Made by a program: the position numbers and the translations under genes
NCBI GenBank assembly: GCA_947625495.1
Contig: CANQOQ010000001.1
Coordinates: 124,001 to 188,000, forward strand
DNA from: Candidatus Gastranaerophilales bacterium
GTDB lineage: Bacteria; Cyanobacteriota; Vampirovibrionia; Gastranaerophilales; Gastranaerophilaceae
Reading direction: 5' to 3'
Length of the DNA stretch: 64,000 bases
The notes under the pieces: model-generated
Told to the model about the DNA's origin: nothing
Database searches by the model: none
What the model saw: the letters and a program-made list of their open reading frames with translations, nothing else
Part shown: positions 1 to 64,000 of the stretch, one piece after another
How positions within the stretch are numbered: position 1 is the stretch's first letter
How the letters are laid out: each line of letters begins with the position of its first letter

Positions 1-62
1 CTGTGAGGTATTAAATCCATAATCCCTTTAATATCGAATTGAAGTACTTGTTCTTCTGCCAT
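1..62 (-). CDS. fabZ: 3-hydroxyacyl-ACP dehydratase FabZ, N-terminal fragment
   Basis: Only the first 20 codons lie in the window; the gene runs off the left edge. The reading begins MAEEQVLQFDIKGIMDLIPH, which matches the FabZ N-terminus up to its conserved LPHR motif just before the hot-dog fold. FabZ dehydrates 3-hydroxyacyl-ACP in fatty acid synthesis. The start codon overlaps the lpxC stop (TAATG), so the two are probably translationally coupled, and fabZ next to lpxC/lpxD is a usual arrangement. The call rests on a short fragment plus context. Confidence 0.75.
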   Translation of the reverse strand, partial: MAEEQVLQFDIKGIMDLIPH

Positions 63-868
63 TATGCCTCCATTATTATCTTATTTTGTAATTCTTTTGC
101 CACTATCGAATGAACCGTATGTCCCGCTTCTTTTACTATTATTTCCGCATTCAAGTTTAATACATTGCAGCCTGCAAGATAAAAATCACCGATTAAATCA
201 AGTATTTTATGTTTTATAGGCTCATATTCGGAATTAAGTTCAACGGTATAGCCTTCATCTGTTAAACCAACGGTATTTTCAAGTTTTGCACCCCTTGCAT
301 ACCCTGCTTTTTGAAGCATTTCAAGTTCTTTTAAATAACCAAAAGTTCTTGCTTTTACGGCTTCATCAATATTATCAAGGTTTATACTAACCCAGCGTTT
401 ATTTAATTCTTTATGGTTAAAATTAACGCTGTATGTGATATTTAACTTATCAGAAGGCAAAATAACCAGATGTGTCTTGCCGTTTATATAATATAATGGT
501 TCTTTCAAGCTGATTTTAGTTGTATCGAGGTTTGTTACCCCAGCATTATTAAAAGCTTCAACCCACTCTTTTGAACTCCCGTCAAGGATGGGCATTTCAT
601 AATGTGATAAATAAACATCCAAAGAATCTATACGGCATATTGCACACGCTGCCATAAAATGCTCAATAAGCATTATTTTTATGTTTGAATCGCCGATTAC
701 GGTGCAGTGTTCGGTTGAAACGACATTATTTATATCCGCAGTTATTTCAAATGAATTAAAATGAAAACGTATGCCTTTTTTATCTGACGGGCAAACTCTT
801 GCTACAGAGTCTTTTCCCGTCATCAATCCTGTTGATTTTAAAACGACCTCTTTTTTTAGAGTAGCCAT
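62..868 (-). CDS. lpxC: UDP-3-O-acyl-N-acetylglucosamine deacetylase LpxC
   Basis: Zinc-dependent deacetylase for the committed step of lipid A synthesis, cytoplasmic. At 268 aa it is slightly shorter than the ~300 aa proteobacterial enzymes. Visible active-site elements are Glu69-His70 (IEHFMAA), the zinc ligands His220 and Asp224 in KHKILDLIGD, and the general acid His250 in AGHTVHS. It lies 7 nt after lpxD in the direction of transcription and its stop overlaps the fabZ start, so lpxD-lpxC-fabZ form one operon. It shows the cell makes lipid A and has an outer membrane. Confidence 0.96.
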   Translation of the reverse strand: MATLKKEVVLKSTGLMTGKDSVARVCPSDKKGIRFHFNSFEITADINNVVSTEHCTVIGDSNIKIMLIEHFMAACAICRIDSLDVYLSHYEMPILDGSSKEWVEAFNNAGVTNLDTTKISLKEPLYYINGKTHLVILPSDKLNITYSVNFNHKELNKRWVSINLDNIDEAVKARTFGYLKELEMLQKAGYARGAKLENTVGLTDEGYTVELNSEYEPIKHKILDLIGDFYLAGCNVLNLNAEIIVKEAGHTVHSIVAKELQNKIIMEA

Positions 869-875
869 TATTACC

Positions 876-1964
876 CTAGTCCTTTAACAAATGCTCATAT
901 TCTTTAAACTTAGCTATCAATTCTTCAGCTTTTTTCATAGTTTTAAGCTGTTTAATAAATTCTTTTCTCGGAACTGCGGGAGCGCCGATAAGTATGGATT
1001 TTTCGGGGAAACTTCTTGTAATTCCCGCTTTTGCCATAATAATCGAGTCGCTTCCTATTTCTATATGATCAGCCATACCTACTTGACCTGCTATAACAAC
1101 ACGGTCGCCTATTTTACAGCTTCCTGCTATACCGACCTGAGAAACTATCATACAACCTTTGCCGATTTTGCAATTATGCCCTATTTGAACAAGATTATCT
1201 ATTTTAGTCTGCTCGCCTATAACCGTATTTTCAATTGTACCTTTATCTATACAGGTATTAGCACCTATTTCAACATCATCTTCAATTACAACAGAACCTA
1301 CAGACGGTATTTTATAAATCTTTTGGTCAGTATTATCCTGTTTAACTTTTCCTTCTTCTCTTGCGTTTTCAACGTTATTAGGGTTTTCGGTAACAAAGCT
1401 GAATCCGTCAGCCGCAATACTAACTGAGTGCTGCAAAATAACACGGTTTCCTATAATTGCATTATCTCCTATACTGCACCCCGGATGGAAAAGGCAGTTT
1501 TCACCTATTTGAACCGAGCGCCCTACGTATGTATTAGCAAGTATTTTTGAATTTTTTCCTATCGAAACGTTTCTTGAAATAACAACATTAGGTCCTATAG
1601 AAACATTTTCGCCGATTTTTGCCGTGGGGTGAACCGTAGCTGAAGGATGTATTCCTATTGTAGAATCCGGCGGCATGTAAAACAAGTGAAGGAGTTTCAT
1701 CATAGCCAAACGGGGACGTTCCGCTTCAATTGTCGAAATTAATTCAGAGGTAACCCCTATAGGTACAAGGGCAGCTTTTGCCTTTGTTTTTGATAAATTT
1801 TCTATCTCATCTTCATTAAGCGCCAACGCTAAAGTATTTTCATCCGCTAACAATGGCGGCCCGAGTCTTGAAATCTTTACATCCTCAAGTTTGGTTAAAA
1901 TACCGCCTACTATCTCGGATATTTCCTCAAGTGAATATTCACTCATACTATCTACATCCCTCAT
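876..1964 (-). CDS. lpxD: UDP-3-O-acylglucosamine N-acyltransferase LpxD
   Basis: Adds the second acyl chain to UDP-3-O-acyl-glucosamine in lipid A synthesis. The N-terminal ~100 residues form the uridine-binding domain. They are followed by a long left-handed beta-helix of hexapeptide repeats (many I-G-x-x-x/V-x-I-G units, about 105-330) and a C-terminal helix. The catalytic His sits in [10 protein letters not shown], followed by the typical VGIAGS. Two starts are possible: MRDVD (AGGG 6 nt upstream) and MSEYS six codons later at 1946, which matches the family N-terminus better. First gene of the lpxD-lpxC-fabZ operon. Confidence 0.96.
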
Positions 1965-2052
1965 ATTTTTCCCTCATCTGCTTTTCTATTGTAATACGAG
2001 GGCAGGGAAATTACAATTATTTATAAAATATAATTACAAATATTGTCCGAAC

Positions 2053-2155
2053 AAAATTTTACTTACACCACTTCGTGGCTTATCGTAAAATTTTGAGAGT
2101 GGCATATTGAAAAGGTGAGCACTCGTACAGCGACGATGAGTCGGTGGTAGAGTGC
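2053..2155. other. Two nested hairpins between lpxD and rfaE2
   Basis: The gap holds two compound inverted repeats. The first pairs 2053-2062 with 2085-2094 (AAAATTTTAC/GTAAAATTTT) and encloses a ccac/gtgg hairpin at 2068-2078. The second pairs 2119-2124 (GCACTC) with 2150-2155 (GAGTGC) and encloses a cgac/gtcg hairpin at 2131-2143. The stretch ggtggtagagtgc resembles a tRNA D-loop, but no full tRNA cloverleaf can be built. It could be an mRNA-processing structure, a small RNA or a tRNA relic; function unknown. Confidence 0.45.
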
Positions 2156-2170
2156 GACACTAGATTAAAT

Positions 2171-2635
2171 TCAATTATTTCTCATTTTTTCAATAATAGA
2201 GGTTGTGGATTTACCTTCAACAAAGGTTATAAATTCAATCCTACCGCCGTTTTCCATAATCCCTTTAGCTTCAGGCAGTGTTTCTATTGTATAATCCGCT
2301 CCTTTTGTATGTACATCGGGTTTGATTTTTAAAAGAAGATTAATTGGAGAATCTTCATCAAACAACACTACATAATCAACGCTTCTTAAAGCACTTAAAA
2401 CCTCGGCTCTGTCATTTTCATTATTAATCGGGCGGTCTTCACCTTTTATGCTTTTTACCGATTTATCGGAATTAAGCGCCACAATTAAAACATCACCAAA
2501 ACTTTTTGCTTTCTCAAGATACCTTACATGCCCGACATGCAATATATCAAAACATCCGTTTGTAGTTACTATCGTTTTATGTTCCTGTCTTAACTTTTTT
2601 AATAAATCATCAAGTTGATTTTGTGCAACAAGCAT
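2171..2635 (-). CDS. rfaE2: D-glycero-beta-D-manno-heptose 1-phosphate adenylyltransferase
   Basis: Nucleotidyltransferase that makes ADP-heptose for the LPS inner core. At 154 aa it is the stand-alone C-terminal half of HldE, without the kinase domain. The signature is TTNGCFDILHVGH, with the nucleotide-binding HxGH at residues 33-36; GEDRPINNENDRAEVL and VHTKGADY are typical of RfaE2. The kinase half must be elsewhere. It fits functionally with the heptosyltransferase at 35341-36402. The upstream parvulin gene is cut off by a terminator, so rfaE2 likely has its own promoter or depends on readthrough. Confidence 0.94.
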   Translation of the reverse strand: MLVAQNQLDDLLKKLRQEHKTIVTTNGCFDILHVGHVRYLEKAKSFGDVLIVALNSDKSVKSIKGEDRPINNENDRAEVLSALRSVDYVVLFDEDSPINLLLKIKPDVHTKGADYTIETLPEAKGIMENGGRIEFITFVEGKSTTSIIEKMRNN

Positions 2636-2646
2636 AATATCTCCAT

Positions 2647-2681
2647 AAAAACGGGCGGAAATATTGATATATTTCCGCCCG
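2647..2681 (-). terminator. Rho-independent terminator after the parvulin gene
   Basis: Perfect 13-bp stem (2652-2664 with 2669-2681, CGGGCGGAAATAT on the plus strand), 4-nt loop, followed on the minus strand by a run of five T. It lies just downstream of the peptidyl-prolyl isomerase stop and ahead of rfaE2. Confidence 0.9.
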
Positions 2682-2689
2682 AATTATCA

Positions 2690-3832
2690 TTATTTCTTTT
2701 CTGTTCCCGTTTCTACTTTTGTTAATGATTTAAGTTCGGGATTTTTTTGTGTTTCTTCTTTTATAGTTTTTTGAATTTCTTCAGGATTATAAGAAGGGTC
2801 AATGAATTCTATTTTTGCATCATTTCTTAATGCTTCAATTTTATTTTTTAAGATTTCAACTTTATCCTGACCTTCTAAGTAGTTAATAATATCTTTTTTA
2901 CTTTGTTCAAAAGAAAGAGTGCCGGCTTCTTGTCTATCGGTAACCATAATAATATGATAGCCGAAATTGGTTTTAACAACATCCGAAACAGTATTTGGCG
3001 CCATAGAAAATGCTTTTTCAGCAAATGGTTCAACCATTTCATCCTTAGCAAAGAAACCTAAATCTCCGCCTTTTACTGAACTTGCCATATCTTCGGAATT
3101 TTCTTTTGCAACCTTAGCAAAAGTTTTAGGTGCTGCTTTTACCTGTTTTTGGAGCTTTTCTGCTTTTTTAAGTCTTGCATTCATTTCTTCTTGTACTTTT
3201 TTATTTAATTCTTCATCAGAAATATCTTTATTTTCTTCTTTAATTTTATCTTTTATCTGATTAGCATTAGCACTAATTAATATATGAGAAGCTCTTACAC
3301 GTTTTGGGTATTTGAATTTTGAAATATTGTCTTCATAATATTTTTTTGCAACCGAGTCGCCTATTGAAACCATAGCGATAGAGTCGACGAATTTTTTCAT
3401 TTTTATTTCTTCTTCAAGGTCTTTTTTGAATCTGTCATAAGGAACATTATTTGCTTTTAAAACCTGCATGAATTGTTCTTTTGTTCCGAATCTGTCTATG
3501 ATTTCTTTTTCGCCGTTTTCTATTTCCTGTTTAGAAACAGTAATTTTTCTTTTATCCATTTCCTCATTCAACAGAGCTTTTACTATTAAATTAGAAACAA
3601 CCTGTTCTCTCATCATCAGAGCAAAAATATTATTCGGATCTTTTTTAACATCAATTCCCATTTGTTCAAACATTCTGCCTGATACTACAGAATCATAAGC
3701 TTTGTCAAATTCTGACTGTGTAATTACGGTATTATTTATTTTTATAATATCCGTATCCTTATTTTTCAGACCGCAGCCCGTAAAAATAAACATTGCCAAT
3801 ATTGCAAATGTTATTACCTTCAACTTGTTCAT
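2690..3832 (-). CDS. Parvulin-type peptidyl-prolyl isomerase lipoprotein (SurA/PrsA-like)
   Basis: Predicted exported chaperone that isomerises Xaa-Pro bonds in folding envelope proteins. The N-terminus is a lipoprotein signal with lipobox FTGC (Cys20). A SurA-N-like helical region follows, then a PpiC rotamase domain around residues 175-300 (RASHILI, KENSEDMASSVKGGDLGFF, FGYHIIMVTDR). The domain is interrupted by a Lys/Glu-rich insertion near 190-225. The C-terminal tail is charged. It is the last gene before a strong terminator and lies 20 nt after mfd. SurA versus PrsA assignment cannot be made from sequence alone. Confidence 0.9.
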   Translation of the reverse strand: MNKLKVITFAILAMFIFTGCGLKNKDTDIIKINNTVITQSEFDKAYDSVVSGRMFEQMGIDVKKDPNNIFALMMREQVVSNLIVKALLNEEMDKRKITVSKQEIENGEKEIIDRFGTKEQFMQVLKANNVPYDRFKKDLEEEIKMKKFVDSIAMVSIGDSVAKKYYEDNISKFKYPKRVRASHILISANANQIKDKIKEENKDISDEELNKKVQEEMNARLKKAEKLQKQVKAAPKTFAKVAKENSEDMASSVKGGDLGFFAKDEMVEPFAEKAFSMAPNTVSDVVKTNFGYHIIMVTDRQEAGTLSFEQSKKDIINYLEGQDKVEILKNKIEALRNDAKIEFIDPSYNPEEIQKTIKEETQKNPELKSLTKVETGTEKK

Positions 3833-3852
3833 TTTATTCTCCTTGGATAATA

Positions 3853-6800
3853 CTAACCGTTATTATTTATATTATAATCGTTGCCTGTTTTTAATATATG
3901 ATAAAATAAATTTGTCAGAATGTTAAATAATTCTTCAAAATTTAGATAAGAAGTGTTAATAATTAATATACTTTTCCCGTCAGTACAGGTATTTGGGGCA
4001 GGAGTATATTTAATATATTTTGTAATATTTGAATCAGCTTTTGCACAAATTATATTCCATTCGCCTTTTGAAAATTCAGTATAAATGCGAACAGAAGAGT
4101 CTACCTCTCTGATTAAAGATATTCCGGCTTGTGAAGCAAGCAATCTCAACTGTACAAGTTTTATAAGATTTTCTACAGGCTCAGACATTTTGGAAAATCT
4201 GTCTTTCCATTCCGCTTTTATCAATTCAAGCTCATTAATAGATTTAACATCAGCCAGACGCTTATATTCAATCATTTTTTGTTCTTTTGAACCTACCCAT
4301 TCATCGGGGATATATGCGGTTACATTAATATCTACAATGGCAGGTTTATGCTCAACCTTCTTTCCTTCCTGAATTTCCGTTATTGCATCTTCCAATAATT
4401 GGCAGTATGTATCAAAACCGACATTAACCATTTGACCATGCTGCTTGGTGCCTAAGACATTTCCGACTCCTCTTATTTCTATATCTCTCATTGCTATTTG
4501 ATATCCGCTTCCGAGCGTTGTAAATTCTTTAATATATTTTAATCTCTTTATTGCGTCCTGAGTAAGCAGTTTACCCTCTTTATACAAGCAGTAGCAAAAT
4601 GCCTGACGGTCGGTTCTTCCCACTCTGCCTCTTATTTGATACAGCTGAGCAAGCCCGAATCTATCCGCATCATGAATTATCATTGTATTGGCATTTGGTA
4701 TATCAAGCCCGGATTCAATAATAGTAGTACATAAAAGAACATCATATTCCTTATTTAAGAAATCAACCATTATTGTTTCAAGTGCATTCTTATCCATTTG
4801 CCCGTGAGCTACGGCGAGCCTGATATTTGGAAGCAGTTCTTTCAATTTGTTTGCAAATTCGTATATACTTTCAACCCTGTTATACAGGTAAAATACCTGT
4901 CCTTCACGCTCAAGTTCATAATTTACAGCATTTTTTATAATGCTGTCTTTATATTCACCCACATAGGTTTTAATCGGCAGTCTATTCGTCGGCGGCGTAT
5001 TTATTATACTCATATCCTTTATTCCCGATAATGACATATAAAGAGTTCTCGGAATCGGAGTAGCCGACATAGTTAAAATATCAATATTTTTCTTCAGCCG
5101 TTTAAGCTTTTCCTTATGAGCAACGCCGAATTTATGCTCCTCATCAATTACCAGCAGCCCCAAATCTTTAAACTGAATATCATCCTGCAAAAGTCTATGT
5201 GTGCCTACAACCACGTCAATTTCACCGAGTATCAGTTTTTTTATAACTTCTTTCTGTTCTTTGGGAGTTTTAAATCTTGATAAAAGCCCAATTTTAACAG
5301 GATATGGCTTAAATCTTTCAGATATGGTCTGATAATGCTGCAAGGCAAGTATCGTTGTCGGAACAACTATTGCAGCCTGTTTTGATGACATAACTGCTTT
5401 AAATATAGCCCTTATTGCGACTTCCGTTTTTCCAAAGCCCACATCACCGCATATTAGTCTATCCATGGGTTTATCTGATTCCATATCCTCTTTTGTTTGC
5501 GATATTGCCTTCATCTGATCGGGAGTTTCCGTAAATTCAAAAGCATCCTCCATTTCATACTGCCAGATTGTATCGGGTTCAAATGCAAAACCTTGTGACA
5601 GCTTTCTTAAAGCGTATAAGTTAATTAAGTCCTGCGCTACATCTTCTACAGCCTTTTTAACTCTTGATTTTGTGTTATTCCAATCATTACCGCCCATTTT
5701 GGATAAAGTTGGAGCAATATTACCCGAACCCCTGTATCTGCACAGCATATTTATCTGCTCCGCAGGGATATGAAGTTTATCCCCTTTGGCGTATTCAAGT
5801 GTTAAATAATCTTTTTCTTCATTATCTATTGTTTGTTTTGAAAGTCCTTTAAATATACCGATTCCGTGAACCATGTGAACGATATAATCGCCTTCTTTTA
5901 TGTCATTTAAGCTTTCTATAAAGTCGAGATTTTCTCTCCTGTAACCGTACCTGCCCGCAGTAATATCTTTTGAGCGCTTATTAAATAGTTCTTTATCAGT
6001 AATTACAACTATTTTACAGTCATCTAAAATACTACCCGCAAGAACTATATTATTTATAATTCTAATCGGGCTGTCTTCACCTACAGGAAGTTCAGATTCC
6101 TTAAGTATTTCTTCCACCCTGTTTTTGTAGTCGGTAGCTATAATAATTTGATATTTTTCATTCAGCTTACTTTGAATAAATTTCGCTATATCCTCGATTC
6201 CGGAAGAAAAATAAGGAATTAACTGTGTTTTTAACTCAACATTTATATCAAATTCATCCGAAATAAAGTTATCAAAATAAACCTTCATAAAAGGGCTCAA
6301 TATAGTTAAAAACTCTTTTAAGTTCTTGTGTTTGAATTTATCAAGAGGAAGCGTTTGCTTTGTTCCGATATTTTCAAAATATTGTTTTTCTAAATTCTCG
6401 CATGTCTGTTCATATTTTGTTTTAAGCTGGGTATAGTCATCCAAAACCGCTATAAAATTATTTTTTGAAAGTATCCTAACAGCATTTTCAAGATTGGTAT
6501 TAAAGTATGTCTCATAATAATCTATTCCTTCAAAATAATCTTTATTTTTTAAAGATTCCAAAATTTCAAAGTAATTTTCATCATCGGTTTTTATTTTTTC
6601 TATTTTTTTATAAGAGTAATCATCCAAAATAAATTTATATACGGGAAGAATTTCGCATGTTTTAACTTTCTCAATACTTTTTTGATTGAGATTATCAAAA
6701 ATCCTTATATCAACAATACTGTCGCCCCAAAGTTCAATTCTATAAGGTTTATCCGTCAAAGGATATACATCAATAATATCACCTCTTACGCTGAATTCAC

Positions 6801-7299
6801 CTACATCTGCAACAAGGGTCTTTCTTTTATAGCCAAGTTTAACAAGGTTTTTTGTAAATTCTTCAACATTAATTTCTTCATCAACTTTTAAAGTAATTTT
6901 ATTTTTCTCAAAAAAATCAATATCGGGAAATGCTTCAAAAAGAGCCTTCTGCGGAATTATTACTATTTTATATTTGGTGCTGTTCCTTATTATTTCAACC
7001 TGTTTTGAATATTTATATAAATTTTTTCTGTTTGTATCATATATAGAACCGTCCTGATAGGGGAAAATAACAGGCTCAAGCTCAAATAAAACCTTCAAAT
7101 CATTTTGAAACTTAAGCGCAGTCTGCTCGGTATCCGTTATAAATATTATATTCTTTTCCTGATACAACAAAAATTGATACAATAAAAACAGTTTTGAACA
7201 GTTTGTAAGCCCATCCATAAGAAAAGAAGTATTTTTTTTGAGTAAAGCACGGACCTTTTCTGTATACTCACAATTTAAATTTTTAATAAGATTCTGCAT
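3853..7299 (-). CDS. mfd: Transcription-repair coupling factor Mfd
   Basis: Large DNA translocase that removes stalled RNA polymerase and recruits UvrA. At 1148 aa it is full family length. Order: UvrB-like N-terminal module (1-~350), RNA-polymerase-interaction domain starting near IKEGDYIVHMVHGIGIF, RecG-like helicase with Walker A GDVGFGKTE, DEEHKFG box and TMSATPIPRTL motif III, then the TRCF C-terminal domain (ending around VQLRLLASQAGI). Starts at a plain ATG with AT-rich upstream sequence. The parvulin gene follows 20 nt downstream, so the two are probably co-transcribed. Confidence 0.97.
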   Translation of the reverse strand: MQNLIKNLNCEYTEKVRALLKKNTSFLMDGLTNCSKLFLLYQFLLYQEKNIIFITDTEQTALKFQNDLKVLFELEPVIFPYQDGSIYDTNRKNLYKYSKQVEIIRNSTKYKIVIIPQKALFEAFPDIDFFEKNKITLKVDEEINVEEFTKNLVKLGYKRKTLVADVGEFSVRGDIIDVYPLTDKPYRIELWGDSIVDIRIFDNLNQKSIEKVKTCEILPVYKFILDDYSYKKIEKIKTDDENYFEILESLKNKDYFEGIDYYETYFNTNLENAVRILSKNNFIAVLDDYTQLKTKYEQTCENLEKQYFENIGTKQTLPLDKFKHKNLKEFLTILSPFMKVYFDNFISDEFDINVELKTQLIPYFSSGIEDIAKFIQSKLNEKYQIIIATDYKNRVEEILKESELPVGEDSPIRIINNIVLAGSILDDCKIVVITDKELFNKRSKDITAGRYGYRRENLDFIESLNDIKEGDYIVHMVHGIGIFKGLSKQTIDNEEKDYLTLEYAKGDKLHIPAEQINMLCRYRGSGNIAPTLSKMGGNDWNNTKSRVKKAVEDVAQDLINLYALRKLSQGFAFEPDTIWQYEMEDAFEFTETPDQMKAISQTKEDMESDKPMDRLICGDVGFGKTEVAIRAIFKAVMSSKQAAIVVPTTILALQHYQTISERFKPYPVKIGLLSRFKTPKEQKEVIKKLILGEIDVVVGTHRLLQDDIQFKDLGLLVIDEEHKFGVAHKEKLKRLKKNIDILTMSATPIPRTLYMSLSGIKDMSIINTPPTNRLPIKTYVGEYKDSIIKNAVNYELEREGQVFYLYNRVESIYEFANKLKELLPNIRLAVAHGQMDKNALETIMVDFLNKEYDVLLCTTIIESGLDIPNANTMIIHDADRFGLAQLYQIRGRVGRTDRQAFCYCLYKEGKLLTQDAIKRLKYIKEFTTLGSGYQIAMRDIEIRGVGNVLGTKQHGQMVNVGFDTYCQLLEDAITEIQEGKKVEHKPAIVDINVTAYIPDEWVGSKEQKMIEYKRLADVKSINELELIKAEWKDRFSKMSEPVENLIKLVQLRLLASQAGISLIREVDSSVRIYTEFSKGEWNIICAKADSNITKYIKYTPAPNTCTDGKSILIINTSYLNFEELFNILTNLFYHILKTGNDYNINNNG

Positions 7300-7334
7300 T
7301 CTATTATAATAAATCCTTCAAATAAATTATTCAA

Positions 7335-7362
7335 TTGTGAAAATGTTGCAAAACAGTATAAA
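7335..7362 (+). promoter_or_regulatory. Possible sigma-70 promoter for the 7398 gene and comEC
   Basis: TTGTGA (7335-7340), 16-nt spacer, TATAAA (7357-7362), 36 nt before the chosen start. The match to consensus is moderate and was made by eye only. Confidence 0.35.
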
Positions 7363-7397
7363 AAAATGGTTTAATGTTTATGAAACTGGAGTTAAAA

Positions 7398-7859
7398 ATG
7401 AAAAAGAAATTATTAATATTTATATTATCAATATTCTGTATAACGGGAGCAGCACTCGCAAACGGAATGGTCTTTGACCCCACCGAATATCCGACAATAG
7501 AAGAAATACCCGTTTCTAAAGTAAATTCAAACAGCACTAATGCACTGACAAATTCAGCTGCACAACTGCCGTCAAGTTCTGCTATTGACGAAAATATTAA
7601 AGCAAGTTCCACTTTGTCACAAGATGCAGTATCAGGTCAAAACGGTAATTTTAATAATGCTCTGTTTGAACTTGACAGCGCTCAAGTTAATATAAGAAAC
7701 GAACTTCTTGACCTTCGAGCAAAATATCAGGAAGTAGATACTCAATATCAGCTTATTAAAGAACAAAGAAGAGTTTTAAACCAGCAAGTAAAATCCATTG
7801 AACGAAGAATCAAAGGAATTGAAAAAACAAAAGCCAATATCAGAAAAAATATGATTTAA
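7398..7859 (+). CDS. Secreted coiled-coil protein of unknown function
   Basis: Not recognised as a named family. An ATG at 7374 is in frame, but the start at 7398 has GGAG 6 nt upstream and gives a clean signal peptide (MKKKLLIFILSIFCITGAALA). The mature part has a low-complexity Ser/Asn-rich stretch, then a C-terminal heptad-like coiled coil (about 95-150) rich in Gln, Arg, Lys and Glu. It probably sits in the periplasm or is surface-linked. It is 7 nt upstream of comEC on the same strand; a link to DNA uptake is only positional. Confidence 0.75.
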   Translation: MKKKLLIFILSIFCITGAALANGMVFDPTEYPTIEEIPVSKVNSNSTNALTNSAAQLPSSSAIDENIKASSTLSQDAVSGQNGNFNNALFELDSAQVNIRNELLDLRAKYQEVDTQYQLIKEQRRVLNQQVKSIERRIKGIEKTKANIRKNMI

Positions 7860-7866
7860 AATATCT

Positions 7867-10233
7867 ATGGACAAACAAGTCAAAATAATCTTATTTTCTT
7901 GTTTATATATTCTGGGAATAATAACATTCTTCTCAGGCAGTATTATTTTAATCAGCTCTATTCTTCTTATATTAATAACCTTATTAACATTTAAAAATAT
8001 ATTTTCTTATAAATATTCAATAATAATGTGTTTAATATTCTTTATAGGAATATTAAATACTGATTCTCATATAAAATATTTTGACGATTTAAGCCCGTAT
8101 ACGGACAATAATATAACTGCAGAAGCAAAAGTCCTTACAATCCCTTCAAATATAAATAAGGACAGAACAAAATTTTTTGCACATGTAAATAAAATAAATT
8201 TATACGGAAGACAAATAAATAACCTAAACGCTAAAACAATAGTAACAATAACTGATAATAAAAAAGATATTCAAAAAATAAAGATAGGTGACACTTTAAA
8301 ATTAACGGGATTGCTGATAGAACCTCAGACTGCACAAAACCCGTCACAGTTTGATTATTCTAAATATTTAAGATTTAAAAATACATTTACGATATTATCA
8401 GTAAAAGAAGATTGGAAAATAATTTTCGGTGCGGATAATTTTTCGGGTAAGTTTTTAAGTAAACTTAATGATACAAGAAGTAAAATACTGAAAATTCATG
8501 CTCAAAATATAAAATCACCTATGATAGAGATACTGGGTGGAATAATATTTGGTGATGATGCAGTAAATCCTGATTCCGAAACAAAAACATCTTTTATAAA
8601 CTCAGGGATTTTCCATATTCTTGCAGCATCAGGTATGAATGTTACTTTAATATTCGGTATTTGGTTCTTTTTTGCAAGAAATTTGAAATTAAATTACAGA
8701 TTTTCAATAATAACAGGCATTTTCCTCATATTATTCTACACTTGTATGACAGGGTTTGGACCTCCCATTATCAGAGCGGCCCTTATGCTAACTTTAATTT
8801 TGGCAGGTAAATTAATAGATAAAACTACCTCCACTATGTCTTTATTATTTTTGGTTGCATTTTTAATGCTTATTTTTAATCCGTTAATGATTTATGATAT
8901 AGGCTTTCAATTATCATTTATTGTGACATTTGCACTTATACTGACTGCACCGTTATTGGATTTTAAATTTAAATCTAAATATATCAATTATATTTTAGGC
9001 AGCTGTTTAATACCTGTTATTGCACAAATTTTTGCAGCACCTCTGCAAATGTATTACTTTAATACATTTACAATTTACTCCGTACTCGCAAATATTGCCA
9101 TAATTCCTGTTTTGAGTATAGTATCATTTTTGGGGTTTATAAGTTCAATAATGGCTTTAATAACTCCTATAGCAAATAAAATTTGTTTAGCAGCTGATTT
9201 TATACTTAATCCGCTGCTCATATACATAGTCAAAGTAGCAAATTTCTTCTCAAATATGCCTTTTGCTATTATTTATCTTAAAAAACCCTATATAATACAA
9301 ATTATTTTATATTTTACAATCATTATTACAGGTATTTGTATATTAAGGTTTAAATTAAAAGATAAAAAAATATTTATAGGAATGACTTGCTCAATTATAT
9401 TGTTAATATTGACATTTATCCCTATTAAAAATAATAATTTAGAGATAATTTTCTTTGCCGTAGATAATGCTGACGCAGCTTTAATTAAATCACCCGATAA
9501 CTCATATTTTATAATAGACAGTGCTAAACCCGCATATAACAATACATCATCTCAAGCTAAAAATATAATAATAAAATACTTAACCGATAAAGGTATAAAA
9601 CATATTGATTCTTATATAATGACTCACTTTGATTCCGATCACGCCGGGGGAACAATTGATTTACTTAAAAGTCTTGATATAAAACATATTTATATTACGG
9701 ATACTTATGAAAATACTAATCTGTCAAAGCAAATAACGGAATATTTTAATAAAAACTCAATAAAACCGATAACTGTTGATAAAGAGCAGGAAATATTCTC
9801 AGAAGGCGATTTTAAAATTTCTGTAGTAAAACCTAACGGAAAAGAAATAATTACCGAAAATCAAAAAAGTATTATCACTAATATAAAATATATTGATAAA
9901 AACATATTATTTATGGGTGACGGAGATGTTAACAGCTTTAATACTCTGCCTGATGATTTCAAAAATAATATTACAATATTAAAATCAGGACACCACGGAG
10001 CTATTAATACAATTGATAAGAATATGATTAAAAATACTAAATTAACAGTTATTTCAACAGGCAAAAATATATACGGACACCCGCATGAACAAACACTTAA
10101 AATACTAACCGAAAATAATAAAAAATATCTTAGAACCGACTACTATAACGCAATTAAAGTAATTATAAATTCAACAGATTTTAAATATTTGTCATTTTCT
10201 CCATCAAAAAGAAAATTCACGTCAGTAGAATAA
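7867..10233 (+). CDS. comEC: DNA internalisation channel ComEC/Rec2
   Basis: Inner-membrane channel that passes single-stranded DNA into the cytoplasm during natural transformation. At 788 aa it has all three parts: an N-terminal membrane and OB-like region (DUF4131, ~1-200), a central competence domain with multiple helices and the GIFHILAASGMNVT signature, and a C-terminal metallo-beta-lactamase domain with HFDSDHAGG and a later SGHHGA. It lacks an obvious Shine-Dalgarno and may be translationally coupled to the preceding gene. It implies competence, though no other com genes are in the window. Confidence 0.95.
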   Translation: MDKQVKIILFSCLYILGIITFFSGSIILISSILLILITLLTFKNIFSYKYSIIMCLIFFIGILNTDSHIKYFDDLSPYTDNNITAEAKVLTIPSNINKDRTKFFAHVNKINLYGRQINNLNAKTIVTITDNKKDIQKIKIGDTLKLTGLLIEPQTAQNPSQFDYSKYLRFKNTFTILSVKEDWKIIFGADNFSGKFLSKLNDTRSKILKIHAQNIKSPMIEILGGIIFGDDAVNPDSETKTSFINSGIFHILAASGMNVTLIFGIWFFFARNLKLNYRFSIITGIFLILFYTCMTGFGPPIIRAALMLTLILAGKLIDKTTSTMSLLFLVAFLMLIFNPLMIYDIGFQLSFIVTFALILTAPLLDFKFKSKYINYILGSCLIPVIAQIFAAPLQMYYFNTFTIYSVLANIAIIPVLSIVSFLGFISSIMALITPIANKICLAADFILNPLLIYIVKVANFFSNMPFAIIYLKKPYIIQIILYFTIIITGICILRFKLKDKKIFIGMTCSIILLILTFIPIKNNNLEIIFFAVDNADAALIKSPDNSYFIIDSAKPAYNNTSSQAKNIIIKYLTDKGIKHIDSYIMTHFDSDHAGGTIDLLKSLDIKHIYITDTYENTNLSKQITEYFNKNSIKPITVDKEQEIFSEGDFKISVVKPNGKEIITENQKSIITNIKYIDKNILFMGDGDVNSFNTLPDDFKNNITILKSGHHGAINTIDKNMIKNTKLTVISTGKNIYGHPHEQTLKILTENNKKYLRTDYYNAIKVIINSTDFKYLSFSPSKRKFTSVE

Positions 10234-10345
10234 AGCCTATCGTAAACAAATGTTACAAATTTAATAAAATAAATGACTTACAAGCTAAAGTTCATTAAAA
10301 ATATGACGATAACATGTGTGTAACAAACAAATAGGAGGTTGAGAA

Positions 10346-10723
10346 ATGACTAATATTAATCCAATCAGATTCGGGGTAGCAGGAAATCAATATCTCAAAC
10401 ATGAGAGTAAAGAAGATTTAACAAAAACAAGTGACAAACAGGCAAAACAAACACCTGAAGCTCAAAAAGAGCTTGAATCATCTGCAATATTAGGTTATTT
10501 AGCCGCACAAAATACCGATATAATGCCATCTAAAACAAAGAAAACCGTAGATGTATCAAAATATGTTACACCGGAACAATCATCAAGAATTGCAGAATTT
10601 ATGAAGGGTTTTGAATCCGATTTTAATGAAGCGTCTAACATAGCATTACAAGAGTTCCCTGATTTATCACAAGGAGCAGCCGATACTCTTGCATTAGCAT
10701 TCATTAATTCAAGATATGAATAA
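10346..10723 (+). CDS. Small conserved-type hypothetical protein, 125 aa
   Basis: No domain recognised. A strong AGGAGG 8 nt before the ATG supports translation. It is hydrophilic, with no signal peptide, a Lys/Gln/Ser-rich N-terminal third and a likely helical C-terminal half (EQSSRIAEFMKGFESDF). It stands alone, followed by a strong terminator, so it is monocistronic. A short N-terminal INPIRFG-type motif resembles small proteins seen repeatedly in Gastranaerophilales-like genomes (from memory, not searched). Confidence 0.7.
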   Translation: MTNINPIRFGVAGNQYLKHESKEDLTKTSDKQAKQTPEAQKELESSAILGYLAAQNTDIMPSKTKKTVDVSKYVTPEQSSRIAEFMKGFESDFNEASNIALQEFPDLSQGAADTLALAFINSRYE

Positions 10724-10763
10724 AAATTTACCTTCCCAACCCTAATTTGTTTGTTATTTTTAT

Positions 10764-10790
10764 AAAGACCGCAAGTGCGGTCTTTTTTGT
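10764..10790 (+). terminator. Rho-independent terminator
   Basis: Ten-bp stem AAAGACCGCA/TGCGGTCTTT (10764-10773, 10776-10785) followed by a T run; ends the 125-aa gene. A TATAAT at 10793-10798 right after it may be the -10 of the next gene. Confidence 0.92.
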
Positions 10791-10830
10791 GTTATAATTT
10801 TTTTAAACAGACAAAAAAGGAGGATAAAAA

Positions 10831-11679
10831 GTGGGTTATAAAATACTTGATAAAATAGAGTTATGCCCTAACCAATATGAACTTAAGATAGATGCACCTT
10901 ATGTTACAAGAAATGCGAAGGCAGGACAATTTATAATATTTAGAGTTGAAGCAGACGGAGAAAGAGTTCCGATTACAATTGCAGATGTTGACAGAGAGCA
11001 TGGAATATTAACAGTAGTATTTATGGCTGTAGGATATTCAACAAAAAAACTTGCTCAGCTTGAAGTAGGTGATGAAATTGTAGATGTTGTAGGACCTTTA
11101 GGTAAACCAACCGAAATAGAAAAATACGGCACAGTTGTTTGTGTAGCGGGAGGTTATGGTGCTGCACCCTGCTATTTAATTTCAAAAGCATTTTTTGATG
11201 CCGGAAATAAAGTTCACATGATAACAGGTGCAAGAACAAAAGACTTGTTATTCTGGCAAGATAAAATGAGAACAGCCTGCACCGAGCTTCATGTAGCAAC
11301 AGATGACGGTTCATTGGGACATAAAGGTTTTGTAACAGAAGTATTAGCTGATATTATGAATAAAGAAAAAGTGGATTACGTAATAGCAGTTGGTCCAATG
11401 CCTATGATGAGAGCGGTTGCCAACCTCACTAAAGATAAGGGTATTAAAACAGAAGCAAGCATGAACCCTATTATGATTGACGGAACAGGTATGTGCGGAG
11501 CTTGCAGAGTTACCGTTGGCGGTGAAGTTAAGTTTGCCTGCATTGACGGTCCTGATTTTGATGCACATAAGATTGATTTTGATGAAGTTATCAACAGAAC
11601 AAAAATCTATAAAGATGAAGAACGCAGAAGAAGTGAAAACTGTAATCTTTTAAAAAAAGCTGATGCTATAGTTAAATAA
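10831..11679 (+). CDS. Ferredoxin-NADP+ reductase-like FAD/NAD-binding protein (NfnA/PyrK/SudB family)
   Basis: Flavoprotein reductase of 282 aa that begins with GTG behind AGGAGG. FAD-binding RVPITIADVD (near residue 50), NAD-binding GGYGAAP (~108) and a C-terminal Cys cluster for [2Fe-2S] (GMCGACRVTVGG and FACIDGPDFD) fit the 'sulfide dehydrogenase/dihydroorotate dehydrogenase electron transfer' group. In other bacteria it pairs with a GltD-like NfnB for electron bifurcation between NADH, ferredoxin and NADPH; no such partner is adjacent. A small Cys-rich protein follows 28 nt downstream. Confidence 0.88.
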   Translation: MGYKILDKIELCPNQYELKIDAPYVTRNAKAGQFIIFRVEADGERVPITIADVDREHGILTVVFMAVGYSTKKLAQLEVGDEIVDVVGPLGKPTEIEKYGTVVCVAGGYGAAPCYLISKAFFDAGNKVHMITGARTKDLLFWQDKMRTACTELHVATDDGSLGHKGFVTEVLADIMNKEKVDYVIAVGPMPMMRAVANLTKDKGIKTEASMNPIMIDGTGMCGACRVTVGGEVKFACIDGPDFDAHKIDFDEVINRTKIYKDEERRRSENCNLLKKADAIVK

Positions 11680-11707
11680 GAGCATTGGTAGGGGGAAGAA
11701 ATTAATA

Positions 11708-11881
11708 ATGGAAAAATTACCGATTTGTCCTTTAATGAGTGCAGGAAATCAAGTAAATGCTGTATGTGCTCAAGAGAATTGCGCTTGGTATATGAAAAGC
11801 TACAAAACCTGCGGAATTTACATTTTGGCACATAATGCCGTATTAAATATTAAAGAAAAACAAGCTAATAAAACACCTTAG
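11708..11881 (+). CDS. Small four-cysteine protein, 57 aa
   Basis: Short gene with a good purine-rich ribosome site (GGGGGA) before the ATG. The protein has Cys at 7, 20, 25 and 34 in the pattern CPLMSAGN...CAQENCAWY...CGIY. The same C-x12-C-x4-C-x8-C layout recurs in small anaerobe proteins and suggests a metal site, zinc or Fe-S. It follows the NfnA-like gene and may be co-transcribed with it. The stop codon sits inside the terminator stem. Function unknown; a role as a redox accessory is inference from context. Confidence 0.72.
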   Translation: MEKLPICPLMSAGNQVNAVCAQENCAWYMKSYKTCGIYILAHNAVLNIKEKQANKTP

Positions 11882-11894
11882 GGTGTTTTATTAG
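11865..11894. terminator. Bidirectional terminator between convergent genes
   Basis: Perfect 13-bp stem CTAATAAAACACC/GGTGTTTTATTAG (11865-11877, 11882-11894) with a 4-nt loop, between the 57-aa gene and the protease gene. AT-rich stem flanks serve as U-tracts on either strand. Confidence 0.8.
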
Positions 11895-12583
11895 TTTATA
11901 TAAGCACTTACAAGTTTTTTAACTTCGTTAGCGGGAACGGCAAAACCAATTCCGATATTGGATTTATTGTTATCAGGGTTAAATATGGATTGGCTGATGC
12001 CGATTACTTCACCTTTAGCGTTTAAAATTGGTCCCCCTGATGACCCGGGGTTAATAGCCGCATCTGTTTGAATTTTGTTTCTCTCATAGTCAATCCTTGA
12101 AACAATACCGGTTGTTAATGTGCCGTTAAACCCAAAAGGATTACCTATTGCAAGAACTTTTTGTCCTACCTTTACCATGGAAGAATCTCCAAGTTTAATT
12201 ACAGGTAAAGCCTTATCCGGATTTATTTTTAGGAGAGCCAAATCACCTTTTGTCCCATCTGTTCTAACAACCTCAGCTTTATAAACTTCGCCTTTCGATG
12301 TAGTAACCTCAATATAACTTGCATTATCAACGACATGAGAACTTGTTAAAATAACACCGTTTTTATTAATTATACATCCCGTACCGCTTGAAAGCCCATC
12401 AGACATTTGAGCTTCAACCAGTACAATTGCGGGATTTATCCGCTCGTAAACCGTGACATTTATGAATTCTTCGCCTTTATATTCTATATCTTTGGAATAC
12501 ACCATATTATTTATTGATATGGTGCTTATTATAAACAATACAATTACAAATATTACAGAGAAAAATTTTATATGTTTCGACAT
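11891..12583 (-). CDS. HtrA-like S1C serine protease without PDZ domain
   Basis: Envelope serine protease of the trypsin-like HtrA/DegP group. An N-terminal hydrophobic anchor (about residues 6-26) places the rest in the periplasm. The catalytic triad is visible as His83 (SSHVVDN), Asp114 (GDLALLKI) and Ser182 (NPGSSGGP). At 230 aa it ends right after the protease fold, so the PDZ domains usual in HtrA are missing. Divergent from the GlcD-like gene. Target proteins cannot be inferred. Confidence 0.92.
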   Translation of the reverse strand: MSKHIKFFSVIFVIVLFIISTISINNMVYSKDIEYKGEEFINVTVYERINPAIVLVEAQMSDGLSSGTGCIINKNGVILTSSHVVDNASYIEVTTSKGEVYKAEVVRTDGTKGDLALLKINPDKALPVIKLGDSSMVKVGQKVLAIGNPFGFNGTLTTGIVSRIDYERNKIQTDAAINPGSSGGPILNAKGEVIGISQSIFNPDNNKSNIGIGFAVPANEVKKLVSAYIN

Positions 12584-12708
12584 TTTTTATACCCGATATT
12601 CTCACACAATGTTATTTAACTATTTTTGAAAATAAACTTCATTAGTTATATTACTGCCCGATAATACAATTAAAGCGTTTATTATAACTTCAAATTAAGA
12701 ATAAAATA

Positions 12709-12738
12709 TTGTTATAACGATTTGTTTTATTTTATAAT
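12709..12738 (+). promoter_or_regulatory. Likely sigma-70 promoter for the GlcD-cutA operon
   Basis: TTGTTA (12709-12714), 18-nt spacer, TATAAT (12733-12738), 17 nt before the ATG, with a GAGGG ribosome site in between. Found by eye. Confidence 0.5.
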
Positions 12739-12755
12739 TTTTATATAGAGGGAAT

Positions 12756-14159
12756 ATGCTAAAAACATTAACTAATAAATTATCTCAAGAAATGATAAAA
12801 ATAGTCGGTAAAGAAAATGTATTATACACCGAGGAAGAAATTTTTACGTATTCCACGGACTCAACTAATATTATAAATCCGAATGAGAAAGCTGATATAG
12901 TAGTATTTGCACTAAATAAAGAACAGGTAAGCAAAATTATAAAATATGCAAATGCTAATTTAATTCCGGTAATAGCAAGAGCAGCAGGCACAAATCTATG
13001 CGGAGCGTGCCTGCCTAAATCAGGCGGAATTATAATTGATTTTTCAAGAATGAATCGAATTATTGAAATCAATAAGGATAATTTATACTGTATAGTTGAA
13101 CCCGGTGTTGTAGTAGAGGACTTGCAAAAAGCGGTCGAAGAACAGGATTTATTTTATCCGCCCGACCCTTCAAATTTAAAAGTTTCAATGATTGGAGGAA
13201 GTATAGGTTTATCATCAGGCGGTCCTCATACTTTTAAATACGGCTCAACAAAGGATTTTATTATTGACCTTGAAGTCGTTTTATCGGATGGAACAATAAT
13301 TCATACAGGTTCATCCTGCTCAAAAGATGTAACAGGGTATAATATGACCCAATTATTTGTGGGTTCTGAGGGTACCTTAGGTATAATTACACAGGCAACA
13401 ATCAGATTAATACCAAAACCCGAAGCAAAAAGAGTTATGCTCGCTTATTTTGACACACTTGAAGATACATCAAAAACAGTTAATGATATAATATCTCATC
13501 TGATAACTCCATCAGTTATTGATTTAATGGATAAAAATACGCTTAAAACTATTGAAAGTTTCTATCCGTCAGGTCTTTTAACGGATAAAACAGCAGCTCT
13601 CTTAATAGAAATAGACGGTTTTAAATCTGCACTTGATGAACAGTATGAAAAAATAATAAATATATGCACTCAGAATAATTCCTCTTATATCCAAACCGCA
13701 AAAACGAAAGAGGAAGAAGAAAAAATTTGGATAGCACGCCGTTCATCATTTGGAGCTACAGCTAAACTTGCGCCTAATGTCGTTACGGAGGATGTTGTCG
13801 TACCGAGAAACAATATTGTTAAACTGGTAAAAGGTATATGGGAAATTTGCAATAAGTATGAACTTAAAACCTGCATTATGGGACATATAGGTGACGGGAA
13901 TATTCACCCTAATATTGCACTTGATTTAAGAAACACCCAAGAAAAGGAAAATTTTAAAAAGGCGAAAACAGAACTTTTTGAACTTGCGCTTTCTCTCAAT
14001 GGAAGACTATCGGGGGAACACGGTATCGGCTGCGAAAAATCTTACTTTATTAATAAAGCTCTTGACCCTAATACTTTAGAATATATGAAAAAAATAAAAA
14101 AAATCTTTGACCCTAAAAATATATTAAATCCAAAAAAAATATTTCAGGAGAACTTATGA
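12756..14159 (+). CDS. FAD-linked oxidoreductase, GlcD / D-lactate dehydrogenase type
   Basis: Flavoenzyme of the FAD_binding_4 / FAD-oxidase C family that oxidises 2-hydroxyacids such as glycolate or D-lactate. At 467 aa it is typical length. Visible are the PCMH-type FAD site (PVIARAAGTNLCGACLP, GGSIGLSSGGPHTFKYGST), GTLGIITQATIRLIP, and the C-terminal GHIGDGNIHPN and SGEHGIGCEK motifs. The exact substrate cannot be read from sequence. It is first in a run with cutA (4-nt overlap) and an HExxH protein (1-nt overlap). Confidence 0.92.
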   Translation: MLKTLTNKLSQEMIKIVGKENVLYTEEEIFTYSTDSTNIINPNEKADIVVFALNKEQVSKIIKYANANLIPVIARAAGTNLCGACLPKSGGIIIDFSRMNRIIEINKDNLYCIVEPGVVVEDLQKAVEEQDLFYPPDPSNLKVSMIGGSIGLSSGGPHTFKYGSTKDFIIDLEVVLSDGTIIHTGSSCSKDVTGYNMTQLFVGSEGTLGIITQATIRLIPKPEAKRVMLAYFDTLEDTSKTVNDIISHLITPSVIDLMDKNTLKTIESFYPSGLLTDKTAALLIEIDGFKSALDEQYEKIINICTQNNSSYIQTAKTKEEEEKIWIARRSSFGATAKLAPNVVTEDVVVPRNNIVKLVKGIWEICNKYELKTCIMGHIGDGNIHPNIALDLRNTQEKENFKKAKTELFELALSLNGRLSGEHGIGCEKSYFINKALDPNTLEYMKKIKKIFDPKNILNPKKIFQENL

Positions 14160-14470
14160 CATACTGCATTATTAACTGTACAACCACAAATGAGGAAGAA
14201 GCAAAAAAGATTGCAAAACACCTTATTGAAAAAAAATTGATTGCCTGCGCTACCATTATGCCTAAAGTTAATTCAATATATGTATGGAATAATCAATTAA
14301 ATGAAGATACGGAATCTTTAATGATAATGAAAACCAAAACTGAACTATATTCCAAAACCGAAGAAGAAATAAAAAAATTACATTCCTATGAAGTACCTGA
14401 AATTATATGTATACCAATCCTAACAGGCAGTAAAGAATATTTAAACTGGATAGAAGAAGAGACTACATAA
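14156..14470 (+). CDS. cutA: CutA1 divalent cation tolerance protein
   Basis: Small trimeric signalling-like protein of 104 aa, full family length. The fold signature is visible: YCIINCTTTNEEEAKKIAKHL, the loop LIACATIMP, IYVWNNQLNED and the C-terminal EVPEIICIPI. Named for copper tolerance in E. coli, but its true role remains uncertain. Its start overlaps the end of the GlcD-like gene (ATGA) and its stop overlaps the next start (TAATG), so the three genes are one translationally coupled unit. Confidence 0.93.
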   Translation: MTYCIINCTTTNEEEAKKIAKHLIEKKLIACATIMPKVNSIYVWNNQLNEDTESLMIMKTKTELYSKTEEEIKKLHSYEVPEIICIPILTGSKEYLNWIEEETT

Positions 14471-15342
14471 TGTTTTTCGGATTTAAGAAAAAAGAAAAAG
14501 AATATACAATAAAAATGACCTATGATATTACAAAACCCGCAACTAAACGTAATATCATTGATTTTTTGCATTCGGTCGGAATAGAAGTTAAAACAAACAC
14601 CAAAGCAAGAGGAAATCAAGGATTATATACACAAAACAGAATTGATATTTCCCGCAGCGTAAAAGAAGAAAAAGCAATAGAAGTATTGGTTCATGAATTT
14701 GCCCACCATATTCACCATAAAATAGATAAAGACTTTATTAATAATGGCGGTTCAATTAAAACCCTTTTTGATACAAATGATATAGATAAAATAAAATCAG
14801 AACTTATAAATGTTACACGCCTTACGGATAAAAATTCCAGATTAACAGTATTTTTAAATGCAAAAGAAGAAACGGCAAAAACAATTAAAAGTATGCAAAG
14901 CGCAATAAAAAGAGAATATCCCGCCTTTTTAAGATCAAAAAAATTCCCTGAATTTGAAAGTTATATAAAAAATTCCGATGCAAAATACCTTGTAAAATAT
15001 GACGCTGTTAAATTAATTAAAGGTTTTTTTATTAAAAAAGAAAAAATTTTAACCGTTAAAAATCTGGAAAAAGATTTTCCCGATATGCCAAAAGCTTTTC
15101 AAACATACATAAAACTATGTTCCATGCAGAGAAAACAATCAAAACTTGCAAGAAGAATAAATAAACTATCTAAATATTATGAAAAACCTACGGAGCTTTT
15201 TGCAAGGTTTGTATCAGGGTATTTTATGACTCCTGAAACAATTGAAACAGTTGCACCCGTTTCGACAAAAAGATTTTTAGAGCTTTTAAAAAGAGGTTAT
15301 TATAAAGAATTAAAAGACTTCTTTGAAATTTTTAAACGATAA
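14470..15342 (+). CDS. Putative HExxH zinc metallopeptidase-like protein
   Basis: No named family recognised. HEFAH at residues 75-79 is an HExxH zinc motif, set in a helix-like context with extra His at 80, 82 and 83. Far downstream, PTELFARFVSGYF (near 235) resembles the third-ligand region of small bacterial metallopeptidases in which E-x-x-A-R-x-x-x follows. The protein is cytoplasmic, very Lys-rich, 290 aa. It is the last gene of the GlcD-cutA unit and is followed by a strong terminator. Peptidase activity is inference from the motif. Confidence 0.6.
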   Translation: MFFGFKKKEKEYTIKMTYDITKPATKRNIIDFLHSVGIEVKTNTKARGNQGLYTQNRIDISRSVKEEKAIEVLVHEFAHHIHHKIDKDFINNGGSIKTLFDTNDIDKIKSELINVTRLTDKNSRLTVFLNAKEETAKTIKSMQSAIKREYPAFLRSKKFPEFESYIKNSDAKYLVKYDAVKLIKGFFIKKEKILTVKNLEKDFPDMPKAFQTYIKLCSMQRKQSKLARRINKLSKYYEKPTELFARFVSGYFMTPETIETVAPVSTKRFLELLKRGYYKELKDFFEIFKR

Positions 15343-15374
15343 AAAGGCTTTTAGAAAATTCCAAAAGCCTTTTT
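15342..15374. terminator. Bidirectional terminator
   Basis: Stem AAAAGGCTTTT/AAAAGCCTTTT (15342-15352, 15363-15373), A-tract on the left and T-tract on the right, between the convergent HExxH gene and the 291-aa gene. Confidence 0.88.
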
Positions 15375-15380
15375 ATTTTT

Positions 15381-16256
15381 CTATTCATCAAGCGGAATCG
15401 GCATTCCGACTACATAACCTTCGGTAGGTGAAACTCCTGTAAAAAATATTTTATCATTTTTTCCTTTAAGAGTTAATTCCATTTTCAATTTACCGTCATT
15501 AGTCATTAATTTATACACACTGCTTTTGCAAGCCGGACTCACAATAAAATTATAAGTGCCTTTATGCCCGTATTCATAAGAAGGCAAATATGCATACCAA
15601 GCGTTATAGTATATACCGGGAGTATTAAATAATGGGCCGTTAATGAAAGTATATTTCTTTTGTAAGTTTTTACCGCCGATTTTGTAGCTGCCACCTGCAG
15701 GAACCAGAAAACGTATTTTGGTTTTACAGCCGAAATAATATCCGTCTGTTGTTTTTGGCAATAAATAGCCTTTATCATCCGTAACTTTTATATTCCATTT
15801 TTTAATTTCACGTTCGGTAAGCGGCATATTTTTATCATTCAATATGGCATATCCGTGACTTGAGTCAGCCTTTATGGTAACTATTCCGCAGCCGGTTAGA
15901 GTATCAAACGATGGTTCACCAGCCGATATTATAATGTCAGCACCTTCAAGCGGTATAGTATGAATCGGTATTATTTCGGGCTTAACAATGGGCATCGGGA
16001 GCATTGCTTTCGACATTTTAACCCTGACCGCATATTTAATTTTAGGGTCTAAGTCTGAAAATACAATTGTTTTTTGAGCCCCGTTAATCCATTCGGCAGC
16101 CTGATCTCCCGTAACGGAATTAGTAATTGTGTAGTCATAGCCTCTATCACAATTTATTAAAGTAATCGATTTTCTGTCTTCAGCTAAAATAACATCTTCG
16201 GGATTAATGTAAGAACTGTCATATATACTACCGTTTAAGTTAAAATATTTATTCAT
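15381..16256 (-). CDS. Hypothetical protein, 291 aa, probably beta-rich
   Basis: Not recognised. It has no signal peptide, transmembrane segment or known catalytic motif. Many short hydrophobic-polar alternating strands, Gly/Tyr/Pro content and turn-like motifs suggest an all-beta binding protein or structural (phage-tail-like or lectin-like) fold. That is inference only. AAAGGA precedes the ATG at a good distance, and the gene ends at a terminator shared with its convergent neighbour. The long divergent gap to the GH38 gene holds its promoter. Confidence 0.6.
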   Translation of the reverse strand: MNKYFNLNGSIYDSSYINPEDVILAEDRKSITLINCDRGYDYTITNSVTGDQAAEWINGAQKTIVFSDLDPKIKYAVRVKMSKAMLPMPIVKPEIIPIHTIPLEGADIIISAGEPSFDTLTGCGIVTIKADSSHGYAILNDKNMPLTEREIKKWNIKVTDDKGYLLPKTTDGYYFGCKTKIRFLVPAGGSYKIGGKNLQKKYTFINGPLFNTPGIYYNAWYAYLPSYEYGHKGTYNFIVSPACKSSVYKLMTNDGKLKMELTLKGKNDKIFFTGVSPTEGYVVGMPIPLDE

Positions 16257-16640
16257 GATTAATTTTCCTTTCTGTTTTTTAGCAGCTTTTCACGGGCGGC
16301 AATTTTGTCGTCATATATGGTTAATTATTTTGCATTATGAATGAAGCCCGTTTTTTTTATTAAGCGATGCTTATTCTCTCCTTAAATCAATCAGACTAAT
16401 ATTACCTGACATTTATCAGGAGGTTTTATTATGCTGCTTTATATTTGTATTACTCTAAATATATAAAATTTTATTATTATATTCTTATTCGTATATGGTT
16501 TAATTATTGGCATAGTACACTTTAATACTATTCCCGTATTTTTAAAAATTTAAACACGGAATTTATATTTTGTTACATATAATAAAACTTTTAAGCAGAT
16601 TAATCTTTCACTATACAAACATAAAAAAAAATTATAATAT
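16257..16640. other. Intergenic region with hairpins and a possible leader mini-ORF
   Basis: 384 nt without a long gene. ACGGGC (16292-16297) can pair with GCCCGT (16346-16351), which is followed by eight T, so a plus-strand terminator-like structure with a large loop is possible. Further on, CCTGA (16405-16409) pairs with TCAGG (16416-16420), touching an AGGAGG site that precedes a 12-codon ORF (16431-16466, MLLYICITLNI). This looks like a small leader with a partly masked ribosome site, but no regulated gene follows closely. Confidence 0.4.
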
Positions 16641-18854
16641 ATGAATATGAAAGAAGTAACAGCATACGTTCATACGCATTGGGACAGAGAGTGGTACAGA
16701 GAATTTGAAGAATTCAGATTAAGGCTTATCGAGGTCTTTGATGAGATTCTTGAAATGCTTGAAACGGGAGAATTGCCCCAATTTTATTTTGACGGGCAAA
16801 CGGCAGCCCTTGAGGATTATCTTGAAATAAGGGAAGAAAAACTTCCTCTGATAAAAAAATTAATAAAAGAAAAAAAATTAAGGATAGGACCTTTTTACTG
16901 CTCGTCTGACAGTTTTCTCGTTTGTGCAAGATGCCTTGAAAAAAACTTGGAACTTGGAATAAAAAAATCCAAAGAACTTGGAGAAACCGAATTTATAGGG
17001 TATATAGCAGACAGTTTCGGGCATAGTGAGGATATAGTAAAGCTTTTAAAGTTATTTAATATAGATAAAGCAATGCTTTGGAGAGGGCTTGGAAATTTAA
17101 AAGCAGACCTCGACTGGAACGGCATTAAAGTTACAAACCTTATACAAGGCTATTTCCAAGATTTTTTGAGTTTAAACTGTCCTATTGAAAAAAAAGCCGA
17201 GTTATTAAAAAAATATATAGATAAGATTGCAATAAAAAGCAATGATAATATATTGCTTCCTATAGGAGCCGATCATTTAGCAGTACCAAAAGAAATAAAA
17301 TCACAGATAAAAGAACTCAACAAAATATATAAAGATTATAAAATTAAATTGGCAACACCTTTTGAGTATTTTGAAAAAGTAAAATCAAGACAAAAAATAA
17401 AGGGTGAATTTTTAGAAAATACTCTTAACTTTATTCTGCCGGGCGTATATTCTTCAAGACTATACATAAAGCAATATAACAGCTATGCACAGCATATTTT
17501 ATCAAATTTAACCGAACCCTTAAACTTAATCTCTCATAAATATTTCAATATCAAAAACAGACAAAATGAAATAGATTATGCTTATAAAACTCTTATAAAA
17601 AATCAGGCTCATGACAGTATATACGGCTGCACTACAGATAAAGTGGCAGATGAAATTATTCAAAGATATGAAAATGTCATATCAGTTTCTAACGGGATAA
17701 TAAAACGTATCATAAGAGATATTTCCTCCGATAACGGTTCGTTAGCAGTTATAAATCTTTCAAAATATGCTTATTCAGGCGCAATAAAAATTGTTACCGA
17801 TAAAAAATTAAATGCATTAAAAATAAATTCTTATAACGGATTTACAGACAAAAAACTTTATAATATCAATGAAATTCCCATAACAGAAGACTATACAACA
17901 ATTAATGAATACTTAATAGACGTAAAAAACATTGAGCCGTTTTCTTTAACTCATATAACGGAAAATAAAATCTGTAATGAAAATTACCTTAAAACAGGAA
18001 AAAATTTCATTGAAAATAAAAACATAAAATTAGAAATAAAAAATAATAAAATAATAGTAACGGATAAAATTAGAAATAAAAAATATAATGATTTTATAAA
18101 TATAACCGATTCAGCCGATATAGGCGACAGCTATAATTTTGGTGCATTAAAAAATGATAAACCTTTATACGCCGAATTAAAATCATTCTCAATAAAGAAC
18201 AAAAATGCCATATTTGCACAAATGACATTAAATTTTGAAATAAATATTCCGAAAGAATCAACAATTAAAGGCAGAAGCAAAAAAACATACCTCCATAAAA
18301 TAAAATTAAATGCAATATTATATAATCAAGCAGAATATATAGATTTTAAAACAGTTTGGAATAATAAAAGCAAAGACCATATTCTTAAAATAAGCTTCAA
18401 ACTTCAAGAGAAAATATATTCAACACAAAATGAAGATTTATACAGTATCACAGAGCGTAAATTCAATCCCGATTTTGATATAAATCAATATATTCCTGCT
18501 CCGAGAGGAAAAGAAATAAAACCAAATACATCACCAATGCAAAGATTTATGATGACACAAGACTTTGGACTCATAACCAAGGGATTAACGGAATATGAAA
18601 TAATAAAAAATACAGTTAATTTAACGATAATAAGAGCAACAGGAATAATATCAAATCCGAAGAACTCGACCAGAGGAACTCCTGCAGGGCCTCCGATTGA
18701 AACAGTTAAACTTCAATGTATAGGTAAAAATACAGCCGAATTCGCAATTACTTTTACCGATTCTGCCGATAAAATGTATAAAACTGCGGATGAATTTTAT
18801 TGTTCATATATTACATTATTCACAGAAAAACCCGATAAACAATTTAAGATATAA
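16641..18854 (+). CDS. Glycoside hydrolase family 38 alpha-mannosidase
   Basis: Retaining alpha-mannosidase-like enzyme of 737 aa, probably cytoplasmic since no signal peptide is visible. The N-terminal GH38 (beta/alpha)7 domain shows the zinc site VHTHWDREWY (His11, His13, Asp15) and the nucleophile region GYIADSFGHSED (Asp124). The middle helical domain carries NQAHDSIYGCTTDKV, the usual nHfHD-x-I-x-G block. The rest is the beta-rich C-terminal part. TATAAT ends 3 nt before the first ATG, and there is no Shine-Dalgarno, so a leaderless start at ATG 16647 is possible. It may act on imported host or dietary mannosides. Confidence 0.92.
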   Translation: MNMKEVTAYVHTHWDREWYREFEEFRLRLIEVFDEILEMLETGELPQFYFDGQTAALEDYLEIREEKLPLIKKLIKEKKLRIGPFYCSSDSFLVCARCLEKNLELGIKKSKELGETEFIGYIADSFGHSEDIVKLLKLFNIDKAMLWRGLGNLKADLDWNGIKVTNLIQGYFQDFLSLNCPIEKKAELLKKYIDKIAIKSNDNILLPIGADHLAVPKEIKSQIKELNKIYKDYKIKLATPFEYFEKVKSRQKIKGEFLENTLNFILPGVYSSRLYIKQYNSYAQHILSNLTEPLNLISHKYFNIKNRQNEIDYAYKTLIKNQAHDSIYGCTTDKVADEIIQRYENVISVSNGIIKRIIRDISSDNGSLAVINLSKYAYSGAIKIVTDKKLNALKINSYNGFTDKKLYNINEIPITEDYTTINEYLIDVKNIEPFSLTHITENKICNENYLKTGKNFIENKNIKLEIKNNKIIVTDKIRNKKYNDFINITDSADIGDSYNFGALKNDKPLYAELKSFSIKNKNAIFAQMTLNFEINIPKESTIKGRSKKTYLHKIKLNAILYNQAEYIDFKTVWNNKSKDHILKISFKLQEKIYSTQNEDLYSITERKFNPDFDINQYIPAPRGKEIKPNTSPMQRFMMTQDFGLITKGLTEYEIIKNTVNLTIIRATGIISNPKNSTRGTPAGPPIETVKLQCIGKNTAEFAITFTDSADKMYKTADEFYCSYITLFTEKPDKQFKI

Positions 18855-18945
18855 AACAATGTTGATTTTGTCTTTCTTTCAGGATAAAATTTTTAATGAA
18901 TAATTAGGGTAGTTATGGAAGTTATTATACTTTCGGAGGAAAAAG

Positions 18946-20193
18946 ATGTCAAAAAGACGAGTAGTCGTTACAGGAATGGGATGTGTAACTCCTTACGGAA
19001 TAGGGGTAGAAAAATTTTGGAATAATTTAAAAAACGGAAAAAGCGGAATAACTCTGCACCGTTTGGATAAAGAAAAACATATAGTAAAAGTAGCAGGACA
19101 AGTACCTGACGATATTGACATAGCTTCATATATAGATTTAAAAGAAGCAAAAAGACTTGATAAAAGTATAATATATGCCCTGATTTCAGCAGCAGAAGCC
19201 CTAAAAGATTCGGGACTTGAACTTGAAAAAGAAGATTTAACAAGAATAGGTACAATAGTATCAACAGCAGCAGGCGGACTTGTTGTTGTAACAACAGGTT
19301 ATACCGATATGCTGAACAGAGGATTTCACAAATGTTCTCCATTTACCGTACCAATGATGATAGCGAATATGGCATCAGGTAAAATATCAATAAGATATGG
19401 TTTTAGAGGCCCAAGTAAGGCAGTTTTATCAGCATGTGCGACAGGCGCACATTCCGTAGGTGATTCATACAGAACAATTCAATACGGAGATGCGGATATA
19501 ATGTTTGCAGGCGGTGCGGAATCAAGTGTATGTGATTTTGGAATAGGCGCATTTACAAGCGCAAGAACTCTTTCAAGAAGTGATAGAGCGCCTGAGGAAG
19601 TTTCAAGACCTTATGATAAAGACAGAGACGGCTTTGTATTATCGGAAGGCGGTGCGGTTCTTGTTTTAGAAGAAAGAGAACATGCGCTTGCTCGTGGTGC
19701 AAGAATTTATGCTGAATTAACAGGCTACGGACAAAGTTCGGACGCTTATGATATGGTAGCCCCTGACCCTGAGGGCAGAGGTGCCGAGCTTGCTATAAAA
19801 AATTGTTTAAAAGAAGGGAATAAAACACCTCAAGATATTGACTATATCAATATGCACGGAACAAGTACCCACCTTGGAGACTTGGCAGAATCAAAAACAG
19901 TTGAAAGAATATTCGGAAATAAAACCGCAAATTCTAATTTGCTTGTAAGTTCAACAAAATCAATGGTAGGACACATGCTTGGAGCGGCAGGAAGTTCTGA
20001 AGCTATTGTAGCTGTTAAAACAATAGTGGAAGGAGTTGTCCCGCCCACTATTAACTTAGTTAACAGAGATCCTGAAGTTGCCGATTTGGATTATGTTCCG
20101 AATAAAGCAAGAGAAAAGAATGTAAAAGTTGCTTTGTCCAACTCGTTTGGATTCGGCGGACATAATGCGGTTTTAATGTTTGAAAAAGTATAA
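18946..20193 (+). CDS. fabF: 3-oxoacyl-ACP synthase II (FabF)
   Basis: Condensing enzyme of fatty acid elongation, 415 aa, full length. The Cys-His-His active site is intact: Cys164 in SACATGAH, His in NMHGTSTHLGD and His in SMVGHMLGAAG, with the C-terminal NSFGFGGHNA glycine loop. A strong GGAGG site precedes the ATG. It is not next to acpP or other fab genes here and ends one base from the convergent wecB stop. Confidence 0.97.
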   Translation: MSKRRVVVTGMGCVTPYGIGVEKFWNNLKNGKSGITLHRLDKEKHIVKVAGQVPDDIDIASYIDLKEAKRLDKSIIYALISAAEALKDSGLELEKEDLTRIGTIVSTAAGGLVVVTTGYTDMLNRGFHKCSPFTVPMMIANMASGKISIRYGFRGPSKAVLSACATGAHSVGDSYRTIQYGDADIMFAGGAESSVCDFGIGAFTSARTLSRSDRAPEEVSRPYDKDRDGFVLSEGGAVLVLEEREHALARGARIYAELTGYGQSSDAYDMVAPDPEGRGAELAIKNCLKEGNKTPQDIDYINMHGTSTHLGDLAESKTVERIFGNKTANSNLLVSSTKSMVGHMLGAAGSSEAIVAVKTIVEGVVPPTINLVNRDPEVADLDYVPNKAREKNVKVALSNSFGFGGHNAVLMFEKV

Positions 20194-20194
20194 A

Positions 20195-21304
20195 TTAATT
20201 TATTTTTCTTAGTACTTCAACGATACGTTTTGATGCAAGCCCGTCACCGTACGGGTTAATTGCTTCTGACATATTTTTATATTCATTTATGTCATTAAGC
20301 AGTAATTGAACGGTCGATATAATTTTATTTATGTTAGTTCCGACAAGCTTAACAGTACCAAAATCAACTGCTTCAGGGCGTTCTGTGGTATCTCGCAGAA
20401 CCAACACAGGTTTACCGAGTGAGGGAGCTTCCTCTTGCACTCCGCCTGAGTCCGTCAAAATTATGTGCGCTTTTTTCATCAAAGAACAAAATTGAGCATA
20501 CTCTAAAGGCTTAATTAAATGTATTCTTTCTTTATTTTCAAGCAGTTCATATACGGGCTTTTGCACATTCGGATTGGGGTGAACGGGATAAACAAATTCA
20601 ATATCCTTATTGTTTTCAACCAATTTCAAAACAGCTTTGCATATATTTCTTATCGGTTCACCAAAATTTTCACGTCTGTGGGATGTTAACAGAATCGTTT
20701 TTAAATTCGGATTCAAATTAAGCCCTTCAACATCAGAAGGGTGATTTTTAACAGTGTACAAAAGTGCATCTATAACAGTGTTGCCTGTTTTATAGATATT
20801 TTCTTTTGGTATTTGCGATTTAATAAGATTTTCACAGGATTTATCCGTAGGTGCAAAGTGGTATGTACAGACGGAATCCGTAAAAACTCTGTTAATTTCT
20901 TCGGGGAAGGGATAATATTTATCGAAAGTCCTAAGCCCCGCTTCAACATGACCTACGGGAACCTTGGCATAAAAAGCGCTAAGGGCAGCCGCCATTGAAG
21001 TTGTAGTATCCCCATGAACTAAAACCACATTCGGCTGAACCTTTTCTATTACCTCTTTTGTTTTTAACAAGACATCACTGGTTAAAGACCACAAATTTTG
21101 ATTTTCTTTCATTATATTAAGGTCAAAATCAGGTTTAATATTAAAGAGTTCAAGCACCTGATCAAGCATTTCTCTATGTTGAGCGGTTACACAGACAATA
21201 CTTTCCAATTTATCCGAATTTTTTTCTATTTCCTTAACAAGAGGAGCCATTTTAATAGCTTCAGGTCTTGTTCCAAATATAGTTAAAACTTTTACTTTTG
21301 CCAC
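20195..21304 (-). CDS. wecB: UDP-N-acetylglucosamine 2-epimerase (non-hydrolysing)
   Basis: Interconverts UDP-GlcNAc and UDP-ManNAc for surface polysaccharide. At 369 aa it has the family hallmarks: IFGTRPEAIKMAPLV at the N-terminus, VHGDTTTSMAAALSAFY, GHVEAGLRT, LLTSHRRENFG and the nucleotide-binding TDSGGVQEEAPSLGKPVL with RDTTERPEA. It is cytoplasmic. trpS lies 17 nt upstream on the same strand; the pairing is probably incidental. With the DegT and heptose genes it supports an elaborate cell-surface glycan. Confidence 0.96.
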   Translation of the reverse strand: MAKVKVLTIFGTRPEAIKMAPLVKEIEKNSDKLESIVCVTAQHREMLDQVLELFNIKPDFDLNIMKENQNLWSLTSDVLLKTKEVIEKVQPNVVLVHGDTTTSMAAALSAFYAKVPVGHVEAGLRTFDKYYPFPEEINRVFTDSVCTYHFAPTDKSCENLIKSQIPKENIYKTGNTVIDALLYTVKNHPSDVEGLNLNPNLKTILLTSHRRENFGEPIRNICKAVLKLVENNKDIEFVYPVHPNPNVQKPVYELLENKERIHLIKPLEYAQFCSLMKKAHIILTDSGGVQEEAPSLGKPVLVLRDTTERPEAVDFGTVKLVGTNINKIISTVQLLLNDINEYKNMSEAINPYGDGLASKRIVEVLRKIN

Positions 21305-21321
21305 AATAGACTTCCCATATA

Positions 21322-22335
21322 TTAAATATTTACTGCATTTCTAACAAGTTCAAGTGTTTTTTCGGCTTCTAAAGAAGCTTTTTTACACCCATCATTAATA
21401 ATGTCTTCCACTTTAGAAATATCTTTTAAAAGTTCATTTCGTTTTTGTCTGATTGGCGCAAACTTATCATTAATAATTTTTCCCAGCTGTTTTTTGCAGT
21501 CTGCACAACCTCTTTGCCCCAATTTGCATTCGCACTCAACTTGTTTAACGGTTTCCTCGGGAGCAAATATTTTATAATAATTAAACGCCACTTCGCATTT
21601 ATCGGGGTGTCCGGGGTCATCTTTTCTTGCTCTGCTTCTATCAGTAATACATTGCATAACTTTTTTTGCTGTCGTTTCTTCATCATCCGATATTTTGATA
21701 TCATTTTGGAATGATTTGCCCATTTTTTGACCATCAACACCTTTTAAAAGAGGGATTTCGGTTAATCTTGGTTTTGGTTCGTTAAATAAGTTTGTTTTAT
21801 AAATATTATTAAATCTTCGTGCGATATCACGGGTTATTTCAAGATGAGCGAGCTGATCAACGCCAACGGGAACAACTGCGCCATTCATCGCCATAATATC
21901 TGCAGACATTAAGACAGGATAGCCCAACAGTCCATAGTTAAGCAGCGGTACGTTCTCTGTTGTATCACCGTCTTTATTCTTAATTATTTTAACCATATCT
22001 TTTAACGTAGGGTCACGTTCTACCCAATTATTAGGAGTTATCATACTTAAAAGGATATGAAGTTCAGCTATCTGCAATACTTTTGATTGATAATAAATTG
22101 TGGATTTTTCAGGATTAATACCGCAAGATAGCCAGTCTAAAACAACATCCAGTTTATCTTGTTTAAGATTTTCGGTTTTATCATATTTAGTAGTTAATGC
22201 GTGCCAGTCTGCAACAAAATAAAAACAATTAAATTCATCCTGTAAATTTACCCAATTTGTTAAAACTCCCATATAATGACCTAAATGGAGTTTACCTGTA
22301 GAACGCATGCCTGATACTAAATTAGCTTTTCCCAT
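21322..22335 (-). CDS. trpS: Tryptophanyl-tRNA synthetase
   Basis: Class I aminoacyl-tRNA synthetase charging tRNA-Trp; 337 aa from the chosen start. An upstream in-frame ATG at 22377 would add 14 residues, but AAAGGA lies 6 nt before the ATG at 22335, and MGKANLVSGMRSTG is the usual family N-terminus. The HIGH motif appears as HLGH and the KMSKS loop as KMGKS in GQKMGKSFQND. A Cys-rich segment (CECKLGQRGCADC) near residue 280 resembles the type seen in a subset of bacterial TrpRS. Confidence 0.96.
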   Translation of the reverse strand: MGKANLVSGMRSTGKLHLGHYMGVLTNWVNLQDEFNCFYFVADWHALTTKYDKTENLKQDKLDVVLDWLSCGINPEKSTIYYQSKVLQIAELHILLSMITPNNWVERDPTLKDMVKIIKNKDGDTTENVPLLNYGLLGYPVLMSADIMAMNGAVVPVGVDQLAHLEITRDIARRFNNIYKTNLFNEPKPRLTEIPLLKGVDGQKMGKSFQNDIKISDDEETTAKKVMQCITDRSRARKDDPGHPDKCEVAFNYYKIFAPEETVKQVECECKLGQRGCADCKKQLGKIINDKFAPIRQKRNELLKDISKVEDIINDGCKKASLEAEKTLELVRNAVNI

Positions 22336-22415
22336 TACAGTCCTTTCATAACGCATTAACAAAAATATTATACACAAAATAATTATAAAGAAGAAATAAA
22401 TTTTTGGTCTTGGGG

Positions 22416-22444
22416 TTGACTATGATTAATGTTGTTGGTATTTT
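22416..22444 (+). promoter_or_regulatory. Probable promoter of the tRNA-Pro locus
   Basis: TTGACT (22416-22421), 17-nt spacer, TATTTT (22439-22444) on the plus strand, upstream of the truncated tRNA copies and the intact tRNA-Pro. If used, the hairpin units would be transcribed as leader of the tRNA. Found by eye. Confidence 0.45.
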
Positions 22445-22508
22445 GGAGTAGTAGTAAAATATGGTAAGCACCATATGTGCATTGCACTATGAAAACTAAA
22501 TGATATAT

Positions 22509-22703
22509 CGGGATACTCTGCCGAAAAAAATGATTGAATATCATTTTGTGAGAGGTAGCAGCTTGGTCCCAAGCTCATTGAAATCTAAATAATAATACTT
22601 CGGGATGTAGCGCAGCTTGACTCTGCCGACGAAAACGATTGATAATCGTTTGAGGAGAGGTAGCACCGTAGGTGCGCTACAGTATGAAAACTAAATAATA
22701 TAT
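22509..22703 (+). repeat. Two truncated tRNA-Pro 5' copies interrupted by a 40-bp hairpin unit
   Basis: The first copy keeps only CGGGAT (22509-22514); the second keeps CGGGATGTAGCGCAGCTTG (22601-22619). Each is followed directly by a 40-nt unit (22515-22554 and 22620-22659) that starts ACTCTGCCGA and ends GAGAG, then GTAGCA. The units differ at about nine positions, yet the inner stem is kept: AAACGAT/ATCGTTT in one, AAATGAT/ATCATTT in the other, a compensatory C-G to T-A change. Downstream of each unit, a ctaaat-rich stretch also repeats before the next tRNA start. The units look like tandem, structure-conserved RNA or DNA elements. Confidence 0.75.
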
Positions 22704-22777
22704 CGGGATGTAGCGCAGCTTGGTAGCGCACCTCGCTTGGGACGAGGGGGTCGCAGGTTCAAATCCTGTCATCCCGA
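22704..22777 (+). tRNA. tRNA-Pro (anticodon TGG)
   Basis: A 74-nt cloverleaf. Acceptor CGGGATG pairs with CATCCCG, the D arm is GCGC..GCGC, anticodon stem CCTCG/CGAGG frames loop CTTGGGA with TGG at 22738-22740, and the T arm is GCAGG-TTCAAAT-CCTGT. A discriminator A follows and CCA is not encoded, so the CCA-adding enzyme is needed. The 3' end serves as the attachment core of the adjacent accessory region. Confidence 0.96.
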
Positions 22778-22782
22778 TTTCT
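22760..22782 (+). repeat. Attachment-site core within tRNA-Pro 3' end (copy 1)
   Basis: 23 bases running from the T-loop through the tRNA end into flanking TTTCT. The same 23 bases recur at 25181-25203 and 31101-31123, and decayed near 29816-29838. This is the classical pattern of integration into the 3' end of a tRNA gene: the intact tRNA at one end, direct repeats at the other. Confidence 0.85.
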
Positions 22783-23091
22783 TATGTCAAAATTTAGCTT
22801 CGCAGGTTTCACGTTTCGTGATTTTCTTCGGCTTCGCCTTGAAAATTGTCTTTTAATATCCGTTTTGAGTCGGAAGTTTTTTGTTCCCTATTCGCCTCTG
22901 TTACAAACATAATGCCAATATCTTTGGTCGGAAACAATATGATTTGCTCTTTTTGAAATCGGTCAAAAACGGACTTTTATTACCTCAAAACGAACTCAAA
23001 ATTTTTAAACAAAAAATTAAGCTATGACAGCAAAGTAGTATACAAGTATTGGGAAAAGTTGTTGGATTAAAACCCAACCTAAAATTCTCAA
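22783..23091. repeat. Element left-end sequence (copy 1), no gene
   Basis: Noncoding. It shares blocks with the segment after the second attachment core: CGCAGGTT..CACG..TTCGT just after the core, and a block at about 22970-23033 (acgga..ttttattacc..aaaacg..actcaaaatttttaa) matching 25411-25478. A block cttcggcttcgccttgaaa at ~22838 is also found at ~31026. This is the mark of related elements inserted in tandem. Confidence 0.65.
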
Positions 23092-23391
23092 CTACACACT
23101 TCTTGTACCTTTAGAACGACCTTTTTCATCATACATATATAAAGTACTTCCTCTTTTTATATTTATTGTGGCAGCACAACTATGAAACTCTCCGCTGCCA
23201 ACTGAAATTGTAGATAAAGAGTGTCCTTTTTCATCGTAAACATATAATGTTGAACCTCTTTTTACGCAAACAAATGATGATGAAAAACCGCATAAGCTAC
23301 CACTTCCAAGTGATATTGTACAGCTTGTTTGATTCTTTTCGTTGTAAACATACGCTGAACTTCCTCTTTGTACAACTGATGATATTGTCAT
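23092..23391 (-). CDS. RGS-repeat protein (three YVYDEKG repeats), 99 aa
   Basis: Three imperfect repeats of about 32 residues, each with the core (V/K)RGS-x-x-Y-(V/M)-Y-(D/N)-EKG or similar, followed by TIS-x-GSG. Single-repeat and multi-repeat proteins with an RGSTxYxYDEKGR core occur in many gut and oral bacteria (recalled, not searched), with unknown function. There is no signal peptide or membrane segment. AAAGGA precedes the ATG. It is the first cargo gene of the tRNA-Pro region. The short beta-hairpin repeat suggests a solenoid or binding protein. Confidence 0.75.
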   Translation of the reverse strand: MTISSVVQRGSSAYVYNEKNQTSCTISLGSGSLCGFSSSFVCVKRGSTLYVYDEKGHSLSTISVGSGEFHSCAATINIKRGSTLYMYDEKGRSKGTRSV

Positions 23392-23457
23392 AAAATCGTT
23401 CCTTTCATGATTTTTAAATTCTATAATCTTTTAACAAATTGTCGTGTATGTTATATT

Positions 23458-24666
23458 TTATCCTTGCCAAGAATTTAAAGCATCTTTTAATTTTTCGATA
23501 TAGCCACATTCATCTAATTGTTTAGACAAATATTCTTTGATTTGCTCTGTATTTCCGTTAAATGAAGATAATTCTTCTTGTTCAATTAGTGTAACTGTTG
23601 GACTGTATGCCCATTCATTATTCCCATTAAATTTTTTAAAAGAAAAATAATTTCTTATGTGTTCAGTTAAGGCATTACGTCTTTCATAATTTTTTTCGGT
23701 TTTATCTTTTGGGGCACTGATAGCAATTTCAATATATAAAGGTTTTTTACCCCAATATAGTGAATGCAGATTGACAATCATACTATTTGAAAATTCACCA
23801 AATTTAAACTTTTCAACGTTATTAATGCCCTTAGGTAAAAATTTTACGGTATGCCCATCAACAATTATATTTTTATCAATGTCTGAACGTTCTTTTAATA
23901 CCTCTACAAATAGTTCAAAAATTTCAGCCCGATCGTCAGAATTTTCTATAATTAAATCAATGGCATCTTTATTTTCACGATATATTTTTCTACATAAGTC
24001 AATAATTTCTTTATCAGTTTCGCCCATAATATTCCTTTCTATCATTTTTTTGTAATGATTAATAAATATTTTTATGTCTTCATCAAATAAATAACCACAT
24101 TGTTTTGTTAAGTTGTTAATTGCTTTTAAAATGTCGCCATAATTTATTCTTATATATCCTTTGTAATCTTCGCAGGGTGAATATTTATGAGGAGTTAAAA
24201 ATAAAAAATATTTGTATTTATAATCCTTGTATTTATCGTGATTTAACACATATTTTTTATAGTCTTCTAATTGGTTACAGCCTTCTCCTGACCAGACTTT
24301 ATTTTCAATCACGCAGACTAATTTATTTCTCGGACAATCTATAAATATATCCATTCTTCTTCCGTCATTGGTCATTTTTTCTAATGTTATTTTTGCATCA
24401 GTTAAATCTTTTAATAAGATATTTACCAAACTGGTATCATTTCTTAATGCAATTTTTAGTAATTCTTTTAGAAAATTATCCATTAAATGATGGCTTTCAA
24501 ACGGTGTTAACAGCCAACCTAAAAAGTTAGAATGTTTGATTTCATTATTTTGCAATTTTAGCACTTTAAAAATATTAAACTCATTATTTGACTTTGTTTG
24601 TAGTTCTGCTAAATCATCAGACATTAATAATTGCAGTAATGCTTGCTTATGCTTTGTCTTTTCCAT
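23458..24666 (-). CDS. PD-(D/E)XK nuclease superfamily protein (PDDEXK_4 type)
   Basis: 402 aa. The N-terminal half carries a restriction-endonuclease-like core: NEIKHSNFLGWLL (Glu42), RMDIFID (Asp106), then CVIENKVWSGEG (Glu121, Lys123) and Gln132 in the following helix. That order (E, D, E-x-K, Q) fits PF14281-type proteins. The C-terminal half has no recognised domain. It is cytoplasmic, GAGG before the ATG. Related to the nuclease at 27557 in the neighbouring module. DNA cleavage in phage or plasmid defence is plausible but unproven. Confidence 0.82.
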   Translation of the reverse strand: MEKTKHKQALLQLLMSDDLAELQTKSNNEFNIFKVLKLQNNEIKHSNFLGWLLTPFESHHLMDNFLKELLKIALRNDTSLVNILLKDLTDAKITLEKMTNDGRRMDIFIDCPRNKLVCVIENKVWSGEGCNQLEDYKKYVLNHDKYKDYKYKYFLFLTPHKYSPCEDYKGYIRINYGDILKAINNLTKQCGYLFDEDIKIFINHYKKMIERNIMGETDKEIIDLCRKIYRENKDAIDLIIENSDDRAEIFELFVEVLKERSDIDKNIIVDGHTVKFLPKGINNVEKFKFGEFSNSMIVNLHSLYWGKKPLYIEIAISAPKDKTEKNYERRNALTEHIRNYFSFKKFNGNNEWAYSPTVTLIEQEELSSFNGNTEQIKEYLSKQLDECGYIEKLKDALNSWQG

Positions 24667-24868
24667 TATTACCTCGTCTTATACTTTTTGTTTTTTTGTT
24701 TAATCTTTTTCCAGAAGAACTTGAATAATGCACATGATAATAATATAGTAGCATTCGCATACGACAAATATGGACATATTAGAATGCGATATATTTTATT
24801 AAAATATATCAATTTGTACATACTGTCAATACGTATAAATTGTGCGTTATTACGTATACACTGTACGT
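24667..24868. promoter_or_regulatory. Divergent control region with palindrome and TACGTA operators
   Basis: Between the nuclease gene and the XRE pseudogene. A perfect 23-nt palindrome GATATATTTTATTAAAATATATC lies at 24788-24810 (20-nt core readable from either strand). Three TACGTA boxes lie at 24830-24835, 24851-24856 and 24864-24869, the last overlapping the pseudogene start. GCATTC/GAATGC (~24752 and ~24782) also face each other. The boxes are probable repressor operators for the adjacent XRE gene before it decayed. Confidence 0.55.
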
Positions 24869-25084
24869 ATGGACAAAGATTTTTATATTTTACTTGGTAA
24901 CAATATAAAATTGAGGCGAAAAGCCCTACATTAAACGCAGTAACAATTCGCAGATAAATTAAATCTTTCTCTTAACTTTATAGGAAAAATAGAAGTTGCA
25001 TATTCTAAACCCTCTCTTGATACATTAATAGATATAGCAAAAGCATTAGAAACGAGTGTTTCCGATTTGTGTAAATTTAATTAA
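24869..25084 (+). pseudogene. XRE-family HTH repressor pseudogene with two in-frame stops
   Basis: The 72-codon frame reads as a complete XRE helix-turn-helix protein (NNIKLRRKALH...TQ..QFADKLNLSLNFIGKIE, then KPSLDTLIDIAKALETS, ending SDLCKFN) except for TAA at the codon after ALH and TAA again three codons later. Aligning to the family, these replace ordinary residues in helix 2 of the fold. Because normal genes here use TAA as stop, this is nonsense decay rather than recoding. It shows an element repressor has been lost, which might leave neighbouring genes constitutive. Confidence 0.85.
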
Positions 25085-25180
25085 TTTTTGTCATTAAACC
25101 GAAAAATCAAACTGTTTGTATTTATAGAACAAACTGTTTGTTTATTTGCAACGGCTCATATTTTCGCCTTGTTTGTCGTG

Positions 25181-25203
25181 CAAATCCTGTCATCCCGATT
25201 TCT
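25181..25203 (+). repeat. Attachment-site core (copy 2)
   Basis: Exact repeat of the tRNA-Pro 3' end without the rest of the tRNA. It is preceded by the right-end block cgccttgtttgtcgtg (25165-25180), also found directly before the core at 31101 and, slightly changed, before the decayed copy at 29816. Marks a junction between two modules. Confidence 0.85.
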
Positions 25204-25588
25204 CGTTGGCTCGCAGGTTCTCACGCTTCGTATATTTCTATTATATTTTCACACCCATTTCGATTATAACAGACAGTTTGATTTTTATGCCTGAAACCCC
25301 TAATTTTACGAGATTTTTTCTGTCGGAAATTTTCCGAAACAGGAAAAATCAGCTAACGCATACAGGTTCACAATTTTCAGCTTCGCTTCAAATGTTCACT
25401 TTGTAAAACTGGACAAGAACGGAATTTTATTACCCCAAAACGGACTCAAAATTTTTAAGCGAAAAATCAAGCTATGCCTGAAAAGAACTCATTAAAAGTT
25501 GTTTACTAATTATGTCTCATTTTTTTATTCGTTTTTATGACACAAAATGGCGTAGGTATAGTGCATAATAAAGTAAAAGGGACAAACA
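25204..25588. repeat. Element left-end sequence (copy 2), no gene
   Basis: 385 nt with no convincing gene. Just after the core and around 25411-25478 it matches the sequence following the intact tRNA (see copy 1). The middle is unrelated and contains ttttccgaaacaggaaa-type short inverted repeats. The last ~70 nt probably carry the promoter of the 105-aa gene (tatagt before a AAAGGG ribosome site). Confidence 0.6.
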
Positions 25589-25906
25589 ATGGTATTAGCT
25601 ATAAATAAATCAAAAGCAAAAAATGAAGATGTTATAAGACTTATAAAAACAAAATGGCTGAATATAAATTACACGAAACCAATACATTCATTAGTTATTC
25701 TCCTGAAAATAACAAAACATGTCAGTTTAGAAATATTGGTATCGCTTTATTATCCGTCTTTTGATGAAGGCTATTTGTCTTTAGGTTTTGAGTTTAATTA
25801 CAGATTAAAAAATATAGACCACAAAGGCATTGGTTTAATTATAAATCTTATCCTTTTTAAAATAGAGATAGAATGCACTGATGATAGGCACATAGAAGAT
25901 TATTGA
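25589..25906 (+). CDS. Hypothetical protein, 105 aa, in tRNA-Pro region
   Basis: Not recognised. AAAGGG 8 nt upstream of the ATG supports it as real. The protein is Ile/Leu/Lys-rich, without signal peptide, and alternates short hydrophobic strands (HSLVILLKITKHVSLEILVSL), suggesting a small mixed alpha/beta fold. It is followed after 75 nt by another orphan gene on the same strand. It could be an immunity- or toxin-type partner, but nothing in the sequence shows this. Confidence 0.5.
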   Translation: MVLAINKSKAKNEDVIRLIKTKWLNINYTKPIHSLVILLKITKHVSLEILVSLYYPSFDEGYLSLGFEFNYRLKNIDHKGIGLIINLILFKIEIECTDDRHIEDY

Positions 25907-25981
25907 TATAGCAGATAAACTTATAAAATTACAAAAGGCCTTACCGGTACAGTAGAAAAATGAGGAGGAATAAAAAGCATA

Positions 25982-26437
25982 ATGCAACAAGCAATTATAA
26001 ATGATGAATTAATGGGTGAAGAACAATTATATTATTTCGAAAATGATATCAGTTGGTATTATTGTAAATATTTTTCATTCAGAGAAGAATACTGTTATAT
26101 AGATACTGATAGAACTATTCAACAAAGTTGTTGTTTTCAGGAAAAATCTATTCTTCCGGATTATTACGATTGTAATTGCACTTATGATATATCTTTTAAA
26201 ACAATAAAAGATGAGAAATATGCCATATTAGAATTTCCGAATGTCATATATAAAATTCCTTTCAAATATTACAATAACATAATAGAAGCATTATATTGTG
26301 ATATATATGCTTACGATAATTCAGATAATTTAAATTATTCAAACTTTAAAAACAAACCTTTAATATTTATGGATAATGATGAAATTATAGGATGGATAGA
26401 ACCTTGTGCTTTTGAAGCTTACGCAAAGTATGTGTGA
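25982..26437 (+). CDS. Hypothetical protein, 151 aa, Tyr/Asp-rich, in tRNA-Pro region
   Basis: Not recognised. It is rich in Tyr, Asp, Asn and Cys (pairs CC at 50-51, CNC near 62) and acidic overall. There is no signal peptide or membrane segment. GAGGAGG at 25962-25968 is 13 nt from the ATG, which is unusually far, and no in-frame ATG/GTG/TTG lies closer, so the start is uncertain. Likely co-transcribed with the 105-aa gene. An acidic, aromatic composition could suit a DNA mimic or immunity protein, which is speculation. Confidence 0.5.
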   Translation: MQQAIINDELMGEEQLYYFENDISWYYCKYFSFREEYCYIDTDRTIQQSCCFQEKSILPDYYDCNCTYDISFKTIKDEKYAILEFPNVIYKIPFKYYNNIIEALYCDIYAYDNSDNLNYSNFKNKPLIFMDNDEIIGWIEPCAFEAYAKYV

Positions 26438-26614
26438 CGATTTTATCTTTAATTCTAACTTCTTTAGCAGCATTATTCAAGATTTTGTATGCTTGCTGCC
26501 GTAATAAAAAAACCTTTGTTCTTTCTTTAATTCATCATTCGGAACTTATATTATACGGTTTTTTATAAATTTAACCGTATAATAAAGCTCTTATGTTATA
26601 AAAATTTTATTTTT

Positions 26615-27448
26615 TTAAAAATCATAATCTATAATCGGCTCTAAAAATTTCATTATTGATGCTCTAAACAAAAGCTCTAATACAGATGTTGTACCATAAC
26701 TGTTTTTAGCTGTAATAATTTCGGCTTTTCCTCTATTTTCAACAATATCTCTGTTGTAATATTCGTCTCTGTATATAAATAAGACGATATCAGATATTGT
26801 TTCAATTGCGCCTGAATCTCGTAAATCGCAAAGCATTGGTCTTTTATCGCATCTGCTTTCTATAGCTCTGGATAATTGAGATAATACAAAAATTATACAA
26901 TTATTATTTAGCACAAGCTCTTTTAAACTTAGCATTATATCTTCAATTGCCTCATTTCTTTGTTTCGTTGCCGGTGTATCAAATAATTGCAGATAGTCGA
27001 TAAATACAATATCAGGCTTTTCTTGTTCAATTTTCTCTTTTATTCCTTCAATTTTTTGTACGTCATCAATAATTGTTAAATTAAATTTTGATAATTTCTC
27101 AAAAGCAGCCGAGATTTTTTCTTTTTCATTTTCATTAAGTTCTGTATTATTTCTTAATCTTGAAGAATCAACTTCTGCTATTGTCGGAATAATCCTTTTT
27201 ATAAAGTACCTATTGCTGCTTTGCAAAGAAAAATATAAACATTTTTTATTCTGTTCCAAGAACTTTAACATAATTGAAACGGCAAATGAGGTTTTACCCA
27301 TGGCAGGTCTTCCCCCGATTGTTATTATGCTTGATTTTTCGACAAATGCCAATAATATATCCAAATCTCTAAACCCTGTTTGAAATTGAGGTTCTTGCGG
27401 TTCTAAAATTTGATTTTTAACTTTTTCCAGTAATTCTTTTTCTATCAT
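26615..27448 (-). CDS. DnaB-like RecA-fold ATPase, C-terminal domain only
   Basis: 277 aa from the start chosen at 27448, where AGGAGG lies 7 nt upstream; a longer in-frame start at 27490 is unlikely. Walker A GGRPAMGKTS (about 45-54), Walker B DIVFIDYLQL and the SQLSRAIESRCDKRP motif with a D-x-RDSGAIE element match the helicase half of DnaB. The N-terminal DnaB domain needed for DnaG contact and normal hexamer collar is absent, as is the ~180 residues that hold it. Divergent from the nuclease-WYL pair. Likely a mobile-element or accessory ATPase, not the host replicative helicase. Confidence 0.85.
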   Translation of the reverse strand: MIEKELLEKVKNQILEPQEPQFQTGFRDLDILLAFVEKSSIITIGGRPAMGKTSFAVSIMLKFLEQNKKCLYFSLQSSNRYFIKRIIPTIAEVDSSRLRNNTELNENEKEKISAAFEKLSKFNLTIIDDVQKIEGIKEKIEQEKPDIVFIDYLQLFDTPATKQRNEAIEDIMLSLKELVLNNNCIIFVLSQLSRAIESRCDKRPMLCDLRDSGAIETISDIVLFIYRDEYYNRDIVENRGKAEIITAKNSYGTTSVLELLFRASIMKFLEPIIDYDF

Positions 27449-27556
27449 GATTAATCCTCCTGTTTTTATTATTACTCGCACCCATGTCAAAATATGTCGT
27501 AGATGTGTGGTAGAATAAAAATGTTAGGAAAATTAAGGTAAATCAAGGAGAATAAA

Positions 27557-28648
27557 GTGGATAAAAAAGGAATTCTTGGCAGTATAGAAGAATTATCCAA
27601 AGATGCAATGTTTTTAATGTCTTTAACATCAAGAGAATTGTTTCATAGTAATGTGTGGGCTTGGATGATTAGAAAATATCCGAGTATTTTTACATCCGTT
27701 TTTTATCCAAAATATGATGGAATAAGTACAGTTGAAGTTTTTAGAGAAGAAAAACATTATGATTTTCTGTTGAAAATAAATGATAAACATATAATTATTG
27801 AAAATAAATTTAAATGTATGCCAAATAAAAAACAACTAAAAAAGTACTATGATGAATGTAAGAAAGAAAAAAAAGAAATTACATTAATCAGTTATTTTAA
27901 ACCAACTTTTTCATTATCGGATATGAATATGAATGGGGATGATTATTCCTATGAAGTTATAAAAAACGGATTACTAGAAGCTTTGGAAAAATCAAATTTA
28001 TCAAAACAATCAGATGATTATGTAATAATTAACAACTATATTAAATTTTTGGGCTTATTAAATAATCTAAAAAATAGTATTATTATTAATTCAGACGATA
28101 AAATAGGTAAATTAATGGAAATAATCAAGGATTCGGATATACAAAAAGAAGCAGAAAAGATAAATTTTTCTAAAACCATTGAAAGAATTTTTATTTCAAA
28201 ATTAACTGAAGCTGTATTGGAAGATTTTAAATTTAAGGAACAAATAGATGAAATACGTATTGATTGCGGCAGAGATTTAAACGTATTTAGTGATATTCTT
28301 TTTTATTTTGGAGCTTGGGATGAAAATTATAACGACAAAAATTTGTGTTATCTTGGCATAAGTTTATGGGGTAATAATTATCGCTATTATGCAGGATTGA
28401 AAAAAGGAGAAAAAAACAAGAACAAGGAAGAAGGATACGATTATCTTAAGAATAACTATGGAGATTTTTTTGAACAAGAAAAAAACGAAGGAAAATGGGG
28501 CGGTTATAACAACAAAACAGAAATGTATTTATATAAAAAAATTAATATATCAGATTACACCGTAAAAGACTTAAAGAACAAAGTTCAAAATGATTTAGAA
28601 AAAGCACTTTCATATAGAAAAAGGATAGATAATGTCACGATTAAATAA
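27557..28648 (+). CDS. PD-(D/E)XK nuclease-like protein (PDDEXK_4 type), paired with WYL gene
   Basis: 363 aa, GTG start with AAGGAG 6 nt upstream. Nuclease core: RELFHSNVWAWMI (Glu27), HYDFLLKI (Asp69), IIIENKFKC (Glu82, Lys84) and Gln93 in the next helix. The same order and context as the 23458 protein, so the two are distant paralogues. The C-terminal ~240 residues are unassigned and may sense substrate. The WYL gene starts 17 nt before this stop, so the two proteins are likely made together. A defence role is inference from the family pairing. Confidence 0.8.
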   Translation: MDKKGILGSIEELSKDAMFLMSLTSRELFHSNVWAWMIRKYPSIFTSVFYPKYDGISTVEVFREEKHYDFLLKINDKHIIIENKFKCMPNKKQLKKYYDECKKEKKEITLISYFKPTFSLSDMNMNGDDYSYEVIKNGLLEALEKSNLSKQSDDYVIINNYIKFLGLLNNLKNSIIINSDDKIGKLMEIIKDSDIQKEAEKINFSKTIERIFISKLTEAVLEDFKFKEQIDEIRIDCGRDLNVFSDILFYFGAWDENYNDKNLCYLGISLWGNNYRYYAGLKKGEKNKNKEEGYDYLKNNYGDFFEQEKNEGKWGGYNNKTEMYLYKKINISDYTVKDLKNKVQNDLEKALSYRKRIDNVTIK

Positions 28649-29603
28649 AGCAGAGCAGATAATAGAGCTTGCTATGATGTTTCAAAACAGCTTCACAGGG
28701 CTTTGTATTGATGATATTCAAGAGCATTTTGAATGTTCAAGGCGCTCGGCTGAACGGATGAAAACATTATTATTTGAAATGTTCCCTGAAAAAATCGAAG
28801 AAGTACCGTCATTTGACAAGAAAAAGTACTGGCGTTTTGTAAAAGGTACAATGAACTCTTTAATTTCCTTTTCGGTTGATGATTTTGCAAATTTAGAGTA
28901 TTTAAGAGGACTATCGGCTGATGAAAATCGCAAAAAACAGCTTGATGAATTGATATTAAAAATAAAGGCATTGACTCCTCAAAAAAATGCAAGAGCCTTG
29001 GAAAATGATATTGAAGCAGTTATAGAATCTGAGGGCTTTGCCGTAAGACAATATTCAAGGATAAAAGCAGACCCAAAAACTATGGAAATGCTTAGGTGTG
29101 CAATGCTTTCATTAAAAAAAACTATGTTTGATTATCTTACTGACAAAGGAAACCGCAAAATCACTTTAAATCCTTATGGTGTGATAATTTCAGATAAATA
29201 CTATCTTGTCGGGTTTAATGAGTATGTAAATGATTTGAGGCTTTATAGGGTTGATAAAATAAAAAATCTTGAAATTATTGAAGAATATTTTGAAAAAGAT
29301 GAAAAGTTCTCACTGCAGGAATATTGTAATAAATCGTTTTCAATATACAAGGAAGAACCCATTAATGTTGTATTGGAATTTGATAAATCAGTAGCAGAGG
29401 ATGTTTTAAACTATCATTTTCATCCCACGCAAAAAATTAAACGGCTTGATAGCGGTAATATTGAAATAAAATTTACCTCCGGCGGAACTCAAGCAATATG
29501 CTATGAACTCTTTAAATGGGGTACGAATGTAAAAATCAAAAAACCAAATAAATTAAAAGAGCTCTATAAAATTTATATAAAAAATGTTTTAGATAATTTT
29601 TAG
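28632..29603 (+). CDS. WYL-domain transcriptional regulator
   Basis: 323 aa. N-terminal winged helix (about 1-75; DDIQEHFECSRRSAERM is the recognition region), a linker, then a WYL domain near 177-215 (TLNPYGVIISDKYYLVGF, RLYRVDKIKNLEI; the signature W-Y-L is Y-Y-L here) and a C-terminal WCX-like extension ending FKWGTNVKIKKP. WYL proteins sense nucleic-acid ligands and regulate defence loci in many bacteria. AAAGGA 6 nt before the ATG inside the nuclease gene makes a coupled two-gene operon; it probably controls that nuclease. Confidence 0.88.
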   Translation: MSRLNKAEQIIELAMMFQNSFTGLCIDDIQEHFECSRRSAERMKTLLFEMFPEKIEEVPSFDKKKYWRFVKGTMNSLISFSVDDFANLEYLRGLSADENRKKQLDELILKIKALTPQKNARALENDIEAVIESEGFAVRQYSRIKADPKTMEMLRCAMLSLKKTMFDYLTDKGNRKITLNPYGVIISDKYYLVGFNEYVNDLRLYRVDKIKNLEIIEEYFEKDEKFSLQEYCNKSFSIYKEEPINVVLEFDKSVAEDVLNYHFHPTQKIKRLDSGNIEIKFTSGGTQAICYELFKWGTNVKIKKPNKLKELYKIYIKNVLDNF

Positions 29604-29981
29604 TTATTTTTATAAAATAAGCATCAACCCAAAAAGTGTAAACGTGAAATGCTGAAATACTGTATTGGTAATATATAGAGATGTGTCAGGTTCATATCTT
29701 TATCATAGCAACATCAAACCAACTGTTCAAAATAATCAAACTGCAAGTTCTTGTACAAAAATCTACTCACCTGACCCGTCAAACTACGGCTCATTCCTTC
29801 GCCTTGTTTGTCATGCAAATACTGTCATTAGATGCAGATTTATTTAAATACCGTTAAATGAAGATTTTACACAAAAGATTAATATGAACATGTGGAATCT
29901 TACATACTAACATATATTTAAAAAGTAAAATTCCAAGAAAAGAATTACTAAATAATTTAACTTATTAAATTTTGTAAAATA
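29604..29981. repeat. Gene-free stretch with decayed right-end repeat and attachment core (copy 3)
   Basis: 378 nt without a gene. From about 29764 to 29815 it repeats the right-end block found before the core at 31101 (ctcacctgac.cg.caaactacggctcattcc..cgccttgtttgtc). At 29816-29838 it continues into a damaged core (CAAAT.CTGTCAT then diverging). This separates the nuclease-WYL module from the DUF362 module. Confidence 0.7.
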
Positions 29982-30866
29982 TTAATCGGTAGAAATAATT
30001 TCATAATCTCTGTTTCCGAGTCCGAGCGTGTATGCGGCTTCAACAGTATGGATACCGTGTCTTGAATTCATTCTTTCAATCAAAGCTTTTTTCCCTTCAT
30101 CGGGAGAATTTATTACTGCGTCATAGCAGGCTTGATCAATGGCAACCGGATCTAAAGAAGCAAAAATTCCGATGTCATCCATTTCGGGTTCGGCAGGATG
30201 TGAGTCGCAGTCACAATCAACTGATAATCTGTTTGCAATGTTAATATAAACCATATTTTCTTTACCCATAAACTCGATAACAGATTTACTTGCATCTGCC
30301 ATCGACTCTAAAAAGTCATCTTGCTTTGGTAAATTATCAAATAATTTAGATGCTTGGGTTGTTACAGCTGCAGTATGAATATTGGTTTTTCCTGCTGTTG
30401 AAGCTATTCCTATACTGATATTTTTGAGTGCTCCGCCAAAACCTGCCATAAGATGACCTTTAAAATGTGATAAAACAAGTATTGAAGAATAGTTTTTTAA
30501 GTGTTCTCCAACATAATTTTCTTTTAAATGGAATCCGTTATTTACTATAAGAGGCATATCATTTGTTTCATCCATAATGTCACAAGGTGCAATGGCCTTA
30601 AATCCGTGGTCTTCCATTACCTTCCAATGTTCTTTAGGATCCATTCTTTTGCCTTCATAAGCGGTACAGCATTCAACAATAGTACCGTTGACTTTGTTAA
30701 CAAGGTCTTTTATTAAAGAAGGTTTTAAAAAGTTATGACCGCCGGGTTCTCCCGTCGATAATTTTACGGCAACTTTATTTTTTAGTGTTACTCCTAATTT
30801 ATTATATATTTTAATCAAGCTTTGAGGGGTAATTTCTTTTGTAAAATAAACTTTTGATTTTGTCAT
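29982..30866 (-). CDS. DUF362 domain protein
   Basis: 294 aa. The family signature is clear: KVAVKLSTGEPGGHNFL near the N-terminus, SHFKGHLMAGFGGALKNISIG in the middle and the metal-binding-like CDCDSHPAEPEMDDIGIFASLDPVAID near 212. DUF362 proteins often carry a ferredoxin-like 4Fe-4S domain; none is present here, the Cys residues being limited to a few. Function is unproven; Fe-S or quinone-related redox roles are proposed for relatives. GGTGAG precedes the ATG. It lies alone between two attachment repeats, so it may be cargo or a pre-existing gene caught between insertions. Confidence 0.85.
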   Translation of the reverse strand: MTKSKVYFTKEITPQSLIKIYNKLGVTLKNKVAVKLSTGEPGGHNFLKPSLIKDLVNKVNGTIVECCTAYEGKRMDPKEHWKVMEDHGFKAIAPCDIMDETNDMPLIVNNGFHLKENYVGEHLKNYSSILVLSHFKGHLMAGFGGALKNISIGIASTAGKTNIHTAAVTTQASKLFDNLPKQDDFLESMADASKSVIEFMGKENMVYINIANRLSVDCDCDSHPAEPEMDDIGIFASLDPVAIDQACYDAVINSPDEGKKALIERMNSRHGIHTVEAAYTLGLGNRDYEIISTD

Positions 30867-31018
30867 AACTATCTCACCAATTCTATAATAATATGATAAA
30901 TTTGATAGTAACTATTAGTCAAGTATTTAACTAAAGAAAAGTCAGAAGTTATAAGTAAATTATTATAAAATAATTGAAATTATCTTACCATAATAATCAA
31001 ACTGAGTGTTCATTTACA

Positions 31019-31123
31019 GTGATTTTCTTCGGCTTCGCCTTGAAATTCTGCTCACCTGACACGCCAAACTACGGCTCATTCCTTCGCCTTGTTTGTCGTG
31101 CAAATCCTGTCATCCCGATTTCT
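31019..31123 (+). repeat. Element right end and attachment core (copy 4, outer boundary)
   Basis: Contains gattttcttcggcttcgcc (also just after the intact tRNA), then the right-end block ctcacctgacacgccaaact.. and cgccttgtttgtcgtg, then the intact core at 31101-31123. Ten bases beyond lies the accC stop, so this is the outer limit of the accessory region and the return to core genome. Confidence 0.85.
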
Positions 31124-31133
31124 TAAAAAAGTT

Positions 31134-32477
31134 TTATTTATTTTGTTTATATGTATTCATGAAACCGGTATCAAATTTACCGGAAATGAATACTTCATCC
31201 TCAATAAGTTCTTGATAAAACGGCAGAGTTGTCTTAACACCCGTAATAACATATTCTTTAAGAGCTCTATACATTCTTCTTCTTGCTTCTTCTCTTGTAG
31301 GAGCCCAGCACATTAATTTACTGATTAAAGAATCATAATAAGGCGGTATTTTATAGCCTGAATATACGTGTGAATCAACTCTTACGCCAAAACCGCCCGG
31401 CGGTATATAACCGTTTATTTCTCCGGGGGCGGGAAGAAAGTTCCTTTCGGGGTCCTCAGCATTAATACGGCATTCTATAGCATGCCCGTATAATTTAATA
31501 TCTTCCTGTTTAAAAGAAAGAGGATTACCTGCTGCTATATTGATTTGTTCACGGACTATATCTACGTTTGAAATCATTTCCGTAATTCCGTGTTCTACCT
31601 GAAGTCTTGTATTCATCTCCATAAAATAGAAATTTTTGTCTTTATCAAGCAGGAATTCAATAGTACCGACACCTTCATAATTAGCTGCTTTAGCAGCTCT
31701 AACGGCAGCATCGCCCAGTTTTTTACGTACTTCTTCACTAACTGCAGGTGATGGCGCCTCTTCCACAAGTTTTTGATGTCTTCTTTGTATTGAACAGTCT
31801 CTTTCACCCAAGTGAACAACGTTTCCGAATTTATCAGCTATAATTTGAACTTCAATATGTCTCGGGTTAACAAGGTATTTTTCCATATATACATCGGGAT
31901 TACCGAAGAATTTTTCAGCTTCTTGTCTGCAAAGCACAATATTTTGTTCAAGTTCTTCATCGTTATTAGCGACTCTCATACCTTTTCCGCCGCCGCCTGC
32001 CGTTGCTTTAACAATTACGGGGTAACCGAACTTTTTAGCAGCAGCTTTTGCTTCTTCTACATCGGTTATAATTCCTGTTCCGGGGGTAATAGGAACATTT
32101 TTTGACATCATAGTCTTTCTTGCCGTTGCTTTATCTCCCATAAGTTTCATTGATTCAGGCGAAGGACCTATGAATTTTATATTATGCTCTTCGCAAATTT
32201 CGGCAAAATCAGCCCTTTCAGACATAAATCCATAACCGGGGTGTATAGCATCCGCACCTGATATCAGCGCTGCTGATATTATTGCGGGGATATTTAAATA
32301 ACTGCTTGAGCTTTCGTTAGCTCCTATACAATATGCCTCTGTAGCTAAACTAACGTGCAGTGAATTCGCATCCGCTTGCGAAAATACCGCAACCGTAGGT
32401 ATCCCGATTTCTCTGCATGCTCTTATTATTCTTACTGCTACTTCGCCTCTGTTTGCTATTAATACTTTTTTAAACAT
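31134..32477 (-). CDS. accC: Biotin carboxylase subunit of acetyl-CoA carboxylase
   Basis: ATP-grasp enzyme that carboxylates biotin on AccB for malonyl-CoA synthesis; 447 aa, full length. Motifs: IANRGEVAVRIIRACRE, ATP-grasp glycine loop KATAGGGGKGMR, ERDCSIQRRHQKL, EMNTRLQVEHGITEM and the C-terminal YDSLISKLMCW. It lies 10 nt after accB on the same strand, the common accBC order. Its stop lies next to the last attachment repeat. Confidence 0.97.
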   Translation of the reverse strand: MFKKVLIANRGEVAVRIIRACREIGIPTVAVFSQADANSLHVSLATEAYCIGANESSSSYLNIPAIISAALISGADAIHPGYGFMSERADFAEICEEHNIKFIGPSPESMKLMGDKATARKTMMSKNVPITPGTGIITDVEEAKAAAKKFGYPVIVKATAGGGGKGMRVANNDEELEQNIVLCRQEAEKFFGNPDVYMEKYLVNPRHIEVQIIADKFGNVVHLGERDCSIQRRHQKLVEEAPSPAVSEEVRKKLGDAAVRAAKAANYEGVGTIEFLLDKDKNFYFMEMNTRLQVEHGITEMISNVDIVREQINIAAGNPLSFKQEDIKLYGHAIECRINAEDPERNFLPAPGEINGYIPPGGFGVRVDSHVYSGYKIPPYYDSLISKLMCWAPTREEARRRMYRALKEYVITGVKTTLPFYQELIEDEVFISGKFDTGFMNTYKQNK

Positions 32478-32487
32478 ATTTTTCTCG

Positions 32488-32946
32488 TTAATTCTTTTCT
32501 ACATACATAATAACTTGACCGTATTCAACGGGCTTTCCGTCCTCGATACAAATCTCAACCACTCTGCCTGATACATCGGATGTTACTTTATTCATTAATT
32601 TAATTGTTTCTATAATACAGATAACCTGTCCTTCTTTTATTTCATCACCAACTTGAACAAATGGTTTTTCATTCGGCGAAGGCTTTGAAAAATACAAGCC
32701 TATCATATTTGAAACAATCGGAACCAGATTTTTCTTCTCTTCTGATATTTGTTCTTCCAATATTTCTTTTACTTCTTGTTCTTCAACAACGGCTGTTTCT
32801 TCTTCCTTTATTTTTACAACAGGCTTATAACCGTTACTTTTTATTACCAGTGATTTTTCTTTATCTTCAAGAGCTACCTGTGTCAGCTCATTATTCTTCA
32901 TAATTTCAATTACTTTTTCAATGTAATCGGGCTCAAATTCTTTCAT
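32488..32946 (-). CDS. accB: Biotin carboxyl carrier protein
   Basis: Carries biotin between the carboxylase and carboxyltransferase; 152 aa. N-terminal helical region, acidic Glu/Val-rich linker (about 45-75), C-terminal biotinyl domain 76-152. The biotin acceptor Lys116 is in ETIKLMNK, whereas most BCCPs have EAMKMMN or EAMKLMN. The thumb region SKPSPNEKPFVQVGD is present. GGGG lies 5 nt before the ATG. Transcribed just upstream of accC. Confidence 0.95.
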   Translation of the reverse strand: MKEFEPDYIEKVIEIMKNNELTQVALEDKEKSLVIKSNGYKPVVKIKEEETAVVEEQEVKEILEEQISEEKKNLVPIVSNMIGLYFSKPSPNEKPFVQVGDEIKEGQVICIIETIKLMNKVTSDVSGRVVEICIEDGKPVEYGQVIMYVEKN

Positions 32947-33123
32947 ACAACCCCTTTTTTATCTGCTTATAAGTGCAGTTTTATCCCTTTATCTGAAACT
33001 TTTTATATTTTAGCTTCTAAATATTACATAGTCAAGAAAGTAATGTCTACACTTATTATATGATGAAAGTATTGTTTGTTTCTTTTATAATTTCAATATA
33101 AATAAAAAAGGATAACTTAAGAA

Positions 33124-33381
33124 ATGCTTCCTATTGTCACGGCAGAACAATCATCATTATGCTTTGCAGAAATATTTCAAGATGTTCATTCTTGGAGAAA
33201 AAGGATGATTCATTATATAAAAGATGAAAATCCCGAAATCAATTCTGCCATAATTGAGGCAGCTCAAAATACCGATTTAGACCCTAAAGCTGTTGCTCTT
33301 GGTGCTTATATGACATATATTTTACTTGAAACTGCTATGAAAGAAGAACAGGGGCAGGAAGTATTTACTATCGAAGATTAA
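33124..33381 (+). CDS. Hypothetical protein, 85 aa
   Basis: Not recognised. Soluble, helical-looking, acidic; no signal peptide or membrane segment. The reading is supported by clear spacing from the divergent accB gene and by its normal codon pattern, though the ribosome site before the ATG is weak. Its 3' end overlaps the convergent GGDEF gene by 14 nt. Nothing indicates a role. Confidence 0.5.
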   Translation: MLPIVTAEQSSLCFAEIFQDVHSWRKRMIHYIKDENPEINSAIIEAAQNTDLDPKAVALGAYMTYILLETAMKEEQGQEVFTIED

Positions 33382-35287
33382 TATCTTTTTCATTTTTTAA
33401 AACATAAACGAAATCATCAACAAGCTTGGAATTCCATCTTGTTCCAGATTCACTTTTTATTATATCTATAATTTCATCAGTATTATAGGCATTTCTATAG
33501 GGTCTATCCTGTGACATTGCAAAAAATGAATCAACCAACAATACAATTTGTGATGTTATTGGAATATCCGCACCTGTTTTTTGATTAGGATACCCTTTTC
33601 CGTCCCAATTTTCATGATGACTTTCTATTATTGGAATTATATCCTGTATTTTTGATATCGGTTTTAATATTTCTCTTGCGGCTATTACGGGATGAGTTTT
33701 TATTATTTCTTTTTCCTCTTGTGTTAACGGTTCTTTTTTGTTAAATATTTCATCAGGAATCATCGTATTTCCTATATCATAAAGTAAAATCGCCAATCTT
33801 AACTTATCAATTTCTATTTCAGGCAATTCCAATTTTTTTGCAATAATTTCTGCCAGTGCAAGTTTTGATTTTGTTGTACCTTCTTTATATTTTCGGTTAT
33901 ATATTTGTGAAATTATATCTGCTATCGAAAATAAAGTCTCTTCTGAATTTTTATTATCTATTTTTACCTTATTTAATTTTTGAAAAATACTTTTTGATAC
34001 ATCATCACTAACAGGAATAAGTTTTTTTGACAGAATATCAAAAAAAGTATCAATAGCAGTCTGCTGCCAATTGTATTGGTTTTTAGAAGATGCTATTTGA
34101 ATTTGATTTCTTCCGTTTAATTTTGCCTTATACATTGCCTGATCTGCCAGTTCTGTTAATTCATCAATTCTGTCTGAATGTTTTAAAAATGTTGCTACAC
34201 CAATACTTGCAGTAATTCCGCCTATTGTATCTATAACCTGATTTTCAATAGATTTTCTTATTCTCTCTGCCGCAATTAATGCTCCGTTAGTATCAACTCC
34301 GGGTAATAACAGATTAAATTCTTCTCCGCCTATTCTGGCAGGTATATCAATAGAGCGGGCTTCTTTTTTTAATACATTTGCTATTGTTTTTATAGCTATA
34401 TCTCCAAACTGATGTCCGTAAGTATCATTTATCCTTTTTAAATAATCCAAATCCATTGATATTAATGAAAAAGGCTGATTTAATCTTAATGACCTTTCTG
34501 CTTCTTTTATTATATTTTCTTCAAAATATCTTCTGTTAAATAACCCTGTTAAAGGATCTGTTATAGCCTGTTTTTTAACTTCTTCAAATAAGTCCGCTAC
34601 CGTTACTGCCAATTCTATTTGATTTGCAAACAAGGTCAAAAAATTATTTTCCGTATCCGTAATTTCTGCTCGATTTGAAGCTATTATCACGCAGCCAAAA
34701 TTATTGTTATTATTTTTCAATGGTACTATTGCACACGATTGAGACGTAATCTCTTTCATCATTTTTTCAATTTGGTCTTCACCTAATTGCGGGAAAAGCA
34801 GTTTTATTGTACTTTTTATATCTGTTGTAGAATATATTATCTGTTCTTTTAAGGCTTTACCTATAAATGAATCTTCTATATACGGAATTTTATATTCAGA
34901 TATATTTGTCTTTATATAATCCAAAGCTTCTTTAAAATACTTATCTTCAGAAATAGACTTTATTGACAAATAGGATTGGTCATTTTTTTCTTTTTCCAGT
35001 TTTAAAATTGTAACAAAATTATATCCCATATCTTCATGCAGGATTTTAACGATATTATCAAGCATATTTTCAAGCGGTTGAGAAGAATTCATCATATTCC
35101 AAACACTGTTAAGCGTTAATATGGTTTGATTAGCCTGCTCAAGTTCTTTTGTTCTCTGGGCTATTTCTTCTTCAAGCGCAATATTTTTCGCATAAACATC
35201 TGCAAAGTCTTTACCATGCAAATATATAGAGCCGTCTATTTTATTTATTTGACCAAGTATATCTTTTAATCCCGAAAATATATTCAC
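33368..35287 (-). CDS. GAF-GGDEF-HD-GYP cyclic-di-GMP signalling protein
   Basis: 639 aa, no membrane segment. N-terminal coiled coil (about 30-55), GAF-like sensor (60-230), GGDEF diguanylate cyclase (240-405; DPLTGLFNRRYFEE, active loop RIGGEEF, and an RSID inhibition site five residues before it) and an HD-GYP domain (about 465-639; ESHHENWDGKGYP). The cyclase looks intact with product inhibition. In the HD-GYP part the usual HDIGK reads YDIGN, so its first metal ligand is lost and phosphodiesterase activity is doubtful. Follows a heptosyltransferase gene by 53 nt. Confidence 0.92.
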   Translation of the reverse strand: MNIFSGLKDILGQINKIDGSIYLHGKDFADVYAKNIALEEEIAQRTKELEQANQTILTLNSVWNMMNSSQPLENMLDNIVKILHEDMGYNFVTILKLEKEKNDQSYLSIKSISEDKYFKEALDYIKTNISEYKIPYIEDSFIGKALKEQIIYSTTDIKSTIKLLFPQLGEDQIEKMMKEITSQSCAIVPLKNNNNNFGCVIIASNRAEITDTENNFLTLFANQIELAVTVADLFEEVKKQAITDPLTGLFNRRYFEENIIKEAERSLRLNQPFSLISMDLDYLKRINDTYGHQFGDIAIKTIANVLKKEARSIDIPARIGGEEFNLLLPGVDTNGALIAAERIRKSIENQVIDTIGGITASIGVATFLKHSDRIDELTELADQAMYKAKLNGRNQIQIASSKNQYNWQQTAIDTFFDILSKKLIPVSDDVSKSIFQKLNKVKIDNKNSEETLFSIADIISQIYNRKYKEGTTKSKLALAEIIAKKLELPEIEIDKLRLAILLYDIGNTMIPDEIFNKKEPLTQEEKEIIKTHPVIAAREILKPISKIQDIIPIIESHHENWDGKGYPNQKTGADIPITSQIVLLVDSFFAMSQDRPYRNAYNTDEIIDIIKSESGTRWNSKLVDDFVYVLKNEKDINLR

Positions 35288-35340
35288 TTATTAATATCCA
35301 TGAATTTAGTCAACTTAAATATTATATACCCATTTTATTT

Positions 35341-36402
35341 TTAATGTAAAACTTTTTTTACAATATTTATAACTTCTTTCGCTTCAATTTTTTTATTACA
35401 AACATTAATTTCAGTATTATTACGGCATTTTTTCTTCATACAGGGACTGCAATTTATACCTGCCTGCAGTGAATAATATTTATTGCCGAATGGTGCCGTT
35501 CTTTTTTGTGAAGTAGAAAAAAATAATGAAATTATATACGGATGATTAACAGCCCATGCAATATGGCAGCTCCCTGAATCAGGGGTGATTACTAAGTCTG
35601 TATTTTTAAATATATATACCAAATCTTTTAATGTTGTCATTCCGGTTAAATTTATTATATTTTCATTTAATTCAACTAGATTTAATATTTCGTTTATTAC
35701 CTTTTTATCCTTTTCTGTAGCAGTTATTACTATTTTATATTCATCCTTTAATTTATTTATAACTTCTGACCAATTTTTATTGTCCCAATGTTTATTCTGC
35801 CATGTTGTCGCAGGAGATATTACTATTGTTTTCTTTGTTTTATCCGAAAATACTTCTTTTAAATTTTCATTTATTTCGCTTCCGAAATCGGGTAATACAA
35901 AATTTACTGCATCGCCGCTGCAGCCAAGATATTTTGCAATTAGCATATTCCTTTTAACAACATGGAAATTAATATCAAACGGTTTTAGCCCCGTTTTTAT
36001 AATTTCATTAGCAAAAATTCCCGATAATTCTCTGCCGCCATCTAATGCAATTTTTCTTCTGCCTTTTGATAGTCCCATAATAACAGCGCTTTTTAACAAT
36101 TGCTGCGTATCTATTACGACGTCATAATTCTCTTTTTGTATTTCTTTTATTATTTTCGAAAATTCTTTAAGATTTGAAATTTTATTTTTATTATTTTTCC
36201 ATTTTCTTTTGGGAATTACAAAAACTCTGTCAATTAAAGGATTATTTATTATAAAATCAGATGCCTTATCTTCAACAACCCAATCTAAATGCACCATAGG
36301 ATATTTTTCTTTTATCGCATACGCTAAAGGAAGCGTATGAATTGTATCTCCCAAGGCACTCAGTCTTATTATTAATATTTTATTTATTTTATTTTCCGAC
36401 AT
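35341..36402 (-). CDS. LPS heptosyltransferase (glycosyltransferase family 9)
   Basis: Transfers heptose from ADP-heptose to the LPS inner core. 353 aa; N-terminal ILIIRLSALGDTIHTLPLAYA is the hallmark of WaaC/WaaF-like enzymes, with the C-terminal TPDSGSCHIAWAVNHP sugar-nucleotide site and a Cys-rich tail (NCSPCMKKKC) also seen in the family. Which core heptose it adds cannot be told. It uses the product of rfaE2 at 2171. No Shine-Dalgarno is evident before the ATG. Confidence 0.92.
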   Translation of the reverse strand: MSENKINKILIIRLSALGDTIHTLPLAYAIKEKYPMVHLDWVVEDKASDFIINNPLIDRVFVIPKRKWKNNKNKISNLKEFSKIIKEIQKENYDVVIDTQQLLKSAVIMGLSKGRRKIALDGGRELSGIFANEIIKTGLKPFDINFHVVKRNMLIAKYLGCSGDAVNFVLPDFGSEINENLKEVFSDKTKKTIVISPATTWQNKHWDNKNWSEVINKLKDEYKIVITATEKDKKVINEILNLVELNENIINLTGMTTLKDLVYIFKNTDLVITPDSGSCHIAWAVNHPYIISLFFSTSQKRTAPFGNKYYSLQAGINCSPCMKKKCRNNTEINVCNKKIEAKEVINIVKKVLH

Positions 36403-36606
36403 TATTTTTTTGTAAATACTAATTTAATATTAAGTATATCAGAAATTTTTATTCATTTAACGTATTTTACGATTTTAAAAATACAATAAAAGTTTACATA
36501 ACAATCAAGTTTTTAAACTTTTTGGGGGAATATTTTTAATATGAAATTGATTATTATTAATTTGTCAAAGAACAATGGTTAAATTATTTTACTACTTGGA
36601 AATTAT

Positions 36607-36849
36607 ATGAACAGAAAGAAATCAGAAGAAATAAAAAATGAAATAGAAATGTGTAAAATGAGATTAAGGACAATAAAACCTCATTTAACAGAAGAAAAAA
36701 CTGCACTTAATGAATCCTTTAATAAATTATTAATAGAAAAGGCAATATTGCGAGATAAATTGCTGTATAAAAGCCCGTCTTTTTTGTCAAAGATTATGAA
36801 AAAAATAAAACCTTCCAAAAAAGAATTAATATGTGATTATTTTAATTAA
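36607..36849 (+). CDS. Small basic coiled-coil protein, 80 aa
   Basis: Not recognised. Lys/Glu-rich and probably one long helix (about 5-55), followed by a basic tail KIMKKIKPSKKE. TTGGA precedes the ATG. It overlaps the convergent fliR gene by 4 nt. No signal peptide. A role in flagellar export would be pure guess. Confidence 0.5.
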   Translation: MNRKKSEEIKNEIEMCKMRLRTIKPHLTEEKTALNESFNKLLIEKAILRDKLLYKSPSFLSKIMKKIKPSKKELICDYFN

Positions 36850-37628
36850 AAAATACCGGAGAAAGACTCAAAGTAATCAGTAATTACATTTAAAAGCTGA
36901 GGTAAAACAACAATTAATATAGCTGAACCTAAAACCGGTTTAAATAAAAAGCTCATTTGAAATACATTTACTTGCGGAGCAGTTTTAGATATAATACCGA
37001 GAATTATATCCTGTCCCAGAGTAGCAATTAGAACGGGTGATGCTATTTGAAGTCCTATATATAGTACATTTGACGTTATCCTGACAAGATATGGCATATT
37101 AATGATTTCATTCAAGGGAATTGCATGTGCATATATGGGAAATACTTCAAAACTTCTTATAAACGCATTAAAAGTCCAATATGCTCCGCCTATTTCAAGA
37201 AATATAATTAAAGCTAAAAGTCCGAATATTCTGCCCATAATAGAAACTTGAGACGAAGTGGAAGGATCCATAATTGTTGCAGAGGAAACACCCTGCTGCA
37301 TATTAATCATATCTCCGCCGCTTTCTATTGCTTTTACTATACAATTTACTATAAAACCTATTACTGCCCCTGCCATATAGTTAATAACTATTGCATATAT
37401 CATGGAAACATCGGGGCTTGGAGCTTCCTGTTTTATAAGCATACTTACAATGATTGTAAAAATCAATGCAAATCCTACTTTTGCTATCATTGGTATTTCA
37501 CTGCGCTGCAAAAAAGGTACAGTTCGCATCAGGCCTGCCGTTCTTGCAAATATAGGAATTCCGGCAGATAGTATATTGTTTACCTCCGGAAAATATTTTG
37601 GAAAATCATTCATTATCGTATCAAGCAT
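36846..37628 (-). CDS. fliR: Flagellar export gate protein FliR
   Basis: Inner-membrane component of the flagellar type III export gate; 260 aa, family length, with about six hydrophobic segments and the typical IFARTAGLMRTVPFL start. MIYAIVINYMAGAVIGFIV and QQGVSSATIMDPSTSSQVSI are family regions. Last gene in the fliM/N-O-P-Q-R set, 3 nt after fliQ. SctT of injectisomes is homologous; flagellar identity is favoured by the fliO and FliN-like neighbours. Confidence 0.94.
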   Translation of the reverse strand: MLDTIMNDFPKYFPEVNNILSAGIPIFARTAGLMRTVPFLQRSEIPMIAKVGFALIFTIIVSMLIKQEAPSPDVSMIYAIVINYMAGAVIGFIVNCIVKAIESGGDMINMQQGVSSATIMDPSTSSQVSIMGRIFGLLALIIFLEIGGAYWTFNAFIRSFEVFPIYAHAIPLNEIINMPYLVRITSNVLYIGLQIASPVLIATLGQDIILGIISKTAPQVNVFQMSFLFKPVLGSAILIVVLPQLLNVITDYFESFSGIF

Positions 37629-37631
37629 TTT

Positions 37632-38132
37632 TTACCTTCGATTTTCCATAATGGTTTTTCTTTCAGCCAGATTAGGAGTCGGGACCTCTTTTGCCCCGTT
37701 TCTTAAGAAATTAAATCTATCTTTACTTTGTCCTTGATTATAAGGTTTGGCTGCGTTATTTAAAATTCTTTCCATCGGAACCATATCTTTTTTAGTGTCC
37801 GATTTAATTTCATCAATAAAAGGTTTTGTATAATTATAATAGTTTGGCGGCAGAACAAATTCGTCATTTTTTGGAACAACTTCAAAAGCTATAACACTAC
37901 CTTCCATAAATAAATTACTTAATAATTTTAAATAACCTGTTCCAAGAATGATAATAACAAGAAATACTGCAAAAATCTTTGGAGCTGCAGCAATTGTTTG
38001 TTCCTGAACTTGCGTAACCGCCTGCAGGATTCCCACAACAAGCCCAATAGCAGCTGCAGTCAATACACATGGCATTGCTATCATAAGCATTACCATTAAT
38101 CCTTTTGCAAAATACTCCGTTAATATTTCCAT
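37632..38132 (-). CDS. fliQ: Flagellar export protein FliQ with long C-terminal extension
   Basis: Two membrane helices (about 12-38 and 51-75) with AVTQVQEQTIAAAPKI between them, the FliQ core that pairs with FliP and FliR in the export gate. Normal FliQ is ~90 aa; this protein is 166, with ~80 extra hydrophilic residues after the second helix (Lys/Asn/Pro-rich, no recognised domain). The extension is in frame with no intervening start, and fliR follows 3 nt later. AAAGGA precedes the ATG. Confidence 0.92.
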   Translation of the reverse strand: MEILTEYFAKGLMVMLMIAMPCVLTAAAIGLVVGILQAVTQVQEQTIAAAPKIFAVFLVIIILGTGYLKLLSNLFMEGSVIAFEVVPKNDEFVLPPNYYNYTKPFIDEIKSDTKKDMVPMERILNNAAKPYNQGQSKDRFNFLRNGAKEVPTPNLAERKTIMENRR

Positions 38133-38141
38133 AATAATCCT

Positions 38142-38783
38142 TTAATTAAAACTTCCGACTAATCCGTTAACTATTAAACTCCACCCGTCTACAGCAATAA
38201 ATATAAGAAGTTTAAACGGAAGAGAAATAATTGTCGGCGACAACATAAACATACCTAATGCTAAAAGCACATTCGCAACTACCAAGTCCAAAACAATAAA
38301 AGGAACAAATACTATAAAACTTATTTCAAAAGCTGTTTTTAATTCACTCAAAATATATGCAGGAGCAACTTCCCATATAGTAAGTTCTTCAACTGTTTTA
38401 GGTGCAGTTTTTCTTGAAAGTTTGACAAAAAATGCCAAATCTTTATCTCTTGTTTGTTTTAGCATAAATTCTTTTAACGGTTTTGACCCTTCCGATATCG
38501 CCAGAACTATAGAACCTGATTCTTGATATGGTTTTGAACCGACATCATACATTTGTTGAAATACAGGTCCCATTGTATAAAATGTCAATATAATAGATAA
38601 TCCGACTAATACTATTGCCGGAGGAATCTGTTGTGCGCCAAGTGCTTGTTTTAAAAATCCAAATACAATTACATATCTTAAAAAACTGGTCATACACACA
38701 AACATGAACGGCAAAAATGAAAATATTGCCATTACTGTTAATAATTGTAATACCGGATTTAAATCTTTTAATATCGTATCCAT
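38142..38783 (-). CDS. fliP: Flagellar export gate protein FliP
   Basis: Core channel protein of the export gate; 213 aa with four hydrophobic segments. Family signatures TSFLRYVIVFGFLKQALG and QIPPAIVLVGLSIILTFY are present, and EISFIVFVPFIVLDLVV in the C-terminal half. It lacks the cleaved signal peptide of enterobacterial FliP, as is common in other phyla. 9 nt upstream of fliQ; GAGG before the ATG. Confidence 0.96.
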   Translation of the reverse strand: MDTILKDLNPVLQLLTVMAIFSFLPFMFVCMTSFLRYVIVFGFLKQALGAQQIPPAIVLVGLSIILTFYTMGPVFQQMYDVGSKPYQESGSIVLAISEGSKPLKEFMLKQTRDKDLAFFVKLSRKTAPKTVEELTIWEVAPAYILSELKTAFEISFIVFVPFIVLDLVVANVLLALGMFMLSPTIISLPFKLLIFIAVDGWSLIVNGLVGSFN

Positions 38784-38786
38784 TTT

Positions 38787-39086
38787 TTAACCTCTATCTA
38801 TTTTATCGGGTTCTATATTAATTTCGGGTTTGTTATTCTCATCAAGTTTAGAAAGCATTGTAGTATTTGAACTATCACCTGCAATAAGAAATCTTTCACT
38901 TCCTGCCTTAATTACATATAAAGTTTTGGTCGGAGACAGTTTCATATAATTCTCAACCTTTAAATATCCTTTATCTCTTGCAGTTTGATCACCTGTCATT
39001 GTTTTTTTATATACATATAGAGCTGCTGCAATAAAACCTATCATTGCAAGCATATATACCGTAAAATTAATAATGTATGAATTCAT
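38787..39086 (-). CDS. fliO: Flagellar assembly protein FliO-like
   Basis: 99 aa with one membrane helix (about 6-26) followed by a small cytoplasmic beta domain (YLKVENYMKLSPTKTLYVIKAG, RFLIAGDSSNTTMLSKL). This SPTKTLYVIxxGxxxFLIG pattern is typical of FliO, a scaffold for FliP assembly. FliO varies a lot, so position between the FliN-like gene and fliP carries much of the call. Confidence 0.85.
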   Translation of the reverse strand: MNSYIINFTVYMLAMIGFIAAALYVYKKTMTGDQTARDKGYLKVENYMKLSPTKTLYVIKAGSERFLIAGDSSNTTMLSKLDENNKPEINIEPDKIDRG

Positions 39087-39089
39087 AAA

Positions 39090-40301
39090 TTATATACTTT
39101 CGTCTTCTATTTCAAAATCACTATAGTCAAAGTTTTCATTACCCTCATTAGAATTTTTATCTTCCACACTTTGATCTTTATTTGCTTCATCATTTTTAAC
39201 GGGAGCGGGCTTTTTTTGCTGCGGTTTTGCCTGCGCAGGTTTCTCGGATTTTTCAGGCTTAGTTTGTATCGTTTCTTTTGTTTTATTTATACTATCTATT
39301 CTTACTCCGTACCTGTCATTTAATATAACAAGTTCACCCGTTGCGACAACTTGATTTTCCACTCTAAGCTTAATTTTATTATCATAAACGGAACCTACAT
39401 CAATTACTAACCCTTCTGATATCTGTTTTAATTCACCGAGTGTTAATTTAACATTATCAAATTCTGCAGTAATATCAACAAGAATCGAATCCCACATATT
39501 TTGAGGAGTGTTGTTTGTCTCTTCTGCCATTTCATTGCCTCCGTTATTATCAATATTTATTATTAATGACGGATTGGGATTGATTCTGAATTTAACTTCA
39601 TTTTTTTCCCATAATACCGACATTATATTTATATTACTTTCTTCAAGGAGTATTATATCCCCTTTCTCCATTGTTTTTATTTCATTTAATTCTAATTTAG
39701 ATTTACCAACACCTATCTTTACATCCGCATACTTTTTTCTAAAATCATTTATAGAAAAATTCTCTTTAGTATTTATTTTTTCTATACAAGGAATAACATT
39801 TTCGGGAAGTGATATTATTATTTTACCTGTATGTATATCTTTGTTTCTTATATAAAATGTAAAATTAAGTATTTGAGTGTTATTCATTTTATTCTTACTT
39901 TGTTCGGTTATAATAAGTTTCTCTTTTATATTTTTATAGACAAAAAGAGAAAAAGAATTAATAACGGAAGCTTCAATATCCGTAAGTGTATTAAGTTTAA
40001 ATATATTGTTACTTTCACCTAATGCCGTATCTAACAACATTTCAATTACTTTTGATGAAATTTTAATTGTAAAATCACCGGTTTTATCTATCGATATTTT
40101 ATTTACAAAATATTCATCACCATACATCAAGATATTCTCAGCTTGAGAAACACCCATAAATCTTACTTCAATATCACAGGAAAAAAATTCTTTTATACTT
40201 TCCTTAAATTTCTCATACAAATTAGAGTAATGCCAGTAATAATCATTAAAAAGATTACTGCCTTTTTTATTATTTATTTTTGATTCTAATTGAGATGCCA
40301 T
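39090..40301 (-). CDS. FliM/FliN-like flagellar switch protein with Lys/Pro-rich tail
   Basis: 403 aa. The N-terminal ~200 residues resemble a CheC/FliM middle domain (LLDTALGESNNIF, LTDIEASVINSFSLFVYK). Around 265-345 is a SpoA (FliN) domain: MWDSILVDITAEFDNVKLTLGEL, then GSVYDNKIKLRVENQVVATGEL and DRYGVRIDSI. The last ~55 residues are Lys/Pro/Gln-rich then acidic. This fused layout is unlike the separate FliM and FliN of enterobacteria. It may form the C-ring or act with export genes fliOPQR that follow 3 nt later. Confidence 0.82.
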   Translation of the reverse strand: MASQLESKINNKKGSNLFNDYYWHYSNLYEKFKESIKEFFSCDIEVRFMGVSQAENILMYGDEYFVNKISIDKTGDFTIKISSKVIEMLLDTALGESNNIFKLNTLTDIEASVINSFSLFVYKNIKEKLIITEQSKNKMNNTQILNFTFYIRNKDIHTGKIIISLPENVIPCIEKINTKENFSINDFRKKYADVKIGVGKSKLELNEIKTMEKGDIILLEESNINIMSVLWEKNEVKFRINPNPSLIINIDNNGGNEMAEETNNTPQNMWDSILVDITAEFDNVKLTLGELKQISEGLVIDVGSVYDNKIKLRVENQVVATGELVILNDRYGVRIDSINKTKETIQTKPEKSEKPAQAKPQQKKPAPVKNDEANKDQSVEDKNSNEGNENFDYSDFEIEDESI

Positions 40302-40480
40302 TACTTACCCTAATCTTTAATCCCTCACAAATACAATATATTTTTTTACATGAGTGAACATCATTTATACGTTGTATTTTTTAATTATTATTTTTTATAA
40401 ATCATTATTTTAAATGATAACAAAATAATCACGTTTTTGTATACTGAACACTTGAATATAGTATTTATTTGGGGAAATGT

Positions 40481-41353
40481 ATGGCAAAAGAAAATATAAA
40501 AAGAATAAAAATCCAAGAGCAAAAGCCTGACTTAAAAATAGTTAAACCGGTTAAAACAAAGCCATACAGTGATATAGATTTAAATAACTGGAAAGAATAC
40601 AGCCATATTAAAACTGATACTTGGTGGGAATTTGCACAAAGAGATAATACACACGGACACTCTAATGAATATCACGGCAATTATATTCCGCAATTGGCTC
40701 AGCAGCTATATGAAAGATTTACAAAAAAAAATGATATAATTTTAGATTTGTTTTTAGGTTCAGGAACCAGTGCAATTGAAGCATTAAATATGGGAAGAAG
40801 ATGTATAGGAGTTGAGCTGAAACAAGAACAGGCAGAAGCAGTAAAAAATAAGTTTTCCGAAAAAGAATTGGTTACCGATATAAATATAATTTGTGAAGAC
40901 AGTGCTTCAGATAGAGTAAAAGAAAAAATCCAAGCAAGACTTGATGTAATGAGAGAAGAAAAAGCTCAATTTCTGGTGCTTCATCCGCCTTATGACGATA
41001 TTATAAAATTTTCGGATAAAAAAGAAGATTTATCAAATTGCCCTACAACCGAGAAATTTTATGAACTGTTTAAAAAAGTTGCACAAAACGGATATGATAT
41101 GCTTGAAAAAGGCAGATTCGCAGCACTTATAATCGGTGATAAATATGCAAACGGAGAAATAGTCCCCTTAGGAGCCGACTGCGCAGCTAAAATGCGTGAA
41201 ATCGGTTTTAAAATGAAAGCCGTTATCGTTAAAAATATGGAAGGTAACGAAAGAGCTAAAGGTAAAACCGCAAACTTATGGCGCTATCGTGCTTTAAACG
41301 GCGGATTTTATATATTTAAACACGAGTATATCTATGTCTTCCAAAAAGTTTAA
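40481..41353 (+). CDS. DNA methyltransferase, N4/N6 type, orphan
   Basis: 290 aa from the ATG at 40481 behind GGGG; a TTG at 40469 is less likely. AdoMet-binding ILDLFLGSGTSAIEALNMG (about 88-106) and a catalytic HPPY at 168-171 (usually D/N/S-PPY) mark an amino-methyltransferase of the N6_N4_Mtase type. Variable target-recognition sequence lies between and after these. No restriction enzyme is adjacent, so it is a solitary methylase. A small DUF1653-like gene overlaps its end by 20 nt. Target site unknown. Confidence 0.9.
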   Translation: MAKENIKRIKIQEQKPDLKIVKPVKTKPYSDIDLNNWKEYSHIKTDTWWEFAQRDNTHGHSNEYHGNYIPQLAQQLYERFTKKNDIILDLFLGSGTSAIEALNMGRRCIGVELKQEQAEAVKNKFSEKELVTDINIICEDSASDRVKEKIQARLDVMREEKAQFLVLHPPYDDIIKFSDKKEDLSNCPTTEKFYELFKKVAQNGYDMLEKGRFAALIIGDKYANGEIVPLGADCAAKMREIGFKMKAVIVKNMEGNERAKGKTANLWRYRALNGGFYIFKHEYIYVFQKV

Positions 41354-41525
41354 ACACCTTAAAACCGGTAATATTTATGAAATGCTCAGAGATGACATTA
41401 TTAATTGTACTAATGCCAACTCTGAACAAGTTATGGTGCTTTATAAAAGCGAACTTCATAAAGGTAAACTTTTTGTACGTGAAAAAAACGAATTTTATGA
41501 GAAATTTAAACCATTTCAAGTTTAG
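41334..41525 (+). CDS. Small DUF1653-like protein, 63 aa
   Basis: Starts within the end of the methyltransferase gene. The pattern HLKTGNIYEMLR...EQVMVLYKSELHKGKLFVRE...FYEKF follows the DUF1653 order (H-x-K-G-x-x-Y-E, then M-V-x-Y-x, then F-V-R). Function of that family is unknown; it is a small SH3-like fold in relatives. The overlap suggests coupled translation with the methylase. Confidence 0.7.
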   Translation: MSSKKFKHLKTGNIYEMLRDDIINCTNANSEQVMVLYKSELHKGKLFVREKNEFYEKFKPFQV

Positions 41526-41571
41526 AATCAGATAATGAGTAAAATAAAGTTTTTATGTTTATTTTAAAAGT

Positions 41572-41967
41572 TTAACTGATTATTTTTTTCAGCCAAGATG
41601 TAATTGTATCTTTATTTATGCCTTTTTTTATTTCTATTTCCAAAGATTGAATCTCATTTTTCTTTTTTGATGAATCAGATACAAAATAATCTTTACAATA
41701 TACTAATTGAGGATTTGCCATTAAAAGTTTTCCGTCAGGTGTAATCTGGGCATCATATTCTCTTATAAATAAAGCATCTTGTTTGGGCATTCTTTCAAGA
41801 GTTGACTGAACTTCAGGAGTTTGAACATAACTATACAACTGTGATGTAATTTCTTTTCCTCTTTCCATTTTTTTTATTACATCTTTTTGCGATAATTTTT
41901 TTTCTGATTTTTCGGATTTTACCGCTCCATTAACATGTTGTTTTGCATATAAACTAACTTTTGTCAT
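41572..41967 (-). CDS. Hypothetical protein, 131 aa
   Basis: Not recognised. Lys-rich, soluble, no signal peptide. AAGGAA precedes the ATG closely. It stands alone between the methylase operon and a bidirectional terminator. Composition resembles small cytoplasmic proteins of this lineage; no motif supports a function. Confidence 0.55.
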   Translation of the reverse strand: MTKVSLYAKQHVNGAVKSEKSEKKLSQKDVIKKMERGKEITSQLYSYVQTPEVQSTLERMPKQDALFIREYDAQITPDGKLLMANPQLVYCKDYFVSDSSKKKNEIQSLEIEIKKGINKDTITSWLKKIIS

Positions 41968-42027
41968 GTTTCTTCCTTTTTGTTATTTGCCTATATAAAA
42001 CTTATAAAAAAAATTATTGCTAAAAAA

Positions 42028-42060
42028 AAGGAACCCTTATTTAAATTTTAAGGGTTCCTT
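42028..42060. terminator. Bidirectional terminator
   Basis: 12-bp stem AAGGAACCCTTA/TAAGGGTTCCTT (42028-42039, 42049-42060), flanked by A-tract and T-tract; ends the ADP-forming ligase gene on the minus strand. Confidence 0.9.
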
Positions 42061-42075
42061 TTTTTTTATTGGTTT

Positions 42076-44235
42076 TTATAAACTGCATGAACCGCAAGTA
42101 CAGCAATCTTTTAAAGCCTCCTGAGCTTCTTTGATTCTGACTTTAATACGTCCGTCAACCGCAATGCCTTCGCCTGTTTTTTCTGATATTAACAGCGGGT
42201 TAATATCAAGTTCATCAATGAATTTGAAGTCATTAACGAGCTGTGAAAGTCTTAACAGTGTTTCTTGGATTTGGTTAATGTTAGCAGGTGTTGTACCTCT
42301 TGCACCTTGCAGAAGTTTATATGCTTTAACGGAGGTAATCATATCCATAGCATCTTCATCAGTTAGAGGAGCTATTCTGAAGTTAACATCTTTCATAACT
42401 TCAACGAATACACCGCCTAAGCCGAACATCATCATCGGGCCGTATTGAGGATCGGTTGCGATACCGCAAACCATTTCTCTTGAGCCTTTAACCATTTCTT
42501 GAATAATTACACCTTCTAAGCCTTCAAGTAATCCTTTTTCTTCAAGTCTCTTAAGAAGTGCATTGTATTCGTTTCTTAACTGTTCTTCGCTTCTGATGTT
42601 AACAACAACACCGCCTACGTCGGTTTTGTGTGAAGTTGTTTTTGAAGTCATTTTCATAACAACCGGGTAGCCGATTGAATTACCCAAAGTAACAACTTCA
42701 TCAATATTAGTAGCTAAGCCGTATTTGCAAGCTCTTATTCCGTATGCTTGAAGTACATCTATACTTTCAAGTGTCGTTAATTGGTCACGGCCTTCTGCGA
42801 TAGATTTCTTTATAATTTCTGAAACCTTTGCTCTATCTACATCGTAGCAAGGGATTTTACCCATCGGTTTTTCCATCCATTGTCTTTGCTGGTCGAGTCT
42901 TGCCAAAGCTTCTGCTGCTTCTTCTGCATACATATAGAACGGCATATTAACTTCCATATTTGATATTTTGGTGAAGAAGTCATTTGTTGTCATAAATACG
43001 CCCAATATCGGTTTTGTAGGATTTTGAGCTTTAATTTTCATTAGAGCTTCAGCCACATCGATATCTTTTAAGCCTAAGAACGGTAAGTAAATTACCATAA
43101 TCATATCAACGTTTTCATCGGCAATAACTGTTTCAAGTGTTTGCATATAGTGTTCGATAGGAGCTGACGCAATCATATCAATCGGGTTTTTAACGGATGC
43201 AGCAGACGGGAGGAAGCTTCTTAATTTAGCTTTTGTTTCATCAGTGATAGGAGCCATTTTCATGCCTGCTTCACAGATAGCATCGGTTGCCATAATTCCG
43301 GGGCCGCCTGAATTTGTAATAATTGCAACTCTGTTGCCTTTTGGTATCGGGCAGTTAGAGAATGCTTTTGCGTTAGCAAATAGGTTCTTTAAAGAAAATT
43401 CTCTTATAACGCCTGATTGTTTTAAAAGTGCAGCTGCAGCTTTATCAGCACCTGCGAGTGAGCCTGTGTGAGATGAAGCAGCTGATGCGCCTGCGGCGCT
43501 TCTTCCTGATTTTAATGCTAAAATCGGTTTTTTCTTTGTAATTCTCGTTGCTAATTTTCTAAAGTTAGCAGGGTTTTGGATTGATTCCATATATAAAAGA
43601 ATTTGTTTAACATCATCATCGTTTTCCCAGTATTCAAGCATTGTTTCAGCGTTGATATCAGCTTGGTTTCCGATTGAAACGAATTGAGCAAAACCGAGAT
43701 TTAAGTCTTTTAATATGTTTAAGATACCGCCGCCCAAAGCGCCCGATTGAGATACAAAACCGATATCTCCTCTGATTGGGAGAGATTCAGCGAATGTACC
43801 ATCCATCATAACATCAGGGTGAGTATTTAAAACACCTAAGCAGTTAGGACCGACACATCTCATGCCGTATTCTTTAACTTTAGCCAGAAGCTGTTTTTCC
43901 ATTTCTGCACCTTCTGCGCCTGTTTCTTTAAAGCCTGCGGTAATTATGCATAAACCTTTTATGCCTTTATTGTGGCATTGGTCGATTGTATCAAGAACGA
44001 ATTTAGCATTAACAACTATGAGTGCTAAATCAACTTCCCCGGGAACTTCTTCAATTGAAGTATAAGCTTGAAAACCTTCGATTATTCCGCCTTTTGGGTT
44101 TACGGGGTATATTTTACCGTTAAATTTATAATCTCTTAGTCTTTGCATTATCTCAGAACCGATTGTTTTAGGTTTTGTACTTGCACCTATAACAGCAATA
44201 GACTTTGGTTTCATAATTTTGTCTAAAGTATTCAT
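42076..44235 (-). CDS. Acetate-CoA ligase (ADP-forming), fused alpha-beta
   Basis: Converts acyl-CoA, ADP and phosphate to acid and ATP, giving energy by substrate-level phosphorylation in fermentation. 719 aa from 44235 (AAAGGA 7 nt upstream); a longer frame to 44301 lacks support. N-terminal CoA-binding Rossmann (SIAVIGASTKPKTIG), central succinyl-CoA-synthetase-like part with the phosphohistidine region SSHTGSLAGADKAA, and C-terminal ATP-grasp (about 480-700). Ends in a Cys-rich tail CCTCGSCSL. Preferred acid not predictable. Confidence 0.93.
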   Translation of the reverse strand: MNTLDKIMKPKSIAVIGASTKPKTIGSEIMQRLRDYKFNGKIYPVNPKGGIIEGFQAYTSIEEVPGEVDLALIVVNAKFVLDTIDQCHNKGIKGLCIITAGFKETGAEGAEMEKQLLAKVKEYGMRCVGPNCLGVLNTHPDVMMDGTFAESLPIRGDIGFVSQSGALGGGILNILKDLNLGFAQFVSIGNQADINAETMLEYWENDDDVKQILLYMESIQNPANFRKLATRITKKKPILALKSGRSAAGASAASSHTGSLAGADKAAAALLKQSGVIREFSLKNLFANAKAFSNCPIPKGNRVAIITNSGGPGIMATDAICEAGMKMAPITDETKAKLRSFLPSAASVKNPIDMIASAPIEHYMQTLETVIADENVDMIMVIYLPFLGLKDIDVAEALMKIKAQNPTKPILGVFMTTNDFFTKISNMEVNMPFYMYAEEAAEALARLDQQRQWMEKPMGKIPCYDVDRAKVSEIIKKSIAEGRDQLTTLESIDVLQAYGIRACKYGLATNIDEVVTLGNSIGYPVVMKMTSKTTSHKTDVGGVVVNIRSEEQLRNEYNALLKRLEEKGLLEGLEGVIIQEMVKGSREMVCGIATDPQYGPMMMFGLGGVFVEVMKDVNFRIAPLTDEDAMDMITSVKAYKLLQGARGTTPANINQIQETLLRLSQLVNDFKFIDELDINPLLISEKTGEGIAVDGRIKVRIKEAQEALKDCCTCGSCSL

Positions 44236-44257
44236 TAATTTATCCTTTCTATCTATA

Positions 44258-44881
44258 TTAGTAACCGTTTTCAATCCATTCACGCACTCTGAACTTAGCA
44301 CCTAAATCATTTGCAATCTGCTCGCATTTTTTTAAGTTCAGATGTCTGCCCTTGTAGCCTTCCACAACTGTTGCCGTTACTTTAATATCAGCATCAGAGC
44401 AGGCTTTTATAAATTTTTTTGTTTCTTCATAAGCACTGTCAAAATTCGGCTTTGAAAGTTCATCATATTCCTTTTTGTCTTCCCCATTTAAGCTGACGGA
44501 AAATTCATCAATCAAACCTTTAAGTTCGGGAACTACATTTCTTTTATATACAAAATTAGCGTGTCCGTTAGTGTTAACACGCAATTTAGTATTAGGATAT
44601 TTGTCTTTTATATATTTTGCGACTTCTTTTAAAACTTCAAGTTTTAGCATAGGTTCACCATAGCCGCAAAAAATAATTTCATCAGAGAGCTTATCTTTCA
44701 TAGCTTCTAACTGTTTTATAACATCAGAGGCGCTTACATTTTCAGTATTCAAAAATAAATTAGCACCCACAACATCATCTTTTATTGAACGGATACAAAA
44801 AATACAGTCATTAGTACAGCTGTTAGTCAAATTTATATATATTTTCCCGTCTAAAAGATATACTAAATTATAATCCGTCAT
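44258..44881 (-). CDS. TatD-associated-type radical SAM protein
   Basis: 207 aa from 44881 (AAGGTGA 5 nt upstream). The 4Fe-4S/AdoMet motif is TNSCTNDCIFCIR (CxxxCxxC), followed by FCGYGEPMLK and the LRVNTNGHANF block. This matches the small radical SAM proteins often next to tatD genes. No tatD lies here. It is 22 nt upstream of the ligase gene, so probably co-transcribed. Divergent from a PadR regulator. Substrate unknown. Confidence 0.85.
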   Translation of the reverse strand: MTDYNLVYLLDGKIYINLTNSCTNDCIFCIRSIKDDVVGANLFLNTENVSASDVIKQLEAMKDKLSDEIIFCGYGEPMLKLEVLKEVAKYIKDKYPNTKLRVNTNGHANFVYKRNVVPELKGLIDEFSVSLNGEDKKEYDELSKPNFDSAYEETKKFIKACSDADIKVTATVVEGYKGRHLNLKKCEQIANDLGAKFRVREWIENGY

Positions 44882-44982
44882 GTCTTTCACCTTAATTAGA
44901 TTTTGCCACAAATAAATTTTGATAACAAGTAAAGCTTTTTTATTTTTTAGACTAAACGGGAAATTTATGATATAAAAAAAAT

Positions 44983-45501
44983 ATGATTGAAATACTGATT
45001 TTATACATATTAAGTAAAAGAGAAAAGACTATATATTCCATAAGAAAGGAAATAATAGAGATTTTCGGTGCATATACAAAGCCCTCCATAGGCACAATCC
45101 ACCCTGCCTTAAAAAGACTTTTAAAAAAAGAAGCGGTATCCGTTTATGAAAAAATGTCTGACGGCGGAAAAAAATCTTCATATTTTTCTATGGCAAAAAA
45201 AGGCATAGAAGTTTTTAAAGAGTATTTTTTCTCTGATATATATGATAATCCCTCCCTATTTTATACTCATCTTCACGCAAGACTCACGGTAATGGGACTT
45301 TTAAGCGTTGAAGAAAGAAAAACTTTCTTATCAGATACTTTAAAGAAACTTGAAATTAATAAATTTGATATAGAATCAAAATTAAAAGATGAATATCTTG
45401 AACTGGATTATTACCAAAGACAAACCATGACAAGAACATTGAATGAATATAAAACATTGAGTGAGTTTATTAAACAACTAAAGGTTGATAATGCCGGCTA
45501 A
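44983..45501 (+). CDS. PadR-family transcriptional regulator
   Basis: 172 aa. N-terminal winged helix typical of PadR (EILILYILSKREKTIYSIRKEI, FGAYTKPSIGTIHPALKRLLKKEAV, DGGKKSSYFSMAKKG), then a C-terminal helical dimerisation region. It overlaps the DUF512 gene by 11 nt, so the pair is coupled. PadR proteins usually repress nearby genes in response to small molecules; the ligand is unknown. Divergent from the radical SAM gene at 44258, which might be its target. Confidence 0.9.
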   Translation: MIEILILYILSKREKTIYSIRKEIIEIFGAYTKPSIGTIHPALKRLLKKEAVSVYEKMSDGGKKSSYFSMAKKGIEVFKEYFFSDIYDNPSLFYTHLHARLTVMGLLSVEERKTFLSDTLKKLEINKFDIESKLKDEYLELDYYQRQTMTRTLNEYKTLSEFIKQLKVDNAG

Positions 45502-46774
45502 GATTGCTTCCGTTGTGAAAAATTCCATAGCAGAAGAACTTAAAATTAAAGAGGGTTCTGAACTTTTAAGTATTAACGGAGTTAAACTGCGTGACTATAT
45601 TGACTATAAATATATGGTTATGGCAGAGGAACTTGAATTTGAAATAAGAACTCCAAACGGTGAAATAGAAGCCTATGAAATAGAAAAAGATTTTGATGAA
45701 GATTTAGGGTTTATTTTTGAATCGGCAATCTTTGATAAAATAAAACACTGTGCAAATAATTGTATATTCTGCTTTGTAGACCAGCAGCCCGAGGGCTTAA
45801 GAGAATCTTTATATATTAAAGACGATGATTACAGGCTTTCATACCTTCAAGGAACGTATGTAACACTTACTAATCTTACAAAAAAAGACAAAGAACGTAT
45901 AGCCTCCCAGCATTTAGGCCCGCTTTACGTATCCGTTCACACCACAAACCCTGAATTGCGTGCAAAAATGCTAAATAATAAACTTGCGGAAAATATATTA
46001 AAAGAACTGGATTTTTTAAAAGAAAATGATATCCCGATTAATACCCAGATTGTATTATGCCCCTCTTATAACGACGGAGAAGAACTTAAAAGGACTTTAA
46101 AAGATTTATGGAAATATAAATCAATCCTTAATTCAATAGCAATAGTACCTGTCGGCATAACCAAATACAGAAAAGAGAAATTAAAGCAGGTTACAAAAAA
46201 AATTGCACTTGAAACAATTGAAATTGTTGAGGAGTTTAATAAAAAAATAAAAAAGAATATAGCAAGCACCTCGGATGAATTTTTTCTGATTGCAGGGCTT
46301 GAAATACCCGAAAAAAAATACTATAACGGATTTAATCAGCTTGAAGACGGCGTAGGTTCTTTAAGATGCCTTCTTGATGACTTTAATAAACGCTTAAAAA
46401 AAGTTCCTAAATGCGTAAAAGAAAAAAAAGAATATACAATTGCCTGTTCAGTGAGCGCCTCAAGTGCTTTTTATAAATTTGCCGAGGAGCTAAACAAAAT
46501 TAAAAATGTTCATCTTGATGTACACCCAATAAAAAGCGAGTTTTGGGGAAAAGATGTTAACGTGGCGGGACTTATAACAGCCAATGACTTAATTAATCAG
46601 CTTAAAGGCAATTGTTATAAAGATGTTATAATTCCTTCGATAATGATAAGACCATACACTCAAGAGTTTTTAGACGGTTTAACAGTGAAAGATGTTGAAA
46701 AAGCACTAAAGGTAAAACTCCATATTCAACAAGATATTTACTCAACTAAAGAACTGTTTGAGTTGTTATTTTAA
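45491..46774 (+). CDS. DUF512 radical SAM / PDZ-like oxidoreductase
   Basis: About 427 aa from the ATG at 45491 (AAAGG 6 nt upstream; a TTG at 45485 is also in frame). N-terminal PDZ-like segment (IKEGSELLSINGVKLRD), then a Cys cluster CANNCIFCFVDQQPEG and the SVHTTNPELRAKML region, DUF512 at the C-terminus. This family is found in clostridia and across Cyanobacteria, where it is annotated as an FeS oxidoreductase. Substrate unknown. Overlaps the PadR gene, which may regulate it. Confidence 0.9.
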   Translation: MPAKIASVVKNSIAEELKIKEGSELLSINGVKLRDYIDYKYMVMAEELEFEIRTPNGEIEAYEIEKDFDEDLGFIFESAIFDKIKHCANNCIFCFVDQQPEGLRESLYIKDDDYRLSYLQGTYVTLTNLTKKDKERIASQHLGPLYVSVHTTNPELRAKMLNNKLAENILKELDFLKENDIPINTQIVLCPSYNDGEELKRTLKDLWKYKSILNSIAIVPVGITKYRKEKLKQVTKKIALETIEIVEEFNKKIKKNIASTSDEFFLIAGLEIPEKKYYNGFNQLEDGVGSLRCLLDDFNKRLKKVPKCVKEKKEYTIACSVSASSAFYKFAEELNKIKNVHLDVHPIKSEFWGKDVNVAGLITANDLINQLKGNCYKDVIIPSIMIRPYTQEFLDGLTVKDVEKALKVKLHIQQDIYSTKELFELLF

Positions 46775-46801
46775 ATATTTTATTATATTATTATTTACAT
46801 A

Positions 46802-47620
46802 ATGAAAAAATTTTCTAGTTTATATTTGCTTAAAAAATACTTATTGTTTCTACTTTTTGGTAAACCGTCAATAGGTATTGAAATTCAACTTGTTAATCAC
46901 TGCAATTTAAATTGTAAAGGCTGTTCCCATTTTAGCAATATAAGCGATGAATTCTATATCAATCCTCAAATATTAGAAAATGACTTAGTTGAACTTAATA
47001 AAAAATTTAAAATCAAATGGGTTGCTTTTATAGGAGGAGAACCTCTTCTACATCCAGATTTAATAACATGTCTTCAAATTACAAAAAAAGTATTAAATAA
47101 CGTTATTATTAATATTTGTACAAATGGTACACTAGTTTTTCAATTAAGCAATGATGTTTTGAACTATATATCCAAAAATGGAATAAAATTTGTTTTTTCC
47201 AAATATCCGATAAATAACTCATATTTTACAAAAATTCTTGATTTTGTAGATGAAAAAAATATAGAGGCAAACTTTATATATAACAGAAATTATTTCAGAA
47301 AATATATAAATTTAAAAGGTAATTCTAATATTATTAATACATACAAAAATTGTTGTATGAGGCAATGTTATATATTACGTGAAGGAAGAATATATCATTG
47401 TCCTTTTTCGTGTTATGTACATATATTTAATAATAAATTTAACCAAAATATCAAAGTCGAAAATGGTATCGACATATATAAATCTTCCGCAAAAAGTATA
47501 ATAAATTATTTATCTAGACCAATTGAAACATGTAGATTTTGCACATTTAATCAATCAGAAAATGTAAAAATGAAATGGGAAAATGGAAAAGCCGATATGA
47601 ATGATTGGATTATCAATTAA
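46802..47620 (+). CDS. Radical SAM protein with C-terminal Cys cluster (paralogue 1)
   Basis: 272 aa. Radical SAM site VNHCNLNCKGCSHF (CxxxCxxC), IGGEPLLHPD loop, and an auxiliary Cys set: CCMRQCYILREGRIYHCPFSC in the middle and ETCRFCTF near the end, like a SPASM or twitch domain. The N-terminal 20 residues are hydrophobic-basic. Closely related in layout to the proteins at 61997 and 56951. Such enzymes modify peptides or sugars; here no precursor peptide is visible. It follows the DUF512 gene by 27 nt. Confidence 0.85.
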   Translation: MKKFSSLYLLKKYLLFLLFGKPSIGIEIQLVNHCNLNCKGCSHFSNISDEFYINPQILENDLVELNKKFKIKWVAFIGGEPLLHPDLITCLQITKKVLNNVIINICTNGTLVFQLSNDVLNYISKNGIKFVFSKYPINNSYFTKILDFVDEKNIEANFIYNRNYFRKYINLKGNSNIINTYKNCCMRQCYILREGRIYHCPFSCYVHIFNNKFNQNIKVENGIDIYKSSAKSIINYLSRPIETCRFCTFNQSENVKMKWENGKADMNDWIIN

Positions 47621-48267
47621 TATAAAGATAATTGCTGAGCCCCTTCAAAATGTTTTTCAAAAAACTTTTTGCGGTGGTATTTACAAAGCCCGTATTTATC
47701 AACCGCATCAAGGTGTTCTTTTGTCATATAGCCTTTATTTTGAGCCCAGCCGTACATGGGAAACTCTTTATCAAGTTCATCCATATATCTGTCACGCTCT
47801 ACTTTAGCTAAAATACTTGCAGCAGCGATAGAAGCCGATATACTGTCGCCCTTTACTATTGTTTCCTGCGGATAATTAAAATTTCTTATAAGTCTGTTAC
47901 CGTCCACAAGCACTTTTACCTTATCAGTGTTCAATCGGTTTATCACATCAGTGCAGGCTTTATTCATCTGCAATAAAGAAACGGCAAGAATATTATATTT
48001 TTCTATTTCTTCAACCGTTCCCATTTGTATAGAATAAACGGAATTAGCCTTAATAACGTCAAAGAGTTCTTCTCTTTGCTTTTGCGTAAGCTGTTTTGAA
48101 TCATTTATTTTATCAAGAGCCTTGATTAAAGCTTTATCAATCGAAGTAAAGCACACGGCGGCAGCATAAACACCGCCTGCTCCGGGGCCCCTTCCCGCTT
48201 CATCGGTTCCCGCAATTAAACAATCATCTTTTATATATTTTTTATCAAAATTAAACAGCTTATTCAT
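47617..48267 (-). CDS. rnhB: Ribonuclease HII
   Basis: Cleaves RNA in RNA-DNA hybrids and single ribonucleotides in DNA; 216 aa. The catalytic block GTDEAGRGPGAGGVYAAAV, SKQLTQKQRE and SISAASILAKVERDR are the family motifs. The usual GPLAGPV is GPGAGGV here, leaving the acidic residues intact. It overlaps rbgA (48260) by 8 nt and the convergent radical SAM gene by 4 nt. Confidence 0.95.
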   Translation of the reverse strand: MNKLFNFDKKYIKDDCLIAGTDEAGRGPGAGGVYAAAVCFTSIDKALIKALDKINDSKQLTQKQREELFDVIKANSVYSIQMGTVEEIEKYNILAVSLLQMNKACTDVINRLNTDKVKVLVDGNRLIRNFNYPQETIVKGDSISASIAAASILAKVERDRYMDELDKEFPMYGWAQNKGYMTKEHLDAVDKYGLCKYHRKKFFEKHFEGAQQLSLY

Positions 48268-49102
48268 AAATATCCAAAGTCAACTTGCCGAGCCTGCCAA
48301 GTCTAAAATCATTTAATATATTTTGAGCACACCTTTTAGTATCGGATTTTCCGCCCTGTATAATCCAATTACGCTTAAGTGCTATATTTTCTATACTCAC
48401 GTCATCGGTTACTTCAAGTTTATAATAATCCCTAATTAAATCAGGGTATATCTCATTGACATTTTTAATAAACATTCCCGCAGCAGCCTCTACATCATAG
48501 GCATTTTCACCGATTGAATCAACAAAAGCAAGTTTATACGCTTTTTTCTGGTCCTCCTGTTTTAGAGGAATAATCCCCGGAGTATCCAATAAATCTATTT
48601 TAGGATTTATCCTGACCCACTGCTGTTCACGTGTAACACCTGCCTTTGCGCCTGTCTTTGCTTTTGATTTTTTTATAAGCTTATTAATAATACTTGATTT
48701 ACCGACATTAGGCATACCTACAACCATTACTCTTACAGGTCTTGGAAGCAAGCCTTTTTGGACAAGTTTTATAATTTTTGGCTGACCGAGCTCGGTTACC
48801 TTGTTTAATATCTTTGATAAATCCTTATTGTCGCTTGAACACGTTTCTATAACGGGACATTTCGTTTTTTCTTTTATAATCTTAAGCCAAACTTTTGTTT
48901 TTTCCGCTTGGGCTAAATCGGATTTATTTAACAAAATAAGTCTCGGTTTATCTTTTATAAGCTTTTCTATATCGGGATAAGAAGACGAAACAGGTATTCT
49001 GGCATCAAGAACTTCAATAATAACATCTACAATGTTAATCTGTTCTTTTAATTTTTTTTCCGCCTTGGCAATATGCCCCGGATACCAGTGAATATGCTCC
49101 AT
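48260..49102 (-). CDS. rbgA: Ribosome biogenesis GTPase RbgA (YlqF)
   Basis: Circularly permuted GTPase needed for late 50S assembly; 280 aa from the start MEHIHWYPGHIAKA at 49102 (GAGG 5 nt upstream). Order G4 (LLNKSD), then G1 (GMPNVGKSS) and G3 (DTPG), as expected for the permuted family, with the C-terminal ANTAR-like helical domain. Between rplS and rnhB, the classic order in many bacteria. A terminator after rplS lies just before it. Confidence 0.94.
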   Translation of the reverse strand: MEHIHWYPGHIAKAEKKLKEQINIVDVIIEVLDARIPVSSSYPDIEKLIKDKPRLILLNKSDLAQAEKTKVWLKIIKEKTKCPVIETCSSDNKDLSKILNKVTELGQPKIIKLVQKGLLPRPVRVMVVGMPNVGKSSIINKLIKKSKAKTGAKAGVTREQQWVRINPKIDLLDTPGIIPLKQEDQKKAYKLAFVDSIGENAYDVEAAAGMFIKNVNEIYPDLIRDYYKLEVTDDVSIENIALKRNWIIQGGKSDTKRCAQNILNDFRLGRLGKLTLDIYE

Positions 49103-49123
49103 CTTTACCTCGACTTTTAAAAT

Positions 49124-49162
49124 AAAAGCCATACTCAAGTTTTAACATTGACTATGGCTTTT
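49124..49162 (-). terminator. Terminator after rplS
   Basis: Ten-bp stem AAAAGCCATA/TATGGCTTTT (49124-49133, 49153-49162), 19-nt loop, with TTTTATTTT following on the minus strand. It lies partly within the rbgA leader and may act as an attenuator. Confidence 0.7.
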
Positions 49163-49184
49163 TTATTAAATAAATATCCCTAAC

Positions 49185-49538
49185 TTATTTCTTTTCAATT
49201 TTTTCTCTAATACGTGTAGCTTTGCCTGCACGTTCTCTTAAGTAGTATAATTTGGCACGTTTAACATCACCGCGTCTTACGATAGTAATTTTTTCAACAC
49301 GAGGAGAATAAACAGGGAATACACGTTCAACGCCAACACCTTGGAATATTTTTCTAACAGTGATAGTTTTACCAATTCCGCTGCCGCGTTTTTTAAGTAT
49401 TGTACCTTCAAACGCCTGTGTTCTTTCCTTATTTCCTTCTACGATTCTTACCGATACTCTTACCGTATCACCCGGATTTAATTCGGGAAGTTCTTTATTT
49501 AAATATTCTTTTCCTAGATTTTCAACTATAGGGTTCAT
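49185..49538 (-). CDS. rplS: 50S ribosomal protein L19
   Basis: Large-subunit protein; 117 aa from MNPIVENLG at 49538, where AAGGA lies 8 nt upstream. A longer frame to 49604 would add 22 atypical residues. Family motifs: [49 protein letters not shown] and the basic C-terminus [15 protein letters not shown]. Usual neighbour trmD is not adjacent in the window. Confidence 0.97.
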
Positions 49539-49717
49539 GACTACATTCCTTCTCATTAAAATATTATTTAAAATAATAATACGTAAAACATATTTTTTCT
49601 TCAAGTCCTTTTATATTTTATTTTGTTAACAATTATTAATAAAACTGTTTTTGAACTTAAAGTTTTACAGCTAATATGCCGATTGATAAATTATAAACTT
49701 CTGGAGAAAAGGCAATA

Positions 49718-50248
49718 ATGGGACTAAATATTGGTGTATTAAATTCGTTAAATTCTAATAAGTCAATTATTGACATAAAAGCATTAGAGAGTGTCAGCGA
49801 AAAAATTTTCAATCCTGACAATGAAAAAACTGTTGATTTATCAAAATTAAACTTGTCTAAATTCAATAGAGCAAGTTTGGGAACAGATTTATACGCTGCA
49901 AGAACATCAACAGAAACAGCACTTCAAGCTTCAAAAGCTAAAGTTGATTTTGATATTAATCTTTCAAAAGCATTTACAGCTAATGTACAATATTTAAATT
50001 CACAAGCAGCTCAAAGCTTATTTACATCCAAAGAAAATGAAGGAAGAGTTGTTTTTTCTTCAGAAACCGTAAATCAAAAAACGGATTCCGAAACAGTAAA
50101 TACTTTTTCACAAATAAATGAAACAAAGAACATGGACAACAACAGAAAAGGTTCTAATCCGTTTTCGTTCTATTTTAAAATGGAAACGAATACGGAACAA
50201 AGCGATAATGAACCGGCGAATACAGGTTCTATAAACATTTTTGCCTAA
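49718..50248 (+). CDS. Hypothetical protein, 176 aa, Ser/Asn-rich
   Basis: Not recognised. No signal peptide. The first ~120 residues look helical with many Ala/Ser/Asn; the rest is low-complexity Asn/Glu/Thr. GGAGAAA sits upstream of the ATG. It stands alone between rplS and a terminator. The composition is close to flagellar hook/rod or export-associated proteins in a general way, which is not evidence of function. Confidence 0.55.
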   Translation: MGLNIGVLNSLNSNKSIIDIKALESVSEKIFNPDNEKTVDLSKLNLSKFNRASLGTDLYAARTSTETALQASKAKVDFDINLSKAFTANVQYLNSQAAQSLFTSKENEGRVVFSSETVNQKTDSETVNTFSQINETKNMDNNRKGSNPFSFYFKMETNTEQSDNEPANTGSINIFA

Positions 50249-50705
50249 TACATTGTTACTTGTTTTTTTCTGGACGAACACTGTTCGTCTTTTTTTTGAT
50301 TATTTTTCGCTTTGCGAAAAATAATCAAAAAAAAGGGACATATTATGCCCCAAACAATTCGGAATGTAAAAGAATATCTTTTTACTATCCTTCGTGTGTA
50401 TAAAAATAGGTTAGTATAAGGTATGTATGAGTTATATAGTAATGTATTTCTTTGATTTAAAAAAAGTTTAGTACGCGTACTTTTTTGGTTTTCCCTTTAT
50501 CCCTTGTCCCAATCCAATCTTGTAGTCGTTTAGTTTGCTTTTGTTTTTCTCTCTTAATATCTTAATGTGTATTTAATGTTTTCTCTTTTGTGATTTATCT
50601 CTCACATTTATATAAAGTATTTCGTATATAAAAAATTGCTATTATGTACATATTTTTTATATATTTAATTAACATTTCTTCATATTTGTGTCAAAACTGC
50701 TTTGT
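50249..50705. other. Gene-free region with two strong hairpins and a palindrome
   Basis: GACGAAC/GTTCGTC (50273-50279, 50283-50289) followed by eight T is the terminator of the 176-aa gene. Directly after it, a perfect 13-bp stem (50298-50310 with 50314-50326, GATTATTTTTCGC arm) is followed by an A-tract, so it could terminate minus-strand transcription. At about 50472-50483, AGTACGCGTACT is a 12-bp palindrome flanked by A- and T-rich arms. The remaining ~200 nt is pyrimidine-rich with no gene seen. Confidence 0.7.
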
Positions 50706-52037
50706 CTAGGCTATTTCAACTTTGAGAGGAAATTTATCAACATATATTTTATAAAGAGCTTCAGTTCCTAATTCTTCAAACGCAATAATTTCACATTGTT
50801 TAACTTTATCGGCAAGAAGCGCTGCAATACCGCCTTGCAGTGTAAAATATTTTGCATTATTTTTTCTGATAATATCAACGATTTTATTACTTCTTGTCCC
50901 TTTTCCGATTGACCCTAACAGCCCTTTCTCATATAGAACTTTTGCATATTTATCCATTCTTGAAGCTGTAGTAGGACCTATTGAACCTATTATTTCATTC
51001 GGCTTAGCAGGGCAAGGGCCTGCATAAAAAATTATTTTATCTTTAAAATCAATATCTAAAGCTTTTTCATCAACTATTTTTTTATGCGCCATATCTCTGG
51101 CTACATATATTTCGCCTGTTAAAAGAATTTCTTCACCCTCTTTTAAATCACGAAGAACAGATAACTCCGACGTATTTATTTCTTTAAGTTCTTTGTTATT
51201 TTCTATATTGGCAACAAATTCAGGAACTTCATTCTGATATATTATTCTTTCCTCTTTAATTATACATTTTCCAATTCTGTCCGAATGGCAGTTTATTGTT
51301 ATTCCGACAGGCATGCAGGCAATGTGCGTGGGGGCTGTTATAACTTTTACATCTAAAACATAATTTTTTTTATTATTTACGTATTCTTTTATTTTTTCAG
51401 CAAATTCCAGCTCTTTAAAGGTAAATTTATCTTTAAAGAAAGCTTCCTTTGACATTAACATTGCTTTATCTGAGGTATATCCTATACCTACACCAATAAA
51501 CATTGGAGGACAAGCATTTTCTCCCGCATTAATTATTGAATCCCCTATTTTAGATACAATTTCAGTTTCATCAACAGTCGGAAGCATCATTTGGAGCGAG
51601 GATTTATTTTCAGACCCTGCGCCTTTTATCATAACATTGATTCTTATTTCATCTTCTTTAATAAATTCCGTGTATATAATTGCAGGGGTATTTGTATTTG
51701 TATTTTCCCTGTCAAATACGGCATTTTTGACAACGGATTTTCTGAAAAAATTATCTTTATAACATTTTTCAACCGCACTATTTACTGCCGTTTGTAAAAG
51801 TTCACCTTTTATCTTAATATTTTGTCCTAATTGGATAAAAATTAGCACTTGTCCTGTATCTTGACACAGAGGACGTTTCTTTTCACAGGCTATCTTTGCA
51901 TTAGCAAGTATATTTTGAACTCTTTTTTCTCTATACGTTTTTATTTTATTGTAAACATTTTTATTAAGGCATGTATTTGCCTCAAAACAAAGCTTATATA
52001 CTGCTTCTTTTATTAATTCCGTTGATATCTCACTCAT
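50706..52037 (-). CDS. Class I fumarate hydratase, fused alpha-beta
   Basis: Oxygen-sensitive 4Fe-4S enzyme interconverting fumarate and malate; 443 aa. N-terminal alpha domain (to ~275) with PLCQDTGQ, ACPPMFIGVGIGYTSD and HIACMPVG carrying the cluster Cys residues; C-terminal beta domain with GEIYVARDMAHKK and FYAGPCPAKPNEIIGSIGPTTASRMD. Many anaerobes have these as two subunits; here they are one chain. Tartrate dehydratase is homologous. A reductive branch of the citric acid cycle is implied. Confidence 0.92.
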   Translation of the reverse strand: MSEISTELIKEAVYKLCFEANTCLNKNVYNKIKTYREKRVQNILANAKIACEKKRPLCQDTGQVLIFIQLGQNIKIKGELLQTAVNSAVEKCYKDNFFRKSVVKNAVFDRENTNTNTPAIIYTEFIKEDEIRINVMIKGAGSENKSSLQMMLPTVDETEIVSKIGDSIINAGENACPPMFIGVGIGYTSDKAMLMSKEAFFKDKFTFKELEFAEKIKEYVNNKKNYVLDVKVITAPTHIACMPVGITINCHSDRIGKCIIKEERIIYQNEVPEFVANIENNKELKEINTSELSVLRDLKEGEEILLTGEIYVARDMAHKKIVDEKALDIDFKDKIIFYAGPCPAKPNEIIGSIGPTTASRMDKYAKVLYEKGLLGSIGKGTRSNKIVDIIRKNNAKYFTLQGGIAALLADKVKQCEIIAFEELGTEALYKIYVDKFPLKVEIA

Positions 52038-52105
52038 ATTAAAATAATATAATTTTAACTACTTAAAGTAAAGATATTGTATAATTACGATTAAGAGGTT
52101 TAAAT

Positions 52106-52837
52106 ATGCCCCATTTTATAATAAATTCCGAGATAATCGGCAATAATGAAATAACAGTCTTTGATAAAGACTTATATAAACACATCATTAAAGTAAAAAG
52201 AACAAAAATCAATGAGAAATTATTGTTCATTGATGAAAATGAAATGCAGTATGAAACTGAACTTGTAAATATATTGCCCGATAATTTTGAATGCAGAATC
52301 TTAAAAAAATACAAATCAAACAGAAAATTAAATTTAAATCTGTATGTTGCACAAAGTGTTTTAAACTCCGATGATCAAATAAGTTCTATACAAAAAGCAA
52401 CAGAGCTTGGCGTAAAAGGTATAATTCCCATATATACCGATAATTGTGCCGTTAAAGAATCGTTTATAAAAAATAAAATTGAAAAATGGCAGAAAATAGC
52501 ACTTGAATCCGTTAAACAATGTGAAAGAGCCGATATCCCAACTGTTTATGATTTATCATATATCGAAAGTATAGTAAAACATTATGAAAATGTTATAATT
52601 TTTGCTGAAAAATACACAAATACAACTTTTAATGATTATTTAAAAGAGAATCCGATTAATAAAAATGAATCTATACTGGTAATAATAGGACCGGAAGGCG
52701 GGTTTTCGGAAAAGGAATTTGATTATTTTAAAAAGAATAATTTTCCCTTAATAACATTAGGAAGCTTAATATATAGAGCAGATACAGCACTCACTGCTGC
52801 TTTAACAACAGTCATAAACGGAGTTTTAAATGGATAA
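52106..52837 (+). CDS. rsmE: 16S rRNA (uracil-1498 N3)-methyltransferase RsmE
   Basis: SPOUT methyltransferase acting on 16S rRNA; 243 aa. N-terminal PUA-like part (VFDKDLYKHIIKVKR), then SQxxx-type QKATELGVKGIIPI, QCERADIPTV and the knot VIIGPEGGFSEKEFDYF and LITLGSLIYRADTAL. Overlaps the next gene (cca) by 8 nt. Confidence 0.95.
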   Translation: MPHFIINSEIIGNNEITVFDKDLYKHIIKVKRTKINEKLLFIDENEMQYETELVNILPDNFECRILKKYKSNRKLNLNLYVAQSVLNSDDQISSIQKATELGVKGIIPIYTDNCAVKESFIKNKIEKWQKIALESVKQCERADIPTVYDLSYIESIVKHYENVIIFAEKYTNTTFNDYLKENPINKNESILVIIGPEGGFSEKEFDYFKKNNFPLITLGSLIYRADTALTAALTTVINGVLNG

Positions 52838-54242
52838 ATTCGCAAAACAAATAGAAAATAATAAAATAATCAAACTTATTAAACCATATTTGAAAGATAA
52901 AGAAGCCTATATTGTAGGCGGATTTGTAAGAGATATAATTCTTTATAAAGAAGAAAGTCCTGATATTGATTTGATTATTTGCTGTGATGAACTTGAACTT
53001 TTTGTAAAGGACTTAGCAGATAAATTAAACGCTTACTTTATAGAATTAGACCCTGTTAATTCTATTTACAGACTTGTATTTGAGGATAAAATTCATTATT
53101 TGGATATAACTAAACCCGTTAATAACAATCTTGAACAGGATATAAAACGCAGAGATTTAACTATAAATGCTATTTTATACGATATTAACAATAAAAAATT
53201 CATAGATATAACAGGCGGGATAAAAGATATAGATGAAGGAAATATCAGGGGAATTTCCACTGATAATTTTGCCGATGACCCACTGAGGCTTCTAAGAATC
53301 TTTAGGTTTTACGCTAAAACAGGTTTTAATATAGATAATATCCTTATATTAACTGCAAAAGAAATGTATAAAAGGATAAATGAACCAGCAAAAGAGAGAG
53401 TTAATGTAGAATTACTAAAACTTTTTGAAGGTAAATATACGGACAGCGCACTTATTAAATTAGATGAGTGCGGTATTTTAGAGGAAATTTTCCCATTTTT
53501 TTCTGAAGTAAAAAAAATTCCGTCAAATTCTCATCATCATCTTGATTTATTTCACCACAGCATTGAAACGGTCAAACAAATTCAGGATTTATATGAAAAA
53601 TCAGAAGGAAAAGTAAGAGAATATCTTGATTCTTATAAATTTGGGCTCGTGAAACTAATCGCATATTTAAAATTGGCAGGTTTTCTGCATGATATAGGTA
53701 AACCCAAATGCTGGACTATAGAAGAAGATACAGGCAGACACAGATTCATTAAACACGATGATATAGGTTCTAAACTCGTTGTTCCGACTCTAAAACAGCT
53801 TAAATTTTCAAAAAAACAAATTGAATATATAAAACAACTTATTAAATACCATATATATCCTTCAAGTTTAATATGCTCTAAAGATGCAAGTGATAAGTCT
53901 TATATGAAATTTTATAGAAAAATGGAAGGACTTGTTATTGATGTAATCATTCTCTCTCAAGCAGACAGACTCTCGGCAAGAGGTCCTGAAGTTACCGAGA
54001 AAATGGTTGAAGATAATATACAAGGACTTGATAAACTTTTAAATAACTATCTTGCAATGCAAAGTGATATTCAACCCGTGGAAAAACTTCTTAACGGAAC
54101 GGATATTATGGAGATTTTAAACATTAAACAAGGACCTGAACTCGGAAAAATAATTAACGCTTTATATGAAGCGCAAATTTCAGGAGACGTTAATAATAAA
54201 GATGAAGCTGTAGAATTTATTAAAAAATTTAGTAATTCTTAA
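52830..54242 (+). CDS. cca: CCA tRNA nucleotidyltransferase with HD domain
   Basis: 470 aa. N-terminal nucleotidyltransferase motif YIVGGFVRDIIL with PDIDLI, then RRDLTINAILYD and DDPLRLLRIFRFYAK, typical of class II CCA-adding or poly(A) polymerases; C-terminal HD domain with LHDIGKPKCWT. It likely adds CCA to tRNAs, needed for the tRNA-Pro above whose CCA is not encoded. CCA versus poly(A) activity cannot be split by eye. Follows rsmE with overlap. Confidence 0.92.
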   Translation: MDKFAKQIENNKIIKLIKPYLKDKEAYIVGGFVRDIILYKEESPDIDLIICCDELELFVKDLADKLNAYFIELDPVNSIYRLVFEDKIHYLDITKPVNNNLEQDIKRRDLTINAILYDINNKKFIDITGGIKDIDEGNIRGISTDNFADDPLRLLRIFRFYAKTGFNIDNILILTAKEMYKRINEPAKERVNVELLKLFEGKYTDSALIKLDECGILEEIFPFFSEVKKIPSNSHHHLDLFHHSIETVKQIQDLYEKSEGKVREYLDSYKFGLVKLIAYLKLAGFLHDIGKPKCWTIEEDTGRHRFIKHDDIGSKLVVPTLKQLKFSKKQIEYIKQLIKYHIYPSSLICSKDASDKSYMKFYRKMEGLVIDVIILSQADRLSARGPEVTEKMVEDNIQGLDKLLNNYLAMQSDIQPVEKLLNGTDIMEILNIKQGPELGKIINALYEAQISGDVNNKDEAVEFIKKFSNS

Positions 54243-54317
54243 TAGAAAAATTTGTGTTTTTTGCAAAAAAACTTATTTTTTTTTATAATTTCACATGTAA
54301 GAATAAAAGGTAAAAAC

Positions 54318-54641
54318 ATGAATTCAGTAGTAATAGTAGGAAGAGCAGGGCAAGATCCCGAAGTAAAATATTTTGAGTCAGGAAAAGTAAAAACAACTTT
54401 TTCAGTAGCGGTATCAAGATGGGATTATAAAACAAAAGCCGAAACAACAGATTGGTTTAATATAGAATTGTGGGATAAATCAGCTGAGGTTGCCGGCGAA
54501 TATGTTAAAAAAGGACGTCAGGTTTGTATTGACGGACGTTTAGTTTCAAATAAATGGACAGGTGCCGACGGTGAACAAAGAGAACGTTTTATTATTCGTG
54601 CCAACTCTTTAAGACTTCTCGGCAGCAAAAATGACAATTAA
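54318..54641 (+). CDS. ssb: Single-stranded DNA-binding protein, short form
   Basis: 107 aa from the ATG at 54318 (AAAGG upstream); an in-frame ATG at 54252 would add an atypical N-terminus. OB-fold with MNSVVIVGRAGQDPEVKYF and TDWFNIELWDKSAEVAGEYVKKG, ending soon after the fold in LLGSKNDN. The acidic C-terminal tip (D-D-D-I-P-F type) that recruits partner proteins is missing. Either a minimal main SSB or an accessory paralogue. Confidence 0.92.
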   Translation: MNSVVIVGRAGQDPEVKYFESGKVKTTFSVAVSRWDYKTKAETTDWFNIELWDKSAEVAGEYVKKGRQVCIDGRLVSNKWTGADGEQRERFIIRANSLRLLGSKNDN

Positions 54642-54656
54642 TTTATCGGATTTATT

Positions 54657-55967
54657 ATGAATACTTCTAATTTTATTGCTATTATAGCTGATGACCTTAC
54701 AGGTGCAAACGATACATCTTTGCAATTTTTTCTTCAAGGCTGTAAAACTCAAGTTGCATTCGGCGACAATTTATCAATTGATGAAAATCTTAAAACGGAA
54801 GTTTTTGGTATGTCTACAGAAACAAGAAATACTGACAAAGAAACTGCCGTTGAAAGAGTCAGAAATGCAGCTGAAAATATTTTGAAAGAATATAATTTTG
54901 AATATATATATAAAAAAGTTGATTCTGTTTTAAGAGGGAATATTGCAGCTGAAATATTTACATTAACAGAAACTTTAAACTTTGACTGTGCGCTTTTATA
55001 TCCTGCATTCCCGGCGGAAGGAAGAACAACTGTAGGCGGATTTCACATGGTTAAAGGTGTTCCGCTTCAAAGAACAGAAGTTTCAAGAGATCCCGCTTGT
55101 CCTATTATTGAGTCTAATATTATAAATTTATTAAAATCACAATTATCTGAGGAATCCGCATCTTTAATTGATTTAATACCGCTTGATATCGTTATGAAAG
55201 GTGCAGGTCCTATTTTAACAAAATTAAATGAATTAATTTCAGGCGGTAAAAAACTAATCGTAGCTGATGCTGTTTCAACTACGGATTTGGAACAAATTTC
55301 ACTTGCCGTTACAAAAAGCAGCTATAAAATACTTCCGGCAGGAAGTGCGGGGGCTGCTCAATCACTTAGTAATATTTGGCATCCTTCTGCTGCTGATACA
55401 AACGGTTTTACTAAAACTCAAATACCTGATTTGCCTAAACTTATAATTTCAGGAAGCGCTACCGATTTAACCGCTTCTCAAATTAAAAGACTTCAAGACA
55501 ATCCGGATATTGAAAATTCTTACTTTATTGCTATCAAACCTGAAAATATATTTTCAGATGACTATGAAGCAATAGCTCAAAGAGTTATAAACAATCTTAA
55601 TAAAGACAATACAGTTGTTGTCCATTCTTCCGATTTAATTGAAAATCAGGACGAACTCAATCCAATGCTTATAGAAAAAGAAATAACAAAAGAAAAGTTT
55701 ATTTCAAAAATATGCGATTATCTGGCTGCCGTTACCAGAATTGTGACGGCACAAAAAAATGCAATATTAATAACGGTAGGAGGTGAAACCTCTTATAAAT
55801 GCTGTCAGGCTATCGGAAGCAAAAATATTGAGATAATTGATACCGTAGCTCCTGCCATCCCGCTTGGTGTTAATCATAAAGGGCAGTATATTGTTACAAA
55901 ATCAGGAAATCTCGGTACTCAAAATACATTAGTTGATATTATTAAATATTTTGAACAGGAAAAATAA
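54657..55967 (+). CDS. Four-carbon acid sugar kinase family protein (OtnK/DtnK-like)
   Basis: 436 aa. N-terminal IADDLTGANDTSLQFF is the DUF1537 signature; YKKVDSVLRGNIAAEI and the C-terminal nucleotide-binding ITVGGETSYKCCQAIG complete it. Relatives phosphorylate D-erythronate, L-threonate or D-threonate before oxidation by a PdxA-like enzyme, and exactly such a gene follows with a 1-nt overlap. Substrate stereochemistry is not readable here. Confidence 0.88.
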   Translation: MNTSNFIAIIADDLTGANDTSLQFFLQGCKTQVAFGDNLSIDENLKTEVFGMSTETRNTDKETAVERVRNAAENILKEYNFEYIYKKVDSVLRGNIAAEIFTLTETLNFDCALLYPAFPAEGRTTVGGFHMVKGVPLQRTEVSRDPACPIIESNIINLLKSQLSEESASLIDLIPLDIVMKGAGPILTKLNELISGGKKLIVADAVSTTDLEQISLAVTKSSYKILPAGSAGAAQSLSNIWHPSAADTNGFTKTQIPDLPKLIISGSATDLTASQIKRLQDNPDIENSYFIAIKPENIFSDDYEAIAQRVINNLNKDNTVVVHSSDLIENQDELNPMLIEKEITKEKFISKICDYLAAVTRIVTAQKNAILITVGGETSYKCCQAIGSKNIEIIDTVAPAIPLGVNHKGQYIVTKSGNLGTQNTLVDIIKYFEQEK

Positions 55968-56905
55968 TGAAAAAAATAGCACTTACTTTTGGCGATCCTA
56001 ACTCTATTTCACCCGAAATATCGGTTAAAGCACTAAATTTTCTTGATTTGCCGAAAGACAAAGTTTTACTTATAACAAATAGAAACATTTTGGAATTTTA
56101 TAAAGAAAACTATAATCTTTCTTTGGAAAAAGATTATGAAATTATTGAAATACCTTATAAAAAAGAAGATATAAAAATAGGATGCGAAACGGAAGAAGCC
56201 GGAGAATTTGCTTTTAAATGTTTGGTAAAAGCCTGTGAATTAGCATCTGCAAAAGAAATTGATGCCATTGTTACGGCACCTGTTTCTAAAAATGCTCTAA
56301 AGCTCGCAGGTCATAATTATTCCGGTCAGACTGAAATCCTTGAACAGTATCTTTCGCATAATAATCAAAAAGCTGAAATGCTTTTTATCTGCGAAAAATT
56401 TTCAGTGTTTCTTTTAACCAGACATATTGCTGTTAAAGAAATTGCTGATTATATTAAAAAAGATATAATATTTGATAAAATAAAGAGATTGAAACAATCA
56501 CTTGAAAACCAATTAAACATACCAAATCCCAAATTTGCAATCTGCGCTTTAAATCCGCATGCATCAGAAAAAGGTTTATTCGGACTTGAGGAGGCTCTTG
56601 AAATAGAACCTGCCGTAAGGGATTTACGAAATACCGGCATTTTTATAGACGGTCCTTATCCCGCTGATTCACTGTTCGCAAATGCTTATAATAATGATAA
56701 TTATAATTATGACTGTTATATAGCAAACTATCACGACCAAGCACTTATTCCCGTTAAATTAATGGAACGTAATACCTGCGTAAATACAACAATAGGTCTT
56801 GATATTTTAAGGACATCGCCTGCTCATGGAACTGCTTTTGACATAGCAGGAAAAAATATTGCTAATGCCGAAAGTATGATTAATGCTATTAAACTTGTTT
56901 TGTAA
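55967..56905 (+). CDS. PdxA-like 4-phospho-acid dehydrogenase (PdxA2)
   Basis: 312 aa of the PdxA fold: N-terminal ALTFGDPNSISPEI, VTAPVSKNALKLAGHNYSGQTE, ALNPHASEKGLFG and the metal-binding YHDQALIPVK with SPAHGTAFDIAGK. In the biosynthetic pathway PdxA makes pyridoxal precursor; its pairing with a DUF1537 kinase points instead to catabolism of phospho-threonate or phospho-erythronate to dihydroxyacetone phosphate. Overlap TAATG with the kinase stop. Confidence 0.88.
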   Translation: MKKIALTFGDPNSISPEISVKALNFLDLPKDKVLLITNRNILEFYKENYNLSLEKDYEIIEIPYKKEDIKIGCETEEAGEFAFKCLVKACELASAKEIDAIVTAPVSKNALKLAGHNYSGQTEILEQYLSHNNQKAEMLFICEKFSVFLLTRHIAVKEIADYIKKDIIFDKIKRLKQSLENQLNIPNPKFAICALNPHASEKGLFGLEEALEIEPAVRDLRNTGIFIDGPYPADSLFANAYNNDNYNYDCYIANYHDQALIPVKLMERNTCVNTTIGLDILRTSPAHGTAFDIAGKNIANAESMINAIKLVL

Positions 56906-56950
56906 TAAACATTGTATTATATTTGTTTTGAATAGATAAATAGGTTGACT

Positions 56951-57943
56951 ATGTTTAAAAAAGATAAACTATACAGTTATAAATTAGGACTTTTTAAAAA
57001 AAGAAATTTAAAGCGTAATGCCGAAATACAACTTGATTCTTTGCACAAATTAATACCTTTAAAATTATCCGAAAAAAGATATAAATTTTTAAAATCATTA
57101 CTTTATTTAAGAGAAAAAATTAATTTCTTTCTATTTAAGAAATTAAATATTTCTCAAATAGAATTTACGCTTACTACAAAATGCACACTAAAATGTAAAA
57201 ACTGTACGAATTATATACCAAGACTTGAAAATTCGGAACATAGAGTTATGAATTTTAGTGATTTTAAGACACAATTTGATAACCTTATTAAATACGGTAA
57301 AATCCATAAAATATATAATCTTCTTCTTTTGGGAGGAGAACCTTTATTAGTTAAAGATTTATCTAAAATACTTGATTATGCTGCAAAAAGCAGAAATGTT
57401 GAAAAAGTATGGATTGTAACAAACGGCACTATTATTTTTCCGGAAGATTTAATTAATACTCTTAAAAAATACAGAAAAAAAGCAATTGTTTGGTTATCCA
57501 ATTATTCGGAAAATGAAGAATTAAAATCAATAATTAAGGATAATCAAATTATAGAACAATTCAAAAATAATAATGTAACATATTATTACAATCAAACTTT
57601 TAAATGGTTTCATGTTTCTGAAGACATAAAAGACTCTAAACGCAGCAGAGAAGAAAATAAACAGTACTTTTTTAAGTGCCTTGACACGTGTTTATCGGTT
57701 TTTTGTTTATCCGTATTTGACGGGGATTTATTTGTCTGTCCGAGAGCAGGTGTATTTTATTTAAAAAATTTATACCAATTTGAAGATGGAGAACATATAT
57801 CATTAAAAAACAAAGATAAACATCTTAAAGACAAATTAATAGAATATTACAGCCGTGATGTATACAGTGCATGTAAATTCTGCACAATAGTGGAAGATAA
57901 TTCTCTGCCCCGTATTACACCTGCACTTCAAATAAAAAATTAG
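56951..57943 (+). CDS. Radical SAM protein with C-terminal Cys cluster (paralogue 2)
   Basis: 330 aa from the ATG at 56951; a TTG six nt earlier is in frame. Long basic N-terminus, then TTKCTLKCKNCTNYIP (CxxxCxxC), LLGGEPLLVKD, and an auxiliary Cys set: KCLDTCLSVFC and LFVCPRAGV, then YSACKFCTIV. Same domain order as the proteins at 46802 and 61997 but more distant. Follows PdxA2 by 45 nt; overlaps the convergent autotransporter stop by 4 nt. Substrate unknown. Confidence 0.82.
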   Translation: MFKKDKLYSYKLGLFKKRNLKRNAEIQLDSLHKLIPLKLSEKRYKFLKSLLYLREKINFFLFKKLNISQIEFTLTTKCTLKCKNCTNYIPRLENSEHRVMNFSDFKTQFDNLIKYGKIHKIYNLLLLGGEPLLVKDLSKILDYAAKSRNVEKVWIVTNGTIIFPEDLINTLKKYRKKAIVWLSNYSENEELKSIIKDNQIIEQFKNNNVTYYYNQTFKWFHVSEDIKDSKRSREENKQYFFKCLDTCLSVFCLSVFDGDLFVCPRAGVFYLKNLYQFEDGEHISLKNKDKHLKDKLIEYYSRDVYSACKFCTIVEDNSLPRITPALQIKN

Positions 57944-60573
57944 ATTTTACGTCCGATTCTCCACCTGAACCCGAATTGTAATCCTACGCCATTTCTGCCT
58001 CCGTTTGTAATAAAAGTTTGATAAAATCCGCTAAATCGCTCACCCCATAACTTTCTTACCCCAAGTCCGTACATAACATAAGGTTTTATACTCAATTGCG
58101 GCAATGAAACATCATTAGCTTTAAATTTTGTTTTATCTATTAAATTCCACATCATATATACACTCAAATACGGCTGCCAGCCTTTTTCACTATTGGCATA
58201 TAAGCTTATTCCCGGCGTTATCTGTATTGCATTAAGGGGAGAAGAACTTAATCTTACGTTTGCTGAATTGGTATAATCAAAAGTATTAACATACGTATAT
58301 GACATCATATATTTTGGCTGAATAATAAACTTCCCGTCAAATAATTCAAAATTATATCCTGTTTGAGAAGCGGCGCCTGACATTAACATTGCGAAATTGT
58401 CTTTTCCGTACATATTATCACTTTCACAGCCTGTAGAACTTATATTGGCTGTATATCCCGAGAAAAAATTATTCTTATAAAACATGGCAACAACACCTGC
58501 CGTTGCACCGTTTTGATTAATATTGTTACCTAAAAAAGCCTGATGAGAACCGTTATAACCAAAGTACGGTCCCCATACCATATTATAGCCATGCCTCAAT
58601 TCGGTAATACCGGATTCAATTCCCATAAATGTCCCATACATAGTATTTGATACTTTAGGGCCGTTTCTTATAGGCACACTTTCAAATCTTGTATAAGGAC
58701 TAAACCAAACATTATTATATTCATTTTCAGAGTTATAAATATATTTACCTTCGTTTAAAGCGTATTTATTTTGATATTTTAAAGTTAATCTTTTTTGGCT
58801 GTTTAAAAGCATATATTTATTCATATGCCTGAATGCTTCTTTATATGATTCCAATTGAACAAAGTAACCGCCAAGTTGTGCGGCTACGGGTTCGGTAAAT
58901 ATATACGGATTGAAGCTTTCATAATTATCGGGAGGTTCAGGATTATCAGGGGTAATATCTTCATATCTTTCAAAATTAATAAGCCCTGTATCTTTATCAT
59001 AATATATGTTGTATTTATATATAGGGGATTCAATTATATCACCGCCCGAATAGACCAGAGCTTCTTGTAATAATTTTCTTGTCTCATCGTCAATGTTTTC
59101 ACCTAAAGGTGACAGTGAAAACTTCTTTTCTTCCGTCGCCGTTAATAATCTTATATCTTCTATGTTTATATTAAATCCGTTTGAGGTAAACGAATTTGAG
59201 GTAAAAGTATCCGTAAGCAGTTCATCAAGCTTGCCGTCTATTTTAAGATTCAGATTATTATAAAGAGTAAGATTGCCTAAATTTGCATTCAAAATTTTGC
59301 CGTCTTGAAGGTCTATAGCTCCGCCGTAAAAATTGAAATTAACGGTATTATCAAAATTACCCGATGCGCTTTCGTTATGATTCATCCCCAATTTTAAAAC
59401 ACCGTCATACATATTTACTATGTTCTCTGAAACATCGTTATTTATCATTACGGAACCGCCAATTGAAGAATGCCCCGAAGGATTTATATTAATTATTGAA
59501 TCATGTGTATAATCGGTATTTCCGCCCGAAACAGAATCATTTATAACAATATCGGCTCCGTCTGTTATAAGATTAACAACTCCGCTGTCATTATAAATGG
59601 CATTACTTCCGGTTATATCCGAATTATTTGTAAACTCAACATTTTGTTCATCGGCAACAATGTTAATAATCCCGTAAGCATTATGAATAGCACCGCCGAA
59701 CCCATTTGATTTGTTATTTTCAAATTTACCCGACAATCTGTCAATAGAGCCGTAATTAGCAATAGCCCCGCCGCCTGCATATACAACATCACTTTCATTT
59801 GTATTTCCCGTAAATGAAGCTTTAATTGATTTAATATGCCCCGAATTAAATATTGCACCGCCGTTATTTAGTGCCGTATTATTTTTAAATTCACCTTCTA
59901 TGGAATCTATCGTTTCATAATTAGCAATTGCACCTCCCATACCGCTGTTTGAGGCATTTGATTCAAAATAAGCATTTACTTTACCTATATTTCCAAAATT
60001 ACATATAGCACCTCCCGTGCTGTCAGTTGTTTTGTTATTTATAAATCTTGCGGAAATATTATTGATGTTTTTCTCATTATATATAGCGCCTCCGTTATTT
60101 GAAGCTGTATTATTTTCATAACTGCCCGAAATTTCCGATACTTCCGCAGAATTATATAATACGCCGCCTTCACCATCTGACATATTATTTACATAATTAC
60201 CGTCAAGTTTGCTTATTGTTCCGTTGTTATTCTTAACTACACCGCCAAAACGGCTGTGAAAATTTTCAGCCTGCACGGACTCTACCGTTAATGATGTATT
60301 ATCCACTTCTATTCCCGAACAATCATTCCCGTCTAATATATGGTTGTTCCCGTTTATGGTCATATCATGTCCGGCTTTTCCCATAGTACAATCCGCCTGA
60401 ATATTATCTTCCAATACTATTTCACTGTCACCGTTAGTGTTTTGATACTCTTTTAATAAGTCCTCATAACAATTTACTTCGACTGATATAACCGTTTCAT
60501 TATTAAGAAAAATCAGAATAATAAGTATTATAAGCCTAAGTCTTAATAATCCCCAAATCCTTTTATAAAACAT
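57940..60573 (-). CDS. Pmp-like autotransporter adhesin
   Basis: About 877 aa from the ATG at 60573; a TTG at 60585 would add four residues. N-terminal signal-anchor-like hydrophobic segment, then a passenger domain with eight GG(A/V)xxN motifs about 30 residues apart (GGAIYN, GGAICN, GGAIAN and similar) and FxxN motifs (FINN, FESN, FKNN, FENN), as in chlamydial polymorphic membrane proteins. C-terminal ~270 residues are an autotransporter beta-barrel with alternating aromatic strands, ending GFRWRIGRKI. Predicted to display a beta-helix on the cell surface, for adhesion. Confidence 0.88.
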   Translation of the reverse strand: MFYKRIWGLLRLRLIILIILIFLNNETVISVEVNCYEDLLKEYQNTNGDSEIVLEDNIQADCTMGKAGHDMTINGNNHILDGNDCSGIEVDNTSLTVESVQAENFHSRFGGVVKNNNGTISKLDGNYVNNMSDGEGGVLYNSAEVSEISGSYENNTASNNGGAIYNEKNINNISARFINNKTTDSTGGAICNFGNIGKVNAYFESNASNSGMGGAIANYETIDSIEGEFKNNTALNNGGAIFNSGHIKSIKASFTGNTNESDVVYAGGGAIANYGSIDRLSGKFENNKSNGFGGAIHNAYGIINIVADEQNVEFTNNSDITGSNAIYNDSGVVNLITDGADIVINDSVSGGNTDYTHDSIININPSGHSSIGGSVMINNDVSENIVNMYDGVLKLGMNHNESASGNFDNTVNFNFYGGAIDLQDGKILNANLGNLTLYNNLNLKIDGKLDELLTDTFTSNSFTSNGFNINIEDIRLLTATEEKKFSLSPLGENIDDETRKLLQEALVYSGGDIIESPIYKYNIYYDKDTGLINFERYEDITPDNPEPPDNYESFNPYIFTEPVAAQLGGYFVQLESYKEAFRHMNKYMLLNSQKRLTLKYQNKYALNEGKYIYNSENEYNNVWFSPYTRFESVPIRNGPKVSNTMYGTFMGIESGITELRHGYNMVWGPYFGYNGSHQAFLGNNINQNGATAGVVAMFYKNNFFSGYTANISSTGCESDNMYGKDNFAMLMSGAASQTGYNFELFDGKFIIQPKYMMSYTYVNTFDYTNSANVRLSSSPLNAIQITPGISLYANSEKGWQPYLSVYMMWNLIDKTKFKANDVSLPQLSIKPYVMYGLGVRKLWGERFSGFYQTFITNGGRNGVGLQFGFRWRIGRKI

Positions 60574-60660
60574 AATGCTTCTCAAATTAGTAAATGTACA
60601 TAATATATAAGACCATTTATTAATTGAGTCATTATCTGTTTATGGAGTATTATCGGACAA

Positions 60661-61980
60661 TTATTTTAATTTAGATTTTATCTCTTTAATTTGTTCAAGT
60701 TTCGCTTTATATTTAGTTTCAAAACCTTGTTCCGTCGGTTTATAATATTCTTTGCCTTTAAGAGAATCAGGCAGACACTGCATATTTGTTATTTTATTTT
60801 CAAAGTCATGAGCATAAAGATATCCCTTGCCGTAATTTAACTCTTTCATAAGCTTTGTGGGTGCATTTCTGATATTTAGGGGAACAGGTTCCGATATTTG
60901 TTTAATCGCATCTTGTTTTGCCGATTCATAAGCCATATAAACGGCATTGGATTTAGGTGCCAATGACATATATATTACAGCCTCAGCTAAATGGACACTG
61001 CATTCGGGCATACCGATAAAATGGCATGCCTGATAAGCGGCAACGGCAGTTTCAAGTGCGTGCGGGTCGGCAAGCCCTATATCCTCCGCCGCAAATCTCG
61101 TTACACGCCTTGCTACATATAAAGGATCTTCTCCCGCTTCAAGCATTCTTGAAAGCCAATATACGGCAGCATCAGGGTCTGAATTTCTCATTGATTTATG
61201 CAGAGCCGATATTATATTATAATGTTCCTCTCCGTTCTTATCATACATTAAAGACTTCTTTGAAATACACTGCTCAAGTATCTCCGTCTTTACGGTAATT
61301 TCATTATTCTCATCTATATCACTGTTTAAAATAACTATTTCCAAGGTGGAAAGAGCATTCCTCGCATCACCGTTAGCAAAAACAGCTATCATATTTAACA
61401 TTTCATCGGAAATATTTATTTTACTTCCGCCGAATCCTCTTTTATCCTTAATTGCCCGTTTTAATAACTCAACCAATTCTTCCTGCTTTAAGGGCTGAAG
61501 AACAAATACTTTTGAACGGGATAAAAGTGCGCTGTTGACTTCAAATGAAGGATTCTCGGTAGTTGCTCCAATCAATATAATACTTCCTTTTTCCACAAAA
61601 GGGAGGAAAGCATCCTGCTGTGCTTTATTAAATCTATGTATTTCATCGACAAAAACAATTGTCTTTTCTCCCAATTTTCTGTTTTCTTCGGCTTGAAGCA
61701 TAACTGATTTTATTTCCTTTATACCGCTTGTAACTGCCGAAAAATCTATAAATTGAGATTTTGTTTTTTTAGCTATTATTCTTGCAAGTGTAGTTTTGCC
61801 TACCCCGGGAGGTCCCCAAAATATTAATGAAGTTATTTGATCATTCTCAATCAGTTTTCTTAAAATTTTACCCTCGCCAATCAAATGTTTTTGACCCGCA
61901 AACTCATCTAAAGTTTCAGGTCTTAACCTTGAAGCCAAAGGCTGATTTAATGTATTAGAAAATATCGATTGCTGTTCCAT
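60661..61980 (-). CDS. rarA: Replication-associated recombination protein RarA (MgsA)
   Basis: AAA+ ATPase acting at stalled forks; 439 aa. N-terminal SRLRPETLDEFAGQKHLIG, Walker A WGPPGVGKTT, Walker B VFVDEIHRFNKAQQDAFL, sensor-1 GATTENPSFEV and the C-terminal RarA domain with LYVARRVTRFAAEDIGLADP. TATAAT lies just before the ATG without a Shine-Dalgarno, so the mRNA could be leaderless. Confidence 0.95.
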   Translation of the reverse strand: MEQQSIFSNTLNQPLASRLRPETLDEFAGQKHLIGEGKILRKLIENDQITSLIFWGPPGVGKTTLARIIAKKTKSQFIDFSAVTSGIKEIKSVMLQAEENRKLGEKTIVFVDEIHRFNKAQQDAFLPFVEKGSIILIGATTENPSFEVNSALLSRSKVFVLQPLKQEELVELLKRAIKDKRGFGGSKINISDEMLNMIAVFANGDARNALSTLEIVILNSDIDENNEITVKTEILEQCISKKSLMYDKNGEEHYNIISALHKSMRNSDPDAAVYWLSRMLEAGEDPLYVARRVTRFAAEDIGLADPHALETAVAAYQACHFIGMPECSVHLAEAVIYMSLAPKSNAVYMAYESAKQDAIKQISEPVPLNIRNAPTKLMKELNYGKGYLYAHDFENKITNMQCLPDSLKGKEYYKPTEQGFETKYKAKLEQIKEIKSKLK

Positions 61981-61996
61981 GGCAATATTATATCAC

Positions 61997-62767
61997 TTAA
62001 TTTGATTCACAATTAGACCACTCATGAACGATTCCCTGTTCTAAACAAAACCTGCAGGCATCGAACGGTTTTTTTAATTTATTTAATTGTTCAACAATCT
62101 CTTCCCCGTCTAATTTATAAAAATCTACTTCGGGCGGCAAATCCATATTTGTTCCGTATTTCTTATTATAATAATATCTGTAACAATTCTGGCACGGATA
62201 TAATTTTGACCGCCAGAGATTTACGGCATATTTACTTCCGCATATTGTCCAGGATTTTCTTATATCCGAATCACCTTTAGGATTAACCGATTCATAAAAT
62301 TTCTTTGCTAACTTTACATTCCCGACCTGCATATTATGATCATCAATTAAATCAAGAAGTTCACTAAACTTATTTCCTAAAATCGGATATTTAGTTAAAT
62401 CTATTATTATTTTATTTTCCTTCAATGTATTCCAAAAGTCCTCTTTCATCTTAGGAAGTAAAATACCATTTGTAACTACGGATATAACAGCCTCAGGGAA
62501 TGCATTTCTTGCAGCTTTAAGATATAAATTTATATCAGGATTTAAAAGAGGCTCTCCTCCCATTATTCTTATTCTCTTTATATATATTTTTTTTGATAAA
62601 ATATCAAAATCTTTTTTAAATTGTTCTAAGTCAATAAATATTTCTTCATCAATTAAATTGCAAAAATGGGAACAATGGTTGCATTTTAAATTGCAATGGT
62701 CTGTAATATGTACTTCCACATAACTTATAAAAGGTTTTAAACTCTTTTTAAATAAACAATTAAACAT
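61997..62767 (-). CDS. Radical SAM protein with C-terminal Cys cluster (paralogue 3)
   Basis: 256 aa. TDHCNLKCNHCSHFC (CxxxCxxC), IMGGEPLLNPD, VVTNGILLPKM, then KLYPCQNCYRYYY and DACRFCLEQG. Very similar in order to the protein at 46802 (shared CNLKC, SHF, GGEPLL, CRFC). It lies 18 nt after a DegT-type aminotransferase, suggesting it helps to build or modify an amino sugar or related small molecule, which is inference. Confidence 0.87.
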   Translation of the reverse strand: MFNCLFKKSLKPFISYVEVHITDHCNLKCNHCSHFCNLIDEEIFIDLEQFKKDFDILSKKIYIKRIRIMGGEPLLNPDINLYLKAARNAFPEAVISVVTNGILLPKMKEDFWNTLKENKIIIDLTKYPILGNKFSELLDLIDDHNMQVGNVKLAKKFYESVNPKGDSDIRKSWTICGSKYAVNLWRSKLYPCQNCYRYYYNKKYGTNMDLPPEVDFYKLDGEEIVEQLNKLKKPFDACRFCLEQGIVHEWSNCESN

Positions 62768-62785
62768 AACAAAAATTATAAATCA

Positions 62786-63955
62786 CTATAAATATTTTGT
62801 CACAACTTTTTTTATTATTTGCGCAGCCGCTCTGATTGTCTTTTTATCTGCTAACAGTAAAGTATGAGGGAATGTAATAATTTCATCCGAGATTTTCTTA
62901 GCACCGGTGTCATCTTTTTTTATATATAAATTTTTATCGACATTCCATAAAATATAATTGTAAACAAGCGCTCCATAACCGTTTTGAGCAGGAAGTCCCT
63001 CTTCATTTAAATCGTGAATTAAATTATGAACACTAACGGGCTGTTTTAATTTACCAATATCTACCGTAAAAGCGAAATTATAAAAACTTCTGCGCTCTGT
63101 TCCGTTTGAGGCTTTTTGAGGTTTTATAACTTCAATATCTTTAAGTAAATTTTCAAGATATACTGCATTTTGTTCCCGTTTTATGGTTTCCTTTAACAAG
63201 TAATCACATTGATTTGATAATATAGCAGCCTGAAATTCATTTATATTACATTTGTTATAAGGCATAATATAGTCTTTTTCATGGGATTTCGAATATATCG
63301 AGCAGCCTATATGGATAAATCTGTCAATTTTTTTCGCTATATCATAATTATTTGTAATACAAATACCGCCCTCGCCGGATGTAAGCAGTTTAGACTGCTG
63401 AAAGCTAAAGGCACCGATATCTGCAATAGTGCCTGCAGGTTTATTTTTATATATTGCACCATGCGCATGAGCACAATCTTCTATAACTTTAAGATTATAT
63501 TTTTGAGCTATTTCAATAATACTTTCCATATCAGCCATTGAAGAATATAAATGTACGGGAATAATACACTTAGTTTTATCGGTTATAGCTTCTTCAATTT
63601 TTTCCGGTGAAATACAATAAGTATCAGGGTCTACATCAACAAAAACAGGGACAGCCCCGATTTTTGCCACACAAGTTGCGGTAGAAATCCAAGTATATGC
63701 GGGAACTATAACTTCATCACCTGATTTTATTCCAAGCGCATATAATGCCGCTTCCAATGCCATTGTTCCGCTGACAGTAACAGATGCGTACTTTGCATTG
63801 TGTATATCTAAGAACTTTTTTATAAATTTTATTTCATACCTGCCCCACCAAGACCAATATTGACTCAAATACGCCTTTATTAATAAAGGAATAACTTCAA
63901 AACGGATTATAGGCCAAACGGGTATTTTTAATCTTTTATTTTTTTTCAATTTCAT
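62786..63955 (-). CDS. DegT/DnrJ/EryC1/StrS aminotransferase
   Basis: PLP-dependent sugar aminotransferase, 389 aa. The PLP Lys lies in FSFQQSKLLTSGEGG; GTMALEAALYALGIKSGDEVIVPAYTW, PVFVDVDPDTYCI and VIEDCAHAHGA are family motifs. The QQSKLLTSGEGG variant is seen in enzymes related to amino-hydroxybenzoate and scyllo-inosose aminotransferases. AAAGGA abuts the ATG, too close; TTG two codons later would be spaced 6 nt, so the start is uncertain. Paired with the radical SAM gene. Confidence 0.9.
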   Translation of the reverse strand: MKLKKNKRLKIPVWPIIRFEVIPLLIKAYLSQYWSWWGRYEIKFIKKFLDIHNAKYASVTVSGTMALEAALYALGIKSGDEVIVPAYTWISTATCVAKIGAVPVFVDVDPDTYCISPEKIEEAITDKTKCIIPVHLYSSMADMESIIEIAQKYNLKVIEDCAHAHGAIYKNKPAGTIADIGAFSFQQSKLLTSGEGGICITNNYDIAKKIDRFIHIGCSIYSKSHEKDYIMPYNKCNINEFQAAILSNQCDYLLKETIKREQNAVYLENLLKDIEVIKPQKASNGTERRSFYNFAFTVDIGKLKQPVSVHNLIHDLNEEGLPAQNGYGALVYNYILWNVDKNLYIKKDDTGAKKISDEIITFPHTLLLADKKTIRAAAQIIKKVVTKYL

Positions 63956-63969
63956 TCCTTTATTATAAC

Positions 63970-63994
63970 AAAAAAAAGACCGAAAAATTCGGTC
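63970..63994 (-). terminator. Terminator of a gene beyond the right edge
   Basis: Seven-bp stem GACCGAA/TTCGGTC (63978-63984, 63988-63994), followed on the minus strand by a run of T. It ends a transcript entering from the right, so the aminotransferase starts a new unit. Confidence 0.85.
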
Positions 63995-64000
63995 AAACAG

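Follow-up and report, generated by a model that had tools for sequence, protein, structure and literature searches.

A candidate defence island at tRNA-Pro in Gastranaerophilales with exchangeable nucleases and a predicted DriD-like WYL switch

The stretch of DNA analysed here (the window, 64 kb of the 1.88 Mb genome G000 of a Candidatus Gastranaerophilales bacterium) carries two overlapping genes on its forward strand. The first, 27557..28648 (+), begins with a GTG codon and encodes a 363-aa protein that we call NUC; the second, 28632..29603 (+), encodes a 323-aa WYL-domain regulator, referred to below as WYL. An earlier note on this locus, made from the sequence alone, had described the 17-nt overlap (28632-28648) and a PD-(D/E)XK nuclease motif consisting of E27, D69, E82-x-K84 and Q93, and both descriptions hold. 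Among 67 homologues, down to ~20% identity, no substitution occurs at E27, N83 or Q93, and the conservation of D69, E82 and K84 is 90% or higher; conservation on this scale means that the motif is not a chance occurrence. D69 is absent from some relatives. NUC scores 22.2 bits against the Pfam family PDDEXK_4 (PF14281), for which the cut-off is 22.3, and matches two PADLOC models of the PDC-S26 family at 5.7e-10 and 1e-8. It appears to be a divergent member of this PDDEXK_4/PDC-S26 family and is predicted to be an active nuclease. As a defence family PDC-S26 itself has only candidate status, and our literature searches turned up no paper that names either PDC-S26 or PF14281.

The AlphaFold model of NUC is confident (pLDDT 91.6) and divides the protein in two. 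Residues ~6-164 form the predicted nuclease domain and resemble restriction-endonuclease-like folds, the best structural match being the small subunit of R.BspD6I (Z 8.2, 3.0 Å over 117 residues), followed by N.BspD6I (Z 7.5), EndoMS (7.4), MspJI (6.8) and LmuA (6.5). Foldseek returned no match to the model at E <0.001 and a sequence search of the PDB found no relatives of NUC. The C-terminal ~240 residues had been regarded as unassigned, which is not wholly the case: the second of the PDC-S26 matches, to model PDLC04983, spans residues 56-349, and residues ~180-362 are confidently predicted to form an alpha/beta domain. The structure prediction proposed in the earlier note gives a fold for this region and stops short of a function, since the structural matches (the C-terminal domain of T4 MotA, Spa15 and other secretion chaperones, and YbjN) are too weak, at Z 4-5.4, to name one. 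In one related locus (L084:7112-7645; L numbers denote the loci studied) a copy of NUC appears to have lost its nuclease domain while the start and the C-terminal domain remain in frame, a possible sign that the C-terminus has a role of its own.

The second gene product is indeed a WYL-domain protein. It has significant matches to the WYL (PF13280, 3.2e-9) and WCX (PF25583, 4.5e-6) domains, preceded by a winged helix-turn-helix with the recognition helix RRSAERM. In a profile search of the PDB its best matches are to full-length DriD at 2e-40, the chain being taken as DriD by inference from its residue numbering. DriD of Caulobacter crescentus is a WYL activator that is stimulated by single-stranded DNA (ssDNA) bound in its WYL domain (PMC12340889; PDB 8tp8, 9pfq). 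The two proteins share the wHTH-WYL-WCX architecture, similarity over their full length and an RRxAERM recognition helix. The residues through which DriD contacts RNA polymerase are partly kept, as far as an inferred residue mapping can tell: Gly18 and Ala20, which contact the beta subunit, align with Asn19 and Phe21, and of the alpha-CTD contacts R121, R122, P125 and E128, R121 and E128 are kept and the other two are changed. These contacts are known for a single DriD and do not clearly define DriD-like activators as a class.

Both genes lie in an accessory region borne by a tRNA gene, as had been noted. The presumed integration target is tRNA-Pro(TGG) at 22703..22778 (+). Its 3' end, with the last bases just past the tRNA, forms an att-like core, CAAATCCTGTCATCCCGATTTCT, at 22760..22782 (+), and this core recurs exactly at 25181..25203 (+), in degenerate form at 29816..29838 (+) and again exactly at 31101..31123 (+). 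The three downstream copies have a common preceding sequence (at 25151, 29786 and 31071) that is absent from the tRNA. We read the island as three tandem elements delimited by repeats of the 3' end of tRNA-Pro, the right ends of the elements being these three copies in order; NUC and WYL are carried by the second. No integrase was recognised within the window island, and the elements may owe their movement to functions supplied from outside. A search for an empty island site did not find one, relatives with the gene neighbouring element 3 mostly having it in other surroundings; at L208 that gene again lies ~2 kb from a tRNA-Pro. At several related loci (L019:7123-8239, L020, L069, L083 and L088) genes for a 187-201-aa tyrosine recombinase-like protein and a 71-aa HTH protein stand divergent from the nuclease array, and these could be a mobility module.

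Element 1 contains a second nuclease gene, 23458..24666 (-), which the earlier note did not mention and which is a stronger member of the same family than NUC (PF14281 3.9e-30, PDC-S26 8e-69). It is accompanied by a 99-aa repeat protein, 23092..23391 (-), whose relatives adjoin PDC-S26 genes at other loci. This small protein, with repeat lines such as KRGSTLYVYDEKG, has relatives at 12 of 44 loci, mostly beside PDC-S26 nucleases and including L065:4875-5168, a copy for which no family was found; it may be a partner or an inhibitor. Element 3 carries a gene at 29982-30866. Besides NUC and WYL, element 2 carries a 105-aa ORF at 25589..25906 (+), which recurs at 13/44 loci, a 151-aa ORF at 25982..26437 (+), for which no family was found, and a gene likewise missing from the earlier description, 26615..27448 (-), which is divergent from NUC and encodes a RecA-fold ATPase consisting of a DnaB_C domain only (PF03796, 7.6e-63). 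Its ATG start at 27448 lies behind AGGAGG. At 26507..26620 (-) is the remnant of a reverse transcriptase gene, 38 residues from near the N-terminus at 89% identity. At other loci the reverse transcriptase gene comes after DnaB_C; the full 287-aa protein, with a YVDD motif, is found at L062:5355-6218 and at 13 other loci (PF00078 2.8e-21; PADLOC RT_II-A 4e-49). A DnaB_C-only gene is present at all 15 loci with a reverse transcriptase, the window remnant counted, and the two may form a retron-like pair of a kind that is not known to have been described. Rfam scans of four loci returned tRNA as the sole family and no known retron RNA.

How NUC and WYL are associated elsewhere bears on the proposal of the earlier note that they make up a self-contained two-gene defence cassette, in which WYL would serve NUC only. 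Orthologues of WYL recur across Gastranaerophilales; among 383 genomes of the family they have 65-92% identity and are clearly separate from paralogues, which fall below 50%; we studied 44 loci with an orthologue, the window included. The pair is real and recurrent: the search across genomes that had been suggested finds NUC and WYL together repeatedly, beside known or candidate defence genes, and a translational overlap of 13-17 nt is retained in several genera, as a cassette would lead one to expect. It is not an obligate pair. NUC is present at only 13 of the 44 WYL loci, while other PDC-S26 genes are present at 21, and the neighbours of WYL vary, with a homologue of UzuA (Uzume), a PD-T4-3 homologue, a PvuRts1I-like SRA nuclease, WG-repeat and SMC-type proteins and an ApeA-like HEPN protein among the cargo. 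Close relatives of NUC belong to Candidatus Gastranaerophilales; outside this order its homologues span many phyla and mostly lack a WYL gene nearby: among the loci examined, just four (L143, L165, L172 and L177) have one within 2 kb. No relative turned up when viral contigs were scanned for WYL. Together with further predicted operators before other operons of the island, described below, this distribution makes a regulator dedicated to NUC highly improbable. Of the earlier reading, the idea of a WYL-regulated candidate defence nuclease is supported; that the system is self-contained and made of two genes is probably wrong. A better description is probably a DriD-like WYL switch in control of a mobile island with changing cargo, the NUC-WYL pair being one configuration of this island.

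In a set of 70 non-redundant proteins, each encoded upstream of the WYL gene or following an operator site, 29 have a match to PDDEXK_4 and 31 to a single PDC-S26 model. Members of this family share the PD-(D/E)XK motif and a family profile reaching over the C-terminus; NUC differs in being divergent, in being followed by the WYL gene and in standing sometimes in arrays of several paralogues. At L018, L075 and L029/L021, at least two different PDDEXK_4 nucleases stand in tandem before WYL, and such rows suggest accretion of paralogues.

WYL genes that are not overlapped by the cargo usually have an inverted repeat upstream. A palindromic motif search of 29 WYL-upstream regions from other genomes, which left the window out of the training, yielded AAcTAcGTCAnaatnTGACgTAgTT (TAyGwC-N7-GwCrTA) with a log-likelihood of 209.5, compared with 40.6-52.0 in eight dinucleotide shuffles. 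When the resulting matrix was applied to the 64-kb window, its three best sites all fell inside the island, each upstream of an island gene. The best, ACCCATGTCAAAATATGTCGTAGAT at 27480..27504 (22.0 bits), lies between the divergent NUC and DnaB_C genes and is followed at +19 from its centre by TAGAAT, preceded by TGG, towards NUC and by AATAAT towards DnaB_C. The second, at 24757..24781 (19.3 bits), is upstream of the PDC-S26 gene and has a less canonical -10 box, TACTAT, at +19. The third, at 25533..25557 (16.9 bits), is centred 44 bp upstream of the start of the 105-aa ORF, with CATAAT at +19. The next best site scores 11.7 bits, and the 55.4 kb of the window outside the island contain none above 12.4. 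Once the stretches used for training are set aside, 464 kb of WYL loci contain 56 sites that score above 14 bits, and 235 kb of control loci contain none. Genome-wide counts of the IUPAC pattern with one or two mismatches gave no excess over a control pattern, in genomes with or without a WYL orthologue; because such patterns are too lax, we used the matrix scans of the studied loci alone.

Of 51 site-to-gene promoters, 31 match TATAAT in at least 5/6 positions at an offset of exactly +19 from the site centre, and no other offset tested gives more than 9. Forty-three promoters have a -10 box at this position, and in none of them does the match to a -35 box (17-bp spacer) exceed 2/6. The sites are centred near -31, where the -35 box would be. 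This is the arrangement reported for DriD, whose target consensus is ATACGAC-N7-GTCGTAT and whose site overlaps a poor -35 box and keeps a constant distance from the -10 box (PMC12340889). The predicted site shares with DriD the half-sites and spacing of TACGAC-N7-GTCGTA as well as this position, and in both cases several promoters appear to be controlled. The correspondence in half-sites, spacing and placement leads us to judge activation likelier than repression.

The WYL regulators of defence systems in the literature considered here, BrxR and CapW, are repressors of the neighbouring system or island (PMC9122601, PMC9122588) and are released by ssDNA (PMC13373217), and WYL could in the same way hold down the promoters identified here until ssDNA frees them, the island being otherwise as we propose. 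Like WYL, they stand beside diverse defence systems, and they act at inverted repeats, as is predicted for WYL, the repeat of BrxR having 11 bp with a 5-bp spacer (PMC9122601), and a dimer sitting over the -35 position could exclude polymerase as readily as recruit it. However, CapW sites overlap the -10 box (PMC9122588) and BrxR has its repeat downstream of the promoter (PMC9122601), whereas the predicted operator here does neither and is fixed 19 bp from the -10 box; the WYL gene is, in addition, 3' of its cargo. Since the site replaces the -35 box, a promoter freed of its repressor would be weak. Sequence and profile searches also led to DriD and to no chain labelled BrxR or CapW (profile matches to E 0.1), a missing match that does not in itself exclude such kinship. 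Other points weigh against our reading: the polymerase contacts of DriD are only partly kept, loose genome-wide counts show no excess, and DriD does not act on its own gene, whereas here a predicted site precedes the regulator's own gene or operon. By analogy with the closest solved structure and its target sites, an activator is nevertheless more likely than the sensor-repressor of the earlier note, and we regard the repressor as unlikely, if the most credible of the alternatives.

We therefore favor, at somewhat better than even confidence, a model in which the locus is a tandem defence island borne by tRNA-Pro with WYL acting in the manner of DriD as an ssDNA-triggered activator. Starting from what can be read in the DNA (the genes, the catalytic motif, the operator and its placement, the swapping of cargo and the att-like repeats), we envision that ssDNA, arising when phages replicate or DNA is damaged, binds the WYL domain, and that the WYL dimer then binds the palindrome over the missing -35 box and recruits RNA polymerase to the -10 box at its fixed distance. 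This would switch on NUC together with the WYL gene itself, in positive autoregulation. The same would hold for the divergent DnaB_C gene, for the PDC-S26 nuclease nearby and for the 105-aa ORF. The nucleases would be effectors attacking foreign or replicating DNA; no modification enzyme stands beside them, so they must presumably stay off until needed. Any incoming cassette with a copy of the palindrome would join the WYL regulon, which would explain why swapped cargo is found beside a conserved WYL. A more elaborate version, to which we give slightly less than even confidence, makes the ssDNA-activated WYL the master switch of a plug-in regulon, in which mobile cassettes inserted at one tRNA bring their own copies of the site while only one of them brings WYL, and in which phage ssDNA co-activates the nucleases and, at many loci, the reverse transcriptase-DnaB_C pair.

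The defence function is suggested by gene families and context only. On DNA damage DriD drives an endonuclease (bapE), recJ and dnaG (PMC12340889), and a mobile element might keep WYL and nucleases for its own upkeep or for DNA repair after damage, with phage defence secondary or absent. The att-like repeats at the tRNA and the DnaB_C gene would suit such an element. The cargo, in contrast, includes homologues of named or candidate anti-phage genes, and an integrase was not recognised in the window island; we consider this explanation improbable, somewhat more so than repression. Under the favored model, the difference from DriD would be one of output, WYL controlling a mobile island of candidate defence nucleases and DriD a set of damage-response genes.

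If the favored model is correct, a DriD-like activator with a common site before every operon would show how new effectors can join an existing control circuit and would link ssDNA sensing directly to the switching on of defence, through an activator that differs from the repressors BrxR and CapW. CapK+CapS and CapH+CapP (PMC13373217) are likewise modular switches that respond to ssDNA or damage and accompany diverse immune operons; they are unrelated proteins and repressors. The site motif would in addition help to locate more defence genes in a bacterial order that has been little studied. In the genome of the window itself, an operator-like site at L108 (G000:C7, 3895-3919) scores 13.1 bits by matrix, matches the pattern exactly and lies between divergent genes. 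It is flanked by what we read as a HipA-like gene and by small genes, one of which resembles a 118-aa gene downstream of WYL at L065, L072 and L076. A whole family of DriD-like regulators may exist in Gastranaerophilales, judging from paralogous WYL genes: at L214-L228 there are several of these (<50% identity), each with a DriD-type palindrome ~40-75 bp upstream, and most of the paralogous genes examined have the same site plus a -10 box (TATAAT) at +19.
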